Source of the DNA: Bacteroidota bacterium
GTDB lineage: Bacteria; Bacteroidota; Bacteroidia; Chitinophagales; JADIYW01
Length of the DNA stretch: 48,231 nucleotides
NCBI GenBank assembly: GCA_020436225.1
Contig: JAGQYE010000092.1
Span: forward strand, 1-48,231
Direction of reading: 5' to 3'
Positions 1 through 48,231 of this stretch are shown here, piece after piece. How positions within the stretch are numbered: the first letter of the stretch is position 1; each line of letters starts with the position of its first letter. A model generated the notes under the pieces. It was not told the origin of the DNA, did no database searches, and worked only from the letters and a program-made list of their open reading frames with translations. The position numbers and the translations under genes are program-made.

Positions 1-53
1 CAAACTTATTATTTATTAACTGCTTATGCTAAGATAATTGACTATTTTTTTTG

Positions 54-61
54 TATTTTTG
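54..61 (+). promoter_or_regulatory. Bacteroidota -7 promoter element for the polysaccharide operon
   Basis: TATTTTTG fits the Bacteroidota -7 consensus TAnnTTTG and ends 20 bases before the ATG at 81. No clear -33 TTG is seen at the usual 17-23 base spacing. It probably drives the whole tightly spaced operon to about 7652. It also argues against a TTG start at 51, which would lie in the promoter. Confidence 0.5.
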
Positions 62-80
62 CCATTTCGTAATTGGCAGG

Positions 81-1388
81 ATGACACAAGCGCAACAATT
101 TATTACAGCATATCAACAAAAAGAAAAAATTATTGGTGTAATCGGACTGGGTTATGTGGGTTTACCCATCGCATTAGAACTCGCCAAAAAGTTTAAGGTT
201 ATCGGTTTTGATATCAACTCAAAAAGAGTGGAAATGATGCAAAACAACATCGATCCAAGCAATGAATTGCCGGCATCTGCTTTCGAAGGTTGCGATATCG
301 AGTTTACAGCCGATACAAACATTTTAAAACAAGCAACATTTTTTATTGTGGCTGTGCCAACGCCTGTTGATGAACATAATGTTCCGGATTTGAAACCGGT
401 TGTTGGTGCTTCCAACACAATAGGTAAAATAATCAAAAAAGGCGATTATGTAGTTTTTGAATCAACCGTTTATCCGGGTTGTACTGAAGATGATTGCGTA
501 CCAATTATCGAAAAAGGTTCAGGCTTAAAGTTTATGCAAGATTTCAAAATCGGCTATTCACCTGAAAGAATAAATCCAGGCGACACCTTGCATACTTTAA
601 CTAAAATTACCAAAATAGTTTCCGGTTGCGATGCCGAAGCACTTGAAAATATTGCTGCAGTTTATGGCTCAATTATCGAACCGGGTGTGTTTAAGGCTTC
701 GTCTATTAAAGTGGCGGAAGCTGCGAAAGTAATTGAAAATACTCAACGCGATTTAAACATCGCCTTGATGAATGAACTTTCTCAAGTTTTTAATCTAATG
801 GGAATTAATACTTACGATGTTTTGGAAGCAGCAGGCACAAAATGGAATTTTCTCAAATTTCAGCCGGGCTTAGTGGGCGGGCATTGCATCGGCGTCGATC
901 CTTATTACTTGACGTATAAATCCAACCAATTAGGATACAAGCCGCAAATCATATTAAGTGGTAGAAGTATTAACGATGGAATGCCAAATTATATTGCACA
1001 AAAGCTTGTACAGTTTTTATTGAAGAAAGGAAAAAATCCATCTAAATGTCGAGCATTAATTATGGGCGCTACTTTCAAAGAAAATGTTACGGATATTAGA
1101 AATTCAAAAGTTTTTAATTTGTATAAAGAACTCAAGAATTTCCAGTTAGAAGTAGAAATGGTTGATGCATTAGCGGATGCGGAAGAAGTATTTGAAGAAT
1201 ATAAAGTGCATTTAGTTGTTGAACCAACGAAACAGTATGATGTCGTTATTGTAGCCGTCGCACATGATGCATATAAAAAATTAGATGAAAGTTATTTTAA
1301 GGAACTTCTTACTGAAAATGCTGTTGTCGCCGATTTGAAAAATATTTATGCTTTCGAAAAACAAGAATTTGAATATTGGACTTTGTAA
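81..1388 (+). CDS. UDP-N-acetylhexosamine 6-dehydrogenase (TviB/WbpA type)
   Basis: This is an NAD-dependent nucleotide-sugar dehydrogenase of 435 residues. It would oxidise C6 of a UDP-N-acetylhexosamine to the uronic acid used in capsule or O-antigen. The Rossmann fingerprint GLGYVG is at residues 22-27, followed by ESTVYPG and SPERINPGD. The active-site motif GGHCIGVDPYY places the catalytic Cys at 269, and the C-terminal UDP-binding domain follows. SPERINPGD resembles the UDP-HexNAc dehydrogenases more than UDP-glucose dehydrogenases, but the exact sugar is inferred. The ATG at 81 is preferred over an in-frame TTG at 51, because the TTG overlaps the promoter and the extra ten residues are not family-like. 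It is first in an operon, 22 bases before rfbB. Confidence 0.92.
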   Translation: MTQAQQFITAYQQKEKIIGVIGLGYVGLPIALELAKKFKVIGFDINSKRVEMMQNNIDPSNELPASAFEGCDIEFTADTNILKQATFFIVAVPTPVDEHNVPDLKPVVGASNTIGKIIKKGDYVVFESTVYPGCTEDDCVPIIEKGSGLKFMQDFKIGYSPERINPGDTLHTLTKITKIVSGCDAEALENIAAVYGSIIEPGVFKASSIKVAEAAKVIENTQRDLNIALMNELSQVFNLMGINTYDVLEAAGTKWNFLKFQPGLVGGHCIGVDPYYLTYKSNQLGYKPQIILSGRSINDGMPNYIAQKLVQFLLKKGKNPSKCRALIMGATFKENVTDIRNSKVFNLYKELKNFQLEVEMVDALADAEEVFEEYKVHLVVEPTKQYDVVIVAVAHDAYKKLDESYFKELLTENAVVADLKNIYAFEKQEFEYWTL

Positions 1389-1410
1389 ATTTTGATTAGC
1401 TTTATATAGA

Positions 1411-2463
1411 ATGAAAACGATTTTAATTACAGGAGGAGCAGGATTTATAGGATCACACGTTGTGCGTCTTTTTGTGCGTAAATATCCAGACTATAAAATC
1501 GTGAATTTAGATAAGTTGACTTATGCAGGAAACTTAGAAAATTTATCTGACATTGAAGATTTACCTAACTATCAATTTGAAAAGATAGATATTGTTGATG
1601 CTGAAGCTGTAAATTCCATTTTTAAGAAATACAATTTTGATGGCGTTATCCATTTAGCAGCAGAATCACATGTTGACCGTTCCATTCACAATCCTTTGGA
1701 TTTTATTATGACCAACGTTGTCGGAACTGTCAACTTATTAAATGCAGCTAAAGAAGCTTGGAAATCAAATTACGAAGGAAAATTGTTCTATCATGTTTCT
1801 ACAGATGAAGTTTATGGCAGTTTAGGAGTAGAAGGCTTGTTTACCGAAACCACACCTTACGACCCGAGGTCACCGTATTCAGCATCTAAAGCAAGTTCTG
1901 ACCATTTTGTTCGTGCTTACGAGAATACTTATAAATTGCCGATTGTATTGTCTAATTGTTCCAATAATTATGGTTCATTTCAATTTCCTGAAAAATTAAT
2001 ACCTTTATTCATCAATAATATCAAAAATGACAAGGCACTTCCTGTATATGGAAAAGGAGATTATACGCGCGATTGGCTTTTTGTAGAAGATCATGCAGCA
2101 GCCATCGATGTAATTTACCATAAAGGAAAAATAGGAGAGACGTATAATATTGGTGGTTTTAACGAATGGCAAAATATCGACTTGATAAAATTATTGTGTT
2201 CAATTATGGATAAAAAATTGGATAGACCAAGTGGAACATCTGAGAAATTAATTTCATACGTAACTGACCGACCAGGACACGATAAACGCTATGCCATAGA
2301 TGCCACAAAATTGAATAAAGAATTAGGCTGGAAACCAACTTTACAATTTGAAGAAGGATTAGAAAAAACGGTAGATTGGTATTTACAAAATGAGAGATGG
2401 CTCGACCAAGTAACATCCGGAGAATATTTAAACTATTACAACAAACAGTACAAACATGCTTAG
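1411..2463 (+). CDS. rfbB: dTDP-glucose 4,6-dehydratase
   Basis: This short-chain dehydrogenase-type enzyme of 350 residues converts dTDP-glucose to dTDP-4-keto-6-deoxyglucose, the second step of dTDP-rhamnose and related deoxysugar synthesis. The NAD fingerprint GGAGFIG is at residues 8-14. STDEVYG carries the dehydratase Asp-Glu pair, and YSASK supplies the catalytic Tyr156 and Lys160. AAESHVDRS and NYGSFQFPEKLIPL are also typical of RmlB. The partner rfbC lies at 6327, but rfbA and rfbD are not in the window, so the pathway must be completed elsewhere or lead to another deoxysugar. The stop codon touches the next gene, indicating coupled translation. Confidence 0.95.
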   Translation: MKTILITGGAGFIGSHVVRLFVRKYPDYKIVNLDKLTYAGNLENLSDIEDLPNYQFEKIDIVDAEAVNSIFKKYNFDGVIHLAAESHVDRSIHNPLDFIMTNVVGTVNLLNAAKEAWKSNYEGKLFYHVSTDEVYGSLGVEGLFTETTPYDPRSPYSASKASSDHFVRAYENTYKLPIVLSNCSNNYGSFQFPEKLIPLFINNIKNDKALPVYGKGDYTRDWLFVEDHAAAIDVIYHKGKIGETYNIGGFNEWQNIDLIKLLCSIMDKKLDRPSGTSEKLISYVTDRPGHDKRYAIDATKLNKELGWKPTLQFEEGLEKTVDWYLQNERWLDQVTSGEYLNYYNKQYKHA

Positions 2464-2464
2464 T

Positions 2465-5209
2465 ATGAAGCTAATTAAAAAATATAGTACACTTTGTCTT
2501 TTGATGCTTTTATCTTGTATGGCAAAAGCACAATTTGTACCATCAACATTACCATCAATTCCTGCTGCTAACACAGATCCTACAGTAAAAGAAATTTTTA
2601 GAAAACTAGAAGATACTTTACAAGTAAAACAAGGTGAAATAAAAGTAGAAGAAGTAAAGAAATCTCAAAACTTAGCTAAAGGATTTTCTCCAAGAAAAGA
2701 AGATGCAGATGAGCAAGCTGGCGCAATAGGAAATGCAACTAATGCAGACGAAGTAAAAGGAAATAAAAATGCACCTGACAAATTATTAAAAGAGGCACAA
2801 AAAGCTTCTGAAACAGTTGAAAAATTAACAGCAACAGCAACACTTGAACTTAGAGAAAATTTAGATTCTGTTGATATTTTCGGTTTCAACTATTTTCGTC
2901 AAAAAGATGTAAAGGTTTTTAATAATGCTGTTGATATTAAACCTCCGGGAAATTATATTCTTGGCGTAGGAGACCAAATCGTTGTTTCCATTTGGGGTTA
3001 TGCCGATTACAACCGACTTTTTTATATCGATAAAGATGGTTACATCCAACAAGAAAATATTGGAAGAATTTACTTAAAGGGATTAACCTTAGATCAAGCA
3101 AAAGCATTACTTCGAACAAGATTTGCAAATGCCTATATGATCGATAAATCTGACTTTGACGTATCTATCAATTATTCGAGAGTAATTACGATTAATGTAG
3201 TTGGTGATGTGGAAAACCCAGGTTCTTATACCTTTCCAGCCATCAACACAGCTTATAATATTTTAGCTTATGTAGGCGGACCAACAAAATCAGGAACAAT
3301 AAGAGATATTCAAATAAAAAGAAACGGGAAAATTGTTCGCAAGTTTGACCTTTATAAATTCTTATACACACCAGAAAAACAAGATGATATTTTCTTAGAC
3401 AATAACGATTATATCTATGTGCCTTCTCAGAAAAATATAGTTCGCGTTGAAGGAGCAGTAAACAGAGAAGGAAAATACGAAATGCTACCCGGAGAAACGT
3501 TTCAAGATTTATTGAAATATTGTGGTAATTACAAACCGGATGCCTTCACTAAAGTTATTCAAATAAGAAGATATAAAGACAATAAACAAATTCTTATTGA
3601 TATAGATTTAGATAGCGTTCGAAATGTGAACGGAAAAGTAGAGTTACAAAATGGAGATGTTATAGGTGTTCGTTCTATTCCGGAAAAAGTAAAAAATTAT
3701 AACGAAGTTTACGGCTCTGTATTATTGCCAGGAAGATATGAATGGAAAGAAGGCGACAGAGTTTCAGATTTAATCAAGAAAGCACAAGGTTTAAAAGAAG
3801 ATGCTTTTTTGGATGAAGCTTATTTAATTAGAACAAATTTTGATGATTTTAGAAAGCATACATTTAAGATTGACCTGAATAAAGTTTTAGCAGATCCCAA
3901 TTCACCGGATAATATGCTTCTTACTTTCCGAGATGTCTTAGAAGTGTATTCTAAAACAGATTTCTTTGATAGATTTGATATTGAAGTAAATGGCGAAGTA
4001 CGCAACCCTCGAAGATTTGAATCCGAAAAAGGAATGTCGCTTCGCGACGCATTAATAATGTGTAATGGATTAAAAGAAGAAGCACTTTTAGATAAAATCA
4101 TTATCTATAGAGTAAATAGTGATTTAACTGAACAGCTAATATCTTTTCCAATAGATACATCTAATAATTTTGCAGCCTTAGATACATTTAAACTAAAAAA
4201 GCGAGATAAAATTTATGTATTAAAAGATTTACGACGTATTGACAGATATTATATTGAAGTAAATGGAATGGTGCGCAATGCCGATACATTTCCTTATATG
4301 GTTAATATGACCTTGGCAGATGCGCTCGTTTTGGCAAAAGGTTTTAAAATGGAAGCAGCTTCTAACAGAATTGAAATTGCTCGTATTGCCAACTATAATA
4401 AAGCCATCTCACAATCTGTTCCAACGCAAGTAACCATTTTAAATTATAGTGTAAGTAAAGATATAGGCAACGATCCAGTTGCGAATAGCATAAAACTTCA
4501 ACCATACGACAAAATATTTGTGCGCCCAACTCCGGAATTTGAATACCAGAAAAAAGTATATGTAAAAGGAGAAGTATTATATCCCGGAGAATATGTGTTA
4601 ACCACCAAAGATGAGCGCTTAGCATCAGTTATCGAACGAGCCGGTGGATTAACAAGATTTGCGTATGCCGACGGAGCCCGACTAACTCGACAGGAAGAAG
4701 GTGTAGGAAACATCCTAACTGATTTGAATAAAGCTTTAAAAAATAAGACTTCTAAATTCAATTATGTATTGAAAGAAGGCGATGTTATTGATATTCCGGC
4801 AATCAAAGATTTAGTAACTATTCGAGGTGCATTTAATTACCCGGCAGAAAATAAACCGGATAATTTATATGTTCCGTTTACTGAAGGAAAAGATGCAAAG
4901 TATTATGTAATGAAATATGGTGCCGGATTTAGTGATACTGCCTACAAAAGAAAAACTTATGTAGTTCGTCCAAATGGCCAAATCTTGAGTACTCACCGAA
5001 CAATGTTTGGAAAGAATTTCCCGAAAGTAGAGAAAGGATCTACTATTATTATTCCGGGGAAAATGGAAAAAGTTAAAAAGAAACGAGACAAATTACCGGG
5101 CGATGTCGGGCAACGCATTCAACGTGCAATTTCCGGTACAATAGGAGCTGTATCATCTGTACTTACACTCTATTTGCTATACTTAACTGTTAAAAATACT
5201 GCACATTAA
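2465..5209 (+). CDS. Polysaccharide export outer-membrane protein with seven SLBB repeats
   Basis: This Wza-family protein has about 914 residues, more than twice the length of E. coli Wza. A signal peptide ends near MAKAQF. A low-complexity charged linker follows to about residue 150. The polysaccharide export domain (PPGNYILGVGDQIVVSIWGY) lies at about 158-235. Seven SLBB-like beta-grasp repeats start near residues 241, 325, 413, 505, 595, 696 and 783, each with a V-x-G-x-V-x-x-P/R-G-like core. A single hydrophobic helix at about 889-910 may cross a membrane. The ATG at 2465 gives a clean signal peptide; an ATG at 2456 overlapping rfbB would add only MLS. It sits directly before a Wzz-like gene, so together they form the outer and inner parts of an export channel. 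Confidence 0.88.
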   Translation: MKLIKKYSTLCLLMLLSCMAKAQFVPSTLPSIPAANTDPTVKEIFRKLEDTLQVKQGEIKVEEVKKSQNLAKGFSPRKEDADEQAGAIGNATNADEVKGNKNAPDKLLKEAQKASETVEKLTATATLELRENLDSVDIFGFNYFRQKDVKVFNNAVDIKPPGNYILGVGDQIVVSIWGYADYNRLFYIDKDGYIQQENIGRIYLKGLTLDQAKALLRTRFANAYMIDKSDFDVSINYSRVITINVVGDVENPGSYTFPAINTAYNILAYVGGPTKSGTIRDIQIKRNGKIVRKFDLYKFLYTPEKQDDIFLDNNDYIYVPSQKNIVRVEGAVNREGKYEMLPGETFQDLLKYCGNYKPDAFTKVIQIRRYKDNKQILIDIDLDSVRNVNGKVELQNGDVIGVRSIPEKVKNYNEVYGSVLLPGRYEWKEGDRVSDLIKKAQGLKEDAFLDEAYLIRTNFDDFRKHTFKIDLNKVLADPNSPDNMLLTFRDVLEVYSKTDFFDRFDIEVNGEVRNPRRFESEKGMSLRDALIMCNGLKEEALLDKIIIYRVNSDLTEQLISFPIDTSNNFAALDTFKLKKRDKIYVLKDLRRIDRYYIEVNGMVRNADTFPYMVNMTLADALVLAKGFKMEAASNRIEIARIANYNKAISQSVPTQVTILNYSVSKDIGNDPVANSIKLQPYDKIFVRPTPEFEYQKKVYVKGEVLYPGEYVLTTKDERLASVIERAGGLTRFAYADGARLTRQEEGVGNILTDLNKALKNKTSKFNYVLKEGDVIDIPAIKDLVTIRGAFNYPAENKPDNLYVPFTEGKDAKYYVMKYGAGFSDTAYKRKTYVVRPNGQILSTHRTMFGKNFPKVEKGSTIIIPGKMEKVKKKRDKLPGDVGQRIQRAISGTIGAVSSVLTLYLLYLTVKNTAH

Positions 5210-5211
5210 AT

Positions 5212-6309
5212 ATGGCTGAGAACGATGAAATAGAAATTAAAGAGCAGCCTGAAGAGCAATCTGAGCAACAAGATAATGTAAACCTTGTTAAAGATGAAGG
5301 GTTCGTTAACGTTGTTAAAATTGGAAAAGAACTTGGTGGTATTGTTAAAAGCTATGCTTTAATTTTTGTTATTCCGATAATTCTCACAGGTTTATATGGC
5401 TATTATCAAGGTAAAAAAGAAATTCCGACTTATACAGCTAAAATTACTTTTTTTCTATCTGAAGAGCGTCCACAAATTCCTGGTTTCGGAAGTGGGAATT
5501 TCTCCAACTTATTACAATCCACCAATGCTAGTTTTGGAAACCCTAAAAAATTAAAAGAGTACTCTTTTACAGAACGTGTATCTGCTAAACTCTTATTTAA
5601 AAAAGTAGTTTTTAGAGGTAGAGAAGATTATATCGCCAACCATTATTTAAGACTTTATTCCGGTTATACCAATAGTTATTTTAGTGATTTTACATCTGTG
5701 AAGGATATGAGTATTCCGGATTATTTAGTTTTTAAACAAATCTTAAATGCAATAAAATTAATTGTTTCAATAGATTATAACGAAGCAGCAATTTATTCAA
5801 TAACTATTACTACAAAAGATGAGGAATTTTCAAAATTATTATGTGAATCCTTCTACGAAAACTTAACAGATTACTATATTGAACGTGCTACTAAAAAAGC
5901 AAAAATTACGGTTGACTTTTTAGAAGAAAAATTAGCTTATGTTAAAGCTCAATTGGAAAATTCAGAATTTAATCTAGCTGATTACAAGGACCGAGCAAAT
6001 AACCTCGTTACCTTTAAAGCTGATTTATATGAAACTCGATATCTTAGAAATAAACAATTATTAGAACAATTATACTCAGAAACAGCACAAGGATTGGAAG
6101 CTTCGAAAACCAACTATGCTTCTATTATGCCATTATTCCAAACAATTGACGAGCCACATTTGCCACTTCAAAAAAATGTAGTTTCTACACGAAAACAATT
6201 TTTGATGTATATGTTACTTGGTGTATTTATAGATATTGTTGCTATTGGTATAATTTATTTTAGAAGACATTTTTGGTCAGATATTAAGGCAACAATTAAG
6301 AGTGCGTAA
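5212..6309 (+). CDS. Wzz-type chain-length determinant / polysaccharide co-polymerase
   Basis: This inner-membrane protein of 365 residues has two transmembrane helices, at about 45-66 and 327-349, flanking a periplasmic coiled-coil region rich in Lys, Glu and Leu. That is the Wzz/PCP topology. The N-terminal cytoplasmic segment is strongly acidic and Gln-rich. There is no C-terminal tyrosine-kinase domain, so this resembles a PCP-1 or split PCP-2a protein, and any kinase would be encoded elsewhere. The start is two bases after the exporter stop, so the two are co-translated. The role is to set polymer length and engage the outer-membrane exporter. Confidence 0.82.
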   Translation: MAENDEIEIKEQPEEQSEQQDNVNLVKDEGFVNVVKIGKELGGIVKSYALIFVIPIILTGLYGYYQGKKEIPTYTAKITFFLSEERPQIPGFGSGNFSNLLQSTNASFGNPKKLKEYSFTERVSAKLLFKKVVFRGREDYIANHYLRLYSGYTNSYFSDFTSVKDMSIPDYLVFKQILNAIKLIVSIDYNEAAIYSITITTKDEEFSKLLCESFYENLTDYYIERATKKAKITVDFLEEKLAYVKAQLENSEFNLADYKDRANNLVTFKADLYETRYLRNKQLLEQLYSETAQGLEASKTNYASIMPLFQTIDEPHLPLQKNVVSTRKQFLMYMLLGVFIDIVAIGIIYFRRHFWSDIKATIKSA

Positions 6310-6326
6310 TAACAAACTGAAATAAT

Positions 6327-6881
6327 ATGGAAATAATTTCTACCAGCTTACAAGATGTTTATATAATAAAACCCAAAGTTTTTACAGATAATAGAGGATT
6401 TTTTTACGAAAGCTATAACGAAAAAGTATTAAATGAAGCCGGATTAAATTATACTTTCCTTCAAGATAATCATTCGAAGTCTTCTTTCGGCGTTTTGCGC
6501 GGTCTGCATTTTCAAAATAATCCTTATGCTCAAGCAAAGTTAGTGCGTGTTATTCAAGGAGCAGTTTTAGATGTTGCCGTAGATATTCGCAAAGGTTCTC
6601 CAACATATTTACAACATTTTTCATTAGAACTTAGTGCAGAGAATAATTTACAACTATTAATTCCAAGTGGATTTGCACATGGTTTTGTTGTGCTGACCGA
6701 AACCTGCGAATTTCTCTATAAATGTGATAATTATTACAATAGAAGTTCAGAAGGCGGAATTGCATACAACGATAAAACCTTAAATATAGATTGGAAAATT
6801 CCTGAAAATGATATCATCCTCAGTGAAAAAGATAAACATAATCCAACTATTGAAAATGCCAATTTACAATTTACCTATTAA
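6327..6881 (+). CDS. rfbC: dTDP-4-dehydrorhamnose 3,5-epimerase
   Basis: This cupin-fold epimerase of 184 residues, the usual family length, inverts C3 and C5 of dTDP-4-keto-6-deoxyglucose. Diagnostic segments are NRGFFYESYNEK near residue 22, FGVLRGLHFQ with the catalytic His at 61, KLVRVIQGAVLDVAVDIR at 71-88, and PSGFAHGFVVL. It acts on the product of rfbB from the same operon. The two are separated by the exporter and Wzz genes, so sugar synthesis and export are transcribed together. It starts 17 bases after the Wzz-like gene. Confidence 0.94.
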   Translation: MEIISTSLQDVYIIKPKVFTDNRGFFYESYNEKVLNEAGLNYTFLQDNHSKSSFGVLRGLHFQNNPYAQAKLVRVIQGAVLDVAVDIRKGSPTYLQHFSLELSAENNLQLLIPSGFAHGFVVLTETCEFLYKCDNYYNRSSEGGIAYNDKTLNIDWKIPENDIILSEKDKHNPTIENANLQFTY

Positions 6882-6884
6882 TAT

Positions 6885-7652
6885 ATGCTGAATCAAATAA
6901 TAGACATTGCCATAAATGCAGGTAATGCCATCTTAGAAATATATCAACAAGATATTGCTGTTGAAATTAAAAGTGATAATTCACCGTTGACACTCGCCGA
7001 CAAAAAATCGAATGAAATTATTGTAAACGGATTGAAAAATTTAACTCCTGAAATTCCTATTATCTCCGAAGAAAATAAATTGATTGATTATGCTGAAAGA
7101 AAAAATTGGAATCAATATTGGTTAGTTGATCCTTTAGATGGTACCAAAGAATTTATCAAGAAAAACGGTGAGTTTACCGTCAATATTGCATTGGTAGAAA
7201 ACGGAACACCAATAGCAGGTGTGGTGCACGTGCCGGCAAAAAAATGCACCTATTATGCACAAAAAAATCAAGGAAGTTTTAAGATAGAAAATGGAAATAC
7301 AACACCAATCCATCTTAGAAAATTGGCCGAAGACGGCATTCTAAAAATTGTAGGCTCTCGTTCGCATCAAACACCGGAATTGTTGGAGTATGTCGAGCAA
7401 CAAAAATCAAAATTTAAAGAAGTTGATTTTGTGGCTGCCGGAAGTTCTTTAAAATTTTGTTTGATAGCTGAAGGTATTGCTGATGTTTATCCGCGATTAG
7501 GACCAACAATGGAATGGGATACTTGCGCCGGACATATCGTTGCTACCGAAGCCGGTGCAGAAGTTTTGCGAGCAGATACACTTCAACCATTAACCTACAA
7601 TAAAGAAAATTTACTCAATCCTTATTTTATCGTCAAAAATCCGGAATTGTAA
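6885..7652 (+). CDS. cysQ: 3'(2'),5'-bisphosphate nucleotidase, CysQ-like
   Basis: This inositol-monophosphatase-superfamily enzyme has 255 residues. Lithium-sensitive family motifs are visible: ISEEN, the metal-binding VDPLDGTKEF, and the C-terminal EWDTCAGHIVATEAG (WDxxA type). The spacing and the GTKEF wording fit CysQ, which hydrolyses PAP to AMP, better than inositol monophosphatase. It starts three bases after the rfbC stop and is the last gene of the operon. CysQ in a polysaccharide operon could clear PAP from sulfotransferase reactions or simply be a housekeeping passenger. No sulfotransferase is visible here. Confidence 0.85.
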   Translation: MLNQIIDIAINAGNAILEIYQQDIAVEIKSDNSPLTLADKKSNEIIVNGLKNLTPEIPIISEENKLIDYAERKNWNQYWLVDPLDGTKEFIKKNGEFTVNIALVENGTPIAGVVHVPAKKCTYYAQKNQGSFKIENGNTTPIHLRKLAEDGILKIVGSRSHQTPELLEYVEQQKSKFKEVDFVAAGSSLKFCLIAEGIADVYPRLGPTMEWDTCAGHIVATEAGAEVLRADTLQPLTYNKENLLNPYFIVKNPEL

Positions 7653-7674
7653 TGCTTGGAATGTCAGCGTTCAG

Positions 7675-7693
7675 ATTTATGATTTCAGATTTA
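7675..7693 (-). repeat. Dispersed 19-base intergenic motif, copy 1
   Basis: The minus strand reads TAAATCTGAAATCATAAAT, identical over 19 bases to 18728-18746 on the plus strand. It lies in the 106-base gap between the convergent cysQ-like and aldolase-like genes. That gap shows no strong terminator and nothing else I recognise. Confidence 0.6.
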
Positions 7694-7758
7694 GAAGTAA
7701 TACTAAGTTGTTCAATAAGACTTAACGAAAAATCCAAGAATATTTCGCGTAAAAAAGG

Positions 7759-8358
7759 TCATTTATTTTTTTTCGCTTCTTTAGAATATTTTAATTGATA
7801 AAATTGTTGCATCAACCAAGCTTCTATTCTATTAATGGATTTAGCACCGCCTAAATATTTTGCTTCTACAAATGCTTTCGAAGTTTTTTCTAATAATTGG
7901 GCTGCTACGTACGCATCATCTATATGAATACCCAAGCAAATGCTATCACCATTCGGCAAAATGGCAGCATATCTGGAACATAAACTGCTAAGGATTTTCT
8001 TTTCATTTTTGGCTACTCTAACAGAGACACCTAACAACTGCGCTTGATCATCTAAAATAGGTGGAATTTCTTCTTTTATTTGAGATGCATATTCTTGTTT
8101 AGTGATTAAAATTGCTTGGATTTTTTTCTTTTTGGAAAATATTTCAGCTATATAAGAATCTGATTGTAATACCGTAATATCTTTTTCAGTAAGCGATGTA
8201 ATAGATTTAGTTGGAGATGAAATTAAAAACTCGTTTTCGTCTGTTCGCAAAGCAATTTGTAATACGGTTACTTTACCCCAACTTTTATAGCCGGCACTTT
8301 GTTTCTCAAAATAGCTTCCGGCATTTAGTATAGTTTGTATTGCTGTTTGTTTGTTCAT
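7759..8358 (-). CDS. Degenerate class II aldolase-fold protein (probable pseudoenzyme)
   Basis: This protein of 199 residues aligns by eye with its upstream neighbour, the intact class II aldolase. Matching blocks are SWGKV with TWGNV, AILITKQEYAS with AVIHTHQMYAS, ILDDQAQLLG with VLDETHQKILG, and AAILPNGDSICLG with AALMSNHGVVCIG. In this alignment all three metal histidines are replaced (Ile85, Lys87 and Gly137), and about 12 residues around the catalytic Glu are missing. It also has a basic C-terminal extension. The ATG at 8358 is chosen because the longer frame, from a TTG at 8412, overlaps the upstream gene; the gap is then 14 bases. It is the last gene of a four-gene minus-strand cassette. 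It may be a regulatory or structural partner of the active aldolase; no function is proven. Confidence 0.72.
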   Translation of the reverse strand: MNKQTAIQTILNAGSYFEKQSAGYKSWGKVTVLQIALRTDENEFLISSPTKSITSLTEKDITVLQSDSYIAEIFSKKKKIQAILITKQEYASQIKEEIPPILDDQAQLLGVSVRVAKNEKKILSSLCSRYAAILPNGDSICLGIHIDDAYVAAQLLEKTSKAFVEAKYLGGAKSINRIEAWLMQQFYQLKYSKEAKKNK

Positions 8359-8372
8359 GTTTCGCGCTATTT

Positions 8373-8951
8373 TTATGCCGATTTTTTTTGAGATTTTATG
8401 AAAAGTTCGCAAGCATTTTCCAAAGCTTGTGCCACAATAAAAGTTTTATCTAAATCAGTGCCGATGCATACTACACCGTGGTTCGACATTAATGCTGCAT
8501 TCGATGTTTCGATGGCTTTTGCCGTTTCTACCGTAATTTTTTTGGTATTTGGCAAAGCATAAGGTGCCGCTTTTATAATTTTTGCTCCCAATATTTTTTG
8601 ATGCGTTTCATCTAAAACAAGCACATCTTTTTGAGCCGCTGCAACAATAGATGCATACATTTGATGTGTGTGAATAACGGCATTAATGTGTGGTCTTGTT
8701 TTATACACTTCGCAATGTAATTTTAATTCGGAAGATGGTTTGATAGAACCTTCGTATTTTAATGTATAAATATCCACCAATACCATATCATTCGGAGTAA
8801 GTTCATCGTATGGTCGTCCGCTCGGCGTAATCACCATTTGTCGGTCGTTTACTTTTATGCTTACATTGCCCCAAGTACGCGCTACTAATCCTTCTTTTAG
8901 TAAGCGTTTTCCGGCATCACATACTTGTTGTTTTATTGTATCTATATTCAT
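8373..8951 (-). CDS. Class II aldolase / adducin-family sugar-phosphate aldolase
   Basis: This 192-residue zinc enzyme is of the fuculose-1-phosphate aldolase / ribulose-5-phosphate 4-epimerase family. Visible landmarks are TWGNVS (26-31), TPSGRPYDEL, SSELKLH with the catalytic-type Glu75, the HTH metal pair His94 and His96, and SNHGV with His158. The spacing closely matches E. coli FucA (Glu73, His92, His94, His155). It would cleave a sugar phosphate to DHAP or a related ketone plus an aldehyde; the substrate cannot be read from sequence. The start codon overlaps the kinase stop as ATGA, so the two are translationally coupled. It is followed by a catalytically dead paralogue. Confidence 0.9.
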   Translation of the reverse strand: MNIDTIKQQVCDAGKRLLKEGLVARTWGNVSIKVNDRQMVITPSGRPYDELTPNDMVLVDIYTLKYEGSIKPSSELKLHCEVYKTRPHINAVIHTHQMYASIVAAAQKDVLVLDETHQKILGAKIIKAAPYALPNTKKITVETAKAIETSNAALMSNHGVVCIGTDLDKTFIVAQALENACELFIKSQKKSA

Positions 8952-10486
8952 AAGGCAGGTTGCTCAAATCGTTCTTTATTAATGGTGTGATAGGTTTTTT
9001 CTAATTGATAATAGAGTTGTTGATAGGTATGAAATAATTGATTATATACTATTTCATTTTCTTTAGATGGAATATATGTATCCGCAATTTGTACTAATTT
9101 TTGGATATCGTCAAATGATTGGAATGTTTTACTACCGACCATCGCACACATGGCAGCACCTAAGGCTCCAGCATGTTTAGGTTGCGATGTGCAAATAATT
9201 TTTCGCTTTGTAATATCGGCAATTGTTTGCATCCATGTTTTACTAAAAGTACCACCACCGGTTATTTTTAATGCTTGTATGTTGAACCCGAAATCTTTTT
9301 CTAGATTTTGAATCGTCCAACGTAAATTATAGGCAATACCTTCGAAGTGTGCACGTGCAATATGTGCGCGCGTATGTTGGTGCGAAAGATTAAACATGGT
9401 AGAACGTGTCGTTGTTGTACTTACCGGACAACGCTCGCCCAAAAACCATGGCGTAACAATTAAGTAGTCGGCGCCGGCAGGTGTTTGTTTTACTTCATCT
9501 TCAACCAATTTATACAACTCATTTTCGGATAATTGTTTCTTTTCGGATTCGTATATTTTGGATATTAGCCATTCTGTGTTTACGCCTGCAGATTCTGTGA
9601 TGCCTACTACTAAGTTCATAGTCGGGTCGGCACTTTGCAAACAAAATAGTCCATTTTTAAATCCTCTTGGTTGTTGTGTTGTAACGCCTACCCAAGCCGA
9701 AGTTCCCACGTAAATATGAGCTTCGCCTTCGCCTATTGCAGTTGTTCCTAAGGCTGCACTTTGCGTATCATCGCAACCACCAAAAACGGCAATACCTTGC
9801 GGCAATCCCATTTCGGAAGCGGCTTGTGCAGTTAGTGTGCCCACCTCATCTGTAGATTTTACTAAGTCGGGTAATTTATCCGTACCTACACCGGCAATTT
9901 TAAAGAAAATACTTTCCCAATCTTTCTTTTTTAAATTAAAAGCATAAGAGCAAGCACCTGACCATTCTGCCACCATTTTTCCGGTGCATTTGAACTTCAG
10001 ATAGCCGTTTACATCTAAAAATTTATGTGTTTTATGAAAAATATCCGGCTTGTTTTCTTTCAACCATTTTAGTTTTGGAACTACATCTTTTCCGGTAATT
10101 TCTACACCTACAATTGCTTTAAATAGACGTTTTCCGCCCAATTTTCTCATGATTTGTCGTGCTTGTTTTTCCGCACGACCATCAACCCAAGAAATATTAT
10201 TATAGAGAATATTTCCATCCTTATCGGCAGGAATAATTCCCATGGCTTGTGTTGTAAACGCAATACCTTTTATCAGTGTAGTATCAACATTGGATTGTTG
10301 AATTAGTTGTTTTGTTGCTTTGCAAATTGCTTGCCAGTAATCATCCGGAACTTGCTCTACCCAACCCGGATTAGGCATCAGCAGTGGATACTCAGCAATA
10401 GCATCTGCGGCAATATTTCCTGCTTCATCTACTAAAATAGATTTTACACTGCTGGTGCCAACGTCGTATGCTAAAAAGTAGTTCAT
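8948..10486 (-). CDS. FGGY-family carbohydrate kinase (xylulokinase-like)
   Basis: This sugar kinase of 512 residues has the ASKHA fold. The N-terminal phosphate-binding loop is AYDVGTSSVKSILVD, and GGCDDTQSAALG holds the probable catalytic Asp pair at 239-240. The C-terminal ATP site is ITGGGTFSKTWMQTIAD with PKHAGALGAAM. Overall it resembles xylulokinase, but no isomerase or sugar transporter is adjacent, so the substrate is open. The stop overlaps the aldolase start by four bases. This fits a kinase-then-aldolase pathway in which a keto-sugar is phosphorylated and cleaved. A strong hairpin at 10510-10545 separates it from the upstream aminotransferase gene. Confidence 0.9.
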   Translation of the reverse strand: MNYFLAYDVGTSSVKSILVDEAGNIAADAIAEYPLLMPNPGWVEQVPDDYWQAICKATKQLIQQSNVDTTLIKGIAFTTQAMGIIPADKDGNILYNNISWVDGRAEKQARQIMRKLGGKRLFKAIVGVEITGKDVVPKLKWLKENKPDIFHKTHKFLDVNGYLKFKCTGKMVAEWSGACSYAFNLKKKDWESIFFKIAGVGTDKLPDLVKSTDEVGTLTAQAASEMGLPQGIAVFGGCDDTQSAALGTTAIGEGEAHIYVGTSAWVGVTTQQPRGFKNGLFCLQSADPTMNLVVGITESAGVNTEWLISKIYESEKKQLSENELYKLVEDEVKQTPAGADYLIVTPWFLGERCPVSTTTTRSTMFNLSHQHTRAHIARAHFEGIAYNLRWTIQNLEKDFGFNIQALKITGGGTFSKTWMQTIADITKRKIICTSQPKHAGALGAAMCAMVGSKTFQSFDDIQKLVQIADTYIPSKENEIVYNQLFHTYQQLYYQLEKTYHTINKERFEQPAL

Positions 10487-10509
10487 TGCTTTGTTTTTCT
10501 ATAGCAAAC

Positions 10510-10545
10510 AAAATGCAATCTATTTTTATGGATAGATTGCATTTT
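10510..10545 (-). terminator. Long hairpin between aminotransferase and kinase genes
   Basis: A perfect 14-base-pair stem (AAAATGCAATCTAT pairing with ATAGATTGCATTTT) surrounds an 8-base loop in the 76-base gap. On the minus strand the stem ends in TTTT, then GTTTG. It may terminate or attenuate transcription after the aminotransferase gene, or act as a processing or stability element within the cassette mRNA. Confidence 0.6.
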
Positions 10546-10562
10546 AATGAGCGAATAGCTAT

Positions 10563-12020
10563 TTATTTTTTTACATTTTTAAATACTCTCTCAAATCTGT
10601 TAAGTGCGTCATCAATAACTTCGTCAGTATCTGCCATACTGCAATACAATCTGCTGCCTGCTAAGGTAACAATTCCTTCTGCCATGTAAGCGGCTCCGTA
10701 TTCTTCCATTAATTTTTTTCGTCGATTAATTTCTTCTAAAACAGATTTTAACTTAGATAATTTTATTTTGACAAACAACGTTCCGGCAGCCTCTAAATGG
10801 CAAATAGAACCTTGGTTATATGCTACGAACGGCAATCCATATTTATCGATTAATTGGTTCAAGCCTTTGGTTATTCTATCGCCGGATCTTCCGGCTTTTA
10901 CACAGGCGTTGGTGCGTTCTATCTCTGCTAATGTGTGGTATCCTGCGCAGCAACTCAATGGATTTGCTGCCATGGTTCCACCCACTTTTACTTTTTTACC
11001 ACCTTGTAATCCGGCAGCCAAACCGTCCATATATTCTGCTTTTCCACCGATACCACCTGCGGAAGGGTAACCACCTGCCACTACCTTTCCAAAAATAGTT
11101 AAATCCGGTTTTACGTTGAAATAGCCTTGTGCACCACTCATTCCGATGCGGAATGCCGTTACTACTTCGTCAAAAATTAACAATGCGCCGTATTTGTCAC
11201 ATAATTGACGTGCTTGTTGTGCAAATTCTTTATAAACCGGATAAGTACCGCTTTCCGGACCAACCGGTTCTAAAATTACGGCGGCTGTGCCACCTCTTAA
11301 TCGGTTCCATTTTAGTTTACTTTCTAATGCGTCGATATCGTTTGGTGGCACGGCTTGTGTATGCCAATGCATCATAAAAGGAATTCCTTTTGCATCAAAG
11401 AAACGTGTTCCCGGAATACGTAAATCGTACACCATTTGGTCGCTCCATCCGTGATACGCTCCACCAATTTTAATTACTTTAGTTTTTCCCGTTTTGATAC
11501 GAGCTAAACGCAAAGCACCCATTACGGCTTCTGTTCCACTGCCTAACATTCTAAACCGTTCTACAGATGGAATATTTCTACAAATAATTTCTGCTAATTT
11601 GTATTCATACTCATGTAATAATCCGGTTGATGGTCCGCATTCATTAATCAATTCGATTGCTTTCTCACGCACTAAAGGATAGTTGCTACCTAAAACGGTT
11701 GGTCCACCGGCTTGTAAAAAGTCGATGTATTTATTGCCATCTACATCATATAAATATGCACCTTCCGCTTTGTTGAAAGTTAAAGGGAACGGATAATTAA
11801 ATGCTAAATTATGCTGGACTCCGCCCGGAATATATTGTTGAGCTTTTTCATATACAGCTCGTGACTTAGTGCATTTGGTTTTGTAAAAATCCAAATATTT
11901 TTCCATTGCTTTAGGCTCGATATGTTGCAATGGCAATGAAACCAAATGTTCTAATTTTTTATAAATTGGTTTGATGTCATGATATTCGCTAATAGAAAAA
12001 GTATTATGGTTCATATTCAT
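10563..12020 (-). CDS. Class III PLP aminotransferase, glutamate-1-semialdehyde aminomutase-like
   Basis: This 485-residue fold-type I PLP enzyme is close to HemL but has about 50 extra N-terminal residues. Motifs are YIPGGVQHN, LGSGTEAVMGALRLAR for PLP phosphate binding, GGAYHGWSDQ, the metal-free cofactor Asp in LLIFDEVVTAFRIG, and the Schiff-base Lys312 in TIFGKVVAGGYP. The N-terminal extension and the cassette context (sugar kinase and aldolase) argue against a haem-synthesis role. It more likely transaminates or isomerises an amino-aldehyde or amino-sugar intermediate. It is divergent from the Crp/Fnr-type regulator, with a perfect TTGAT-N4-ATCAA palindrome centred about 64 bases upstream of its ATG. 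A TAAATTTA sequence ten bases before the start could be a weak -7 element. Confidence 0.82.
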   Translation of the reverse strand: MNMNHNTFSISEYHDIKPIYKKLEHLVSLPLQHIEPKAMEKYLDFYKTKCTKSRAVYEKAQQYIPGGVQHNLAFNYPFPLTFNKAEGAYLYDVDGNKYIDFLQAGGPTVLGSNYPLVREKAIELINECGPSTGLLHEYEYKLAEIICRNIPSVERFRMLGSGTEAVMGALRLARIKTGKTKVIKIGGAYHGWSDQMVYDLRIPGTRFFDAKGIPFMMHWHTQAVPPNDIDALESKLKWNRLRGGTAAVILEPVGPESGTYPVYKEFAQQARQLCDKYGALLIFDEVVTAFRIGMSGAQGYFNVKPDLTIFGKVVAGGYPSAGGIGGKAEYMDGLAAGLQGGKKVKVGGTMAANPLSCCAGYHTLAEIERTNACVKAGRSGDRITKGLNQLIDKYGLPFVAYNQGSICHLEAAGTLFVKIKLSKLKSVLEEINRRKKLMEEYGAAYMAEGIVTLAGSRLYCSMADTDEVIDDALNRFERVFKNVKK

Positions 12021-12076
12021 AAAGTTTATTAAATTTATAACGTATTACAAAGTTGCGGACTTAATGTACATATTTT

Positions 12077-12092
12077 TTTGATTATAATCAAA
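12077..12092. promoter_or_regulatory. Perfect FNR-like palindrome (candidate operator)
   Basis: TTTGATTATAATCAAA is a perfect 16-base palindrome containing TTGAT-N4-ATCAA, the textbook FNR site. It lies in the 85-base intergenic region between the aminotransferase gene (minus) and the Crp/Fnr-type regulator (plus), and its centre is about 21 bases upstream of the regulator GTG. Autorepression of the regulator together with control of the cassette is the simplest reading. Binding is inferred. Confidence 0.65.
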
Positions 12093-12105
12093 TAACAATT
12101 TAAAC

Positions 12106-12681
12106 GTGATAAAAGCTGCTCCATTTCTGTCTTTTTTAAGGCAATTCGGTGAATTACCGGATGATTTATCGCTTGCGGTACAAGAGAAAGCCTTGTATTT
12201 TGAATTACCTAAAAAACATATTTTATTAAAAAAAGATAAGGTATGCGGACACTTGTATTATATAGAATCCGGCTTGGCAAGAAATTTTTATGAGGTAGAC
12301 GGAAAAGAATTGACAACAGATATTAGTATAGACAATCAGTTGTTGGTTTCGTTCTCTAGTTTTATTTCTCAAACACCATCTATTGAATCAATAGAATTAT
12401 TAGAAGATTGTAAGTTGTATGCATTGCGATATGAAGATTTGCAAGATTTATACCGCAATTTTAAACAAATGGAACGCTTAGGTCGATTGATGGCAGAACA
12501 TCATTATAATTCATTATATAAGAAAAATTACAACTTTAAATTTCGCAGCACTACTGAGCGCTACGAAGCATTGTTTAACTCTAAAATAGAAATTATAAAG
12601 CGAGTGCCGATTGGCATCATTGCTTCTTATTTGGGCATGACTATTGAAACATTAAGCAGAATAAGAAGTAAACAAGATTAA
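12106..12681 (+). CDS. Crp/Fnr-family transcriptional regulator
   Basis: This protein of 191 residues has an N-terminal cyclic-nucleotide-binding-type beta-roll (KKHILLKKDK, LYYIESGLARNFY) and a short C-terminal winged helix-turn-helix. The recognition helix IETLSRIRSK carries E-x-x-S-R, the same contact pattern as E. coli FNR (VETISRL), which reads TTGAT. The N-terminal cysteine cluster for an iron-sulfur cluster is absent (only two scattered Cys), so it is not an oxygen sensor of the FNR type. The start is GTG; no ATG lies nearby in frame. A matching TTGAT-N4-ATCAA palindrome lies 14 bases upstream. The ligand is unknown. Confidence 0.85.
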   Translation: MIKAAPFLSFLRQFGELPDDLSLAVQEKALYFELPKKHILLKKDKVCGHLYYIESGLARNFYEVDGKELTTDISIDNQLLVSFSSFISQTPSIESIELLEDCKLYALRYEDLQDLYRNFKQMERLGRLMAEHHYNSLYKKNYNFKFRSTTERYEALFNSKIEIIKRVPIGIIASYLGMTIETLSRIRSKQD

Positions 12682-12714
12682 AAATTTCTTTTAGAAAATT
12701 TATTGAAAAAAAAT

Positions 12715-12747
12715 CTTACTACTCACTACTCTTTACTCACTACTCTC
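12715..12747 (-). repeat. Tandem 14-base repeat, two-copy locus
   Basis: On the minus strand this reads as two units of the form AGAGTAGTGAGTAR followed by a partial unit ending GTAAG. It is the same family and period as the plus-strand tandem at 18657-18706. It fills the gap between the convergent regulator and folD genes. Confidence 0.6.
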
Positions 12748-12753
12748 GTAATC

Positions 12754-13665
12754 CTACAAATTATCCACATCAAATGACATGCTTTTTGCATAAAATTCTT
12801 CTTTGGCTGCACTTAATGTATTTTGTAAGAGCGAAACGACTGTCATTAAACCAACGCCACCCGGAACAGGCGAAATATAACTGCATTTCTTGCTGACGTG
12901 TTCAAAATCTACATCGCCGAGTAACTTAAATCCTGATTTTTTACTTGGATCATCAACACGCGTAATGCCTACATCTATTACTACTGCGCCTTTTTTTACC
13001 ATATCAGCAGTCAAAAATTTAGGTTTTCCAAGTGCTGCAATAATAATATCAGCTTGCAAAGTATATTTCGACAAATCGTTGGTTTTACTATGGCAAATGG
13101 TAACGGTACAATTGCCCGGTTTGCTGCGTCGTTGCATCAACAAACTCATAGGCAAACCTACAATATTACTTCTGCCAATTACCACACAATGCTTGCCTTC
13201 GGTTTCTATATTGTAGCGATTAAGCATTTCTAAAATCCCTTTCGGTGTGGCAGAAATATAACCCGGCAAATTTAAAGTCATACGACCGACATTTGTAGGA
13301 TGAAAACCATCGACATCTTTTTCCGGTGCTATTGCCAATAATATTTTCTCTTCATCTATATGTTTTGGCAAAGGCAACTGAATAATAAATCCATCCACCG
13401 CATCATCGTTGTTGAGTGTATTGATTTGTGCCAAGAGTTCATTTTCGGTAATATCTCTTTCCAAGCGAATAAAAGTCGATTTAAATCCAACTTCCTCGCA
13501 CGATTTTACTTTGCTGTTTACATAGGTTCGGCTGGCACCATCATCGCCGACTAATACAGCAACCAAATGCGGCGTACGTTTGCCACTCATCACCATTTTC
13601 TTGACTTCATCCGCAATTTCTATTTTTATTTCTTGCGCTAATTTCTTGCCATCTATCAGTTGCAT
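12754..13665 (-). CDS. folD: Bifunctional methylene-THF dehydrogenase / methenyl-THF cyclohydrolase
   Basis: This 303-residue enzyme interconverts 5,10-methylene-THF and 10-formyl-THF in one-carbon metabolism. Family signatures are the substrate-binding [14 protein letters not shown], with the catalytic Lys of the YxxxK motif, and the QLPLPKHI segment. [10 protein letters not shown], the NADP-site [17 protein letters not shown], and the C-terminal [10 protein letters not shown] follow. The frame extends 55 residues further upstream, but that part overlaps the udk promoter and start and is not family-like, so the ATG at 13665 is used. It diverges from udk. Confidence 0.96.
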
Positions 13666-13680
13666 GAGGAAAATTTCTTC

Positions 13681-13688
13681 CAAAAATA
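13681..13688 (-). promoter_or_regulatory. -7 promoter element of folD
   Basis: The minus strand reads TATTTTTG, matching TAnnTTTG, and ends 15 bases before the folD ATG. It lies 21 bases from the opposing udk element, so the two promoters are back to back. Confidence 0.55.
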
Positions 13689-13709
13689 GGTAACATAAAT
13701 TCGTTTCAT

Positions 13710-13717
13710 TAGTTTTG
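13710..13717 (+). promoter_or_regulatory. -7 promoter element of udk
   Basis: TAGTTTTG matches TAnnTTTG and ends 21 bases before the udk ATG at 13739. It supports that ATG over an in-frame TTG at 13715, which lies inside the element. Confidence 0.55.
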
Positions 13718-13738
13718 AGGAATATTTTTATAAACACG

Positions 13739-14368
13739 ATGAACAAGAAACCATATATTATTGGAATATCCGGCGGAAGTGGAAGTGGAAAGACAACTTT
13801 TGTAAAATCTTTGGCTGATAAATTTGACAAAGAACATTTATGTGTTTTAAGTCAGGATAATTACTACAAACCGCGTGAACATCAAATTGTGGATGAAAAT
13901 GGTGAGAAAAATTTCGACTTACCGGAATCATTTAATGCAGAAGAATATCACAAAGATGTAATGAAATTGATAGCCGGAGAAGATGTGGTTTTAAAAGAAT
14001 ATACCTATAACAATCCGTTGGCTACGCCGAAAGAAATTATTTATAAGTCGGCTCCGATTATTTTAATAGAAGGAATTTTTATTTATCATTTTAAAGCGGT
14101 TTCCAATTTGATGGATTATAAAATTTTTATTGATGCTGACGAACATCTAAAATTAATTCGCAGAATACAACGCGATAGAGTAGAGCGAAATTATCCGTTG
14201 GAAGATGTACTGTACCGCTATCAGCATCATGTTTATCCGTCTTATCGCGATTTTATCTTGCCATACAAAGAACAATGTGATGTGGTTGTAAACAACAATA
14301 TCTCTTTTGAAAAAGCTTTAGATTCCATTCACTTTTTTTTGAGAGAGAAATTGGAAAATGGCAACTAA
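13739..14368 (+). CDS. udk: Uridine kinase
   Basis: This P-loop kinase of 209 residues phosphorylates uridine and cytidine in pyrimidine salvage. The Walker A motif GGSGSGKT is at residues 12-19. The family segment [12 protein letters not shown] follows, then [13 protein letters not shown] (Walker B-like strand) and the lid [21 protein letters not shown]. The length matches bacterial Udk. The ATG at 13739 is used; the preceding TTG frame runs into the promoter. It diverges from folD and converges on the MBL hydrolase with 22 bases between the stops. Confidence 0.95.
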
Positions 14369-14390
14369 ATAAGAATACGATTTAATTTTT

Positions 14391-15047
14391 TTACCTCAAA
14401 AACGGATTATATTTCCGTTCTTCGCCAATAGTAGTGCTTGGTCCGTGTCCATTGTAAATTTCGGTTGCATCATCTAACACCAACAATTTCGATTTTATTG
14501 AGTGAATAAGCGTATCGTAATCGCCGCCGGGCAAATCGGTTCTGCCAATGCTGCCTTGAAACAATACGTCGCCCACTATTGCCCATTTTTCTTTTTCCTG
14601 ATGAAAACACACACTTCCAGGCGAATGTCCGGGTGTAAATAATATCTTAAATGCCAAATCTTCTAAATAGATATATTCATTCTCTTTCAAAAAATAAGAG
14701 GGTTCGCATTTTTGAGGTGCTTTTACGCCAAACATACTTGCCGCAAATTCGCCGCGCTGCAAAACCGGCAATTCTTTTTCGTGTATGCCTAATTCCAATT
14801 TATATTCATCAGCGATAAACTTATTCCCGAAAATATGGTCTAAATGACAATGTGTGTTGAGTAATTTTGTCGGCTTTAACTCATTTTTGTTGATATAATC
14901 TGTAAGCGTTTTTTGCTCTTGTAGAGAATAGCAACCCGGGTCAATTATCCAACAATGCTTATTTGGATGTACTATTATGTAGGTATTTTCTTGAAAAGGG
15001 TTAAAACAAAATACGGCAATATCTGTCTTTATCTTTGCGTTATCCAT
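14391..15047 (-). CDS. Metallo-beta-lactamase-fold hydrolase, glyoxalase II-like
   Basis: This protein of 218 residues has the full MBL metal site: THCHLDH (HxHxDH), GHSPGSVCFH, GDVLFQGSIGRTDLPGGD, and the C-terminal NGHGPSTTIGEE with the last His ligand. The layout is that of the YcbL/glyoxalase II-like group, which hydrolyses thioesters such as S-lactoylglutathione or related substrates. It lacks the long C-terminal domain of classical GloB. No signal peptide is present, so it is cytoplasmic. The substrate is not determined. Confidence 0.88.
   Translation of the reverse strand: MDNAKIKTDIAVFCFNPFQENTYIIVHPNKHCWIIDPGCYSLQEQKTLTDYINKNELKPTKLLNTHCHLDHIFGNKFIADEYKLELGIHEKELPVLQRGEFAASMFGVKAPQKCEPSYFLKENEYIYLEDLAFKILFTPGHSPGSVCFHQEKEKWAIVGDVLFQGSIGRTDLPGGDYDTLIHSIKSKLLVLDDATEIYNGHGPSTTIGEERKYNPFLR
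15030..15037 (+). promoter_or_regulatory. Possible -7 element upstream of the barrel-protein gene
   Basis: TATCTTTG matches TAnnTTTG and is followed by CG, as at gmk. It lies within the first codons of the opposite-strand MBL gene and about 80 bases before the ATG at 15117. A nearer candidate is not evident. Confidence 0.25.
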
Positions 15048-15116
15048 AAGATTTATTTACTTTGTAAAAGTAGTAAATTGCATGTATTAATTTGAACAAC
15101 GTTTGGAAATGACTTT

Positions 15117-18100
15117 ATGAATACAAGAATCAATAAATTTACTATCTATATCATCGAGAAAAATCTCCTTCCTTTGAAAATAATTGCTCGTTTATGCTTG
15201 TTTTTATTCTCATTTCCAATGCTTATGGCACAAAATACACAAGTGCAATTTGGGCAAAATCGCGTGCAATATCATAAGTTTGATTGGCAATATTATAATT
15301 CAGATAATTTTACCATTTACTTTTATCCGGGCGGACAAGAAATAGGAAAGTTTGTTGGCAAATTAGCCGAAATGAAGTTGGATGATTTAAACAAACAAAT
15401 GGATTTTCACTTCAATTCGCAAGTTGACATATTAGTATATAATACCATCAGCGATTTGGCTCAAACCAATATCGGACTTGGTCAAGAAGATTACAATATT
15501 GGCGGAACAACCGTTTTACGCGACAATAAAATTTTCTTACATTTTAATGGTAATCACAGAGATTTACAACGAGATTTAATGAAAGGTTTGTCGGAGTTGT
15601 ATGTACGCCAAATGATGGCCGGACAAAGTTTCGGGCAAAAAATTCAAAATGCCATTTTTGTTGTGATGCCGGATTGGTATAGAAACGGACTTTCATCATT
15701 TATGGGCGAACCATGGAATACTCAATTGGATGCTCAATTAAAAAAATATTTTCAAACAGCAAAAAAAATAGATTTCAATAGATTGGTTAATACAAATGCA
15801 ACTTTAGCAGGCCAGTCGTTTTGGTATATGATTTCAGAAGTTTATGGAACCGATGCCGTGCCTAATATTCTATATCTTACTCGTGTGAATCATAGCATTG
15901 ATAAAGGATTTATTTATGCTGTGAATGCCGACATAAAACAGTTGATGAACGATTGGAAGACATTTTATCTCAATCGATTTGAATTGGATGCCAGAAATCG
16001 AGATAGCATCACCAATTTACAAGCTACCAAAATTAAAAAGCGCAACAATAACGAAATAGGAGATATGCAAGTTTCTGTTGACGGGAAATATGCTGCGTAT
16101 GCCACTTTTGATGGAGGTTTTTATAAAGTGTTTATCCAAGATTTACAAACCAAAAAATCGAAGAAAGTAGCTAAAGGTGGCTTTCGTTCTGACCAATATC
16201 CGTTTGATAAATCGTATCCGATTTTAACTTGGTCGAAAAGTGGACATCGTTTAATTGTTATTTCTGAAAAGAAAGATATTATTCGACTTACACAAATTGA
16301 TTATGACAATGGTAAGAAAACAAAATCAAACTTAATTAATTTTCAAAAAGTATATGGAGTCGATTTCTTGCAATCTGCGAATATGCTTGTTTTATCGGCA
16401 CAAAACAAAGGACAAACTGATTTGTATTTGTACAATGTTGCCAGCAAAAGTATTTCTCAAATTAATAATGATGTGGCAGATGATTTGTACCCAAAATCTA
16501 TCACAACTCAATACGGAAATGGCATTTTATTTTCATCCAACAGGCAACAACCGGAATTGTTGATGTCGCCAAATGATTCTGTTTTGCCACTTCAAACTTT
16601 AGATTTGTTTTATTACAATTTAGATACAAAATCGACGAATTTAGCACGCGTAACTGAAACGCCGTTTGCTAATGAACAAGCAGTTGGAAATTACACCAAT
16701 ACGCAATACACATTTTTAAGTGATGAAAATGGCATCAAAAATTTATATGTCGGCGATTTAGATTCTTTTTTTCTTAAAAACGATACCATCACAACAACAA
16801 TAAATGAAAATACAGATTCTGCAAGTACTCAAATTAGTCTTCAACCAATTTACTCAATTAAAGGCAATACATTTCCGATTTCCAATTTTAAAGAGGGCTT
16901 AGAAAAAGCAGCAGTTACTAAGCAAAATTCATACTTGTTTTTTGGTGTTAATAAAAGGAAATCATATTTATATACACAGAAAAATTTAGTGGAAGAACAA
17001 TTATCCGAGCAAAATAATGTAGGATTGAACCCAACTTCTTTTAGAAAATTTTATAGAGAAAGTGTTCTACAAAGGAGCCCAAATGCAAAAGAGCCGGAAA
17101 GCATTTCTAATAAAATTAATAAAGAAGCATCCAAAATTGGACAAGAAATAAGTATGGATAGCTTGTTAACAGAACCTTTTAATTACACATTTGAGTCTGA
17201 TTATAACACAACTATTTTTCCGTCTTTTGAGGATGTTCCTAATTCAAATACAAAAACAAATTCAGACATTAATGCTGTCGTTGTTAAAACAGATAGCGTA
17301 AAAATTTTAGCAACAGATTCTACAAAAAATGATGAATTGGCTCCGCCACCTTTTCTGCAAGATACACCTGTAGCAAGCAATACAAATACAGAACCAACTA
17401 CCGGAAAGAAAATTCGCATTTTACCATATCGCGCTAAATTTACTTCAGATTATGTTGTAACGCAATTAGACAATAGCATACTCACACAAAGTTATCAAAG
17501 TTTTAATCAGAATTTGGGAAGTTATAATTTTCCGAATTTGAGCGGAATGATAAATTTTGGTACCAGCGATTTGATGGAAGACCATAAAATAATTGGCGGC
17601 TTTAGAATTCCATTTAATTTTAAAGGATTTGAAACGTACATTAAATACATCAATCTGAAAAAAAGAATTGATAAAAGTATTTTGTATTATCGCCGTTCCG
17701 ATAGAATTAATTTTAATGTTGAAGATGCGAATGGAAATGTTTTGCCGAATGTTTATACCGGAAAAACGAGAAGCAATTTTTTTGAAACTCAATTCTCTTA
17801 TCCGTTTGATATTACAAAAAGTTTGCGCTGGTCTTTTTCATATAGATACGACCGCTTAGATGTTTCTTATATAGATGAAATCAGCCGATTAATTCCGGAT
17901 GTAAAAGAAAATTGGTTGTCGGCAAGATTGGAATTCGTACACGATAATTCAAAAGAAATTCAATACAATATTTACAATGGTTTCCGCTATAAAATTTATG
18001 CAGAATATTTTTATAATGCAAATGAAAAGAAATCACATATTGCCAATATTGGATTTGATGTTCGATATTATCAAAAAGTATATAGAAATATTATTTGGGC

Positions 18101-18656
18101 AAATCGTTTTGCAGGAGCTTCCTCCTTCGGACCAAAGAAAATTTTATATTTCTTGGGTGGCGTAGATACTTGGCTAAATCCAAAATATGCTACTGATATT
18201 CCAATTGCCACCGACCAAAATTATGGTTTGCAAACATCAGTAACCAACTTGCGCGGATTGCCACAAAACATTCGAAACGGCAATAATTTCTTGTTGTGGA
18301 ATTCTGAATTGCGTATTCCTATTTTCTCCTTCTTTGCGAAGAAACCTTTGCGCTCAGCTTTCTTGCGCGACTTCCAATTAGTTGGCTTCTTTGATGCCGG
18401 CATTGCTTATAATTTTGCCAATCCATTTGATCAACGCAACTCTAAAAGCACGGAAGTTGTAACACCACAGCCGGATAATAATCCTGTTGTAGTAACAGTA
18501 GATTATTATAGAAACCCGTTTGTGTTTGGCACCGGCGCCGGCTTTAGAACCAACATTTTAGGTTATTTTATTCGCTTAGATACTGGCTTTGGCTATGATG
18601 GTTTGCAATTCAACAAAAAACCAATTTGGCATTTTTCTCTAAGTAAAGACTTTTAG
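15117..18656 (+). CDS. Outer-membrane protein: beta-propeller fused to a BamA/TamA-like barrel
   Basis: This is a predicted secreted protein of 1179 residues with an unusually long signal region ending near MLMAQ. Residues about 45-300 resemble the peptidase-MA-like N-terminus seen in Bacteroidota TolB-like proteins (YNSDNFTIYFYPGG), but no HExxH zinc motif is visible. A WD40/TolB-type propeller of PD40-like blades follows to about 620 (VSVDGKYAAYATFDGG, YPILTWSKSGHRLIVIS). A low-complexity Ser/Thr/Asn linker leads to a C-terminal beta-barrel from about residue 766 that ends in aromatic FSLSKDF, as expected for Bam substrates. It probably sits in the outer membrane with a periplasmic propeller. 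Its function is unknown. The start at 15117 is the only ATG giving the signal peptide. Confidence 0.78.
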   Translation: MNTRINKFTIYIIEKNLLPLKIIARLCLFLFSFPMLMAQNTQVQFGQNRVQYHKFDWQYYNSDNFTIYFYPGGQEIGKFVGKLAEMKLDDLNKQMDFHFNSQVDILVYNTISDLAQTNIGLGQEDYNIGGTTVLRDNKIFLHFNGNHRDLQRDLMKGLSELYVRQMMAGQSFGQKIQNAIFVVMPDWYRNGLSSFMGEPWNTQLDAQLKKYFQTAKKIDFNRLVNTNATLAGQSFWYMISEVYGTDAVPNILYLTRVNHSIDKGFIYAVNADIKQLMNDWKTFYLNRFELDARNRDSITNLQATKIKKRNNNEIGDMQVSVDGKYAAYATFDGGFYKVFIQDLQTKKSKKVAKGGFRSDQYPFDKSYPILTWSKSGHRLIVISEKKDIIRLTQIDYDNGKKTKSNLINFQKVYGVDFLQSANMLVLSAQNKGQTDLYLYNVASKSISQINNDVADDLYPKSITTQYGNGILFSSNRQQPELLMSPNDSVLPLQTLDLFYYNLDTKSTNLARVTETPFANEQAVGNYTNTQYTFLSDENGIKNLYVGDLDSFFLKNDTITTTINENTDSASTQISLQPIYSIKGNTFPISNFKEGLEKAAVTKQNSYLFFGVNKRKSYLYTQKNLVEEQLSEQNNVGLNPTSFRKFYRESVLQRSPNAKEPESISNKINKEASKIGQEISMDSLLTEPFNYTFESDYNTTIFPSFEDVPNSNTKTNSDINAVVVKTDSVKILATDSTKNDELAPPPFLQDTPVASNTNTEPTTGKKIRILPYRAKFTSDYVVTQLDNSILTQSYQSFNQNLGSYNFPNLSGMINFGTSDLMEDHKIIGGFRIPFNFKGFETYIKYINLKKRIDKSILYYRRSDRINFNVEDANGNVLPNVYTGKTRSNFFETQFSYPFDITKSLRWSFSYRYDRLDVSYIDEISRLIPDVKENWLSARLEFVHDNSKEIQYNIYNGFRYKIYAEYFYNANEKKSHIANIGFDVRYYQKVYRNIIWANRFAGASSFGPKKILYFLGGVDTWLNPKYATDIPIATDQNYGLQTSVTNLRGLPQNIRNGNNFLLWNSELRIPIFSFFAKKPLRSAFLRDFQLVGFFDAGIAYNFANPFDQRNSKSTEVVTPQPDNNPVVVTVDYYRNPFVFGTGAGFRTNILGYFIRLDTGFGYDGLQFNKKPIWHFSLSKDF

Positions 18657-18706
18657 AGTAGAGAGTATTGAGTAGAGAGTATTAAGTAGAGAGTATTAAG
18701 TAGTAA
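18657..18706 (+). repeat. Tandem 14-base repeat, 3.5 copies
   Basis: Three full units AGTAGAGAGTATTR start at 18657, 18671 and 18685, with a partial fourth from 18699. The array begins directly after the TAG stop of the preceding gene. The same unit family occurs inverted at 12715-12747. Confidence 0.85.
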
Positions 18707-18727
18707 GAATTATAAAATCTTGAATCA

Positions 18728-18746
18728 TAAATCTGAAATCATAAAT
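18728..18746 (+). repeat. Dispersed 19-base intergenic motif, copy 2
   Basis: TAAATCTGAAATCATAAAT is identical to the minus strand at 7675-7693. It is itself built from a short near-repeat of ATCATAAAT and ends eight bases before the yicC ATG. Confidence 0.6.
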
Positions 18747-18754
18747 TCAACACA

Positions 18755-19627
18755 ATGCTTTACTCCATGACCGGTTACGGAAAATCGACTTTAACACTCG
18801 GAAATAAAAATTATATAGTCGAGATAAAATCGTTAAACAGCAAATCTTTAGACCTCAATTTTAAAGCGGTTGCCGATTTACGTGGAAAAGAAATTGACAT
18901 CAGAAAACAAATTGGAAATAAATTATTGCGCGGAAAAATTGACTTATTTTTTCAAGAAGATAAATCAAACGAAAATGCATCTATTTTAAATTTTAATTTG
19001 ATAGAAAAATATTATCATCAATTACAAGCATTTTCTAAAGAAAAAAATATTCCGTTTCAAGATATTACTTCTTCCATTCTTCGGTTTCAAGATGTCAACA
19101 AACCGGATGTTCAAGAATTTAACGACAGTGATTTTTCCGAATTACAAATTTCTATTAATGATGCAATGGAAAAATTAATGGAATATCGAAAACTGGAAGG
19201 AGAAAAATTAGAAGCAGATATTCTGCAACGCATCAATATTATTCAAAGCCTAAAAGAAACCATAATTCCATTTGAACAACAACGTATAGTAAAAATTCGA
19301 GAAAAAATAAAACAAGAAATTTCAACTTTAATTTCTTCTGACAATATCGACAACAATCGTTTAGAAGAAGAGTTGATTTATTATATCGAGAAATTAGATA
19401 TCAACGAAGAGAAAGTCCGCTTGTCTTCGCATTGCCAATATTTCTTGGAAATTCTACAAGAATCTTCTTTAGAAAAAGGCAAAAAACTTGGCTTTATTGT
19501 TCAAGAAATAGGAAGAGAAATCAACACCATCGGTTCAAAAGCTAACGATGCCAACATCCAAAAAATTGTAGTGCAAATGAAGGATGAAGTCGAAAAAATA
19601 AAAGAACAATTGATGAATATTCTTTAG
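18755..19627 (+). CDS. yicC: YicC-family endoribonuclease
   Basis: This 290-residue member of the YicC family includes E. coli proteins shown to be endoribonucleases. The N-terminal signature LYSMTGYGKS and NSKSLDLNFK are present. The C-terminal DUF1732 part is also seen, with EELIYYIEKLDINEE, LSSHCQYF, and KGKKLGFIVQEIGREINTIGSKAND. The middle is predicted helical and charged. It precedes gmk, a common pairing, though the 100-base gap carries a separate gmk promoter. Confidence 0.93.
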   Translation: MLYSMTGYGKSTLTLGNKNYIVEIKSLNSKSLDLNFKAVADLRGKEIDIRKQIGNKLLRGKIDLFFQEDKSNENASILNFNLIEKYYHQLQAFSKEKNIPFQDITSSILRFQDVNKPDVQEFNDSDFSELQISINDAMEKLMEYRKLEGEKLEADILQRINIIQSLKETIIPFEQQRIVKIREKIKQEISTLISSDNIDNNRLEEELIYYIEKLDINEEKVRLSSHCQYFLEILQESSLEKGKKLGFIVQEIGREINTIGSKANDANIQKIVVQMKDEVEKIKEQLMNIL

Positions 19628-19693
19628 TGATGAGTAATTAGAGATTAGTTTTTGGATTACTATAACTTATTAATAAAATAATCTACTTCAAGG

Positions 19694-19724
19694 TTTTGTC
19701 GCTTATTTCTAATTCCTATCTTTG
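19694..19724 (+). promoter_or_regulatory. Complete -33/-7 promoter of gmk
   Basis: TTTTG at 19694-19698 is followed by 18 bases and then TATCTTTG (TAnnTTTG) at 19717-19724, the full Bacteroidota spacing. Only three bases separate the element from the ATG, so the transcript is predicted to begin at or very near the start codon. Confidence 0.68.
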
Positions 19725-19727
19725 CGT

Positions 19728-20294
19728 ATGCAAAAAGTCATCATACTTTCCGGACCGTCAGGCGTTGGCAAAAATACGTTAGGTGATTTTTTGTTACAAC
19801 AATTTCCCGAGCTTTCTTATTCTGTTTCAGCCACTACACGTGCCATTCGCAAAGGCGAGCAAGATGGCGTGGATTATCATTTTTTGAGTAAAGAAGTTTT
19901 CGAAAAAAAAATTAATGACGATGAATTGTTGGAATATCAGGAAGTGTATGAAGGCACTTATTACGGCACGTTAAAAGAAGAATTAGATAGAATAAATCAA
20001 CTCAATAAATTCCCATTGTTGGTGGTTGATGTTTTTGGTGCCATCAACGTGATGAACAATTTGAAATTTAAACCATTGTCTATTTTTATTCAAGCACCAA
20101 GTTTAGAAATATTAGAAAAAAGATTACGCGCACGTGGAACGGATTCGGAAGAAAAAATAAAAATTCGCATTGAAAAAGCTGCTGTAGAAATGCATGAAGC
20201 CAAACATTTTGATTTAACCATCGTCAATGATGATTTGCAACGGGCGCAATCGCAACTAAAAGCTGTCGTCAACTATTTCTTGAGATCTCAATAA
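19728..20294 (+). CDS. gmk: Guanylate kinase
   Basis: This enzyme of 188 residues converts GMP to GDP. The P-loop GPSGVGKN is at residues 9-16, with Asn where Ser, Gly or Thr is more usual. The GMP-binding block SATTRAIRKGEQDGVDYHFLS, the segment YYGTLKEEL, and the lid near RLRARGTDSEEKI are all typical. The ATG at 19728 is used instead of a TTG at 19722, which falls inside the -7 promoter element. The mRNA is probably leaderless or nearly so. Confidence 0.95.
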   Translation: MQKVIILSGPSGVGKNTLGDFLLQQFPELSYSVSATTRAIRKGEQDGVDYHFLSKEVFEKKINDDELLEYQEVYEGTYYGTLKEELDRINQLNKFPLLVVDVFGAINVMNNLKFKPLSIFIQAPSLEILEKRLRARGTDSEEKIKIRIEKAAVEMHEAKHFDLTIVNDDLQRAQSQLKAVVNYFLRSQ

Positions 20295-20320
20295 TTTTTT
20301 GTGGATTTTTACCGGAAATA

Positions 20321-20346
20321 AAAGGAACTTTTTTCCTGTTTTTTTG
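20321..20346 (+). terminator. Weak terminator-like hairpin after gmk
   Basis: A 5-base-pair stem AGGAA/TTCCT with a CTTTT loop is followed by a run of seven or more T. The short stem makes this a tentative call. Confidence 0.3.
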
Positions 20347-20365
20347 TTATTTTTAATTTACAAGC

Positions 20366-20758
20366 ATGACTATGTTTACGGCTGTAACACATAATATTCA
20401 CGTTAGCGTAAATACGTTTTACCAAGAGGATTATTCTTATCCAATGAGCCAACATTTTATGTTTAGCTATAAAATTAAGATTGAAAATAAAGGCAACGAT
20501 ACTATTCAATTGTTGCGCAGACATTGGTATATTGTTGATGCATTTGGTCAGCAACGAGAAGTGGAAGGTGAAGGTGTTATTGGAGAACAACCGATAATTC
20601 GAAGCAATAAATCCTATTCTTATATCTCAGGTTGCGATTTGAAAACTGAAGTAGGAAAGATGTTTGGTACCTACTTAATGGAGAATTTAAACAACGGCAA
20701 TTTATTTTACGTGCTAATTCCGGAATTCTTAATGGTGGCGCCAATGCGATTAAATTAA
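20366..20758 (+). CDS. apaG: ApaG-family protein (Co2+/Mg2+ efflux protein fold)
   Basis: This 130-residue protein has a fibronectin-III-like fold. The diagnostic ApaG block is present: LLRRHWYIVDAFG, GEGVIGEQPIIR, YISGCDL, and GKMFGTYLM. The biochemical role is not settled; in enterobacteria it is linked to metal resistance and diadenosine tetraphosphate metabolism. A second in-frame ATG two codons in could also serve. Its stop codon overlaps the convergent methyltransferase stop in a shared TTAA. Confidence 0.92.
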   Translation: MTMFTAVTHNIHVSVNTFYQEDYSYPMSQHFMFSYKIKIENKGNDTIQLLRRHWYIVDAFGQQREVEGEGVIGEQPIIRSNKSYSYISGCDLKTEVGKMFGTYLMENLNNGNLFYVLIPEFLMVAPMRLN

Positions 20759-21990
20759 ACACGCACTAAACTCGCCATAAAAAATCCATCGCTGTTATAT
20801 TTTGTTGGTAAAATAGAAATCGAATTTTCCAATTTAAAATGCTTGTTTTTTTGTAAAAATGCTTGGATTTGATGCTCGTTTTCTTGTGGTAAAATACTAC
20901 AAGTTGCATAAATTATTTTCCCGTTTTTAGTAATACAATTTTTATACGTTTCCAATAATTGCTGTTGAATAGAAGTGTAGGTATTTATTTTCTCTTCCGA
21001 TATTTTATATTTCAAATCTGCTTGACGTTTAAATGTTCCGCTACCACTGCAAGGTGCATCAATAAAAACCAAAGACAAATCTTTGAGTTGATGCGCATTT
21101 TTATAATCAATAATTTCTATGTTGTTACAACCTGCTTGTTGCGCTCTGTATTCTAAATTTTTTATTCTGGATGCTTGATAATCGCACGCATAAATTTTTC
21201 CTTTATTATTTAATAAAGCAGAAAGTTGCAACGTTTTTCCGCCGGCTCCGGCACAAACATCAGCAATAGAAACGTGTTGAGTTAGTTGATTTTTTGGCAA
21301 TGAATCAACTATAAAATCGCCGATTGCTTGCGAACCTATATCTTGAATTTCAAACAAACCTTGTTGGTAATAAATGCTATTTTTTAAATTATTTTTTGAT
21401 AGAATTTCTATGCCGTTTTCATTGGCTAAAGTCGCACAATTTTCTGTTGAATATAAAATTTCTTCTTTTTCTAGATGAACAATAAATTTTGCTCTTGTCG
21501 TTTTTAATGTGTTGACACGAAGATAAACATTCGCTTTTTTGTTTAATGCTTGTGCTAATTGATGCCAACTTTCGCCAATATGTTTTAAACAAAAATCATA
21601 AAAATCTTTTGGATAAGATTGTGCAATATTTGGAACAGAAATTTCTTGTTGTATAGAAGAAGATAATTCTTCAATTCTATTAGCAGAAAAATCAAAAATT
21701 TCAGGATTAGAAATTTCATAATTTCTATTTAATAAACTAACCAATATCAAATGTTTATAGTGCGTCAGCGTAGTATCAAATTGTTCTAATAGATAAGTAT
21801 ATTTTATTTTCCAACGAATAATATCATACACACTTTCCGCAATTTGTTTCCTGTCTCTTGAGCCAAATTGTTTGTTTTGTTTGAAGAAATGAAAAATTTC
21901 TTTGTCGGCAACTTTTTCATCTTCAACAACAGCTTTTATACAAGTAATAATAGCATCAATAATATTTTGGTGGATTTTTATAGGCTGCAT
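20755..21990 (-). CDS. RsmB/NSUN-family RNA m5C methyltransferase
   Basis: This SAM-dependent cytosine-C5 RNA methyltransferase has 411 residues. The N-terminal NusB-like helical region spans about 1-130. SAM motif I is DVCAGAGGKTLQL, followed by ACDYQASRI, motif IV DAPCSGSGTFKRQ, and motif VI ATCSILPQENE, whose Cys is the nucleophile. Both catalytic cysteines are present. The target is probably 16S rRNA as for RsmB, but that cannot be confirmed by sight. The ATG at 21990 follows the cupin stop by one base; a longer TTG-started frame overlaps the cupin gene. Confidence 0.9.
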   Translation of the reverse strand: MQPIKIHQNIIDAIITCIKAVVEDEKVADKEIFHFFKQNKQFGSRDRKQIAESVYDIIRWKIKYTYLLEQFDTTLTHYKHLILVSLLNRNYEISNPEIFDFSANRIEELSSSIQQEISVPNIAQSYPKDFYDFCLKHIGESWHQLAQALNKKANVYLRVNTLKTTRAKFIVHLEKEEILYSTENCATLANENGIEILSKNNLKNSIYYQQGLFEIQDIGSQAIGDFIVDSLPKNQLTQHVSIADVCAGAGGKTLQLSALLNNKGKIYACDYQASRIKNLEYRAQQAGCNNIEIIDYKNAHQLKDLSLVFIDAPCSGSGTFKRQADLKYKISEEKINTYTSIQQQLLETYKNCITKNGKIIYATCSILPQENEHQIQAFLQKNKHFKLENSISILPTKYNSDGFFMASLVRV

Positions 21991-21991
21991 A

Positions 21992-22438
21992 TTATCGTGT
22001 AAAGCGTTCAATAATTTCTTGATGTTCGGGGAATTGAGTCGTTAAATTTTTTCTGTCAGCTAAGATAAAATTATCAAATGAAAAAGCAGGAATAACCGTG
22101 CATCCACAAAATGCAAATCCATGATTTTCTACACATTCGCTGGCAAACCAATTGCCAGCTTGTACTATATATTGAAAATTCAAAACCTGCTTTCCTAATT
22201 CCGTTTTTTTATACGTTCCATCCGGAAATATTTCGTGAATAATAATTGTGTCACCCAAATACCAATTCCATTGTTCATCAGAATTTAGTTGATGAAATGC
22301 AGAAAAATTTCCTTTCGTTAATAAAAATACGATAGAAGAAAATGCATTGTCATTAGCAAGAAAAGTGCGTTTGTAAAAGCCACCTTCAGGATGTGGCTCT
22401 AAATCAAAATGCTCTATAATTGAATCGGCAGAAATCAT
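21992..22438 (-). CDS. DUF985-family cupin protein
   Basis: This is a 148-residue single-domain cupin of the DUF985 (Cupin_5) family. The features are EHFDLEPHPEGGFYKRTF near the start, SAFHQLNSDEQWNWYLGD with the cupin His and Glu, VQAGNWFASE, and FCGCTVIPAFSFDNF. The function is uncharacterised; the fold resembles sugar-isomerase-like cupins. It is the first gene of a two-gene unit with the RNA methyltransferase, one base apart, and it diverges from proB. Confidence 0.88.
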   Translation of the reverse strand: MISADSIIEHFDLEPHPEGGFYKRTFLANDNAFSSIVFLLTKGNFSAFHQLNSDEQWNWYLGDTIIIHEIFPDGTYKKTELGKQVLNFQYIVQAGNWFASECVENHGFAFCGCTVIPAFSFDNFILADRKNLTTQFPEHQEIIERFTR

Positions 22439-22473
22439 TCAACTAAATTTAAACTTAAAAAATTAAACAACTC

Positions 22474-22481
22474 CAAAATTA
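22474..22481 (-). promoter_or_regulatory. -7 promoter element of the cupin-methyltransferase unit
   Basis: The minus strand reads TAATTTTG (TAnnTTTG), 35 bases before the cupin ATG. A one-mismatch element, TTACTTTG at 22485-22492 on the plus strand, could serve proB, so the two would be only three bases apart. Confidence 0.45.
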
Positions 22482-22512
22482 GTATTACTTTGGTTTAATT
22501 AATGCTTTAAAT

Positions 22513-23547
22513 ATGCAAAAACCTATTTTGGTTTTCAAAATTGGCACTTCTTCTATAACAAATGAAAATGGAAGTTTAGATGAAGTGGTTGTCAAAGATA
22601 TTGCCAAGCAATTGGCAACATTGCACAAAAAATATAGAATTGTGATGGTGTCTTCCGGTGCGGTTGGAAGCGGGAAAAAATTTATTAAAAATTATAGTGG
22701 AAAATTAGAAGAGCGCAAAGCAGCAGCAGCTATTGGCAATCCGTTGTTGATACATAAATACACGATTGCTTTTGGTAAGTATAAAATTCCGATTGCACAA
22801 AGTTTATGCGAGCGTGGTCATTTTTCTAACAGAGCAAAATTCTTGCAGTTGCGCGCAACGTATGAAGAGCTTTGGAAAAATAATATAATTCCGATTGCCA
22901 ACGAAAATGATGTGGTAAGCTCGCGCGAATTAAAATTTTCTGACAATGATGAGTTGGCAACCTTGTTAGCATTAGGCTTAGGCGCAGATACCATGTTGAT
23001 GGTTACTTCGGTAAAAGGTGTATTAGACAAAGAAGGAAATGTAGTTCCCAAAATTGAAAAATTTGACAAACATATTTTGTCTTTGGCAAATCGCACAACT
23101 TCAACGGTTGGCTTAGGTGGTATGGTCAGTAAACTTACCTTTGCTCGGTTAGCAACTAACTTAGGAATACGAGTAATTATTTTTTCCTTGCAAGAAAAAA
23201 ACGCGTTGTCTAAAGCATTACAAGAAAAAATTGGCACTACTTGTTATGCCAAAAAAGTATCAAAAAATGCGCGCCAAAAATGGTTGGCAAGTGGTAGTTT
23301 AGTGATAGGAAATGTATATGTAGATGACGGTGCACATAAAGCATTATTGAATAGGAAAAGCTTATTAGCGGTTGGTGTAAAAGAAGTTAATGCCAATTTT
23401 GAAGCCGGTGAAGCCTTTGAAATTGCTGATGAAACAGGCAATACATTTGCTATTGCACGAGCAAAAATTTCTTCTTCTTTTTTATTGAAAAATCTAAAAC
23501 AACAAAATTTAGTGTTAGCGCACGCCGATGATATTGTGTTGTTGTAG
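22513..23547 (+). CDS. proB: Glutamate 5-kinase with PUA domain
   Basis: This protein of 344 residues catalyses the first step of proline synthesis. The amino-acid-kinase domain is at about 1-245 (FKIGTSSITN, VSSGAVGSGKK, NENDVVSSRELKFSDNDELA, VGLGGMVSKL). It is followed by a C-terminal PUA domain from about 255 (ARQKWLASGSLVIGNVYVDDGA). The length is slightly below the 367 of E. coli ProB. proA lies 1.2 kb downstream, separated by an opposite-strand MBL gene, so the pair is not a simple operon here. Confidence 0.95.
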   Translation: MQKPILVFKIGTSSITNENGSLDEVVVKDIAKQLATLHKKYRIVMVSSGAVGSGKKFIKNYSGKLEERKAAAAIGNPLLIHKYTIAFGKYKIPIAQSLCERGHFSNRAKFLQLRATYEELWKNNIIPIANENDVVSSRELKFSDNDELATLLALGLGADTMLMVTSVKGVLDKEGNVVPKIEKFDKHILSLANRTTSTVGLGGMVSKLTFARLATNLGIRVIIFSLQEKNALSKALQEKIGTTCYAKKVSKNARQKWLASGSLVIGNVYVDDGAHKALLNRKSLLAVGVKEVNANFEAGEAFEIADETGNTFAIARAKISSSFLLKNLKQQNLVLAHADDIVLL

Positions 23548-23581
23548 ATTGGAAAAACTTTTCTACTGATTTGTTGTAAAA

Positions 23582-23608
23582 TGAGATTACCTCTTTCGAG
23601 GTAATGAC
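23582..23608 (+). repeat. Intergenic hairpin element TGAGATT-stem-AATGACA (copy A)
   Basis: The stem ATTACCTC (23586-23593) pairs perfectly with GAGGTAAT (23598-23605) around a TTTC loop. The flanks TGAG and GACA are identical to those of the hairpins at 47887-47914, whereas the stem differs by two compensated base pairs. It lies just after proB and lacks a T-run. Confidence 0.7.
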
Positions 23609-23620
23609 AGTTGAAGAAAC

Positions 23621-23662
23621 CATTGCCTTGGTTTGTGTCTTTACAAACCAACAAAAAAATTA
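23621..23662 (+). repeat. Intergenic hairpin element TTGGTTTGT (copy 1)
   Basis: A perfect 9-base-pair stem TTGGTTTGT/ACAAACCAA (23628-23636 and 23643-23651) surrounds GTCTTT. The sequence through the following A-rich stretch and TTA recurs with a few changes at 26058-26097. It may also act as a terminator between convergent proB and the MBL gene. Confidence 0.6.
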
Positions 23663-23664
23663 AG

Positions 23665-24669
23665 CTACAACTCTACTGTCGTATATGGCAACATTACACG
23701 AACAGGCATATTTTCTTCATTTAATTTTTTGAGCTCAATATCTAATTTAGATGAGCGCAATTCTTGGATAGGTTTGGTATTTTTTCTAAAAAAATTATTC
23801 CAATGATTTAAGATTACAATGGAAGCTTTTGTACTGGAAATGGAGCTTTGCAATGTCGGAGCATTGAGTTTCGTTTTCCAAAATACAGTAGTCATTATAT
23901 CACAATTTCTTTCGTTACAAATCTTACTTAGATGCATATAATTTTCATTAGATATTTTTCCACCTAAAAACGCCATTCTAAAAACAATAGTATCTGCATC
24001 TAACACATCAACTATAAAAGAATAGCTCGTTTTGCCGAGTTTCCATTGTGTTAGATAGCGCGGCAATTGTGGTTGAGGTTTTGTGTAAGAGCCTTTAAAT
24101 AAAGTAACATTGGCAAAATGCGGATTGTGTGTGCTCGGCAATGGAAGTATGCGAAAACAACTGTCTTGCGAATAAATCCATTTGAAATAATGGTTGGAAT
24201 CTAATGCAATTTTTGAAGAATTATTTTTTATTTCTTCGTTGAGTTGAAACAAAGTGCTTTTATCTGCAACAAGCGTTGCCTGATTTTGGTTGACTTGTGC
24301 CAAATCAAAACAGTGGTCGTAATGTCCGTGCGAAATGCTAATCATTGAAACATTTTTTATAAGTGGTGCAGCATATAAATCACTTAATGGAGTTTGTTTC
24401 ATGCGTCCGATTAATGTACTAAACAAAGATGGATTACTGAAAAACGGATCGTTGATGAATTGCTTGCCTTTATAATCAATCACAAAACAAGCCGTTCCGA
24501 GATAAGTAAGTTTTACATTTTTTTGTTTAGTTGAACTCAATATATAAGGTGTAATTTTCTCTGAGTTGACTTTCTTTCCCAAAAAACTCATTTTGATAAT
24601 GACAATCAACAATAAAGATAAAAGAATAAAAACAAGCGTAAGACTGAATGATTTTAGCGTTTTTCTCAT
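23665..24669 (-). CDS. Membrane-anchored MBL-fold hydrolase (UlaG / NAPE-PLD-like)
   Basis: This 334-residue protein has an N-terminal hydrophobic helix (about 8-27) that is probably an uncleaved anchor with the catalytic domain outside the cytoplasm. The beta-lactamase-like domain shows TYLGTACFVIDYKG, FINDPFF, ISISHGHYDHCFD (HxHxDH variant, with Tyr in the middle), PLPSTHNPHFA, and a late VILNHWNNFF segment. The opening resembles UlaG and NAPE-PLD relatives. The substrate is unknown. It lies antisense between proB and proA, an unusual place. Confidence 0.78.
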   Translation of the reverse strand: MRKTLKSFSLTLVFILLSLLLIVIIKMSFLGKKVNSEKITPYILSSTKQKNVKLTYLGTACFVIDYKGKQFINDPFFSNPSLFSTLIGRMKQTPLSDLYAAPLIKNVSMISISHGHYDHCFDLAQVNQNQATLVADKSTLFQLNEEIKNNSSKIALDSNHYFKWIYSQDSCFRILPLPSTHNPHFANVTLFKGSYTKPQPQLPRYLTQWKLGKTSYSFIVDVLDADTIVFRMAFLGGKISNENYMHLSKICNERNCDIMTTVFWKTKLNAPTLQSSISSTKASIVILNHWNNFFRKNTKPIQELRSSKLDIELKKLNEENMPVRVMLPYTTVEL

Positions 24670-24757
24670 AGCTTCCTAAAATTACATATTCTTAATTTAA
24701 TACGAAACAGTTTCAATTTTTATTATTTCTAAATACATTTAAGTTCAATTTTTTTAT

Positions 24758-26005
24758 ATGGATTCCATTTTATCTCAATTAGAACAAGCACAAAAAGGAA
24801 GCATTTCAATCAAAAACAGCTCTGACGAAACACGCAAAAAAGTGTTGCTAAGTTTAGCTGATTTGTTGTTGGAAAATACACAAAACATCATCGAAGAAAA
24901 TAAAAAAGATTTAGATAGAATGGACGACAGCAATCCGAAAAAAGACAGATTGTTGCTGAACGAAAATAGAATAAAAGACTTGGCAAACAGCTTGCACGAT
25001 GTTGTCAATTTAGAAATTCCGACAGGCAAAATTTTATCTTCAACACAAACAGAAAATAAATTACATATTCAAAAAGTAAGCGTGCCAATTGGTGTTGTCG
25101 GCGTGATTTATGAAGCACGACCAAACGTAACCATAGATGTTGCTGCACTTTGCCTGTATGCCGGCAATGCCGTTGTGTTGCGCGGTGGCAGCGATGCAGA
25201 ATTTTCTAACGAGATTTTAGTTTCTCTCATTCATCAAGCATTAAAAGAAAATGGATTGAACGAAAATGCTGTGCAGTTGTTGCCGGTGGACAGAAAATTT
25301 GTGAAAGAATTATTGGAAGCCGTTAAATACGTTGATATAATTATTCCGCGCGGCTCGCAACAACTTATCGATTTTGTGCGTGAACATTCTAAAGTGCCAA
25401 CTATTGAAACAGGCGCCGGCGTTTGCCATACGTATGTTGAAAGTAGCGCCGATTTAGACAAAGCTGCCAACATCGTAATTAATGCCAAAACACAACGACC
25501 TTCGGTGTGCAACGCATTAGATACAGTTATCGTTGATAAGAAAATTGAAAGCGAATTTTTGCCTAAATTGATAAAAGGATTTTCGGAATTTGGTGTAGAA
25601 GTTTTTGCCGATTACGATGCTTATAAAGTTTTGGAACAACAACAATATAAACATCTCAAAAAAGCTACAGACGATAATTTCGGAATGGAATATTTAAGTC
25701 AGAAATGTTCTATCAAAACAGTAGATAATATTGATGATGCCATTGAACATATTCGCAAATTTTCATCAAAACATAGCGAAGCTATCATTACTAAAAATGA
25801 GCAATATGCCGAGCGGTTTTTAAATGAAGTAGATGCCGCAGCGGTTTATGTAAATGCCAGCACGCGATTTACTGATGGCGGCTGCTTTGGCTTAGGTGCA
25901 GAAATCGGCATATCTACACAAAAATTGCATGCACGCGGACCATTTGCTTTAGAAAAATTAACCACAGAAAAATGGTTGGTAAAAGGCGATGGACAAACGA
26001 GATAA
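24758..26005 (+). CDS. proA: Gamma-glutamyl phosphate reductase
   Basis: This aldehyde-dehydrogenase-superfamily enzyme of 415 residues reduces glutamyl-5-phosphate to the semialdehyde in proline synthesis. Visible segments are PIGVVGVIYEARPNVT, LRGGSDAEFSN, ETGAGVCHTYV, the active-site QRPSVCNALDT with Cys251, and GGCFGLGAEIGISTQKLHARG at the C-terminus. The length matches ProA. No clean promoter is seen; TACATTTA upstream is a near match to TAnnTTTG. Confidence 0.95.
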   Translation: MDSILSQLEQAQKGSISIKNSSDETRKKVLLSLADLLLENTQNIIEENKKDLDRMDDSNPKKDRLLLNENRIKDLANSLHDVVNLEIPTGKILSSTQTENKLHIQKVSVPIGVVGVIYEARPNVTIDVAALCLYAGNAVVLRGGSDAEFSNEILVSLIHQALKENGLNENAVQLLPVDRKFVKELLEAVKYVDIIIPRGSQQLIDFVREHSKVPTIETGAGVCHTYVESSADLDKAANIVINAKTQRPSVCNALDTVIVDKKIESEFLPKLIKGFSEFGVEVFADYDAYKVLEQQQYKHLKKATDDNFGMEYLSQKCSIKTVDNIDDAIEHIRKFSSKHSEAIITKNEQYAERFLNEVDAAAVYVNASTRFTDGGCFGLGAEIGISTQKLHARGPFALEKLTTEKWLVKGDGQTR

Positions 26006-26057
26006 TTTCTAAAAATAAACAGCAACTTTATAACCACATAGGCGCATAGCTTTTTTT

Positions 26058-26097
26058 ATTGACTTGGTTTATGTCTTCACAAACCAATAAAATTATT
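26058..26097 (+). repeat. Intergenic hairpin element TTGGTTTRT (copy 2)
   Basis: TTGGTTT (26064-26070) pairs with AAACCAA (26081-26087); the inner part has one mismatch. It matches copy 1 at 23621-23662 across the stem, the loop core TCTT and the trailing A-rich tract. Confidence 0.6.
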
Positions 26098-26137
26098 AGC
26101 CACGCAGAGTCCTCTGCGAGAGACTCTGCTCGCAAAG
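26098..26137 (+). repeat. Intergenic GCAGAGTC palindrome with CGCAAAG tag
   Basis: GCAGAGTC (26104-26111) pairs with GACTCTGC (26122-26129); a competing inner hairpin GCAGAG-TC-CTCTGC (26104-26117) is also perfect. It ends in CGCAAAG at 26131, a word repeated four times at 47.77-48.00 kb. The short open frame over this region is judged non-coding. The remaining bases to 26196 hold only repeat-like text. Confidence 0.55.
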
Positions 26138-26196
26138 AAAAAATCCGCACAAATCCGTACAATTCATGTCATCTGTGTTCTAAAAAGATAAAAGAA

Positions 26197-26853
26197 TTAC
26201 AACCTCAAATCTTCGATGTGTACTTCCGGATGTTTGTCGGCATCAAACTTGAAAAAATTATCATCTAATCCGGCTTTAGAATTAAATGCTGTAACTGTAT
26301 AAGTATAAGTATTGCCATTCTTATCAAACACTTTCATGCGTTTAATAAATTTATGACTCTTATCAATGCAAATGCGCACTTTAAAAAAAGGTTTGCTTTT
26401 ATCTTTCGGCATTAAATCCACCACCGCACAATTTACATTATCTACCACATCACTTCCATTCATCATATAATTAAAATCATTTTGATAAATCGTAAACATG
26501 GTTGAAGGAGTAATATCTTCTTTATTGGCTTCGTAATCGTTGATTTGTACTTCGTTAATATCTTTTAAATATGTCCACACACTTTTCTTGTCGCAAATAA
26601 TTTCTTGTTTGCCCATTAGTAATTTATATTTCTCACCTTTCAGATACACAGTACCTTTTTGGTTTTCTGTTTTTTTCTGTTGCGGATTATAACTGACTAA
26701 AGTAAAATCGGCTTTTATGGAAGCGTAGCTTTTATATGTTTTGCTTACATCGTCCAATAATTTTTTGGCTTGAGGATCATTTAACTGATTATCAGAAAAA
26801 CCTAACAAGGAAAGCAGAAAAGATACGATAGAAAAAAGTGTTACCATTGACAT
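26197..26853 (-). CDS. LolA-like outer-membrane lipoprotein carrier protein
   Basis: This predicted periplasmic protein of about 218 residues has a hydrophobic N-terminal signal segment and a LolA/LolB-type half-barrel. Visible features are LLDDVSKTYKSYASIKADFTLV, GTVYLKGEKYKLLMGKQEIICD, KSVWTYL, and a C-terminal KVFDKNGNTYTYTVTAFN block. LolA ferries lipoproteins from the inner to the outer membrane. Bacteroidota often carry LolA-like proteins next to ftsK, as here (63 bases downstream of ftsK on the same strand). The start is ATG at 26853 or 26847; a TTG at 26859 is less likely. Confidence 0.85.
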   Translation of the reverse strand: MSMVTLFSIVSFLLSLLGFSDNQLNDPQAKKLLDDVSKTYKSYASIKADFTLVSYNPQQKKTENQKGTVYLKGEKYKLLMGKQEIICDKKSVWTYLKDINEVQINDYEANKEDITPSTMFTIYQNDFNYMMNGSDVVDNVNCAVVDLMPKDKSKPFFKVRICIDKSHKFIKRMKVFDKNGNTYTYTVTAFNSKAGLDDNFFKFDADKHPEVHIEDLRL

Positions 26854-26916
26854 TATCAAATTTCAAAAAATAAAAATAATAAATTCATTGAATTAAAAGT
26901 AAAAAGCATTTTTACT

Positions 26917-29502
26917 TTATTCGTCATATACCTGCAAAATCCGTTCCAATTCTTCTTCCGTTTTTACATACACTTCTCGGGCTTTGCTGCCGACATTTGG
27001 ACCGACGATGCCAACGGCTTCTAATTGGTCCATTAATCGTCCTGAACGAGCATAACCCAACGCTAATTTGCGTTGAATTAATGAAGTAGAGCCAATTTGA
27101 TTGCGCACAATTAAGCGAGCCGCTTCTGCAAATAGCTCATCTCTATTATTGTAGTCAAAATCTTTTTGTCCTTTTTCAACTTCTTTCGGGTCGATGTATT
27201 CCGGCAATTCGTAAGGCGTTGGAAATCCTTTTTGTTCGCCAATGAATTTGGCTATATGTTCCACTTCAGGTGTGTCCACAAACGGACATTGCAAGCGTGT
27301 AATTTCGCCACTTTGCGACAGCAACATATCGCCACGACCAATAAGTTGGTCGGCACCGCTGGCATCTAAGATAGTTCTGGAATCCACTTTTGAGGTTACT
27401 TTAAAGGCAATTCTTCCCGGGAAATTCGCTTTGATAACGCCAGTGATAATATTCACTGAAGGACGTTGTGTAGCAATTACCAAATGTATGCCAATAGCGC
27501 GCGCCAATTGTGCCAAACGAGCAATCGGAGCTTCCACTTCTTTGCCTGCAGTCATCATTAAGTCGGCAAATTCGTCCACTACCAAAACAATATAAGGCAA
27601 GAAACGATGTCCTTTATTCGGATTTAATTGTCGATTTAAAAATTTACTGTTGTATTCTTTTATTTGACGAACTTGAGCGGCTTTTAAAAGTTCGTAACGT
27701 TCGTCCATTTCAATGCACAAAGCATTTAAAGTATAAATTACTTTTTTGTTGTCGGTGATGATGGCATCTTCTTCGTTCGGTAATTTGGCGAGATAATGAT
27801 TCTCAATTAATTTATACAAATTGAGTTCCACTTTTTTCGGGTCAACCAACACAAATTTTAATTCAGCCGGATGTTTTTTATACAACAAAGAAACCAAGAT
27901 AGCATTTAAGCCAACCGATTTTCCTTGTCCGGTTGCGCCAGCCATGAGTAAGTGTGGCATTTTGGCTAAATCCACCACAAAATCTTCGTTAGAAATAGAT
28001 TTACCTAAAGCGATAGGCAAATCCATATCCGATTTTTTAAATTTCTCGCCGGAAATTAAAGAACGCATCGACACAATACTTTTCTTCACGTTTGGCACTT
28101 CGATACCAATGGTGCCTCGTCCCGGAATTGGCGCAATAATACGAATACCTAAAGCTGCCAAACTTAAGGCGATATCGTCTTCTAAATTTTTAATTTTTGA
28201 AATGCGAATACCTTTGTCAGGCACAATTTCATAAAGAGTTACAGTTGGTCCAACTGTTGCTTTTATTTTGGCAATGCCGATATTATAATGCGATAATGTT
28301 TGTACAATTTGGTTTTTGTGTTCTTCTAATTCTTCCTTGTTGATTTCTATTTGTCCGTTTCCATGTTCCTCTAATAAATCAATTGTTGGAAATTTGTATT
28401 TCGATAATTCTAATCGCGGATCGAAGTTGGTGTCTAAACCAAAATGTTCTTTTGAGTCATTCGTCTTTTCAGTTGTGGTTTCGTTGTCATCTTGAATAGA
28501 AGTTTCATCAATAGTGCCGAATGCTTGGATGTCTTCAATTTCAAAATCAGGATCTAACGAAAATTTTTCTTTTTTCGGTTTTACTTCCACTTCAGGCTCT
28601 TCTAATTCAATGGTGTTTTCTTCTTTTTCTATCAACTCCATTTTTACCGGTTCTTGAAGTTCCGTTTCTTTATTTTCTTCTTGTTCATTGATAACTTCAA
28701 AAGTTTCATCTTGATGATGTGGAGTTGGTGTCGTGTTTTCAGCAGGAATGATGCTTTCCATTTCATAGCCTGCATCTTCATCTAATTTTTCTTCTTTAGA
28801 AAGTAAATCTGTAGCTGTTGGTTGTTCTTGTTCTGTTGTTTCCAATTTCTCCAACTCTTTGCGTTTTGCTAATAGTTTTTCTTTCCAAGAATTTATTTTT
28901 TCAAAAGTATCTTTTAAATTAAATCCGAAAATAGTAAATGCAATTACACCAAGTAAAATACCTAAACCAACATTTCCAAGTAATGACGAAAGCCAAACAT
29001 AATTATTTTGTCCTAAACCACCACCGAAAGGGAAACTACTGTTTCTGAAAATAAACGCAGCCAGCGTTGAAATGAAAATTATCCAAGCTAAAGTAAAGAA
29101 GAAAATCTTTGTAATCTTAAATACTCTTTCTTTAAAAGCCAAATTTACACCGATAGAGAAAAATATATTGAGTAATAAAAAAGAAGCAATTCCAAAAAAG
29201 TTATAGAAACAAATATGTGCCAAATATGCACCTAATCTTCCGGCGCTATTTTCAACATTAGCAGCTTTACTAAAAATAATTTTCCATGAAAAATTAAAAA
29301 TTTTATCTTGATCATCTTTCCAAGTAAAAAGATAAGATACAAATGCAACGAGCAAAAAGAATGTTAAAGTAATAAAGAACAATCCGAAGATTGTTTTTAC
29401 TTTGCTTTCGTCAATAACAGGCATTGAATTTTCTTCTGCTATTTCAGAAGGAATATTTTTTTTTACCTTTCTTTTTGAGTCAACCTTTTCTGCATCTGCC
29501 AT
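26917..29502 (-). CDS. ftsK: DNA translocase FtsK/SpoIIIE
   Basis: This is a chromosome-segregation motor of 861 residues. About four transmembrane helices lie in the first 210 residues. An acidic, Glu/Thr-rich linker runs to about 370. The motor follows with Walker A GATGQGKSVG, Walker B VLVVDEFADLMM, and the RASRPSV-like ATQRPSVNIITG. The C-terminal gamma winged helix (ARLIVRNQIGSTSLIQRK, GRLMDQLEAVGIVGP) reads KOPS-type sites. The ATG at 29502 is chosen over an upstream TTG. It is probably co-transcribed with the LolA-like gene. It diverges from the thiolase gene. Confidence 0.96.
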   Translation of the reverse strand: MADAEKVDSKRKVKKNIPSEIAEENSMPVIDESKVKTIFGLFFITLTFFLLVAFVSYLFTWKDDQDKIFNFSWKIIFSKAANVENSAGRLGAYLAHICFYNFFGIASFLLLNIFFSIGVNLAFKERVFKITKIFFFTLAWIIFISTLAAFIFRNSSFPFGGGLGQNNYVWLSSLLGNVGLGILLGVIAFTIFGFNLKDTFEKINSWKEKLLAKRKELEKLETTEQEQPTATDLLSKEEKLDEDAGYEMESIIPAENTTPTPHHQDETFEVINEQEENKETELQEPVKMELIEKEENTIELEEPEVEVKPKKEKFSLDPDFEIEDIQAFGTIDETSIQDDNETTTEKTNDSKEHFGLDTNFDPRLELSKYKFPTIDLLEEHGNGQIEINKEELEEHKNQIVQTLSHYNIGIAKIKATVGPTVTLYEIVPDKGIRISKIKNLEDDIALSLAALGIRIIAPIPGRGTIGIEVPNVKKSIVSMRSLISGEKFKKSDMDLPIALGKSISNEDFVVDLAKMPHLLMAGATGQGKSVGLNAILVSLLYKKHPAELKFVLVDPKKVELNLYKLIENHYLAKLPNEEDAIITDNKKVIYTLNALCIEMDERYELLKAAQVRQIKEYNSKFLNRQLNPNKGHRFLPYIVLVVDEFADLMMTAGKEVEAPIARLAQLARAIGIHLVIATQRPSVNIITGVIKANFPGRIAFKVTSKVDSRTILDASGADQLIGRGDMLLSQSGEITRLQCPFVDTPEVEHIAKFIGEQKGFPTPYELPEYIDPKEVEKGQKDFDYNNRDELFAEAARLIVRNQIGSTSLIQRKLALGYARSGRLMDQLEAVGIVGPNVGSKAREVYVKTEEELERILQVYDE

Positions 29503-29660
29503 AACTTTCAAAGATAATAGTTGCGTTTAGTTAATCAAGATTTGAAAATGCACAAGTGGTGATAACTTAGTGTTATAAAGCGTTAAGCTAAGGTGATATC
29601 AAAACTATTATTAAATAATTTTCTGATTTTTTTGTATAATTGGAGCGGAAAAAAATAATC

Positions 29661-30839
29661 ATGAAAGAAGTATTTATAGTATCGATGGCAAGAACGCCAA
29701 TCGGCGCTTTGTGCGGAACATTAGCCAGCGTCAATGTAATTGAATTAGGAAAAACAGTGGTACAAGCTGCAATGGAACGTGCCGGCATAAATGGTGACCA
29801 AATCGACGAGGTATATTTGGGAAATGTATTGCAAGCGAATGTTGGTCAAGCACCGGCCCAACAAGTATCCATTGCTGCCGGAATCAACACGAAAACACCT
29901 TGTACAACTATTAATAAAGTTTGTGCATCCGGAATGAAAGCAATTATGTTGGGTGCTCAATCTATAATGTTGGGTGATAATAATATAGTTGTTGTAGGTG
30001 GTATGGAAAGTATGTCGAACGCACCACATTATTTGCCATCCGGAAGAAATGGAATAAAATACGGAAACGGAGAGATTTTAGATGCTATTTCGAGAGATGG
30101 TTTACAAGATCCATATAAAAAATATATGATGGGCAATGCCGGCGAAGTTTGTGCTCGCCATTATTCATTCACAAGAGAAGATCAAGATGCTTATGCTATT
30201 ACTTCGTATAAAAGAGCGCAAGATGCTTATGCCAATAATTATTTTAAAGATGAAATTGTGCCTGTTACAATTCGTTCAAGAAAAGGAGATATTACAATTG
30301 CAGAAGATGAAGAATACAAAAAGTTTGACGAAAGTAAAGTATCGGCATTAAAACCTGCTTTTGAAAAAGAAGGAACGATTACAGCAATCAACGCATCTAA
30401 AATAAATGACGGAGCCAGTGCAATGGTGTTGATGAGTGGAGAAAAAGTAAAAGAATTGGGCGTACAACCATTAGCAAAAATTTTATCTTTTGCTGATGCA
30501 TCACAAGAGCCGGAATGGTTTACTACTACACCTTCAAAAGCAATACCTAAAGCATTAGCTAAAGCTAATGTAGATATAAGTAATGTAGATTTCTTCGAAA
30601 TTAATGAAGCCTTCTCTGTTGTTGCTTTAGCCAACATCAAAGAATTAAATATTACACATGAGCAAACTAATGTTTTTGGTGGTGCTGTAGCTTTAGGGCA
30701 TCCAATTGGAAACTCAGGTTGTAGAATTGTAGGTACGTTAATTTCTGTATTAAAATATAAAAATGGGAAAATTGGTGCTGCCGGAATATGCAATGGCGGT
30801 GGTGGAGCGAGTGCTATTGTTATAGAAAAATGTGCATAA
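29661..30839 (+). CDS. Acetyl-CoA C-acetyltransferase (thiolase)
   Basis: This thiolase of 392 residues has all catalytic residues: nucleophilic Cys88 in NKVCASGMKA, His347 in LGHPIGNSGCR, and Cys377 in CNGGGGAS. The length and GMESMSNAPH match biosynthetic or degradative acetoacetyl-CoA thiolases. It condenses or cleaves acetoacetyl-CoA in ketone, mevalonate or fatty-acid metabolism. Sequence alone does not tell the direction. The ATG at 29661 is the first good start; an in-frame TTG seven codons earlier adds a basic stretch not expected in the family. No partner beta-oxidation genes are adjacent. Confidence 0.94.
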   Translation: MKEVFIVSMARTPIGALCGTLASVNVIELGKTVVQAAMERAGINGDQIDEVYLGNVLQANVGQAPAQQVSIAAGINTKTPCTTINKVCASGMKAIMLGAQSIMLGDNNIVVVGGMESMSNAPHYLPSGRNGIKYGNGEILDAISRDGLQDPYKKYMMGNAGEVCARHYSFTREDQDAYAITSYKRAQDAYANNYFKDEIVPVTIRSRKGDITIAEDEEYKKFDESKVSALKPAFEKEGTITAINASKINDGASAMVLMSGEKVKELGVQPLAKILSFADASQEPEWFTTTPSKAIPKALAKANVDISNVDFFEINEAFSVVALANIKELNITHEQTNVFGGAVALGHPIGNSGCRIVGTLISVLKYKNGKIGAAGICNGGGGASAIVIEKCA

Positions 30840-30896
30840 ATGAGAATTCGTGCGTTTTTACTTAGTATTCGGTATATTTTATAATCTATTTAATTA

Positions 30897-30904
30897 TAAA
30901 TTTG
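30897..30904 (+). promoter_or_regulatory. -7 promoter element of the small barrel protein gene
   Basis: TAAATTTG matches TAnnTTTG and ends 22 bases before the ATG at 30927. No convincing -33 element is visible in the AT-rich upstream sequence. Confidence 0.5.
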
Positions 30905-30926
30905 TCTCATCAAATAAATTTAAAGT

Positions 30927-31544
30927 ATGAAAAATCTAGTAAAATTAAGTTTAGTATTAGCAATTGTATTTTTTACAGCTAATATTTTCGCAAGTGAAAT
31001 TGGCATGTCAACTTCTAATATGAAGTTATACAGCCCAATGGCAAAAAGTAAAAGCAGTTCAAGCGGTGGTATCCAGAAAGGAGACATGCAGTTGGATGTG
31101 AGTTTTAATTTAGGAAGCCATGGTGGTTTTGGAAGACGTGGATATTATTCTTGGGGTTATCGTGGTGTAGGATTTATTCCCGGAGCTACCATCAACTTTG
31201 ATTATGCCGTGCATCCTTATGCAAGTGTAGGTGCATATTTAGGGTTTGGTGGAAGATACCATACAGCAGTAATCGGTACAGGAGTTCGTGCAGTCTTCCA
31301 TATTTATCAACTAATTTCTGATAAAGCCGGAACTAAAGTAGATCCTGGAAAATTGGATTTCTATTTCCCTTTTCATGTAGGTGCAATTATTTCTAAAACT
31401 AAAGGATATAAATCTTATGCAAGTGCTACAGTAGGTGGTGGATTTGGAGTACGTTATTACTTTACTAAAAATGTTGGTATTATGAGTGAAGTAGGTTGGT
31501 TAGAATTAGCTGTATTTAAAGTAGGTGCTGCATTTAAATTCTAA
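30927..31544 (+). CDS. Small outer-membrane beta-barrel protein of unknown function
   Basis: This secreted protein of 205 residues has a clear signal peptide (MKNLVKLSLVLAIVFFTANIFAS). A short Ser/Lys linker follows, then alternating aromatic and glycine-rich strands (ATINFDYAVHPYASVGAYLGF, GFGVRYYF). It ends in Phe (GAAFKF), the usual C-terminal barrel signal. Probably eight strands of the OmpA/OmpW-like porin-fold type. No specific family is recognised. It is a single-gene unit bounded by its own -7 element and a strong terminator. Confidence 0.78.
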   Translation: MKNLVKLSLVLAIVFFTANIFASEIGMSTSNMKLYSPMAKSKSSSSGGIQKGDMQLDVSFNLGSHGGFGRRGYYSWGYRGVGFIPGATINFDYAVHPYASVGAYLGFGGRYHTAVIGTGVRAVFHIYQLISDKAGTKVDPGKLDFYFPFHVGAIISKTKGYKSYASATVGGGFGVRYYFTKNVGIMSEVGWLELAVFKVGAAFKF

Positions 31545-31565
31545 TTTTTAAATTGAAATAAACTA

Positions 31566-31595
31566 AAAAGGTTGCCAACTCGGCAACCTTTTTTT
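31566..31595. terminator. Strong bidirectional intrinsic terminator
   Basis: GGTTGCC (31570-31576) pairs with GGCAACC (31582-31588) around AACTC; the flanking A5 and T7 tracts extend the stem. The T-run follows on both strands, so it ends both the barrel gene (plus) and the oxidoreductase gene (minus). Confidence 0.92.
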
Positions 31596-31616
31596 ATTAC
31601 TACTTATAAGAAAAAA

Positions 31617-33212
31617 TTAAGCAATATCTTTGTCTAAAATATCTACCATGGAGCGTTCAGCAATGCCTGCAATTGTTAATGCAGGATTGGCGCAACAAGA
31701 AAATCCCGGCATCATGGAACCATCTAAACAATATAGATTGTTATATCCTTTTAATCTTCCATAATTATCGCTGGCTAAGCCTAAAACAGCTCCGCCTAAA
31801 GGATGATAACAAAAATCATCTCCAAGTGCTTTTCCTCCAAAATACATTGTCGATTCTAAAATGCCACCATTTGCTGCATTAAGTTGATTGACGAAATGCA
31901 ACATTGCTTTTCTGGAAATGTCCATTTGTGCATGATCAAAATGCAAATCAACATTATCCGTAGTTGGATTGTAAGTAAAATGTCCTCTTTCCGGATTTTT
32001 GGTAATGGCAAGTGCCAACAATTGTCGCAATTCCATGCCAATAGGAAATGGTGCTTGCTCTGCTAAAAGCGGTGTAATTGGATTGTCTAAGTTGCCATAA
32101 GCCGTTACAGGAACTGTACATTGTTGAGCCCCTGTATCTTGAAGCAACCAAGTACGCATTGCCATAATATTTCCATTATTTCCCCAATGTTTTCCAACTT
32201 CATCGTTTAAGTTCGGTAACCCTCCAATATGCTTGGATTTTAGAAGTATTTGCATAGTACCAACTACGCCTGCATTGACAAATAAATAGGTACAAGTATA
32301 TTTATTTTCAAATTCCACTTCACCGCGTTCATTAATTTTGTGAACTGTAACTTCGTATTTTTTATTTGGAAGTTGTTTAATGCTGTCCACTTTGTGAAGT
32401 GTATGTATTGTTAAATTACCCGTAGCTTTTGCGGCAGGAATATAATTCCTATCTAAGCTGTTTTTGAAACCGTTATTGCCACCATATAATAGCTCACCAT
32501 CAGTTGCTGAGCGTTTTTTTGTTCCGTTAATTTCGCCTCTGATAATATCAAAATCTACTCCGGCATTGAGCATTACTTTTTGCATTCCTGCCTTTTCACA
32601 TTGTTCCAATCCGACACGAGAATATTGATAATATTGGCTATTCAAAACATCATCCGGAACGGTACTAAAATTGAGAATGCTCTTCACTTTCGGATACCAA
32701 ACATCGCGCATCTCGCTATAATCAACAAAAGGAAAATATTCATCCCAAAGTGAAGGTTCTGCATAAGGTAACATCGCACCATAAACTACGGAACCACCAC
32801 CTAAACATGTTCCTCTATAAATTTTCATATAGGAGGAAGTAAAATCAACTCGGTCTAATACTCCGGTATATTTTGGAATATCAAATTGGATAGAAGTAAT
32901 AGGTAAAACAGTTTTATTTTTTAGCCAAGTAGAACGACCATCCGGTTTCATCATATTACAGAATGTTTCTGAATTCTCTGATATGTCGTACTCTTTGCCC
33001 ATTTCAAACATGGTGGTTTGGATACCGGCTTGACCTAATCGCAGGGCTGCAACTGAACCACCAAATCCTGAGCCGATGACGATGGCTTCGGAATAATTGT
33101 TGTCGTTGGGAAGGAGTGGCGTTTTCTTACATCCACTTAATGGCAATGTGCTGGCTACACCAGCTAATGCTGAAAGTTTTACAAACTTTCTTCTTGAAAG
33201 AGAAGTTTTCAT
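31617..33212 (-). CDS. Tat-exported lipoprotein GMC-type oxidoreductase (cholesterol-oxidase-like)
   Basis: This FAD-dependent oxidoreductase has 531 residues. The N-terminus carries a twin-arginine motif SRRKFVKLSA followed by a lipobox-like LPLSGC at about 22-27, so it is predicted to be a folded, Tat-exported and lipid-anchored enzyme. The FAD fingerprint VIGSGFGGSVAALRLGQAG starts near residue 44. YRGTCLGGGSVVYGAML and the C-terminal HPLGGAVLG with NPALTIAGIAER fit the GMC/cholesterol oxidase group. The substrate is likely an alcohol or sterol-like molecule. A TATATTTG -7 element sits at 33257-33264 on the same strand. Confidence 0.86.
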   Translation of the reverse strand: MKTSLSRRKFVKLSALAGVASTLPLSGCKKTPLLPNDNNYSEAIVIGSGFGGSVAALRLGQAGIQTTMFEMGKEYDISENSETFCNMMKPDGRSTWLKNKTVLPITSIQFDIPKYTGVLDRVDFTSSYMKIYRGTCLGGGSVVYGAMLPYAEPSLWDEYFPFVDYSEMRDVWYPKVKSILNFSTVPDDVLNSQYYQYSRVGLEQCEKAGMQKVMLNAGVDFDIIRGEINGTKKRSATDGELLYGGNNGFKNSLDRNYIPAAKATGNLTIHTLHKVDSIKQLPNKKYEVTVHKINERGEVEFENKYTCTYLFVNAGVVGTMQILLKSKHIGGLPNLNDEVGKHWGNNGNIMAMRTWLLQDTGAQQCTVPVTAYGNLDNPITPLLAEQAPFPIGMELRQLLALAITKNPERGHFTYNPTTDNVDLHFDHAQMDISRKAMLHFVNQLNAANGGILESTMYFGGKALGDDFCYHPLGGAVLGLASDNYGRLKGYNNLYCLDGSMMPGFSCCANPALTIAGIAERSMVDILDKDIA

Positions 33213-33256
33213 GTTTACACCAATAAATACTTATAAATGGTTAATTGTTTACTATA

Positions 33257-33264
33257 CAAATATA
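33257..33264 (-). promoter_or_regulatory. -7 promoter element of the GMC oxidoreductase gene
   Basis: The minus strand reads TATATTTG (TAnnTTTG) about 45 bases before the ATG. A TTG lies 15 bases upstream of it, slightly closer than the usual -33 spacing. Confidence 0.45.
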
Positions 33265-33321
33265 CCTATTTATTATTACCAATTTATTAAGTGATGATGA
33301 AGTTAGATTTCTTATCTTATG

Positions 33322-36300
33322 TTAATCGATATGAAAATGATTAATTAGTTCTTGCAGACTTTGTTCATAATTTTTCCACCAACTAAATGACCAAATAAAG
33401 TAAGTTTCTATTTGATAATTTTTAAGCATTTGTGCTTGATGCAATTTAATTCGATAGGAAACTTCACTATTGTAATTTTTGATATTTTCAAAATCTAAGG
33501 CAAGAAATGGTTTCCCATCTTTAAGTAACATGATGTCAATAGTAAATCCACCAAAAGAATAATTTTGTTGTACTTGTTCCCCAAGTATAGCTTGAATATC
33601 TTCAAAAATCAGTTGCTTTAAAGTGGCTGTTTGATTTGTCTGTTGTTTGGTAAATGAATGGTTATTTTTAATTAGTGTATTTTTTATAAAAGAAAGTTGA
33701 CTGTTGTTATTCTCGGCACAAGCATTTGCATAAGATAAATAAGCATAAAAAATACTTTTTCCTGTATTTCCTTTTTCTAACAATTCTTGTTCGAAAGACA
33801 AAAATAGAGTTTCAGGAATGGACGTGAATACATGTAGCGATTGCTTGGCTCTGGTTATAATTACATTGAGTAATTGATATCCTTTTTCTTGCGAAAGCGG
33901 TCCGAATAATTGCCTGAATTTTCCTTTTTCATCTTTACCGAACGTAGTAGAAAGTAACATAATATCGCGTTCATCACCTTGTATGTTTTCCAAGTTTTTT
34001 ACAAAGAGCCCGTGATTTAATAATGTTTGTAAATGTTCATTTTTTAATTTGTCTGTATAGGCAACATCATGCAGCTTCTCGAGAATTAAGTCGCGTTGAT
34101 AAATATTGAATGTAGCAATTCCGACGCTTGGAATTTTATCTTCAGTAAATTTTAAATTGTAAATAAAATCAATTACGGCATCTGCTTCGGTAGGATTTAT
34201 TCCATTGGCGTAAATGCCATTTACATTTGTATAATAAATAGCTTGATAAGGTTGTACTTCCGGCATCGGCACTAATCGAGATTGATAAAATGCATAATTG
34301 GAAAACTGAATTAAATTAGGATGTTGCGAGCGATAATGATAATCGAGATAGGTGTTTTTGTAATTAGCATCAGCTGCATATTCTAAGAGTGATTTACTTT
34401 CTGCCAAAAAATCTTCTACAGTATTTTCGTCTTCATTTTCTTCCCAAAATATAATTTCGTTGCCGAAGAAATTACTTGGTGGCATTTGATGCTTGTCGCC
34501 CGAAATAATTTTTGTTTTTCCTCTAAGTAAAGAAGTATAGGTGTCTTCTAAACGCAGCTGGCTGGCTTCATCAAAGATGATATAATCAAAAAGATTTTCT
34601 TGTAACGGGAAAATAGAAGTGCCAACGTTCGGGTTAACCATGGTTACCGGAAAGATTGTTGTAAAGAAATCAAAATCCTGTTGGAGTATTTGTCGAAGTG
34701 AATTCTTAGCATTGAATTGTTTGTTTTTACGTTGATTGTACAAATATTTTTTTTCTTTCAAATCGGCGGAAGCAATGCTTGTTTGTTGAAGCTCATTCCA
34801 AATAAAATGAATTCGTTCACTAAGTTGATGTCTTAGTTGTTGGTCAATTTCTTGTAATTTGTAGAAAAGCTGTTGGACTTCATTGTTGAATCCATTTTCT
34901 AAAGCATTTTTTAAAATTACTTGATTGAAATAGTAGGTTGTAAAGGCTTTTTCAGCCGGATTTATATTTTTATCCAAAATGATTTGTAAAATATTTTTAG
35001 TTTTTTCACCTTGTTGAAGTTGGAATTTTTTGTAATTAAAGAATGGTTCAAATTGCGAGGTAACAGTAATAAAATCGTTCGTCTTTGTTTGTAATGTTTG
35101 AAGTGAAGGCAGTAATTCTTCTATATTTTTACAAACATTTGTTTCTATAAATGGAATGGTTGAGTCAAAGGTATTTGCTTCGAGTACGAATAATTTTAGC
35201 GCATCATATTGTTGAAGTGTTATTGCTTTTTGTTGTTTTATATTTTTATATTTTGAAGAAAAAATAGAAAGAAAAGAAACAACGAAACTTCGCCAACCGA
35301 TTAAATGCAAATAAAAATCTTTGTATTGTTGTTTATTAGTTTCTATAAGATTTAAACAAGCATGAGTTTGTTTTGTTTGTTCATTTATGACATCACAAAT
35401 GCTTGTGTGGTTATTAGATTGAACTATTTTTTTATCACTTATTTCATTAAAGATGGTATGTGGTTGTTGAATAAAAGATGCTAACTTTTCTGCTTCTTTT
35501 GTACTCTTTAAGATGTGTTGATATTCGTCGAAAGTATAGGAATAATTACTATTTCGAAGGAATTTGTTGAACTCGTTCGCTTGTTGTAATGTGGTTTTAT
35601 CTTTGTTTAGAATAATACTTTTACAAAGTAATTCAGCCCAATTATCATCACCGAAAATTATAGTATTGCAAAAATTTATTTGATGATTGATTTCTTCTTG
35701 CAAGGTTAAAAATTGCGTACGTAGCAATTCGTGTTCATTTGCTCTGAAACGAATGGTAGTTTCAGTTTCTTCTTCAATTTTTTGTCTAACTTTTTCTACA
35801 ATGTTTTTTCTGTCGCTGTAAACATCTTCAATTAATACACATAAATGATGTAGGTTTTCTTCTTTTAAATTGTTATACAACACTTCCATAGCAGTCCTTT
35901 TCTCACAAACGACTAACACTTTTTTCTTGTTTATCAAGGCTTGAGTTATGAGCGCAGAAAGAGATTGACTTTTGCCAGTTCCCGGTGGACCTTGAATAAC
36001 AATTTGCTGCTGATTTTGGAGTTGGTACAATACATTCTCCTGACTTGGATCTAAAACAATTGGAGTTAATATTTCATCATCTGAGTTGTCGTAATTTTCA
36101 ATTTCTTGAATTGTTTCATTTTCATTTTTTTCGATAAGATTTTCTACATCTTTGATGATAGATTGTTTTTGCATTTTATACAATCCCATCACGCCACTCC
36201 AACGAATCCAAGATGTTTCTTGTGTTATATTTTCAATAGTTTCTTTGTTGGTGCATGGTAAAATAGTAGCAATACTTTCTTGCGTATCAAAAGTCGCATT

Positions 36301-36909
36301 GAGTTTTTCTAAAATGGTTTTGCATAGTTGTTGTAATTGTGCTTCGTTGATGAAATCATCTTCAATAAATACTTCTAAATCTTCGGTTTTTATTTTCTCA
36401 TTTTTTTCCAAGTTTGCTTGTAATAACTCATTAATGATTAATGGCGCATCTTCTTCTCGGCTTATAGTCCACGTGTTATTTTTTCTGGTATCACGTTCTA
36501 ATTTTAAATACCAGATTAATAAAGGAGCTTTTAATATTTTGTTAGAGTTAGAGTCGCGTTTTATAAGCAAAGGATAGCCAAATGCAAAAGAGTGATATCC
36601 ATGTTCTGCAAATTCTTCTTTCTCTCTAAAATTAATATGATTTAATTTTTTTATTGTTTTCTGGATAATTTTTTTCTCTTCATTTGTTTTATTTTGGATA
36701 GTATTTTGGTCAATAGTAATAGAGAATTTGAATTCTTTTTTGGTTAATAAATTTTCTAAAAATTTGAGATGTAAACTTTGCTCAATATTTATCAAGTCGT
36801 AAATATCCAAGCGTCCGAAGTTGCCAGGCAAAGCATTGAGATGAATGCTTCGGGCATCGCCTTGTTTTAATTTTAATAATAATTTTTCTAAGAAAGAAGT
36901 GGATATCAT
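33322..36909 (-). CDS. Large superfamily 1 helicase with C-terminal nuclease-like domain
   Basis: This protein of 1195 residues is a UPF1/Dna2-like (COG1112-type) helicase. Walker A GPPGTGKS is at 307-314, Walker B FDEASQ at 779-784, and GDKHQMPPS, YHYRSQHPNL, GDERDIMLLS and NVIITRAKQSLHVF follow. About 470 residues of coiled, Gln/Asn-rich sequence, with one hydrophobic patch, separate motifs I and II. The last 110 residues (FGGFTIDIMLLKDGKPFLALDFE) look like a Vsr/MTES_1575-type restriction-endonuclease fold, but the canonical Lys is not obvious. Such helicase-nuclease fusions occur in anti-phage and DNA-repair loci. It stands alone, so a defence role is inference only. Confidence 0.82.
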   Translation of the reverse strand: MISTSFLEKLLLKLKQGDARSIHLNALPGNFGRLDIYDLINIEQSLHLKFLENLLTKKEFKFSITIDQNTIQNKTNEEKKIIQKTIKKLNHINFREKEEFAEHGYHSFAFGYPLLIKRDSNSNKILKAPLLIWYLKLERDTRKNNTWTISREEDAPLIINELLQANLEKNEKIKTEDLEVFIEDDFINEAQLQQLCKTILEKLNATFDTQESIATILPCTNKETIENITQETSWIRWSGVMGLYKMQKQSIIKDVENLIEKNENETIQEIENYDNSDDEILTPIVLDPSQENVLYQLQNQQQIVIQGPPGTGKSQSLSALITQALINKKKVLVVCEKRTAMEVLYNNLKEENLHHLCVLIEDVYSDRKNIVEKVRQKIEEETETTIRFRANEHELLRTQFLTLQEEINHQINFCNTIIFGDDNWAELLCKSIILNKDKTTLQQANEFNKFLRNSNYSYTFDEYQHILKSTKEAEKLASFIQQPHTIFNEISDKKIVQSNNHTSICDVINEQTKQTHACLNLIETNKQQYKDFYLHLIGWRSFVVSFLSIFSSKYKNIKQQKAITLQQYDALKLFVLEANTFDSTIPFIETNVCKNIEELLPSLQTLQTKTNDFITVTSQFEPFFNYKKFQLQQGEKTKNILQIILDKNINPAEKAFTTYYFNQVILKNALENGFNNEVQQLFYKLQEIDQQLRHQLSERIHFIWNELQQTSIASADLKEKKYLYNQRKNKQFNAKNSLRQILQQDFDFFTTIFPVTMVNPNVGTSIFPLQENLFDYIIFDEASQLRLEDTYTSLLRGKTKIISGDKHQMPPSNFFGNEIIFWEENEDENTVEDFLAESKSLLEYAADANYKNTYLDYHYRSQHPNLIQFSNYAFYQSRLVPMPEVQPYQAIYYTNVNGIYANGINPTEADAVIDFIYNLKFTEDKIPSVGIATFNIYQRDLILEKLHDVAYTDKLKNEHLQTLLNHGLFVKNLENIQGDERDIMLLSTTFGKDEKGKFRQLFGPLSQEKGYQLLNVIITRAKQSLHVFTSIPETLFLSFEQELLEKGNTGKSIFYAYLSYANACAENNNSQLSFIKNTLIKNNHSFTKQQTNQTATLKQLIFEDIQAILGEQVQQNYSFGGFTIDIMLLKDGKPFLALDFENIKNYNSEVSYRIKLHQAQMLKNYQIETYFIWSFSWWKNYEQSLQELINHFHID

Positions 36910-36962
36910 CTAAAGAATCATTTTCAATTATTGTTTGATTTTATAAAAGTAGTGAAATAAAA

Positions 36963-36988
36963 AAGACCTTCAAAAAATTGAAGGTCTT
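36963..36988 (-). terminator. Intrinsic terminator of the RRM gene
   Basis: An 11-base-pair stem AAGACCTTCAA/TTGAAGGTCTT with a 4-base loop is followed on the minus strand by TTTT. It lies 20 bases after the RRM gene stop and separates it from the helicase gene. Confidence 0.88.
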
Positions 36989-37007
36989 ACTTAGCAAAAT
37001 GAAAATC

Positions 37008-37343
37008 TTAATATCTTTTTTTATACGAATTATCATTTGAATAGCCACCTTTATTGTAGCCACCGCCGCCACCACGGTTAAATGATGGTTTTTTGTACTC
37101 TTCTTTCGGGCGAGCTTCGTTTACTGCTAAAGCTCTTCCGTTCAATTCTTTTTGATTTAATTCAGCAATAGCTTGGCTTGCTTCATCATCATTTGGCATT
37201 TCAATAAATGCGTAACCTTTGCTAAGACCAGTATCACGGTCTTTAATTAATTTTAGAGAGGAAATTTCTCCGTACTGAGAAAACAATTCTTGTAATTGTT
37301 CATCAGTTACTTTTCTTTCAATGTTTGCAACGAAAATGTTCAT
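37008..37343 (-). CDS. RRM-domain RNA-binding protein
   Basis: This small protein of 111 residues is a single RNA-recognition motif (1-80) plus a Gly/Asn/Tyr/Lys-rich tail. RNP2 is IFVANI at residues 3-8, and RNP1 is KGYAFIEM around 43-50. Bacteroidota generally lack Hfq, and RRM proteins of this type have been proposed as their general RNA binders (known for Bacteroides Rbp proteins). The tail (PSFNRGGGGGYNKGGYS) resembles eukaryotic glycine-rich RNA-binding proteins. It is monocistronic, with its own terminator and a poly-A tract directly before the ATG. Confidence 0.93.
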   Translation of the reverse strand: MNIFVANIERKVTDEQLQELFSQYGEISSLKLIKDRDTGLSKGYAFIEMPNDDEASQAIAELNQKELNGRALAVNEARPKEEYKKPSFNRGGGGGYNKGGYSNDNSYKKRY

Positions 37344-37481
37344 TTTTTTTATTAAGTTAAATTAAAAATAAGCTACATACTTTTTAACATCAAATCGAAT
37401 GAACATTATTAAAACATCAGACAAGAAAACTAAAATGTCATATAGCACAACAAAAGTAGTATTAATAATCGAATATTGTAT

Positions 37482-38321
37482 CTATCCGATTAAATTATTA
37501 CACCAATTCAGCATATTTTTTAGCACTTCAGCCTTTTCAGGTTCATTATGACATTCATGGTATAATCCATCATAAGTAATAAAGGTTACTAATTTGCCTG
37601 CATTTTGTGCAAATTGTTTGCTGCTATCGTAAGAAGTTAACTTATCGGCAGTGCCGTGAAACAATAAAGTCGGTAGTTTCAATTGATTAGCATTCTTAAC
37701 GGCTTCTTGTCCAAATTCTATCAATTCAATGCCGGCTTTAGATGAAATTAAATCAAAAACCATTGGGTCATTTTGATATTTTTTTACGACATCCTTATCT
37801 CGCGAAATATCGTTTGCATCTAAGCCGGAAGGCAAAGAAAAAGAAGGAAAAATATTGCGCATCAATCTACCGGCAGCCAACTTAATTGCCGGTGGTTGAA
37901 AAGCTGTATTGAAAAATGGAGAGGAAAGGATTACGCCTTTAATATTTTTAGGTTGACGTTTTAAGGCATAATTGGCTACAACATTGCCGCCCATACTATG
38001 TCCGTATAAAATTTTTGGAAGATTTGGGAAATTAATTTCTGCTTGATTTAATAAATTATCGACATCATTTAACACTTCATCATAGCTCACAAAATGGCCG
38101 CGCTTTCCCTCTGTTCTTCCGTGGCCTCGTTGGTCAAAAGCAATCATAGCATAGCCATTGTCGGTAAAAAATTGTGCAACGTGGTCGTAGCGAGAACTAT
38201 GTTCTCCAAAACCATGAACTAAACAAATTACTGCTTTAGGTGCATCAGTTTCATTTTCCCATTTCTGACCAAAAACATTTAATCCATCATTCGATTTCCA
38301 ATTTAATATCGTGTTTTTCAT
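37482..38321 (-). CDS. Alpha/beta hydrolase, monoacylglycerol lipase-like
   Basis: This cytoplasmic serine hydrolase has 279 residues. Oxyanion-hole motif LVHGFGEHSSRYDHVA, the Asp-containing FDQRGHGRTEG, nucleophile elbow YGHSMGGN, the acid in HGTADKLTSY, and the catalytic His in YDGLYHECHNEPEK form a complete triad. The wording closely follows the monoacylglycerol lipase / lysophospholipase (Hydrolase_4) group. No signal peptide is present. It diverges from the EEP-family gene across a 66-base gap containing a perfect 16-base palindrome. Confidence 0.9.
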   Translation of the reverse strand: MKNTILNWKSNDGLNVFGQKWENETDAPKAVICLVHGFGEHSSRYDHVAQFFTDNGYAMIAFDQRGHGRTEGKRGHFVSYDEVLNDVDNLLNQAEINFPNLPKILYGHSMGGNVVANYALKRQPKNIKGVILSSPFFNTAFQPPAIKLAAGRLMRNIFPSFSLPSGLDANDISRDKDVVKKYQNDPMVFDLISSKAGIELIEFGQEAVKNANQLKLPTLLFHGTADKLTSYDSSKQFAQNAGKLVTFITYDGLYHECHNEPEKAEVLKNMLNWCNNLIG

Positions 38322-38352
38322 ATAAAGTCGATTAGATACATAAAATAAGATT

Positions 38353-38368
38353 AAATTTAGCTAAATTT
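38353..38368. promoter_or_regulatory. Perfect 16-base palindrome between divergent genes
   Basis: AAATTTAGCTAAATTT is its own reverse complement and sits in the middle of the 66-base gap between the lipase-like and EEP-family genes. It includes TAAATTTA-type near matches to the -7 element on both strands, so it could be an operator or overlapping promoters. AT-rich composition makes chance possible. Confidence 0.4.
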
Positions 38369-38387
38369 CATTAGCAAATACAAAGAA

Positions 38388-39455
38388 ATGAAAAAGAAGA
38401 TGATATTACTAATTAAAATTATTGTGGGTGCTGGTTTGCTTTTTGGCTTATATGTTATTGGTGCCATTTTGTATGCTCAATTTACAGACTATAAACCTGC
38501 TCCAGAAGAACAAGCAATTGTGTTGCAACCAAAAATAGAATTGCCGACTTTAAACAAAGATACTTTAATATTTTATGATTGGAATGTCGGTTATTGTGGC
38601 TTGGGAAAAGAGTCTGATTTCTTTTATGATGGTGGAAAGATGGTGCGACCGACTGAAGCATTATCAGAAAAAAATCTAAATGGATTTATTCAAACACTTG
38701 AGCAATGGAAATCAGATGCCGATTTTATTTACATACAAGAAATTGACAGAGATTCTAAACGCAGTTATCATATCGACCAATTTCAAAAAGCTGTGGATGC
38801 TTTAGGTAATTTTGAAGGTGCTTTCGGGAAGAATTATGATGTTAAATATATTCCGATTCCATTTTTAGAACCAATGGGAAAAACCTTAGGTGGAATTGCC
38901 ACTTTTTATAAATATAAATCAGCTGAAACACCAATTAAATATGCTTTTCCAAGCAATTTTTCTTGGCCTAAAGGTTTGTTTTTCTTGGATAGATGTTTTG
39001 TAAAACACCGATTTAATTTGAGTAACGGAAAACAATTGGTCATCATCAATACACATAATTCTGCTTATGATGGCGGGAAATTGAAAAAACAAGAAATGGC
39101 ATATTTTAAAAAATTTATTGTTGAAGAATATGCAAAAGGAAACTACGTAATTGTTGGTGGCGATTGGAATCAAATTCCGCCGGGTTATAAGCCATTAAAA
39201 GAAAAAAGCGATTACGAAGAAATTCCTGTTCCGAAAGATTTTGTTGACAACAATTGGACGTATGCTTTTGATGGCAACACACCAAGCAATAGAAAGGTGG
39301 ACAAAGCCTATGTTGCCAGAGAAACTTATACTACAGTTATAGATTTTTATTTACTTTCGCCCAACATAAAATTGATAGAAGTTAAAGGATTGCCTAATGG
39401 TTTTGAGTATTCCGACCATCAGCCGGTGCGTATGGTTTGTAAATTAGAAATGTAA
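38388..39455 (+). CDS. Membrane-anchored endonuclease/exonuclease/phosphatase-family protein
   Basis: This 355-residue protein has an N-terminal transmembrane anchor (about 5-28) and an EEP (DNase I-like) domain. Family positions are FYDWNVGYCGLG (first Asn), IYIQEIDRDS (Glu), INTHNSAYDGG, VGGDWNQIPPG (Asp-x-Asn) and YSDHQPVRM (Asp-His). The domain is predicted to face outside the cytoplasm. Members act on DNA, sphingomyelin or inositol phosphates, so the substrate is open. It is followed 15 bases later by the DUF1275 membrane protein, likely in the same transcript. Confidence 0.84.
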   Translation: MKKKMILLIKIIVGAGLLFGLYVIGAILYAQFTDYKPAPEEQAIVLQPKIELPTLNKDTLIFYDWNVGYCGLGKESDFFYDGGKMVRPTEALSEKNLNGFIQTLEQWKSDADFIYIQEIDRDSKRSYHIDQFQKAVDALGNFEGAFGKNYDVKYIPIPFLEPMGKTLGGIATFYKYKSAETPIKYAFPSNFSWPKGLFFLDRCFVKHRFNLSNGKQLVIINTHNSAYDGGKLKKQEMAYFKKFIVEEYAKGNYVIVGGDWNQIPPGYKPLKEKSDYEEIPVPKDFVDNNWTYAFDGNTPSNRKVDKAYVARETYTTVIDFYLLSPNIKLIEVKGLPNGFEYSDHQPVRMVCKLEM

Positions 39456-39470
39456 AAAAATATCTATTAG

Positions 39471-40196
39471 ATGTTTAAACACAAAGGCAAAGCAAGAACG
39501 TTTAGTCATAACTTAAAAATTGCTTCTTTACTTTCTTCTGTTGCAGGCATTGTAAATGTTGCCGGATTTTTTTCTGTACAAAAACTGACAACTAACGTTA
39601 CCGGTCATTTTGCTTATTTTGTAGATGAAATCGTTAAGTTTAATTTTTCAGGAAGTTTATTTTATTTTCTCTTCGTTTTCTTTTTTTTGTTAGGCTCATT
39701 TTTTTCTTCTTTTTTAGTAGAATTTATATCTAATAGAAATGAAAGAAATATTTACATTATTCCGGCATCATTTGAAGTGCTTATTTTAATTTTATTAGGC
39801 TTATTTGGCGAAAATTTTATAGTAAAATATCCAAATTGGATGGCTTGTGTCTTATTATTTTCGATGGGTTTGCAAAATTCATTAGTAACATCAATCTCTA
39901 ATTCAATAGTAAGAACCACACATTTAACCGGATTATTTACCGATTTAGGAATAGAACTTTCGCAATTGTTTTTTTATAGAGAAGCAGAACAACGATTTAA
40001 ACTAAAACGCTCTATAAAATTAAGATTGACTATAATTGCTTCTTTTTTTCTTGGTGGATTTTTAGGTGGAATTTTTTATTTAAGAATACAAATAAAAGTC
40101 TTGTTAGTTGCTGCTATAATCTTATTGACAGGTCTAATTTATGATTCAATAAAAATCAGATGGATTTTACTTCGACGAAAGTTTCGTTCCTATTAG
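39471..40196 (+). CDS. DUF1275 (YoaK-family) membrane protein
   Basis: This integral membrane protein of 241 residues has about six hydrophobic helices. The family opening SSVAGIVNVAGFFSV, then TTNVTGHFAYF, and the central MGLQNSLVTSISNSIVRTTHLTGLFTDLG region identify YoaK/DUF1275. The biochemical role is unknown. The Thr/Gly-rich T-x-x-T-G-H segments repeat in each half, suggesting an internally duplicated transporter-like fold. It is probably co-transcribed with the EEP-family gene. Confidence 0.87.
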   Translation: MFKHKGKARTFSHNLKIASLLSSVAGIVNVAGFFSVQKLTTNVTGHFAYFVDEIVKFNFSGSLFYFLFVFFFLLGSFFSSFLVEFISNRNERNIYIIPASFEVLILILLGLFGENFIVKYPNWMACVLLFSMGLQNSLVTSISNSIVRTTHLTGLFTDLGIELSQLFFYREAEQRFKLKRSIKLRLTIIASFFLGGFLGGIFYLRIQIKVLLVAAIILLTGLIYDSIKIRWILLRRKFRSY

Positions 40197-40254
40197 TGTT
40201 GATGATGCGTCAATATTTTTCTTTGTATCTTTACAGATAAATTACATATAAACT

Positions 40255-41475
40255 ATGACCATCAAATCGGAAATACACACTTTAGATAAAGTTATTGTTC
40301 ACGAGCCAAATATAGGCATCGAACATATTTCGCCTGAAATTGCCGACGAATTATTGTATGATGATATTGTTTTTTTGCCACGAATGATTGACGAACATTA
40401 TCAATTTACACAAACTTTAAAACAATTGATTGGCAAAGAAAATGTGTATGAGTTTACCGATTTATTGCAAGATATTTTAAACCAACCGAACACTAAAATT
40501 GAATTACTCGATTTCTTATTTGAGAAAGAAGATTTTGGTTTGGGTAAATACGAACTCTTAAAACAATTACCAAACGATATATTAGCACAAGTTTTGATTT
40601 CAGGCATTCATCCCGAAACAAAAGATACCATATTGGCGCCATTGCCCAATTTAGTTTTTACACGCGATATTGGTTGCGTAATCAACGATCATATTTTGAT
40701 TTGCAAAGCAGCAAAAAAGGCAAGGTTGCGCGAAAATTTCCTAACTAAATTTTTAGTGCATCATCATCCTTTGTTTGAACCATTTAAAGGAAAAATAATT
40801 GACTTTGTAACTGATGAAAACTTAGAACCTGATTCTGATATTTCTATCGAAGGCGGCGATGTGATGTTGGTAAATCCGCGCCATATTTTAATTGGCGAAA
40901 GTGAGCGCACCACATTAGATGCTATTTTTAAATTAAAATCTATTTTGTTTGAAAATGATGTGGTCGATTATGTTACGATAGTTGAAATTCCCAATGAACG
41001 TTATTGCATGCACTTAGATACTATCTTTACGTTGGTCAGCGAAGATACTTGTGTTGGTTTTTCGCCGTTGATGTTTGAAAAAAATGACAAAGTGGACATC
41101 ATCACGTATTCCAAAAATAATGAACGAGCTATCTTGCATCCAACATTAAAAGATTTGATAAAAGAGTTATATCCAACTATGAATTTTATTGCTTGCGGAA
41201 ATGGCATTTCGCCGTTTGCACAGCGCGAACAATGGACTGATGGTTGCAATTTTGTAACGGCAAAATCCGGTGTTGCTTATTCTTATGAACGAAACATTAG
41301 GACTTTGCAAGCATTTCGCAACAGAGATTATAATTTAATTAGTGCAAAACATTTGCTCAACGAAGAACTTTCTTTAAATGATTTGGATAAAACAATTATC
41401 ACCATTTCTTCTGCAGAACTATCGCGCGCGCGTGGCGGTCCGCATTGTATGACATTCCCGATTTCAAGAAAATAG
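40255..41475 (+). CDS. arcA: Arginine deiminase
   Basis: This 406-residue guanidino-modifying enzyme converts arginine to citrulline and ammonia. Conserved blocks are FTRDIGCVI, SIEGGDVMLVNPRHILIGESERT, the catalytic His in CMHLDTIFT, CGNG, and the terminal RGGPHCMTFP with nucleophile Cys398. The length matches bacterial ArcA. No ornithine carbamoyltransferase, carbamate kinase or antiporter gene lies nearby, so this is not a standard ADI fermentation operon. A TATCTTTA near match to the -7 element lies about 23 bases before the ATG. Confidence 0.93.
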   Translation: MTIKSEIHTLDKVIVHEPNIGIEHISPEIADELLYDDIVFLPRMIDEHYQFTQTLKQLIGKENVYEFTDLLQDILNQPNTKIELLDFLFEKEDFGLGKYELLKQLPNDILAQVLISGIHPETKDTILAPLPNLVFTRDIGCVINDHILICKAAKKARLRENFLTKFLVHHHPLFEPFKGKIIDFVTDENLEPDSDISIEGGDVMLVNPRHILIGESERTTLDAIFKLKSILFENDVVDYVTIVEIPNERYCMHLDTIFTLVSEDTCVGFSPLMFEKNDKVDIITYSKNNERAILHPTLKDLIKELYPTMNFIACGNGISPFAQREQWTDGCNFVTAKSGVAYSYERNIRTLQAFRNRDYNLISAKHLLNEELSLNDLDKTIITISSAELSRARGGPHCMTFPISRK

Positions 41476-41526
41476 TTTTCATTTTCTTCATATTACTCAA
41501 GTGCGTTTCTTCTTATCTTTATATCA

Positions 41527-43545
41527 ATGAAGTTTTTGTCGTTTTATTTAAACTATCAATTATCAAATTCAAAGTCATTTGAGTTGACTTCTTCCGATTT
41601 TTCTACTTTTGAAAATGAGCATCTACAGCTCGAATTTTTGGTAGAAAATCTCGATGCGGATTTTCGTTATAAAGTTATACTAAAATCCAAAACGGCTATT
41701 ACTTTAATCGACTTTTTTATTGAAACAGCTGTCGATTATGCTGATTCTAAAGGCGTTTTCTGTAATGGTTTTCAATCGTGGACAGAGACAAAAATATTTT
41801 TTAATACCGAAAAAATCCAAGCACAAAGCTGGTTAGCAAAACCGTTTTCCAAGCATTATGGCGATACTACTTTATTTCATTATAAAAACAAAAAAGGAGT
41901 TGCGCACAGTTGGACATATTCATATATAAAGTTGCCCAAACGCAAAGCAATTTTTTGGGGCTCATTGCAAGAAACGAATGGTTATACCATTTTTGAACAT
42001 CATGCCAACGAGAATAAATTAATTATAAAGAAAGATTGTAAAGGAAAAATGGTTGAATCGCAACTCGATTTATTGGATATTTTTTATGCTGATTCATTTG
42101 AGAAGATGGCATTTCAAAACTATTTTGAAGCCCAACAATTAAAGCCAATTCAAGCAAAACCTGCGATTGGTTGGACGAGTTGGTATTATTATTATACAGG
42201 CATTTCAGAAAAAATTATACTCGACAATTTAGAAGCTTTTGTTCAACAAAATATTCCGATAGATATTTTTCAAATTGACGATGGTTGGCAACAAGCTGTT
42301 GGAGATTGGTTGCATATCAACGAGAAATTTCCGAATGGATTAAAATTTATTTCTGATAAAATTCATCAACATAACATAAAAGCCGGCTTGTGGTTGGCGC
42401 CTTTGGCATGCGAGCATAATTCGTTTATTGTAAAAGAAAAACCACATTGGATTTTAAAAGATGAAAACGGAAAATTTTTGAGAATTGGATTTAATCCGTT
42501 GTGGAGTTATTGGTTTTATGCTTTAGATATTTATAACGAAGAAGTGCGCGCTTATCTAAAAGAAGTTTTTTATACGATATTACACGAATGGAATTTTGAT
42601 TTAGTAAAATTAGATTTCTTATACGGAACGGCATTGATAGCCAGAAATGGAAAATCGCATGGTGAAATTATGCACGATGCCATGCAATTTTTACGCGAGT
42701 GTGTTGGCGAAAAAATGATTTTAGGTTGTGGCGTTCCTTTGTCTGCCGCAGTTGGCACAACAGAATATTGCAGAATCGGTCCGGATATTCATCTTTTCTG
42801 GGATTTTACAACATTAAGATGGTTGAAAACACGCGAACGACCATCAGTTTTAAATGCAATTCACAATACCATTTCTAGAAGGCAACTTTCAGGCAAATGG
42901 TTTTGGAACGATCCGGATGTTTTTATCTTAAGAAGAAATAAAAATAAACTTTCTGAAGATGAAAAATATAGTTTGCTCTTGAGCAATTTAATTGCAGGAC
43001 ATTTAATTTTTACTTCCGATAACATCGCTGAATATGATACAGAGCAATTGCGACTTTATAAATCTATTTTTCCGTTAATGCCAATTGAAGATATACAGGT
43101 CAATTATCAAAATGATTTTTATAGCATCCATTTTAGAATCAATGAACGTTATTACTTAGCTCTAATTAATACAAGTTCTGATACAAAAACCTATAAATTG
43201 CCTGATAGCCTATATTTCGATAATAGAACAGATGAACTTTTAAAAGGAAATAGACGGATTAATATTCCTAAACATGCTTCGAAATGCTTGTTAAATGTGG
43301 GTTATACACCATTTGCTGTAGCAGGAAGTAAAGGCCATTTCTTTTCTGGCACAGAAATTGAAAATATTTACTTAAGTGGAAATAAAATAGAAATTGATTG
43401 GAAGGAAGAATTACTTCTGGATACAATTGCTTACATAAAAGTACCTTTGGAGTATGAAGTGTTGACTGTCAACAATAGTGAGCAATTTAAAAGAATCAAT
43501 AAAAAAGAATTTTCTATTATTGAGATCGAAAGAAAAAACACATAA
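41527..43545 (+). CDS. GH36-family alpha-galactosidase-like glycoside hydrolase
   Basis: This clan GH-D hydrolase of 672 residues has no signal peptide, so it is probably cytoplasmic. The (beta/alpha)8 domain begins near 215 with IGWTSWYYYYTGISE, then IFQIDDGWQQAVGDW and GLWLAPLACEHNS. The nucleophile is Asp363 in VKLDFLYG, and the likely acid/base Asp420 is in CRIGPDI. An N-terminal beta-sandwich (SNGFQSWTETK-like region near 75) and a C-terminal beta domain complete the fold. It would remove terminal alpha-galactose, but relatives with other specificities exist. The TPR gene starts four bases later. Confidence 0.86.
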   Translation: MKFLSFYLNYQLSNSKSFELTSSDFSTFENEHLQLEFLVENLDADFRYKVILKSKTAITLIDFFIETAVDYADSKGVFCNGFQSWTETKIFFNTEKIQAQSWLAKPFSKHYGDTTLFHYKNKKGVAHSWTYSYIKLPKRKAIFWGSLQETNGYTIFEHHANENKLIIKKDCKGKMVESQLDLLDIFYADSFEKMAFQNYFEAQQLKPIQAKPAIGWTSWYYYYTGISEKIILDNLEAFVQQNIPIDIFQIDDGWQQAVGDWLHINEKFPNGLKFISDKIHQHNIKAGLWLAPLACEHNSFIVKEKPHWILKDENGKFLRIGFNPLWSYWFYALDIYNEEVRAYLKEVFYTILHEWNFDLVKLDFLYGTALIARNGKSHGEIMHDAMQFLRECVGEKMILGCGVPLSAAVGTTEYCRIGPDIHLFWDFTTLRWLKTRERPSVLNAIHNTISRRQLSGKWFWNDPDVFILRRNKNKLSEDEKYSLLLSNLIAGHLIFTSDNIAEYDTEQLRLYKSIFPLMPIEDIQVNYQNDFYSIHFRINERYYLALINTSSDTKTYKLPDSLYFDNRTDELLKGNRRINIPKHASKCLLNVGYTPFAVAGSKGHFFSGTEIENIYLSGNKIEIDWKEELLLDTIAYIKVPLEYEVLTVNNSEQFKRINKKEFSIIEIERKNT

Positions 43546-43549
43546 AATC

Positions 43550-44698
43550 ATGAAATATTGCAATAAGGTTTCTTATTTAATATTAGACCTAAAAGCATCG
43601 TTTTTATTTTTAATATTGACATTTTCCCTTTTGTCGGCATCTGCAGGAAGCGATCCCGTTTTGGATTTTGCAAAACAGCAAATTGAACAAAAGCAATTTA
43701 AAATTGCTCTTTCAACATTGAATACTTATATTTCATCACATGCAGATAATAAAGATGGTTTGTATTGGAAGGGGTTTTGCTACTACAAATTGGGAAATTA
43801 TACCGCAGCAATGGAATATTATTTTATCGTTTTAAAGAAAGATAAAAAATATATTCCGGCACTCATCGACTTAGCAAATATTTACACGGACCAAAAAAAT
43901 TTTGAAGAAGGATTAAAATATTATACTGCAGCTATTACTTTAAACGATACAGATATTAATGTTAGAAATAGTAGAGGAATGTGTTTTTATTATGCCAATA
44001 AGTTTGAACAGGCTATAAAAGACTTTAATTATGTAATAAAATTAGACTCTTCCAACTATATTGCATATAATAACAAAGGAGCAGCAATATATAGAAACCA
44101 AAATATAGCCAAAGCCAGCAGAGTTGATTTGAATTTGGCTTTAACAGAATTCAATAATTCATTGCGTATAAATCCTACATTTGAAATGGCGATTCGGAAT
44201 AGAGGAATTGTGCAATATTATTTGGATAGTTTAGATAAATCATATAAAGATTTACTTTTAGCAACTCAACTTGAGCCAAATGATGAAGATGCACATCATT
44301 ATTTAGGGAAAGTGCTCGTTGCACAAAAGAATTATGTTATTGCCATGCAATTTTTTGATAATGCCATTAAGTTGGTTAACTATGATCCTGTCATTTTTAT
44401 GGATAGAGGAAATTGTAAAATTGAATTAGATGATTATGAAGGTGCGCGTGCCGACTTTTATAAGGTGATAAAATTAAATGGAGATATTGCTGTAGCATAT
44501 TACAATATGGCGAGATGTTATGCTGCGGAAGGAGATAAGAATCAAACCTTTTTTTACCTCAGAGAAGCAAATCGCACAGGTTTATTTAAGGATTCCAATT
44601 ATTTCAGTTATATCAATAAAGATAGATATTTTGCTGGTTGGTTAAAAGATAAAGACTTTTATGATTTAATTCAATGGTTTAAATTTGGAAAAAAATAA
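43550..44698 (+). CDS. Secreted tetratricopeptide-repeat protein
   Basis: This protein of 382 residues has a signal/anchor helix (about 18-35, FLFLILTFSLLSASAG) followed by roughly eight TPR units of 34 residues. Recurring A-x-x-Y-Y, G-x-x-Y-Y-x-A and P-x-x-A-x-x-x-x-G patterns (KGFCYYKLGNYTAAMEYY, NRGIVQYYLDSLDKSYKDL) show the repeats. TPR arrays are protein-binding scaffolds, and location is likely periplasmic. The ATG at 43550 is used, because the longer frame from 43478 overlaps the GH36 gene. It is probably translated with GH36. No enzymatic motif is seen. Confidence 0.86.
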   Translation: MKYCNKVSYLILDLKASFLFLILTFSLLSASAGSDPVLDFAKQQIEQKQFKIALSTLNTYISSHADNKDGLYWKGFCYYKLGNYTAAMEYYFIVLKKDKKYIPALIDLANIYTDQKNFEEGLKYYTAAITLNDTDINVRNSRGMCFYYANKFEQAIKDFNYVIKLDSSNYIAYNNKGAAIYRNQNIAKASRVDLNLALTEFNNSLRINPTFEMAIRNRGIVQYYLDSLDKSYKDLLLATQLEPNDEDAHHYLGKVLVAQKNYVIAMQFFDNAIKLVNYDPVIFMDRGNCKIELDDYEGARADFYKVIKLNGDIAVAYYNMARCYAAEGDKNQTFFYLREANRTGLFKDSNYFSYINKDRYFAGWLKDKDFYDLIQWFKFGKK

Positions 44699-44705
44699 TC
44701 TCATT

Positions 44706-47255
44706 TTAAGAATCACCACCGCCGCCGCCACCTTCTACGCCGCCGCCATCATCTTCAAAATTGTTCGTTTTCTTTTGCTTTCCATACATACTTTTTCCGT
44801 CTGATTTTCCAAACTTATACGTAAATACAATTCTTCCAACAGTAGATTCCCAATATCGGTTTACGGTGTTTGTATAATTATTGCCTTCTGTTTTTACACT
44901 AAATTTTTGCGTGTGAAATACGTCGCTGATATTAATGGCAATGCTGGCTCTGTTGTTTTTCAAGAAATCATATTTGAAGCCGATGTTAGCAAAGACCATT
45001 GGCGAAATGGTGCCTTGCAAGAATTTTATTTTGCTTCTATATAGCACCATAAATTGCAAAGACGCTTTCTTGTTGATATTAAAATTATTATCTAAGCGCA
45101 AATCATAACGGAAAGCATTGGTTGTGGAATTGAGTTCGCCGTTCGGCACATTTCCTGTAATCTTATTTTGAAATAAATTAGCCGATAAAGTAAAATTCCA
45201 CCATCGCCATAACGCAAACCTTCCTGTAAATTCTACACCAATATTTTGTCCTTTGCTTAAATTATCGAAGTTGACAATAGAACGACCAAGACTATCTACA
45301 ATATTAAATCGTGTAAATACATTGTATGCATATCGATAATAAATGGATGTGCTTAAATAAATTGAACGTCTAAATGTTGAATCTTTTTTACCATTTTTTA
45401 AATCAAAATTTTTAAAATGACTTAACTCAACAGCATGAGTATATTCAGGTTTTAGAAATGGATTTCCGGTTAAAACATTATAAGGATCGCTATAGTTTCC
45501 AAATGGATTGAGTTGTCGCCCGCGCGGTCGTCTGATGCGTTTGCTATACGAAATACTTATCGTGTTAGTTCTTGGTAAATTAAACGACATCGATGCTGAC
45601 GGGAAATAATCGAAATATTTTTGTTTGTATTGTTGGTCGCCTACCTTTTGCGCAATATTGATGATAGAATGTTCAACGCGCATACCAACTTTATAATCCA
45701 TTACTTTTTTTACGCTACCACCAAAAATTATATACGCAGCATTTATCATTTCTTTATACTTGAAAGCGTTGCTGATAGAGCTGTCTAATTCAAAAATTTG
45801 AGAACTTGAATTGAGTGAATCTGCCACCAATTCATTATTTAAACCTCTAATTGAGAAACGATAACCCAACTCTAATTTTGATTTTATTTTAGCAAATGGT
45901 TGAGCATAATCGGCTTGTAAAAAGCCTGAATGACTAATCGATTTATCTCTATTGCGTTGGTAAAGTTCTGGATTTGATGCTTCATTTTCATTTTCATCTA
46001 CAAAATATTGCGTGTAATCCGGTTTTGAATAATTATTGGAATACGCATAATTTCCGGCAATAACCAAATCGTTGGATTTGTCTTTAAAAACACGTCTATA
46101 GCTTGTATTTATTTCCGCATCCCAATCCAAGGATTTTTCTTTCGTATATCGATTATTCGCGTCTGTATAGTTGGCGATTGAATCTAAGAAATTTGTGTGT
46201 AAAACGCCATCACTTTTTCGATTAGAGGCACTTAATAAAACGCTCATAGATAAAGTATTTTTGGGTTTGAAATCCCAATCTATACTGGTGTTTATTGAAT
46301 TCGAAATATTTTTACGCGTGCCGTAATCATTAGTTTTTATATAAAAAGGTGTACTACTCGGAAAGAAATTGTAACGCAATCCATCGCCTTTGCCATAACC
46401 TTCTCTGAATCTAAAATTATAAGAAGTATTTATGCTGACTTTATTTTTCCTATAGTTAATACTGACACCTGCATTAGCATCGTATTTTGTTGCATATCCA
46501 ATTGTAAAACTTCCATTCAATCCGGGTTTTAATGATTTTTTTAGGTTGATGTTTAAAATGCCGACATCGCCTTCTGCTTCATATTTTGCTGATGGATTAT
46601 TAATGATTTCTATACTTTCTATCTGATCGGCAGGAATGGCTTCTAAGATAACATTGGCATTGTTGGTTGTAATTCCGGATGGTTTTCCATTAATGTATAT
46701 TTTTATATTATCTGAGCCACGAATGGTGATGTTGTCATCTTGGTCAACATCCACCATTGGTACTTGTTTTAAAGCATCAATAGCATTGCCACCGGCAGAT
46801 AATGTATTTTTTTCTATATTAAATATTTTCTTTTCAGCATTTAATTGCATAAATGTTTTTTCGGCTGTAATTTCTACTTCATTTAATACTTTCGAGTTTT
46901 CATTTACTTTAATTGTGCCTAAATCAACCGATATATTTTTAGGATTGATGCTTATATTTTCTTTTCTAAAATCGTTATAGCCGATATATGAAACTACTAA
47001 AGTGTATTCTCCAAATGGAATATTATCTATTTCAAAATAACCTTTCGCACCTACTAAAGTGCCTAATAAAATGGAAGTGTCTTTGATATTTTTGAGTGTA
47101 ACAGACGAATATTCTAAAGCATCACCGGATTTAGCATCAACAGCCTTTCCAATTATTTTTCCACTTGGTTTAGGTGCATTGTAACCAGATTGTGCTTGTA
47201 CCGAAATGGAGAATATTGCACATAAAAAACTGAAAAGTAGGCCGACTTTTTTCAT
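44706..47255 (-). CDS. TonB-dependent-receptor-like outer-membrane protein
   Basis: This is an 849-residue protein with a signal peptide, then a carboxypeptidase-regulatory-like domain (GKAVDAKSGDALEYSSVTL). A plug follows at about 135-235 (VPMVDVDQDDNITIRG, IYINGKPSG, IEIINNPSAKYEAEGDVGIL). The remaining 600 residues form an outer-membrane beta-barrel family protein. After the final strand (RIVFTYKFGKSDG) an extra tail is Lys/Asp-rich and ends in GGGVEGGGGGGDS, unlike the aromatic C-terminus of ordinary barrels. No SusD partner or TonB-box gene is adjacent, so the substrate is unknown. It converges on the TPR gene with seven bases between stops. Confidence 0.87.
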   Translation of the reverse strand: MKKVGLLFSFLCAIFSISVQAQSGYNAPKPSGKIIGKAVDAKSGDALEYSSVTLKNIKDTSILLGTLVGAKGYFEIDNIPFGEYTLVVSYIGYNDFRKENISINPKNISVDLGTIKVNENSKVLNEVEITAEKTFMQLNAEKKIFNIEKNTLSAGGNAIDALKQVPMVDVDQDDNITIRGSDNIKIYINGKPSGITTNNANVILEAIPADQIESIEIINNPSAKYEAEGDVGILNINLKKSLKPGLNGSFTIGYATKYDANAGVSINYRKNKVSINTSYNFRFREGYGKGDGLRYNFFPSSTPFYIKTNDYGTRKNISNSINTSIDWDFKPKNTLSMSVLLSASNRKSDGVLHTNFLDSIANYTDANNRYTKEKSLDWDAEINTSYRRVFKDKSNDLVIAGNYAYSNNYSKPDYTQYFVDENENEASNPELYQRNRDKSISHSGFLQADYAQPFAKIKSKLELGYRFSIRGLNNELVADSLNSSSQIFELDSSISNAFKYKEMINAAYIIFGGSVKKVMDYKVGMRVEHSIINIAQKVGDQQYKQKYFDYFPSASMSFNLPRTNTISISYSKRIRRPRGRQLNPFGNYSDPYNVLTGNPFLKPEYTHAVELSHFKNFDLKNGKKDSTFRRSIYLSTSIYYRYAYNVFTRFNIVDSLGRSIVNFDNLSKGQNIGVEFTGRFALWRWWNFTLSANLFQNKITGNVPNGELNSTTNAFRYDLRLDNNFNINKKASLQFMVLYRSKIKFLQGTISPMVFANIGFKYDFLKNNRASIAINISDVFHTQKFSVKTEGNNYTNTVNRYWESTVGRIVFTYKFGKSDGKSMYGKQKKTNNFEDDGGGVEGGGGGGDS

Positions 47256-47294
47256 TTTAGTTTATATAGATTAATAGAGTAGTGAGAAAATTTA

Positions 47295-47684
47295 TTATAA
47301 TTTTTTGAAGGATAATAGCAATAAAATCCAACCCATAATAAAACACAAACCACCGAGTGGCGTGATAGGTCCAAGAATAGCTGAAAACGATTCAATGCCT
47401 AATAATTGGCGTGTAGCTAACAGATATAATGAACCCGAAAAAAACAGAATTCCTAATGAAAAACTCCAACCGGCAAATACTAATGTTTGCGAACTAATTC
47501 TATTGGCTAAAAATGCAACAGCCAGCAAAGCGAAAACATGAAAAAATTGATATTGAACGCCTTTGTTAAAAATTTCTAATTGGTAAGCATCTAATTTTGC
47601 TTTCAATGCGTGGGCGCCGAAGGCGCCCAATATTACTGCCAATGCGCCGTACAAAGCAGCAATCATTCCGAACGTTTTTTGCAT
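47295..47684 (-). CDS. DUF423-family small membrane protein
   Basis: This protein of 129 residues has four hydrophobic helices and belongs to DUF423. Signatures are LGAFGAHALK near residue 18, FNKGVQYQFFHVFALL, FSGSLYLLA, and GPITPLGGLCFIMGWILL. The function is unknown. The -7 element TAATTTTG ends four bases before its ATG, so a leaderless or nearly leaderless transcript is predicted. It lies 39 bases upstream of the receptor gene on the same strand. Confidence 0.93.
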   Translation of the reverse strand: MQKTFGMIAALYGALAVILGAFGAHALKAKLDAYQLEIFNKGVQYQFFHVFALLAVAFLANRISSQTLVFAGWSFSLGILFFSGSLYLLATRQLLGIESFSAILGPITPLGGLCFIMGWILLLLSFKKL

Positions 47685-47688
47685 GACG

Positions 47689-47696
47689 CAAAATTA
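47689..47696 (-). promoter_or_regulatory. -7 promoter element of DUF423 gene
   Basis: The minus strand reads TAATTTTG (TAnnTTTG), then CGTC and the ATG. The distance matches that at gmk and suggests transcription starts at or beside the start codon. Confidence 0.55.
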
Positions 47697-47769
47697 CGGA
47701 TAAGAATAGGCTTTGCTCACTATTAATTTGTAAAAATTTCCTAAATATTGTTATAAGATGAAACTTAAC

Positions 47770-47887
47770 CGCAAAGCACGCTAAGTTTTTTCGCAAAGTT
47801 CACAAAGTCATTCCCACGAAAAAAGGGAATCTTAACTGTAACGCAATGCTCACAAATTTTTTTCGCAAAGAGAACGAAGCAAAAAAT
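47770..47887 (+). repeat. CGCAAAG-type intergenic repeat region
   Basis: CGCAAAG occurs at 47770, 47792 and 47864 here, again at 47989 and, elsewhere, at 26131. An inverted copy of the hairpin element lies at 47807-47833, with ATTCCC (47810-47815) pairing with GGGAAT (47825-47830). No credible gene is seen; the open frame across 47846-48070 is repeat sequence. The stretch 47697-47769 holds nothing recognisable. Confidence 0.65.
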
Positions 47888-48231
47888 GAGATTTCCTTTT
47901 ACAAGGAAATGACATTTAACCACGAAAGTGGGAATTTTGGTATGGTAGTCAAACGGGTCACAAGACCCGTTGTGGGCGGCGTTTTTTTCGCAAAGGAAGC
48001 AAAGTCATTCTCACGAAAGTGGGAATCTCAAAATAAAGTATGTTTGAGATTTCCTTTTACAAGGAAATGATATTTAACCACAAAAGTGGGAATTTCGGTA
48101 TAGCAGTCAAACGGGTCACAAGACCCGTTGAGGGCGGCGTATGTTTGAGATTTCCTTTTACAAGAAAATGATATTTAACAACAAAAGTGGGAATTTCGGT
48201 ATAGCAGTCAAACGGGTCACAAGACCCGTTG
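47888..48231 (+). repeat. Hairpin-rich repeat array, three units, cut by the window end
   Basis: Units of about 95 bases start at 47888, 48046 and 48147; the last is truncated by the window end. The second and third are spaced exactly 101 bases. Each unit carries three hairpins: ATTTCCTT-TTAC-AAGGAAAT (first at 47891-47910), CCAC-GAAA-GTGG (47920-47931), and AACGGGTC-ACAA-GACCCGTT (47952-47971, 48110-48129, 48211-48230). The 63-base insert between units 1 and 2 holds an inverted hairpin element at 48004-48030. The third copy has weakened first and second stems but keeps the third perfect. Confidence 0.85.

Follow-up and report, generated by a model that had tools for sequence, protein, structure and literature searches.

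A tail-less class II aldolase and its dead, tail-bearing paralogue form a conserved gene pair in Chitinophagales: a candidate split active site

Introduction

Known aldolases and epimerases of family PF00596 are homotetramers with a metal site and a C-terminal tail in each subunit. Tyr209 of FucA and Tyr229 of AraD are contributed by the C-terminal tail of the neighbouring subunit. These two tyrosines, together with Asp120 of AraD, have been assigned as acid/base residues in sites built by two adjacent subunits (PMC5434028). Furthermore, the FucA active site takes Tyr113 from the neighbouring subunit (PMC11841055), and the C-terminal helix of one protomer touches the loops of the next protomer beside the active site (PMC12599920). 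Class II aldolases without the tail also exist and are tetrameric on their own (PMC12599920). A different use of subunits is found in trypanosomatid deoxyhypusine synthase, where a dead paralogue raises activity about 3000-fold in a 2:2 heterotetramer (PMC3663545).

Here, two adjacent genes, A and D, are described from a Bacteroidota bacterium (assembly GCA_020436225.1) of the order Chitinophagales, lineage JADIYW01. The window, that is, the whole stretch of DNA analysed, covers positions 1 to 48,231 of contig JAGQYE010000092.1 on the forward strand. Compared with the L-fuculose-1-phosphate aldolase / L-ribulose-5-phosphate 4-epimerase family, A has the same fold, metal ligands, catalytic Glu and phosphate-site residues, while D is predicted to have the same fold and carries the C-terminal tail, and what each subunit of the known homotetramers holds is split over two genes. 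The likeness to the trypanosomatid prozymes (DHSc/DHSp and AdoMetDC; PMC3663545) lies in a dead paralogue accompanying a live copy, with sites between subunits; A and D differ from them in being bacterial, adjacent and translationally coupled, and in that the live copy A is without a conserved part. The aldolase domains of adducin (PMC12599920) resemble D in their class II aldolase fold, their lack of catalytic activity and a C-terminal helix contacting the next protomer, but adducin is a eukaryotic cytoskeletal protein, whereas D is bacterial, has a single domain and is linked to the gene of a live aldolase. Similarly, the 2IRP-type 'no CT' class II aldolases (PMC12599920) are without the C-terminal tail, like A, but are tetramers without a known partner, whereas A is paired with the D gene. 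In the literature searched, no split class II aldolase of the kind proposed for A:D was found for the superfamily.

The gene pair and its neighbours

The features considered below are as follows.

8373 to 8951, minus strand: gene A, a class II aldolase of 192 aa with complete metal and phosphate residues and no C-terminal tail (PF00596, 170 bits by Pfam)
7759 to 8358, minus strand: gene D, a paralogue of 199 aa with a predicted class II aldolase fold and zero metal ligands (profile match to A)
8029 to 8064, minus strand: D residues 99-110, the near-invariant PPILDDQAQLLG loop, located around the FucA Tyr113 position (all 16 sequences agree at 11 of its 12 residues)
7762 to 7854, minus strand: D residues 169-199, the conserved C-terminal tail, in which the columns of Tyr187 and Tyr191 are invariant
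10563 to 12020, minus strand: HemL-like class III aminotransferase, the constant neighbour of A and D (beside the pair at 17 of 17 other loci examined)
8948 to 10486, minus strand: FGGY carbohydrate kinase, xylulokinase-like (FGGY_N and FGGY_C domains), a frequent but not constant neighbour

In the window, A and D are tandem minus-strand genes with 14 nt between them. The start of D was taken as the ATG at 8358; an alternative ORF started by TTG, 7759-8412, is longer and overlaps A. In the whole genome, PF00596 matches occur only at the positions of A and D.

Protein A retains its own site and lacks the parts lent to a neighbour

The metal site of A is complete. Glu75, His94, His96 and His158, which the initial annotation had correctly listed for the upstream copy, align with Glu73, His92, His94 and His155 of E. 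coli FucA, and Asn29, Ser44, Gly45, Ser73 and Ser74 align with substrate-binding residues of the same enzyme (roles of the FucA residues from PMC11841055). Asn29, Ser73, Ser74, Glu75, His79, His94, His96, Asn157 and His158 are invariant in 21/21 A sequences, and the part of a catalytic class II aldolase site that a subunit provides for itself (three His, Glu and the phosphate-site residues) is present in all 21. The residues lent to a neighbour, a Tyr113-type residue and a tail Tyr, are missing from A: the segment aligned with FucA Tyr113 contains no Tyr, and the C-terminal tail is absent from every one of the 21 sequences. Among Bacteroidota homologues outside the A and D groups (the outside homologues), 27 of 28 run at least 21 residues past the end point of A, and all 27 with intact ends are tailed; one further fetched homologue, L099, is truncated at a contig end and was excluded. 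The NCBIfam models that fit A best are of the ribulose-5-phosphate epimerase and fuculose-phosphate aldolase types; methylthioribulose-1-phosphate dehydratase ranks below them.

Protein D is a relative of A without metal ligands

Taken alone, D scores 21.1 bits against PF00596 (E 3e-4), and so falls below the single-sequence gathering score of 22.2. A sequence search with single D gave zero matches among solved structures, and the D profile found only weak ones there, the best at E 0.32 and both of them aldolase-family chains. Profile-profile comparison of D with A gave E 5e-17 at a probability of 98.8%. The structure predicted for D, a model built from 4 sequences, reached pLDDT 75 and pTM 0.75. 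With this model, Foldseek ranked FucA-type aldolases first (E 5e-9 to 2opi), VIA gave Z 17.4 to 6btd over 172 residues with an rmsd of 4.0, and the VIA-align matches listed belong to the class II aldolase superfamily in 50 cases out of 50 (Z 17.4 to 12.8). The fold search proposed earlier for the 199-residue protein, which might have placed it elsewhere, thus turned up no unrelated fold, and on its model D is a protein of the class II aldolase/adducin fold (PF00596).

The ligands themselves are gone. In the profile alignment to A, the three His positions of D hold Ile85, Lys87 and Gly137, exactly as the initial annotation had read them by eye, and D is shorter than A by 13-14 residues at the Glu site, which bears out the loss of about 12 residues estimated there. 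The three His positions vary over the 16 D sequences (I/L/V/M/F/K; Q/R/K/Y/E/H; G/K/Q), and the columns of A's own-subunit active site are scattered in the same set. D therefore has neither the three His ligands nor the catalytic Glu of a catalytic class II aldolase, and the original description of tandem class II aldolases with a ligand-free downstream copy is confirmed by Pfam, profile-profile comparison, fold search and alignments.

A and D occur together

Among 248 genomes sampled from the order, D is present in 22, A in 22 and both in 21. Each of the two genomes with one gene only has it at a contig end: in G182 the contig, 3.9 kb long, continues for just 147 bases past D, and in G009 the contig breaks off within A. 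Like a prozyme, which is found only together with its live enzyme, D shares 21 genomes with A and is otherwise seen alone only at such an end. Wherever both are present they are adjacent, with A upstream of D; at 9 of the 19 loci measured the genes share a 4-nt ATGA stop/start overlap, and in the remaining loci the distance is -1 to 84 nt. D spans two families of the order (f1 and f8). In a phylum-wide sample of 395 genomes it was found solely in the window's own genome, which makes D a lineage-restricted family. The aminotransferase, A and D are all absent from the complete genomes G006 and G007 of the window's own genus, and a plasmid search gave zero matches. Taken together, the sequences indicate a real and conserved association, restricted to this lineage, between an aldolase without a tail and a dead paralogue that has one, the latter a putative prozyme-like subunit.

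The conservation of D

Purifying selection on D is strong. Between the window and its nearest relative, dN/dS is 0.03 for D, at the same level as A (0.04), and it is 0.05-0.2 for D in other pairs with estimable dS, several pairs being near saturation. Reading frames are uninterrupted in every complete D copy, and 42 of 199 positions are invariant (n = 16 sequences, two families), with D diverging faster than A (mean distance 0.44 vs 0.27). Judged by these patterns, D is a selected gene and not a decaying one.

Of the invariant positions, 31 of the 42 fall within residues 98-110 and 152-198 (p 3e-11, a value only indicative because the segments were picked after viewing the alignment). The D tail is in register with ordinary class II aldolase tails through an LGG motif, hydrophobic positions and the invariant Tyr191; in 12 of the 28 outside homologues the tail Tyr sits in exactly this column, and in the FucA-like L080 it is one residue off. 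The tail is modelled at low confidence (pLDDT 50-61), so that equating D tyrosines with FucA Tyr209 depends on sequence register. As a separate observation, some D copies in one genus (g53, L036-L039) are 177 aa long and are missing about 22 residues of the N-terminal half, in the region with the phosphate-site strand; their PPILDDQAQLLG loop and tail are intact.

Shared residues bear on the origin of the pair. Gln97 is common to A (21/21) and D (16/16) and occurs in 0 of 28 outside homologues, while Thr95, Trp27 and Cys162 are also common to both, each being found in a few outside sequences as well, some of them AraD-like. These residues suggest a duplication. In the tree, A forms one clade and D another, long-branched one, support for a joint A+D clade being low (43/0).

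A proposed heteromer and its alternatives

The losses in the two proteins appear complementary in the alignments: A kept its own-site residues and lost the tail, and D kept the loop and tail and lost the ligands. Since the elements working on the site of a neighbour survive in D and are gone from A, D more likely completes an active site than regulates or stabilises A. The best explanation, and on balance a probable one, is an A:D heteromer that is obligate and in which D completes the active site. The partnership proposed in the initial annotation is supported by co-occurrence, adjacency, the stop/start overlap and purifying selection; as to the role it gave to D, that of a regulator or stabiliser, the evidence points beyond it, more towards active-site completion.

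We infer how the complex is built, in what subunit ratio, what D adds to catalysis and which reaction results as follows. A would hold the metal ion and the sugar phosphate, and D, without a catalytic site of its own, would lend the neighbouring A what homotetramer subunits all lend to one another, namely its PPILDDQAQLLG loop and its C-terminal tail, the latter supplying the acid/base tyrosine, Tyr191 or Tyr187. The hetero-oligomer would probably be an A2D2 ring replacing the usual homotetramer of the family, with two working and two dead sites. It may have originated by tandem duplication followed by complementary loss, of the own-site parts in one copy and of the lent parts in the other. 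The substrate would probably be a phosphorylated sugar or an amino-sugar-like compound, undergoing aldol cleavage or epimerisation. The full picture of a class II aldolase split after duplication into two complementary half-sites within an alternating A2D2 ring has, in our estimate, an even chance of being correct. By analogy, the complex would work like the trypanosomatid prozymes, with putative activation by D. When A and D were modelled as a single chain, joined across the stop codons that separate the in-frame L024 genes and with 4 alignment rows, the model was of low confidence (pLDDT 48, pTM 0.43) and no interface was obtained. The chief reservation about the heteromer is that tail-less class II aldolases are tetrameric unaided (PMC12599920), so that A could be self-sufficient and D an allosteric or separate factor. 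Co-occurring, adjacent genes would also be seen if A and D served separate steps in a single pathway.

The same co-occurrence, adjacency and selection data fit a complex in which D binds A solely as an activating, stabilising or allosteric subunit and the site of A needs no residue of D. Such a role has a precedent in trypanosomatid deoxyhypusine synthase, where a dead paralogue acts through structural change (PMC3663545). Tail-less aldolases are, moreover, able to form tetramers (PMC12599920). We regard this reading as unlikely, though worth keeping in view: it leaves unexplained both the concentration of invariant positions in the loop and tail of D and the loss of the tail in A alone.

Alternatively, D could be unpaired with A, serving as an independent binding protein, regulator or new-chemistry enzyme in the pathway to which A and the aminotransferase belong. 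Metal-free class II aldolase folds have become binding domains, for example in adducin (PMC12599920), family relatives have taken up other chemistry, as in pyruvic oxime dioxygenase (PMC11841055), and the invariant DDQ of D could form a site of its own. We consider an independent D improbable, given that zero sampled genomes have D with A demonstrably absent, that A and D are translationally coupled, and that the conserved tail is the element contacting the neighbouring protomer in the class II aldolase fold. That D is a decaying pseudogene from an old tandem duplication, as its lost ligands, sub-threshold single-sequence Pfam score, faster divergence and shortening in one genus might suggest, is hardly credible, being contradicted by dN/dS of 0.03-0.2, intact frames and 42 invariant positions over two families.

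Genomic context and possible pathway

At each of the 17 loci examined in addition to the window, the HemL-like aminotransferase adjoins the A-D pair. It occurs in the same genomes within the order, and its substrate is therefore probably key to the pathway; G002 carries the aminotransferase and, at a contig end, a D fragment. The protein scores 285 of the 527 bits of the HemL cut-off and has a long N-terminal extension. Heme synthesis was rejected as its role because the genome has a separate, above-cut-off HemL on another contig. Five loci (L071, L072, L073, L076 and L079) have no FGGY kinase next to the triad, which leaves aminotransferase-A-D as the core. From the gene content, a kinase together with an aldolase suggests that a phosphorylated ketose is cleaved or epimerised, and the ever-present aminotransferase suggests that either the substrate or the product is an amino compound.

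The 5-deoxyribose salvage cluster (PMC6079011) was also compared with the operon and did not match, its gene content being different. That pathway runs through an isomerase and an enzyme resembling either methylthioribose kinase or a phosphorylase, while an FGGY kinase and an aminotransferase go unmentioned in the source (PMC6079011). The literature searched held nothing specific on the operon or on heteromeric class II aldolases.

Several further elements lie around the pair. A Crp-family regulator gene (12106-12681, plus strand) is divergent from the aminotransferase, has relatives near the cassette in 6 other loci and is a candidate operon regulator. Between the aminotransferase and kinase genes is a 15-bp AT-rich hairpin with an 8-nt loop (10509-10546, minus strand), a possible terminator or attenuator of a kind whose count is at chance level. 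Two relatives (L066, region 1561-7180; L063, region 8441-9892) carry a sulfatase gene downstream of D, joined in L066 by M19 dipeptidase-like and amidase genes on the same strand; these genes beyond D could possibly hint at the substrate.

Significance

A pair of about 1.2 kb in bacteria shows complementary losses between a live enzyme and its dead paralogue. There is a practical warning in this for annotation, as A, which would be annotated as a fuculose-phosphate aldolase or ribulose-phosphate epimerase, may lack activity if produced by itself. If the proposed heteromer is true, A and D would offer a clean, testable example of how a homomer with shared sites becomes an obligate heteromer.
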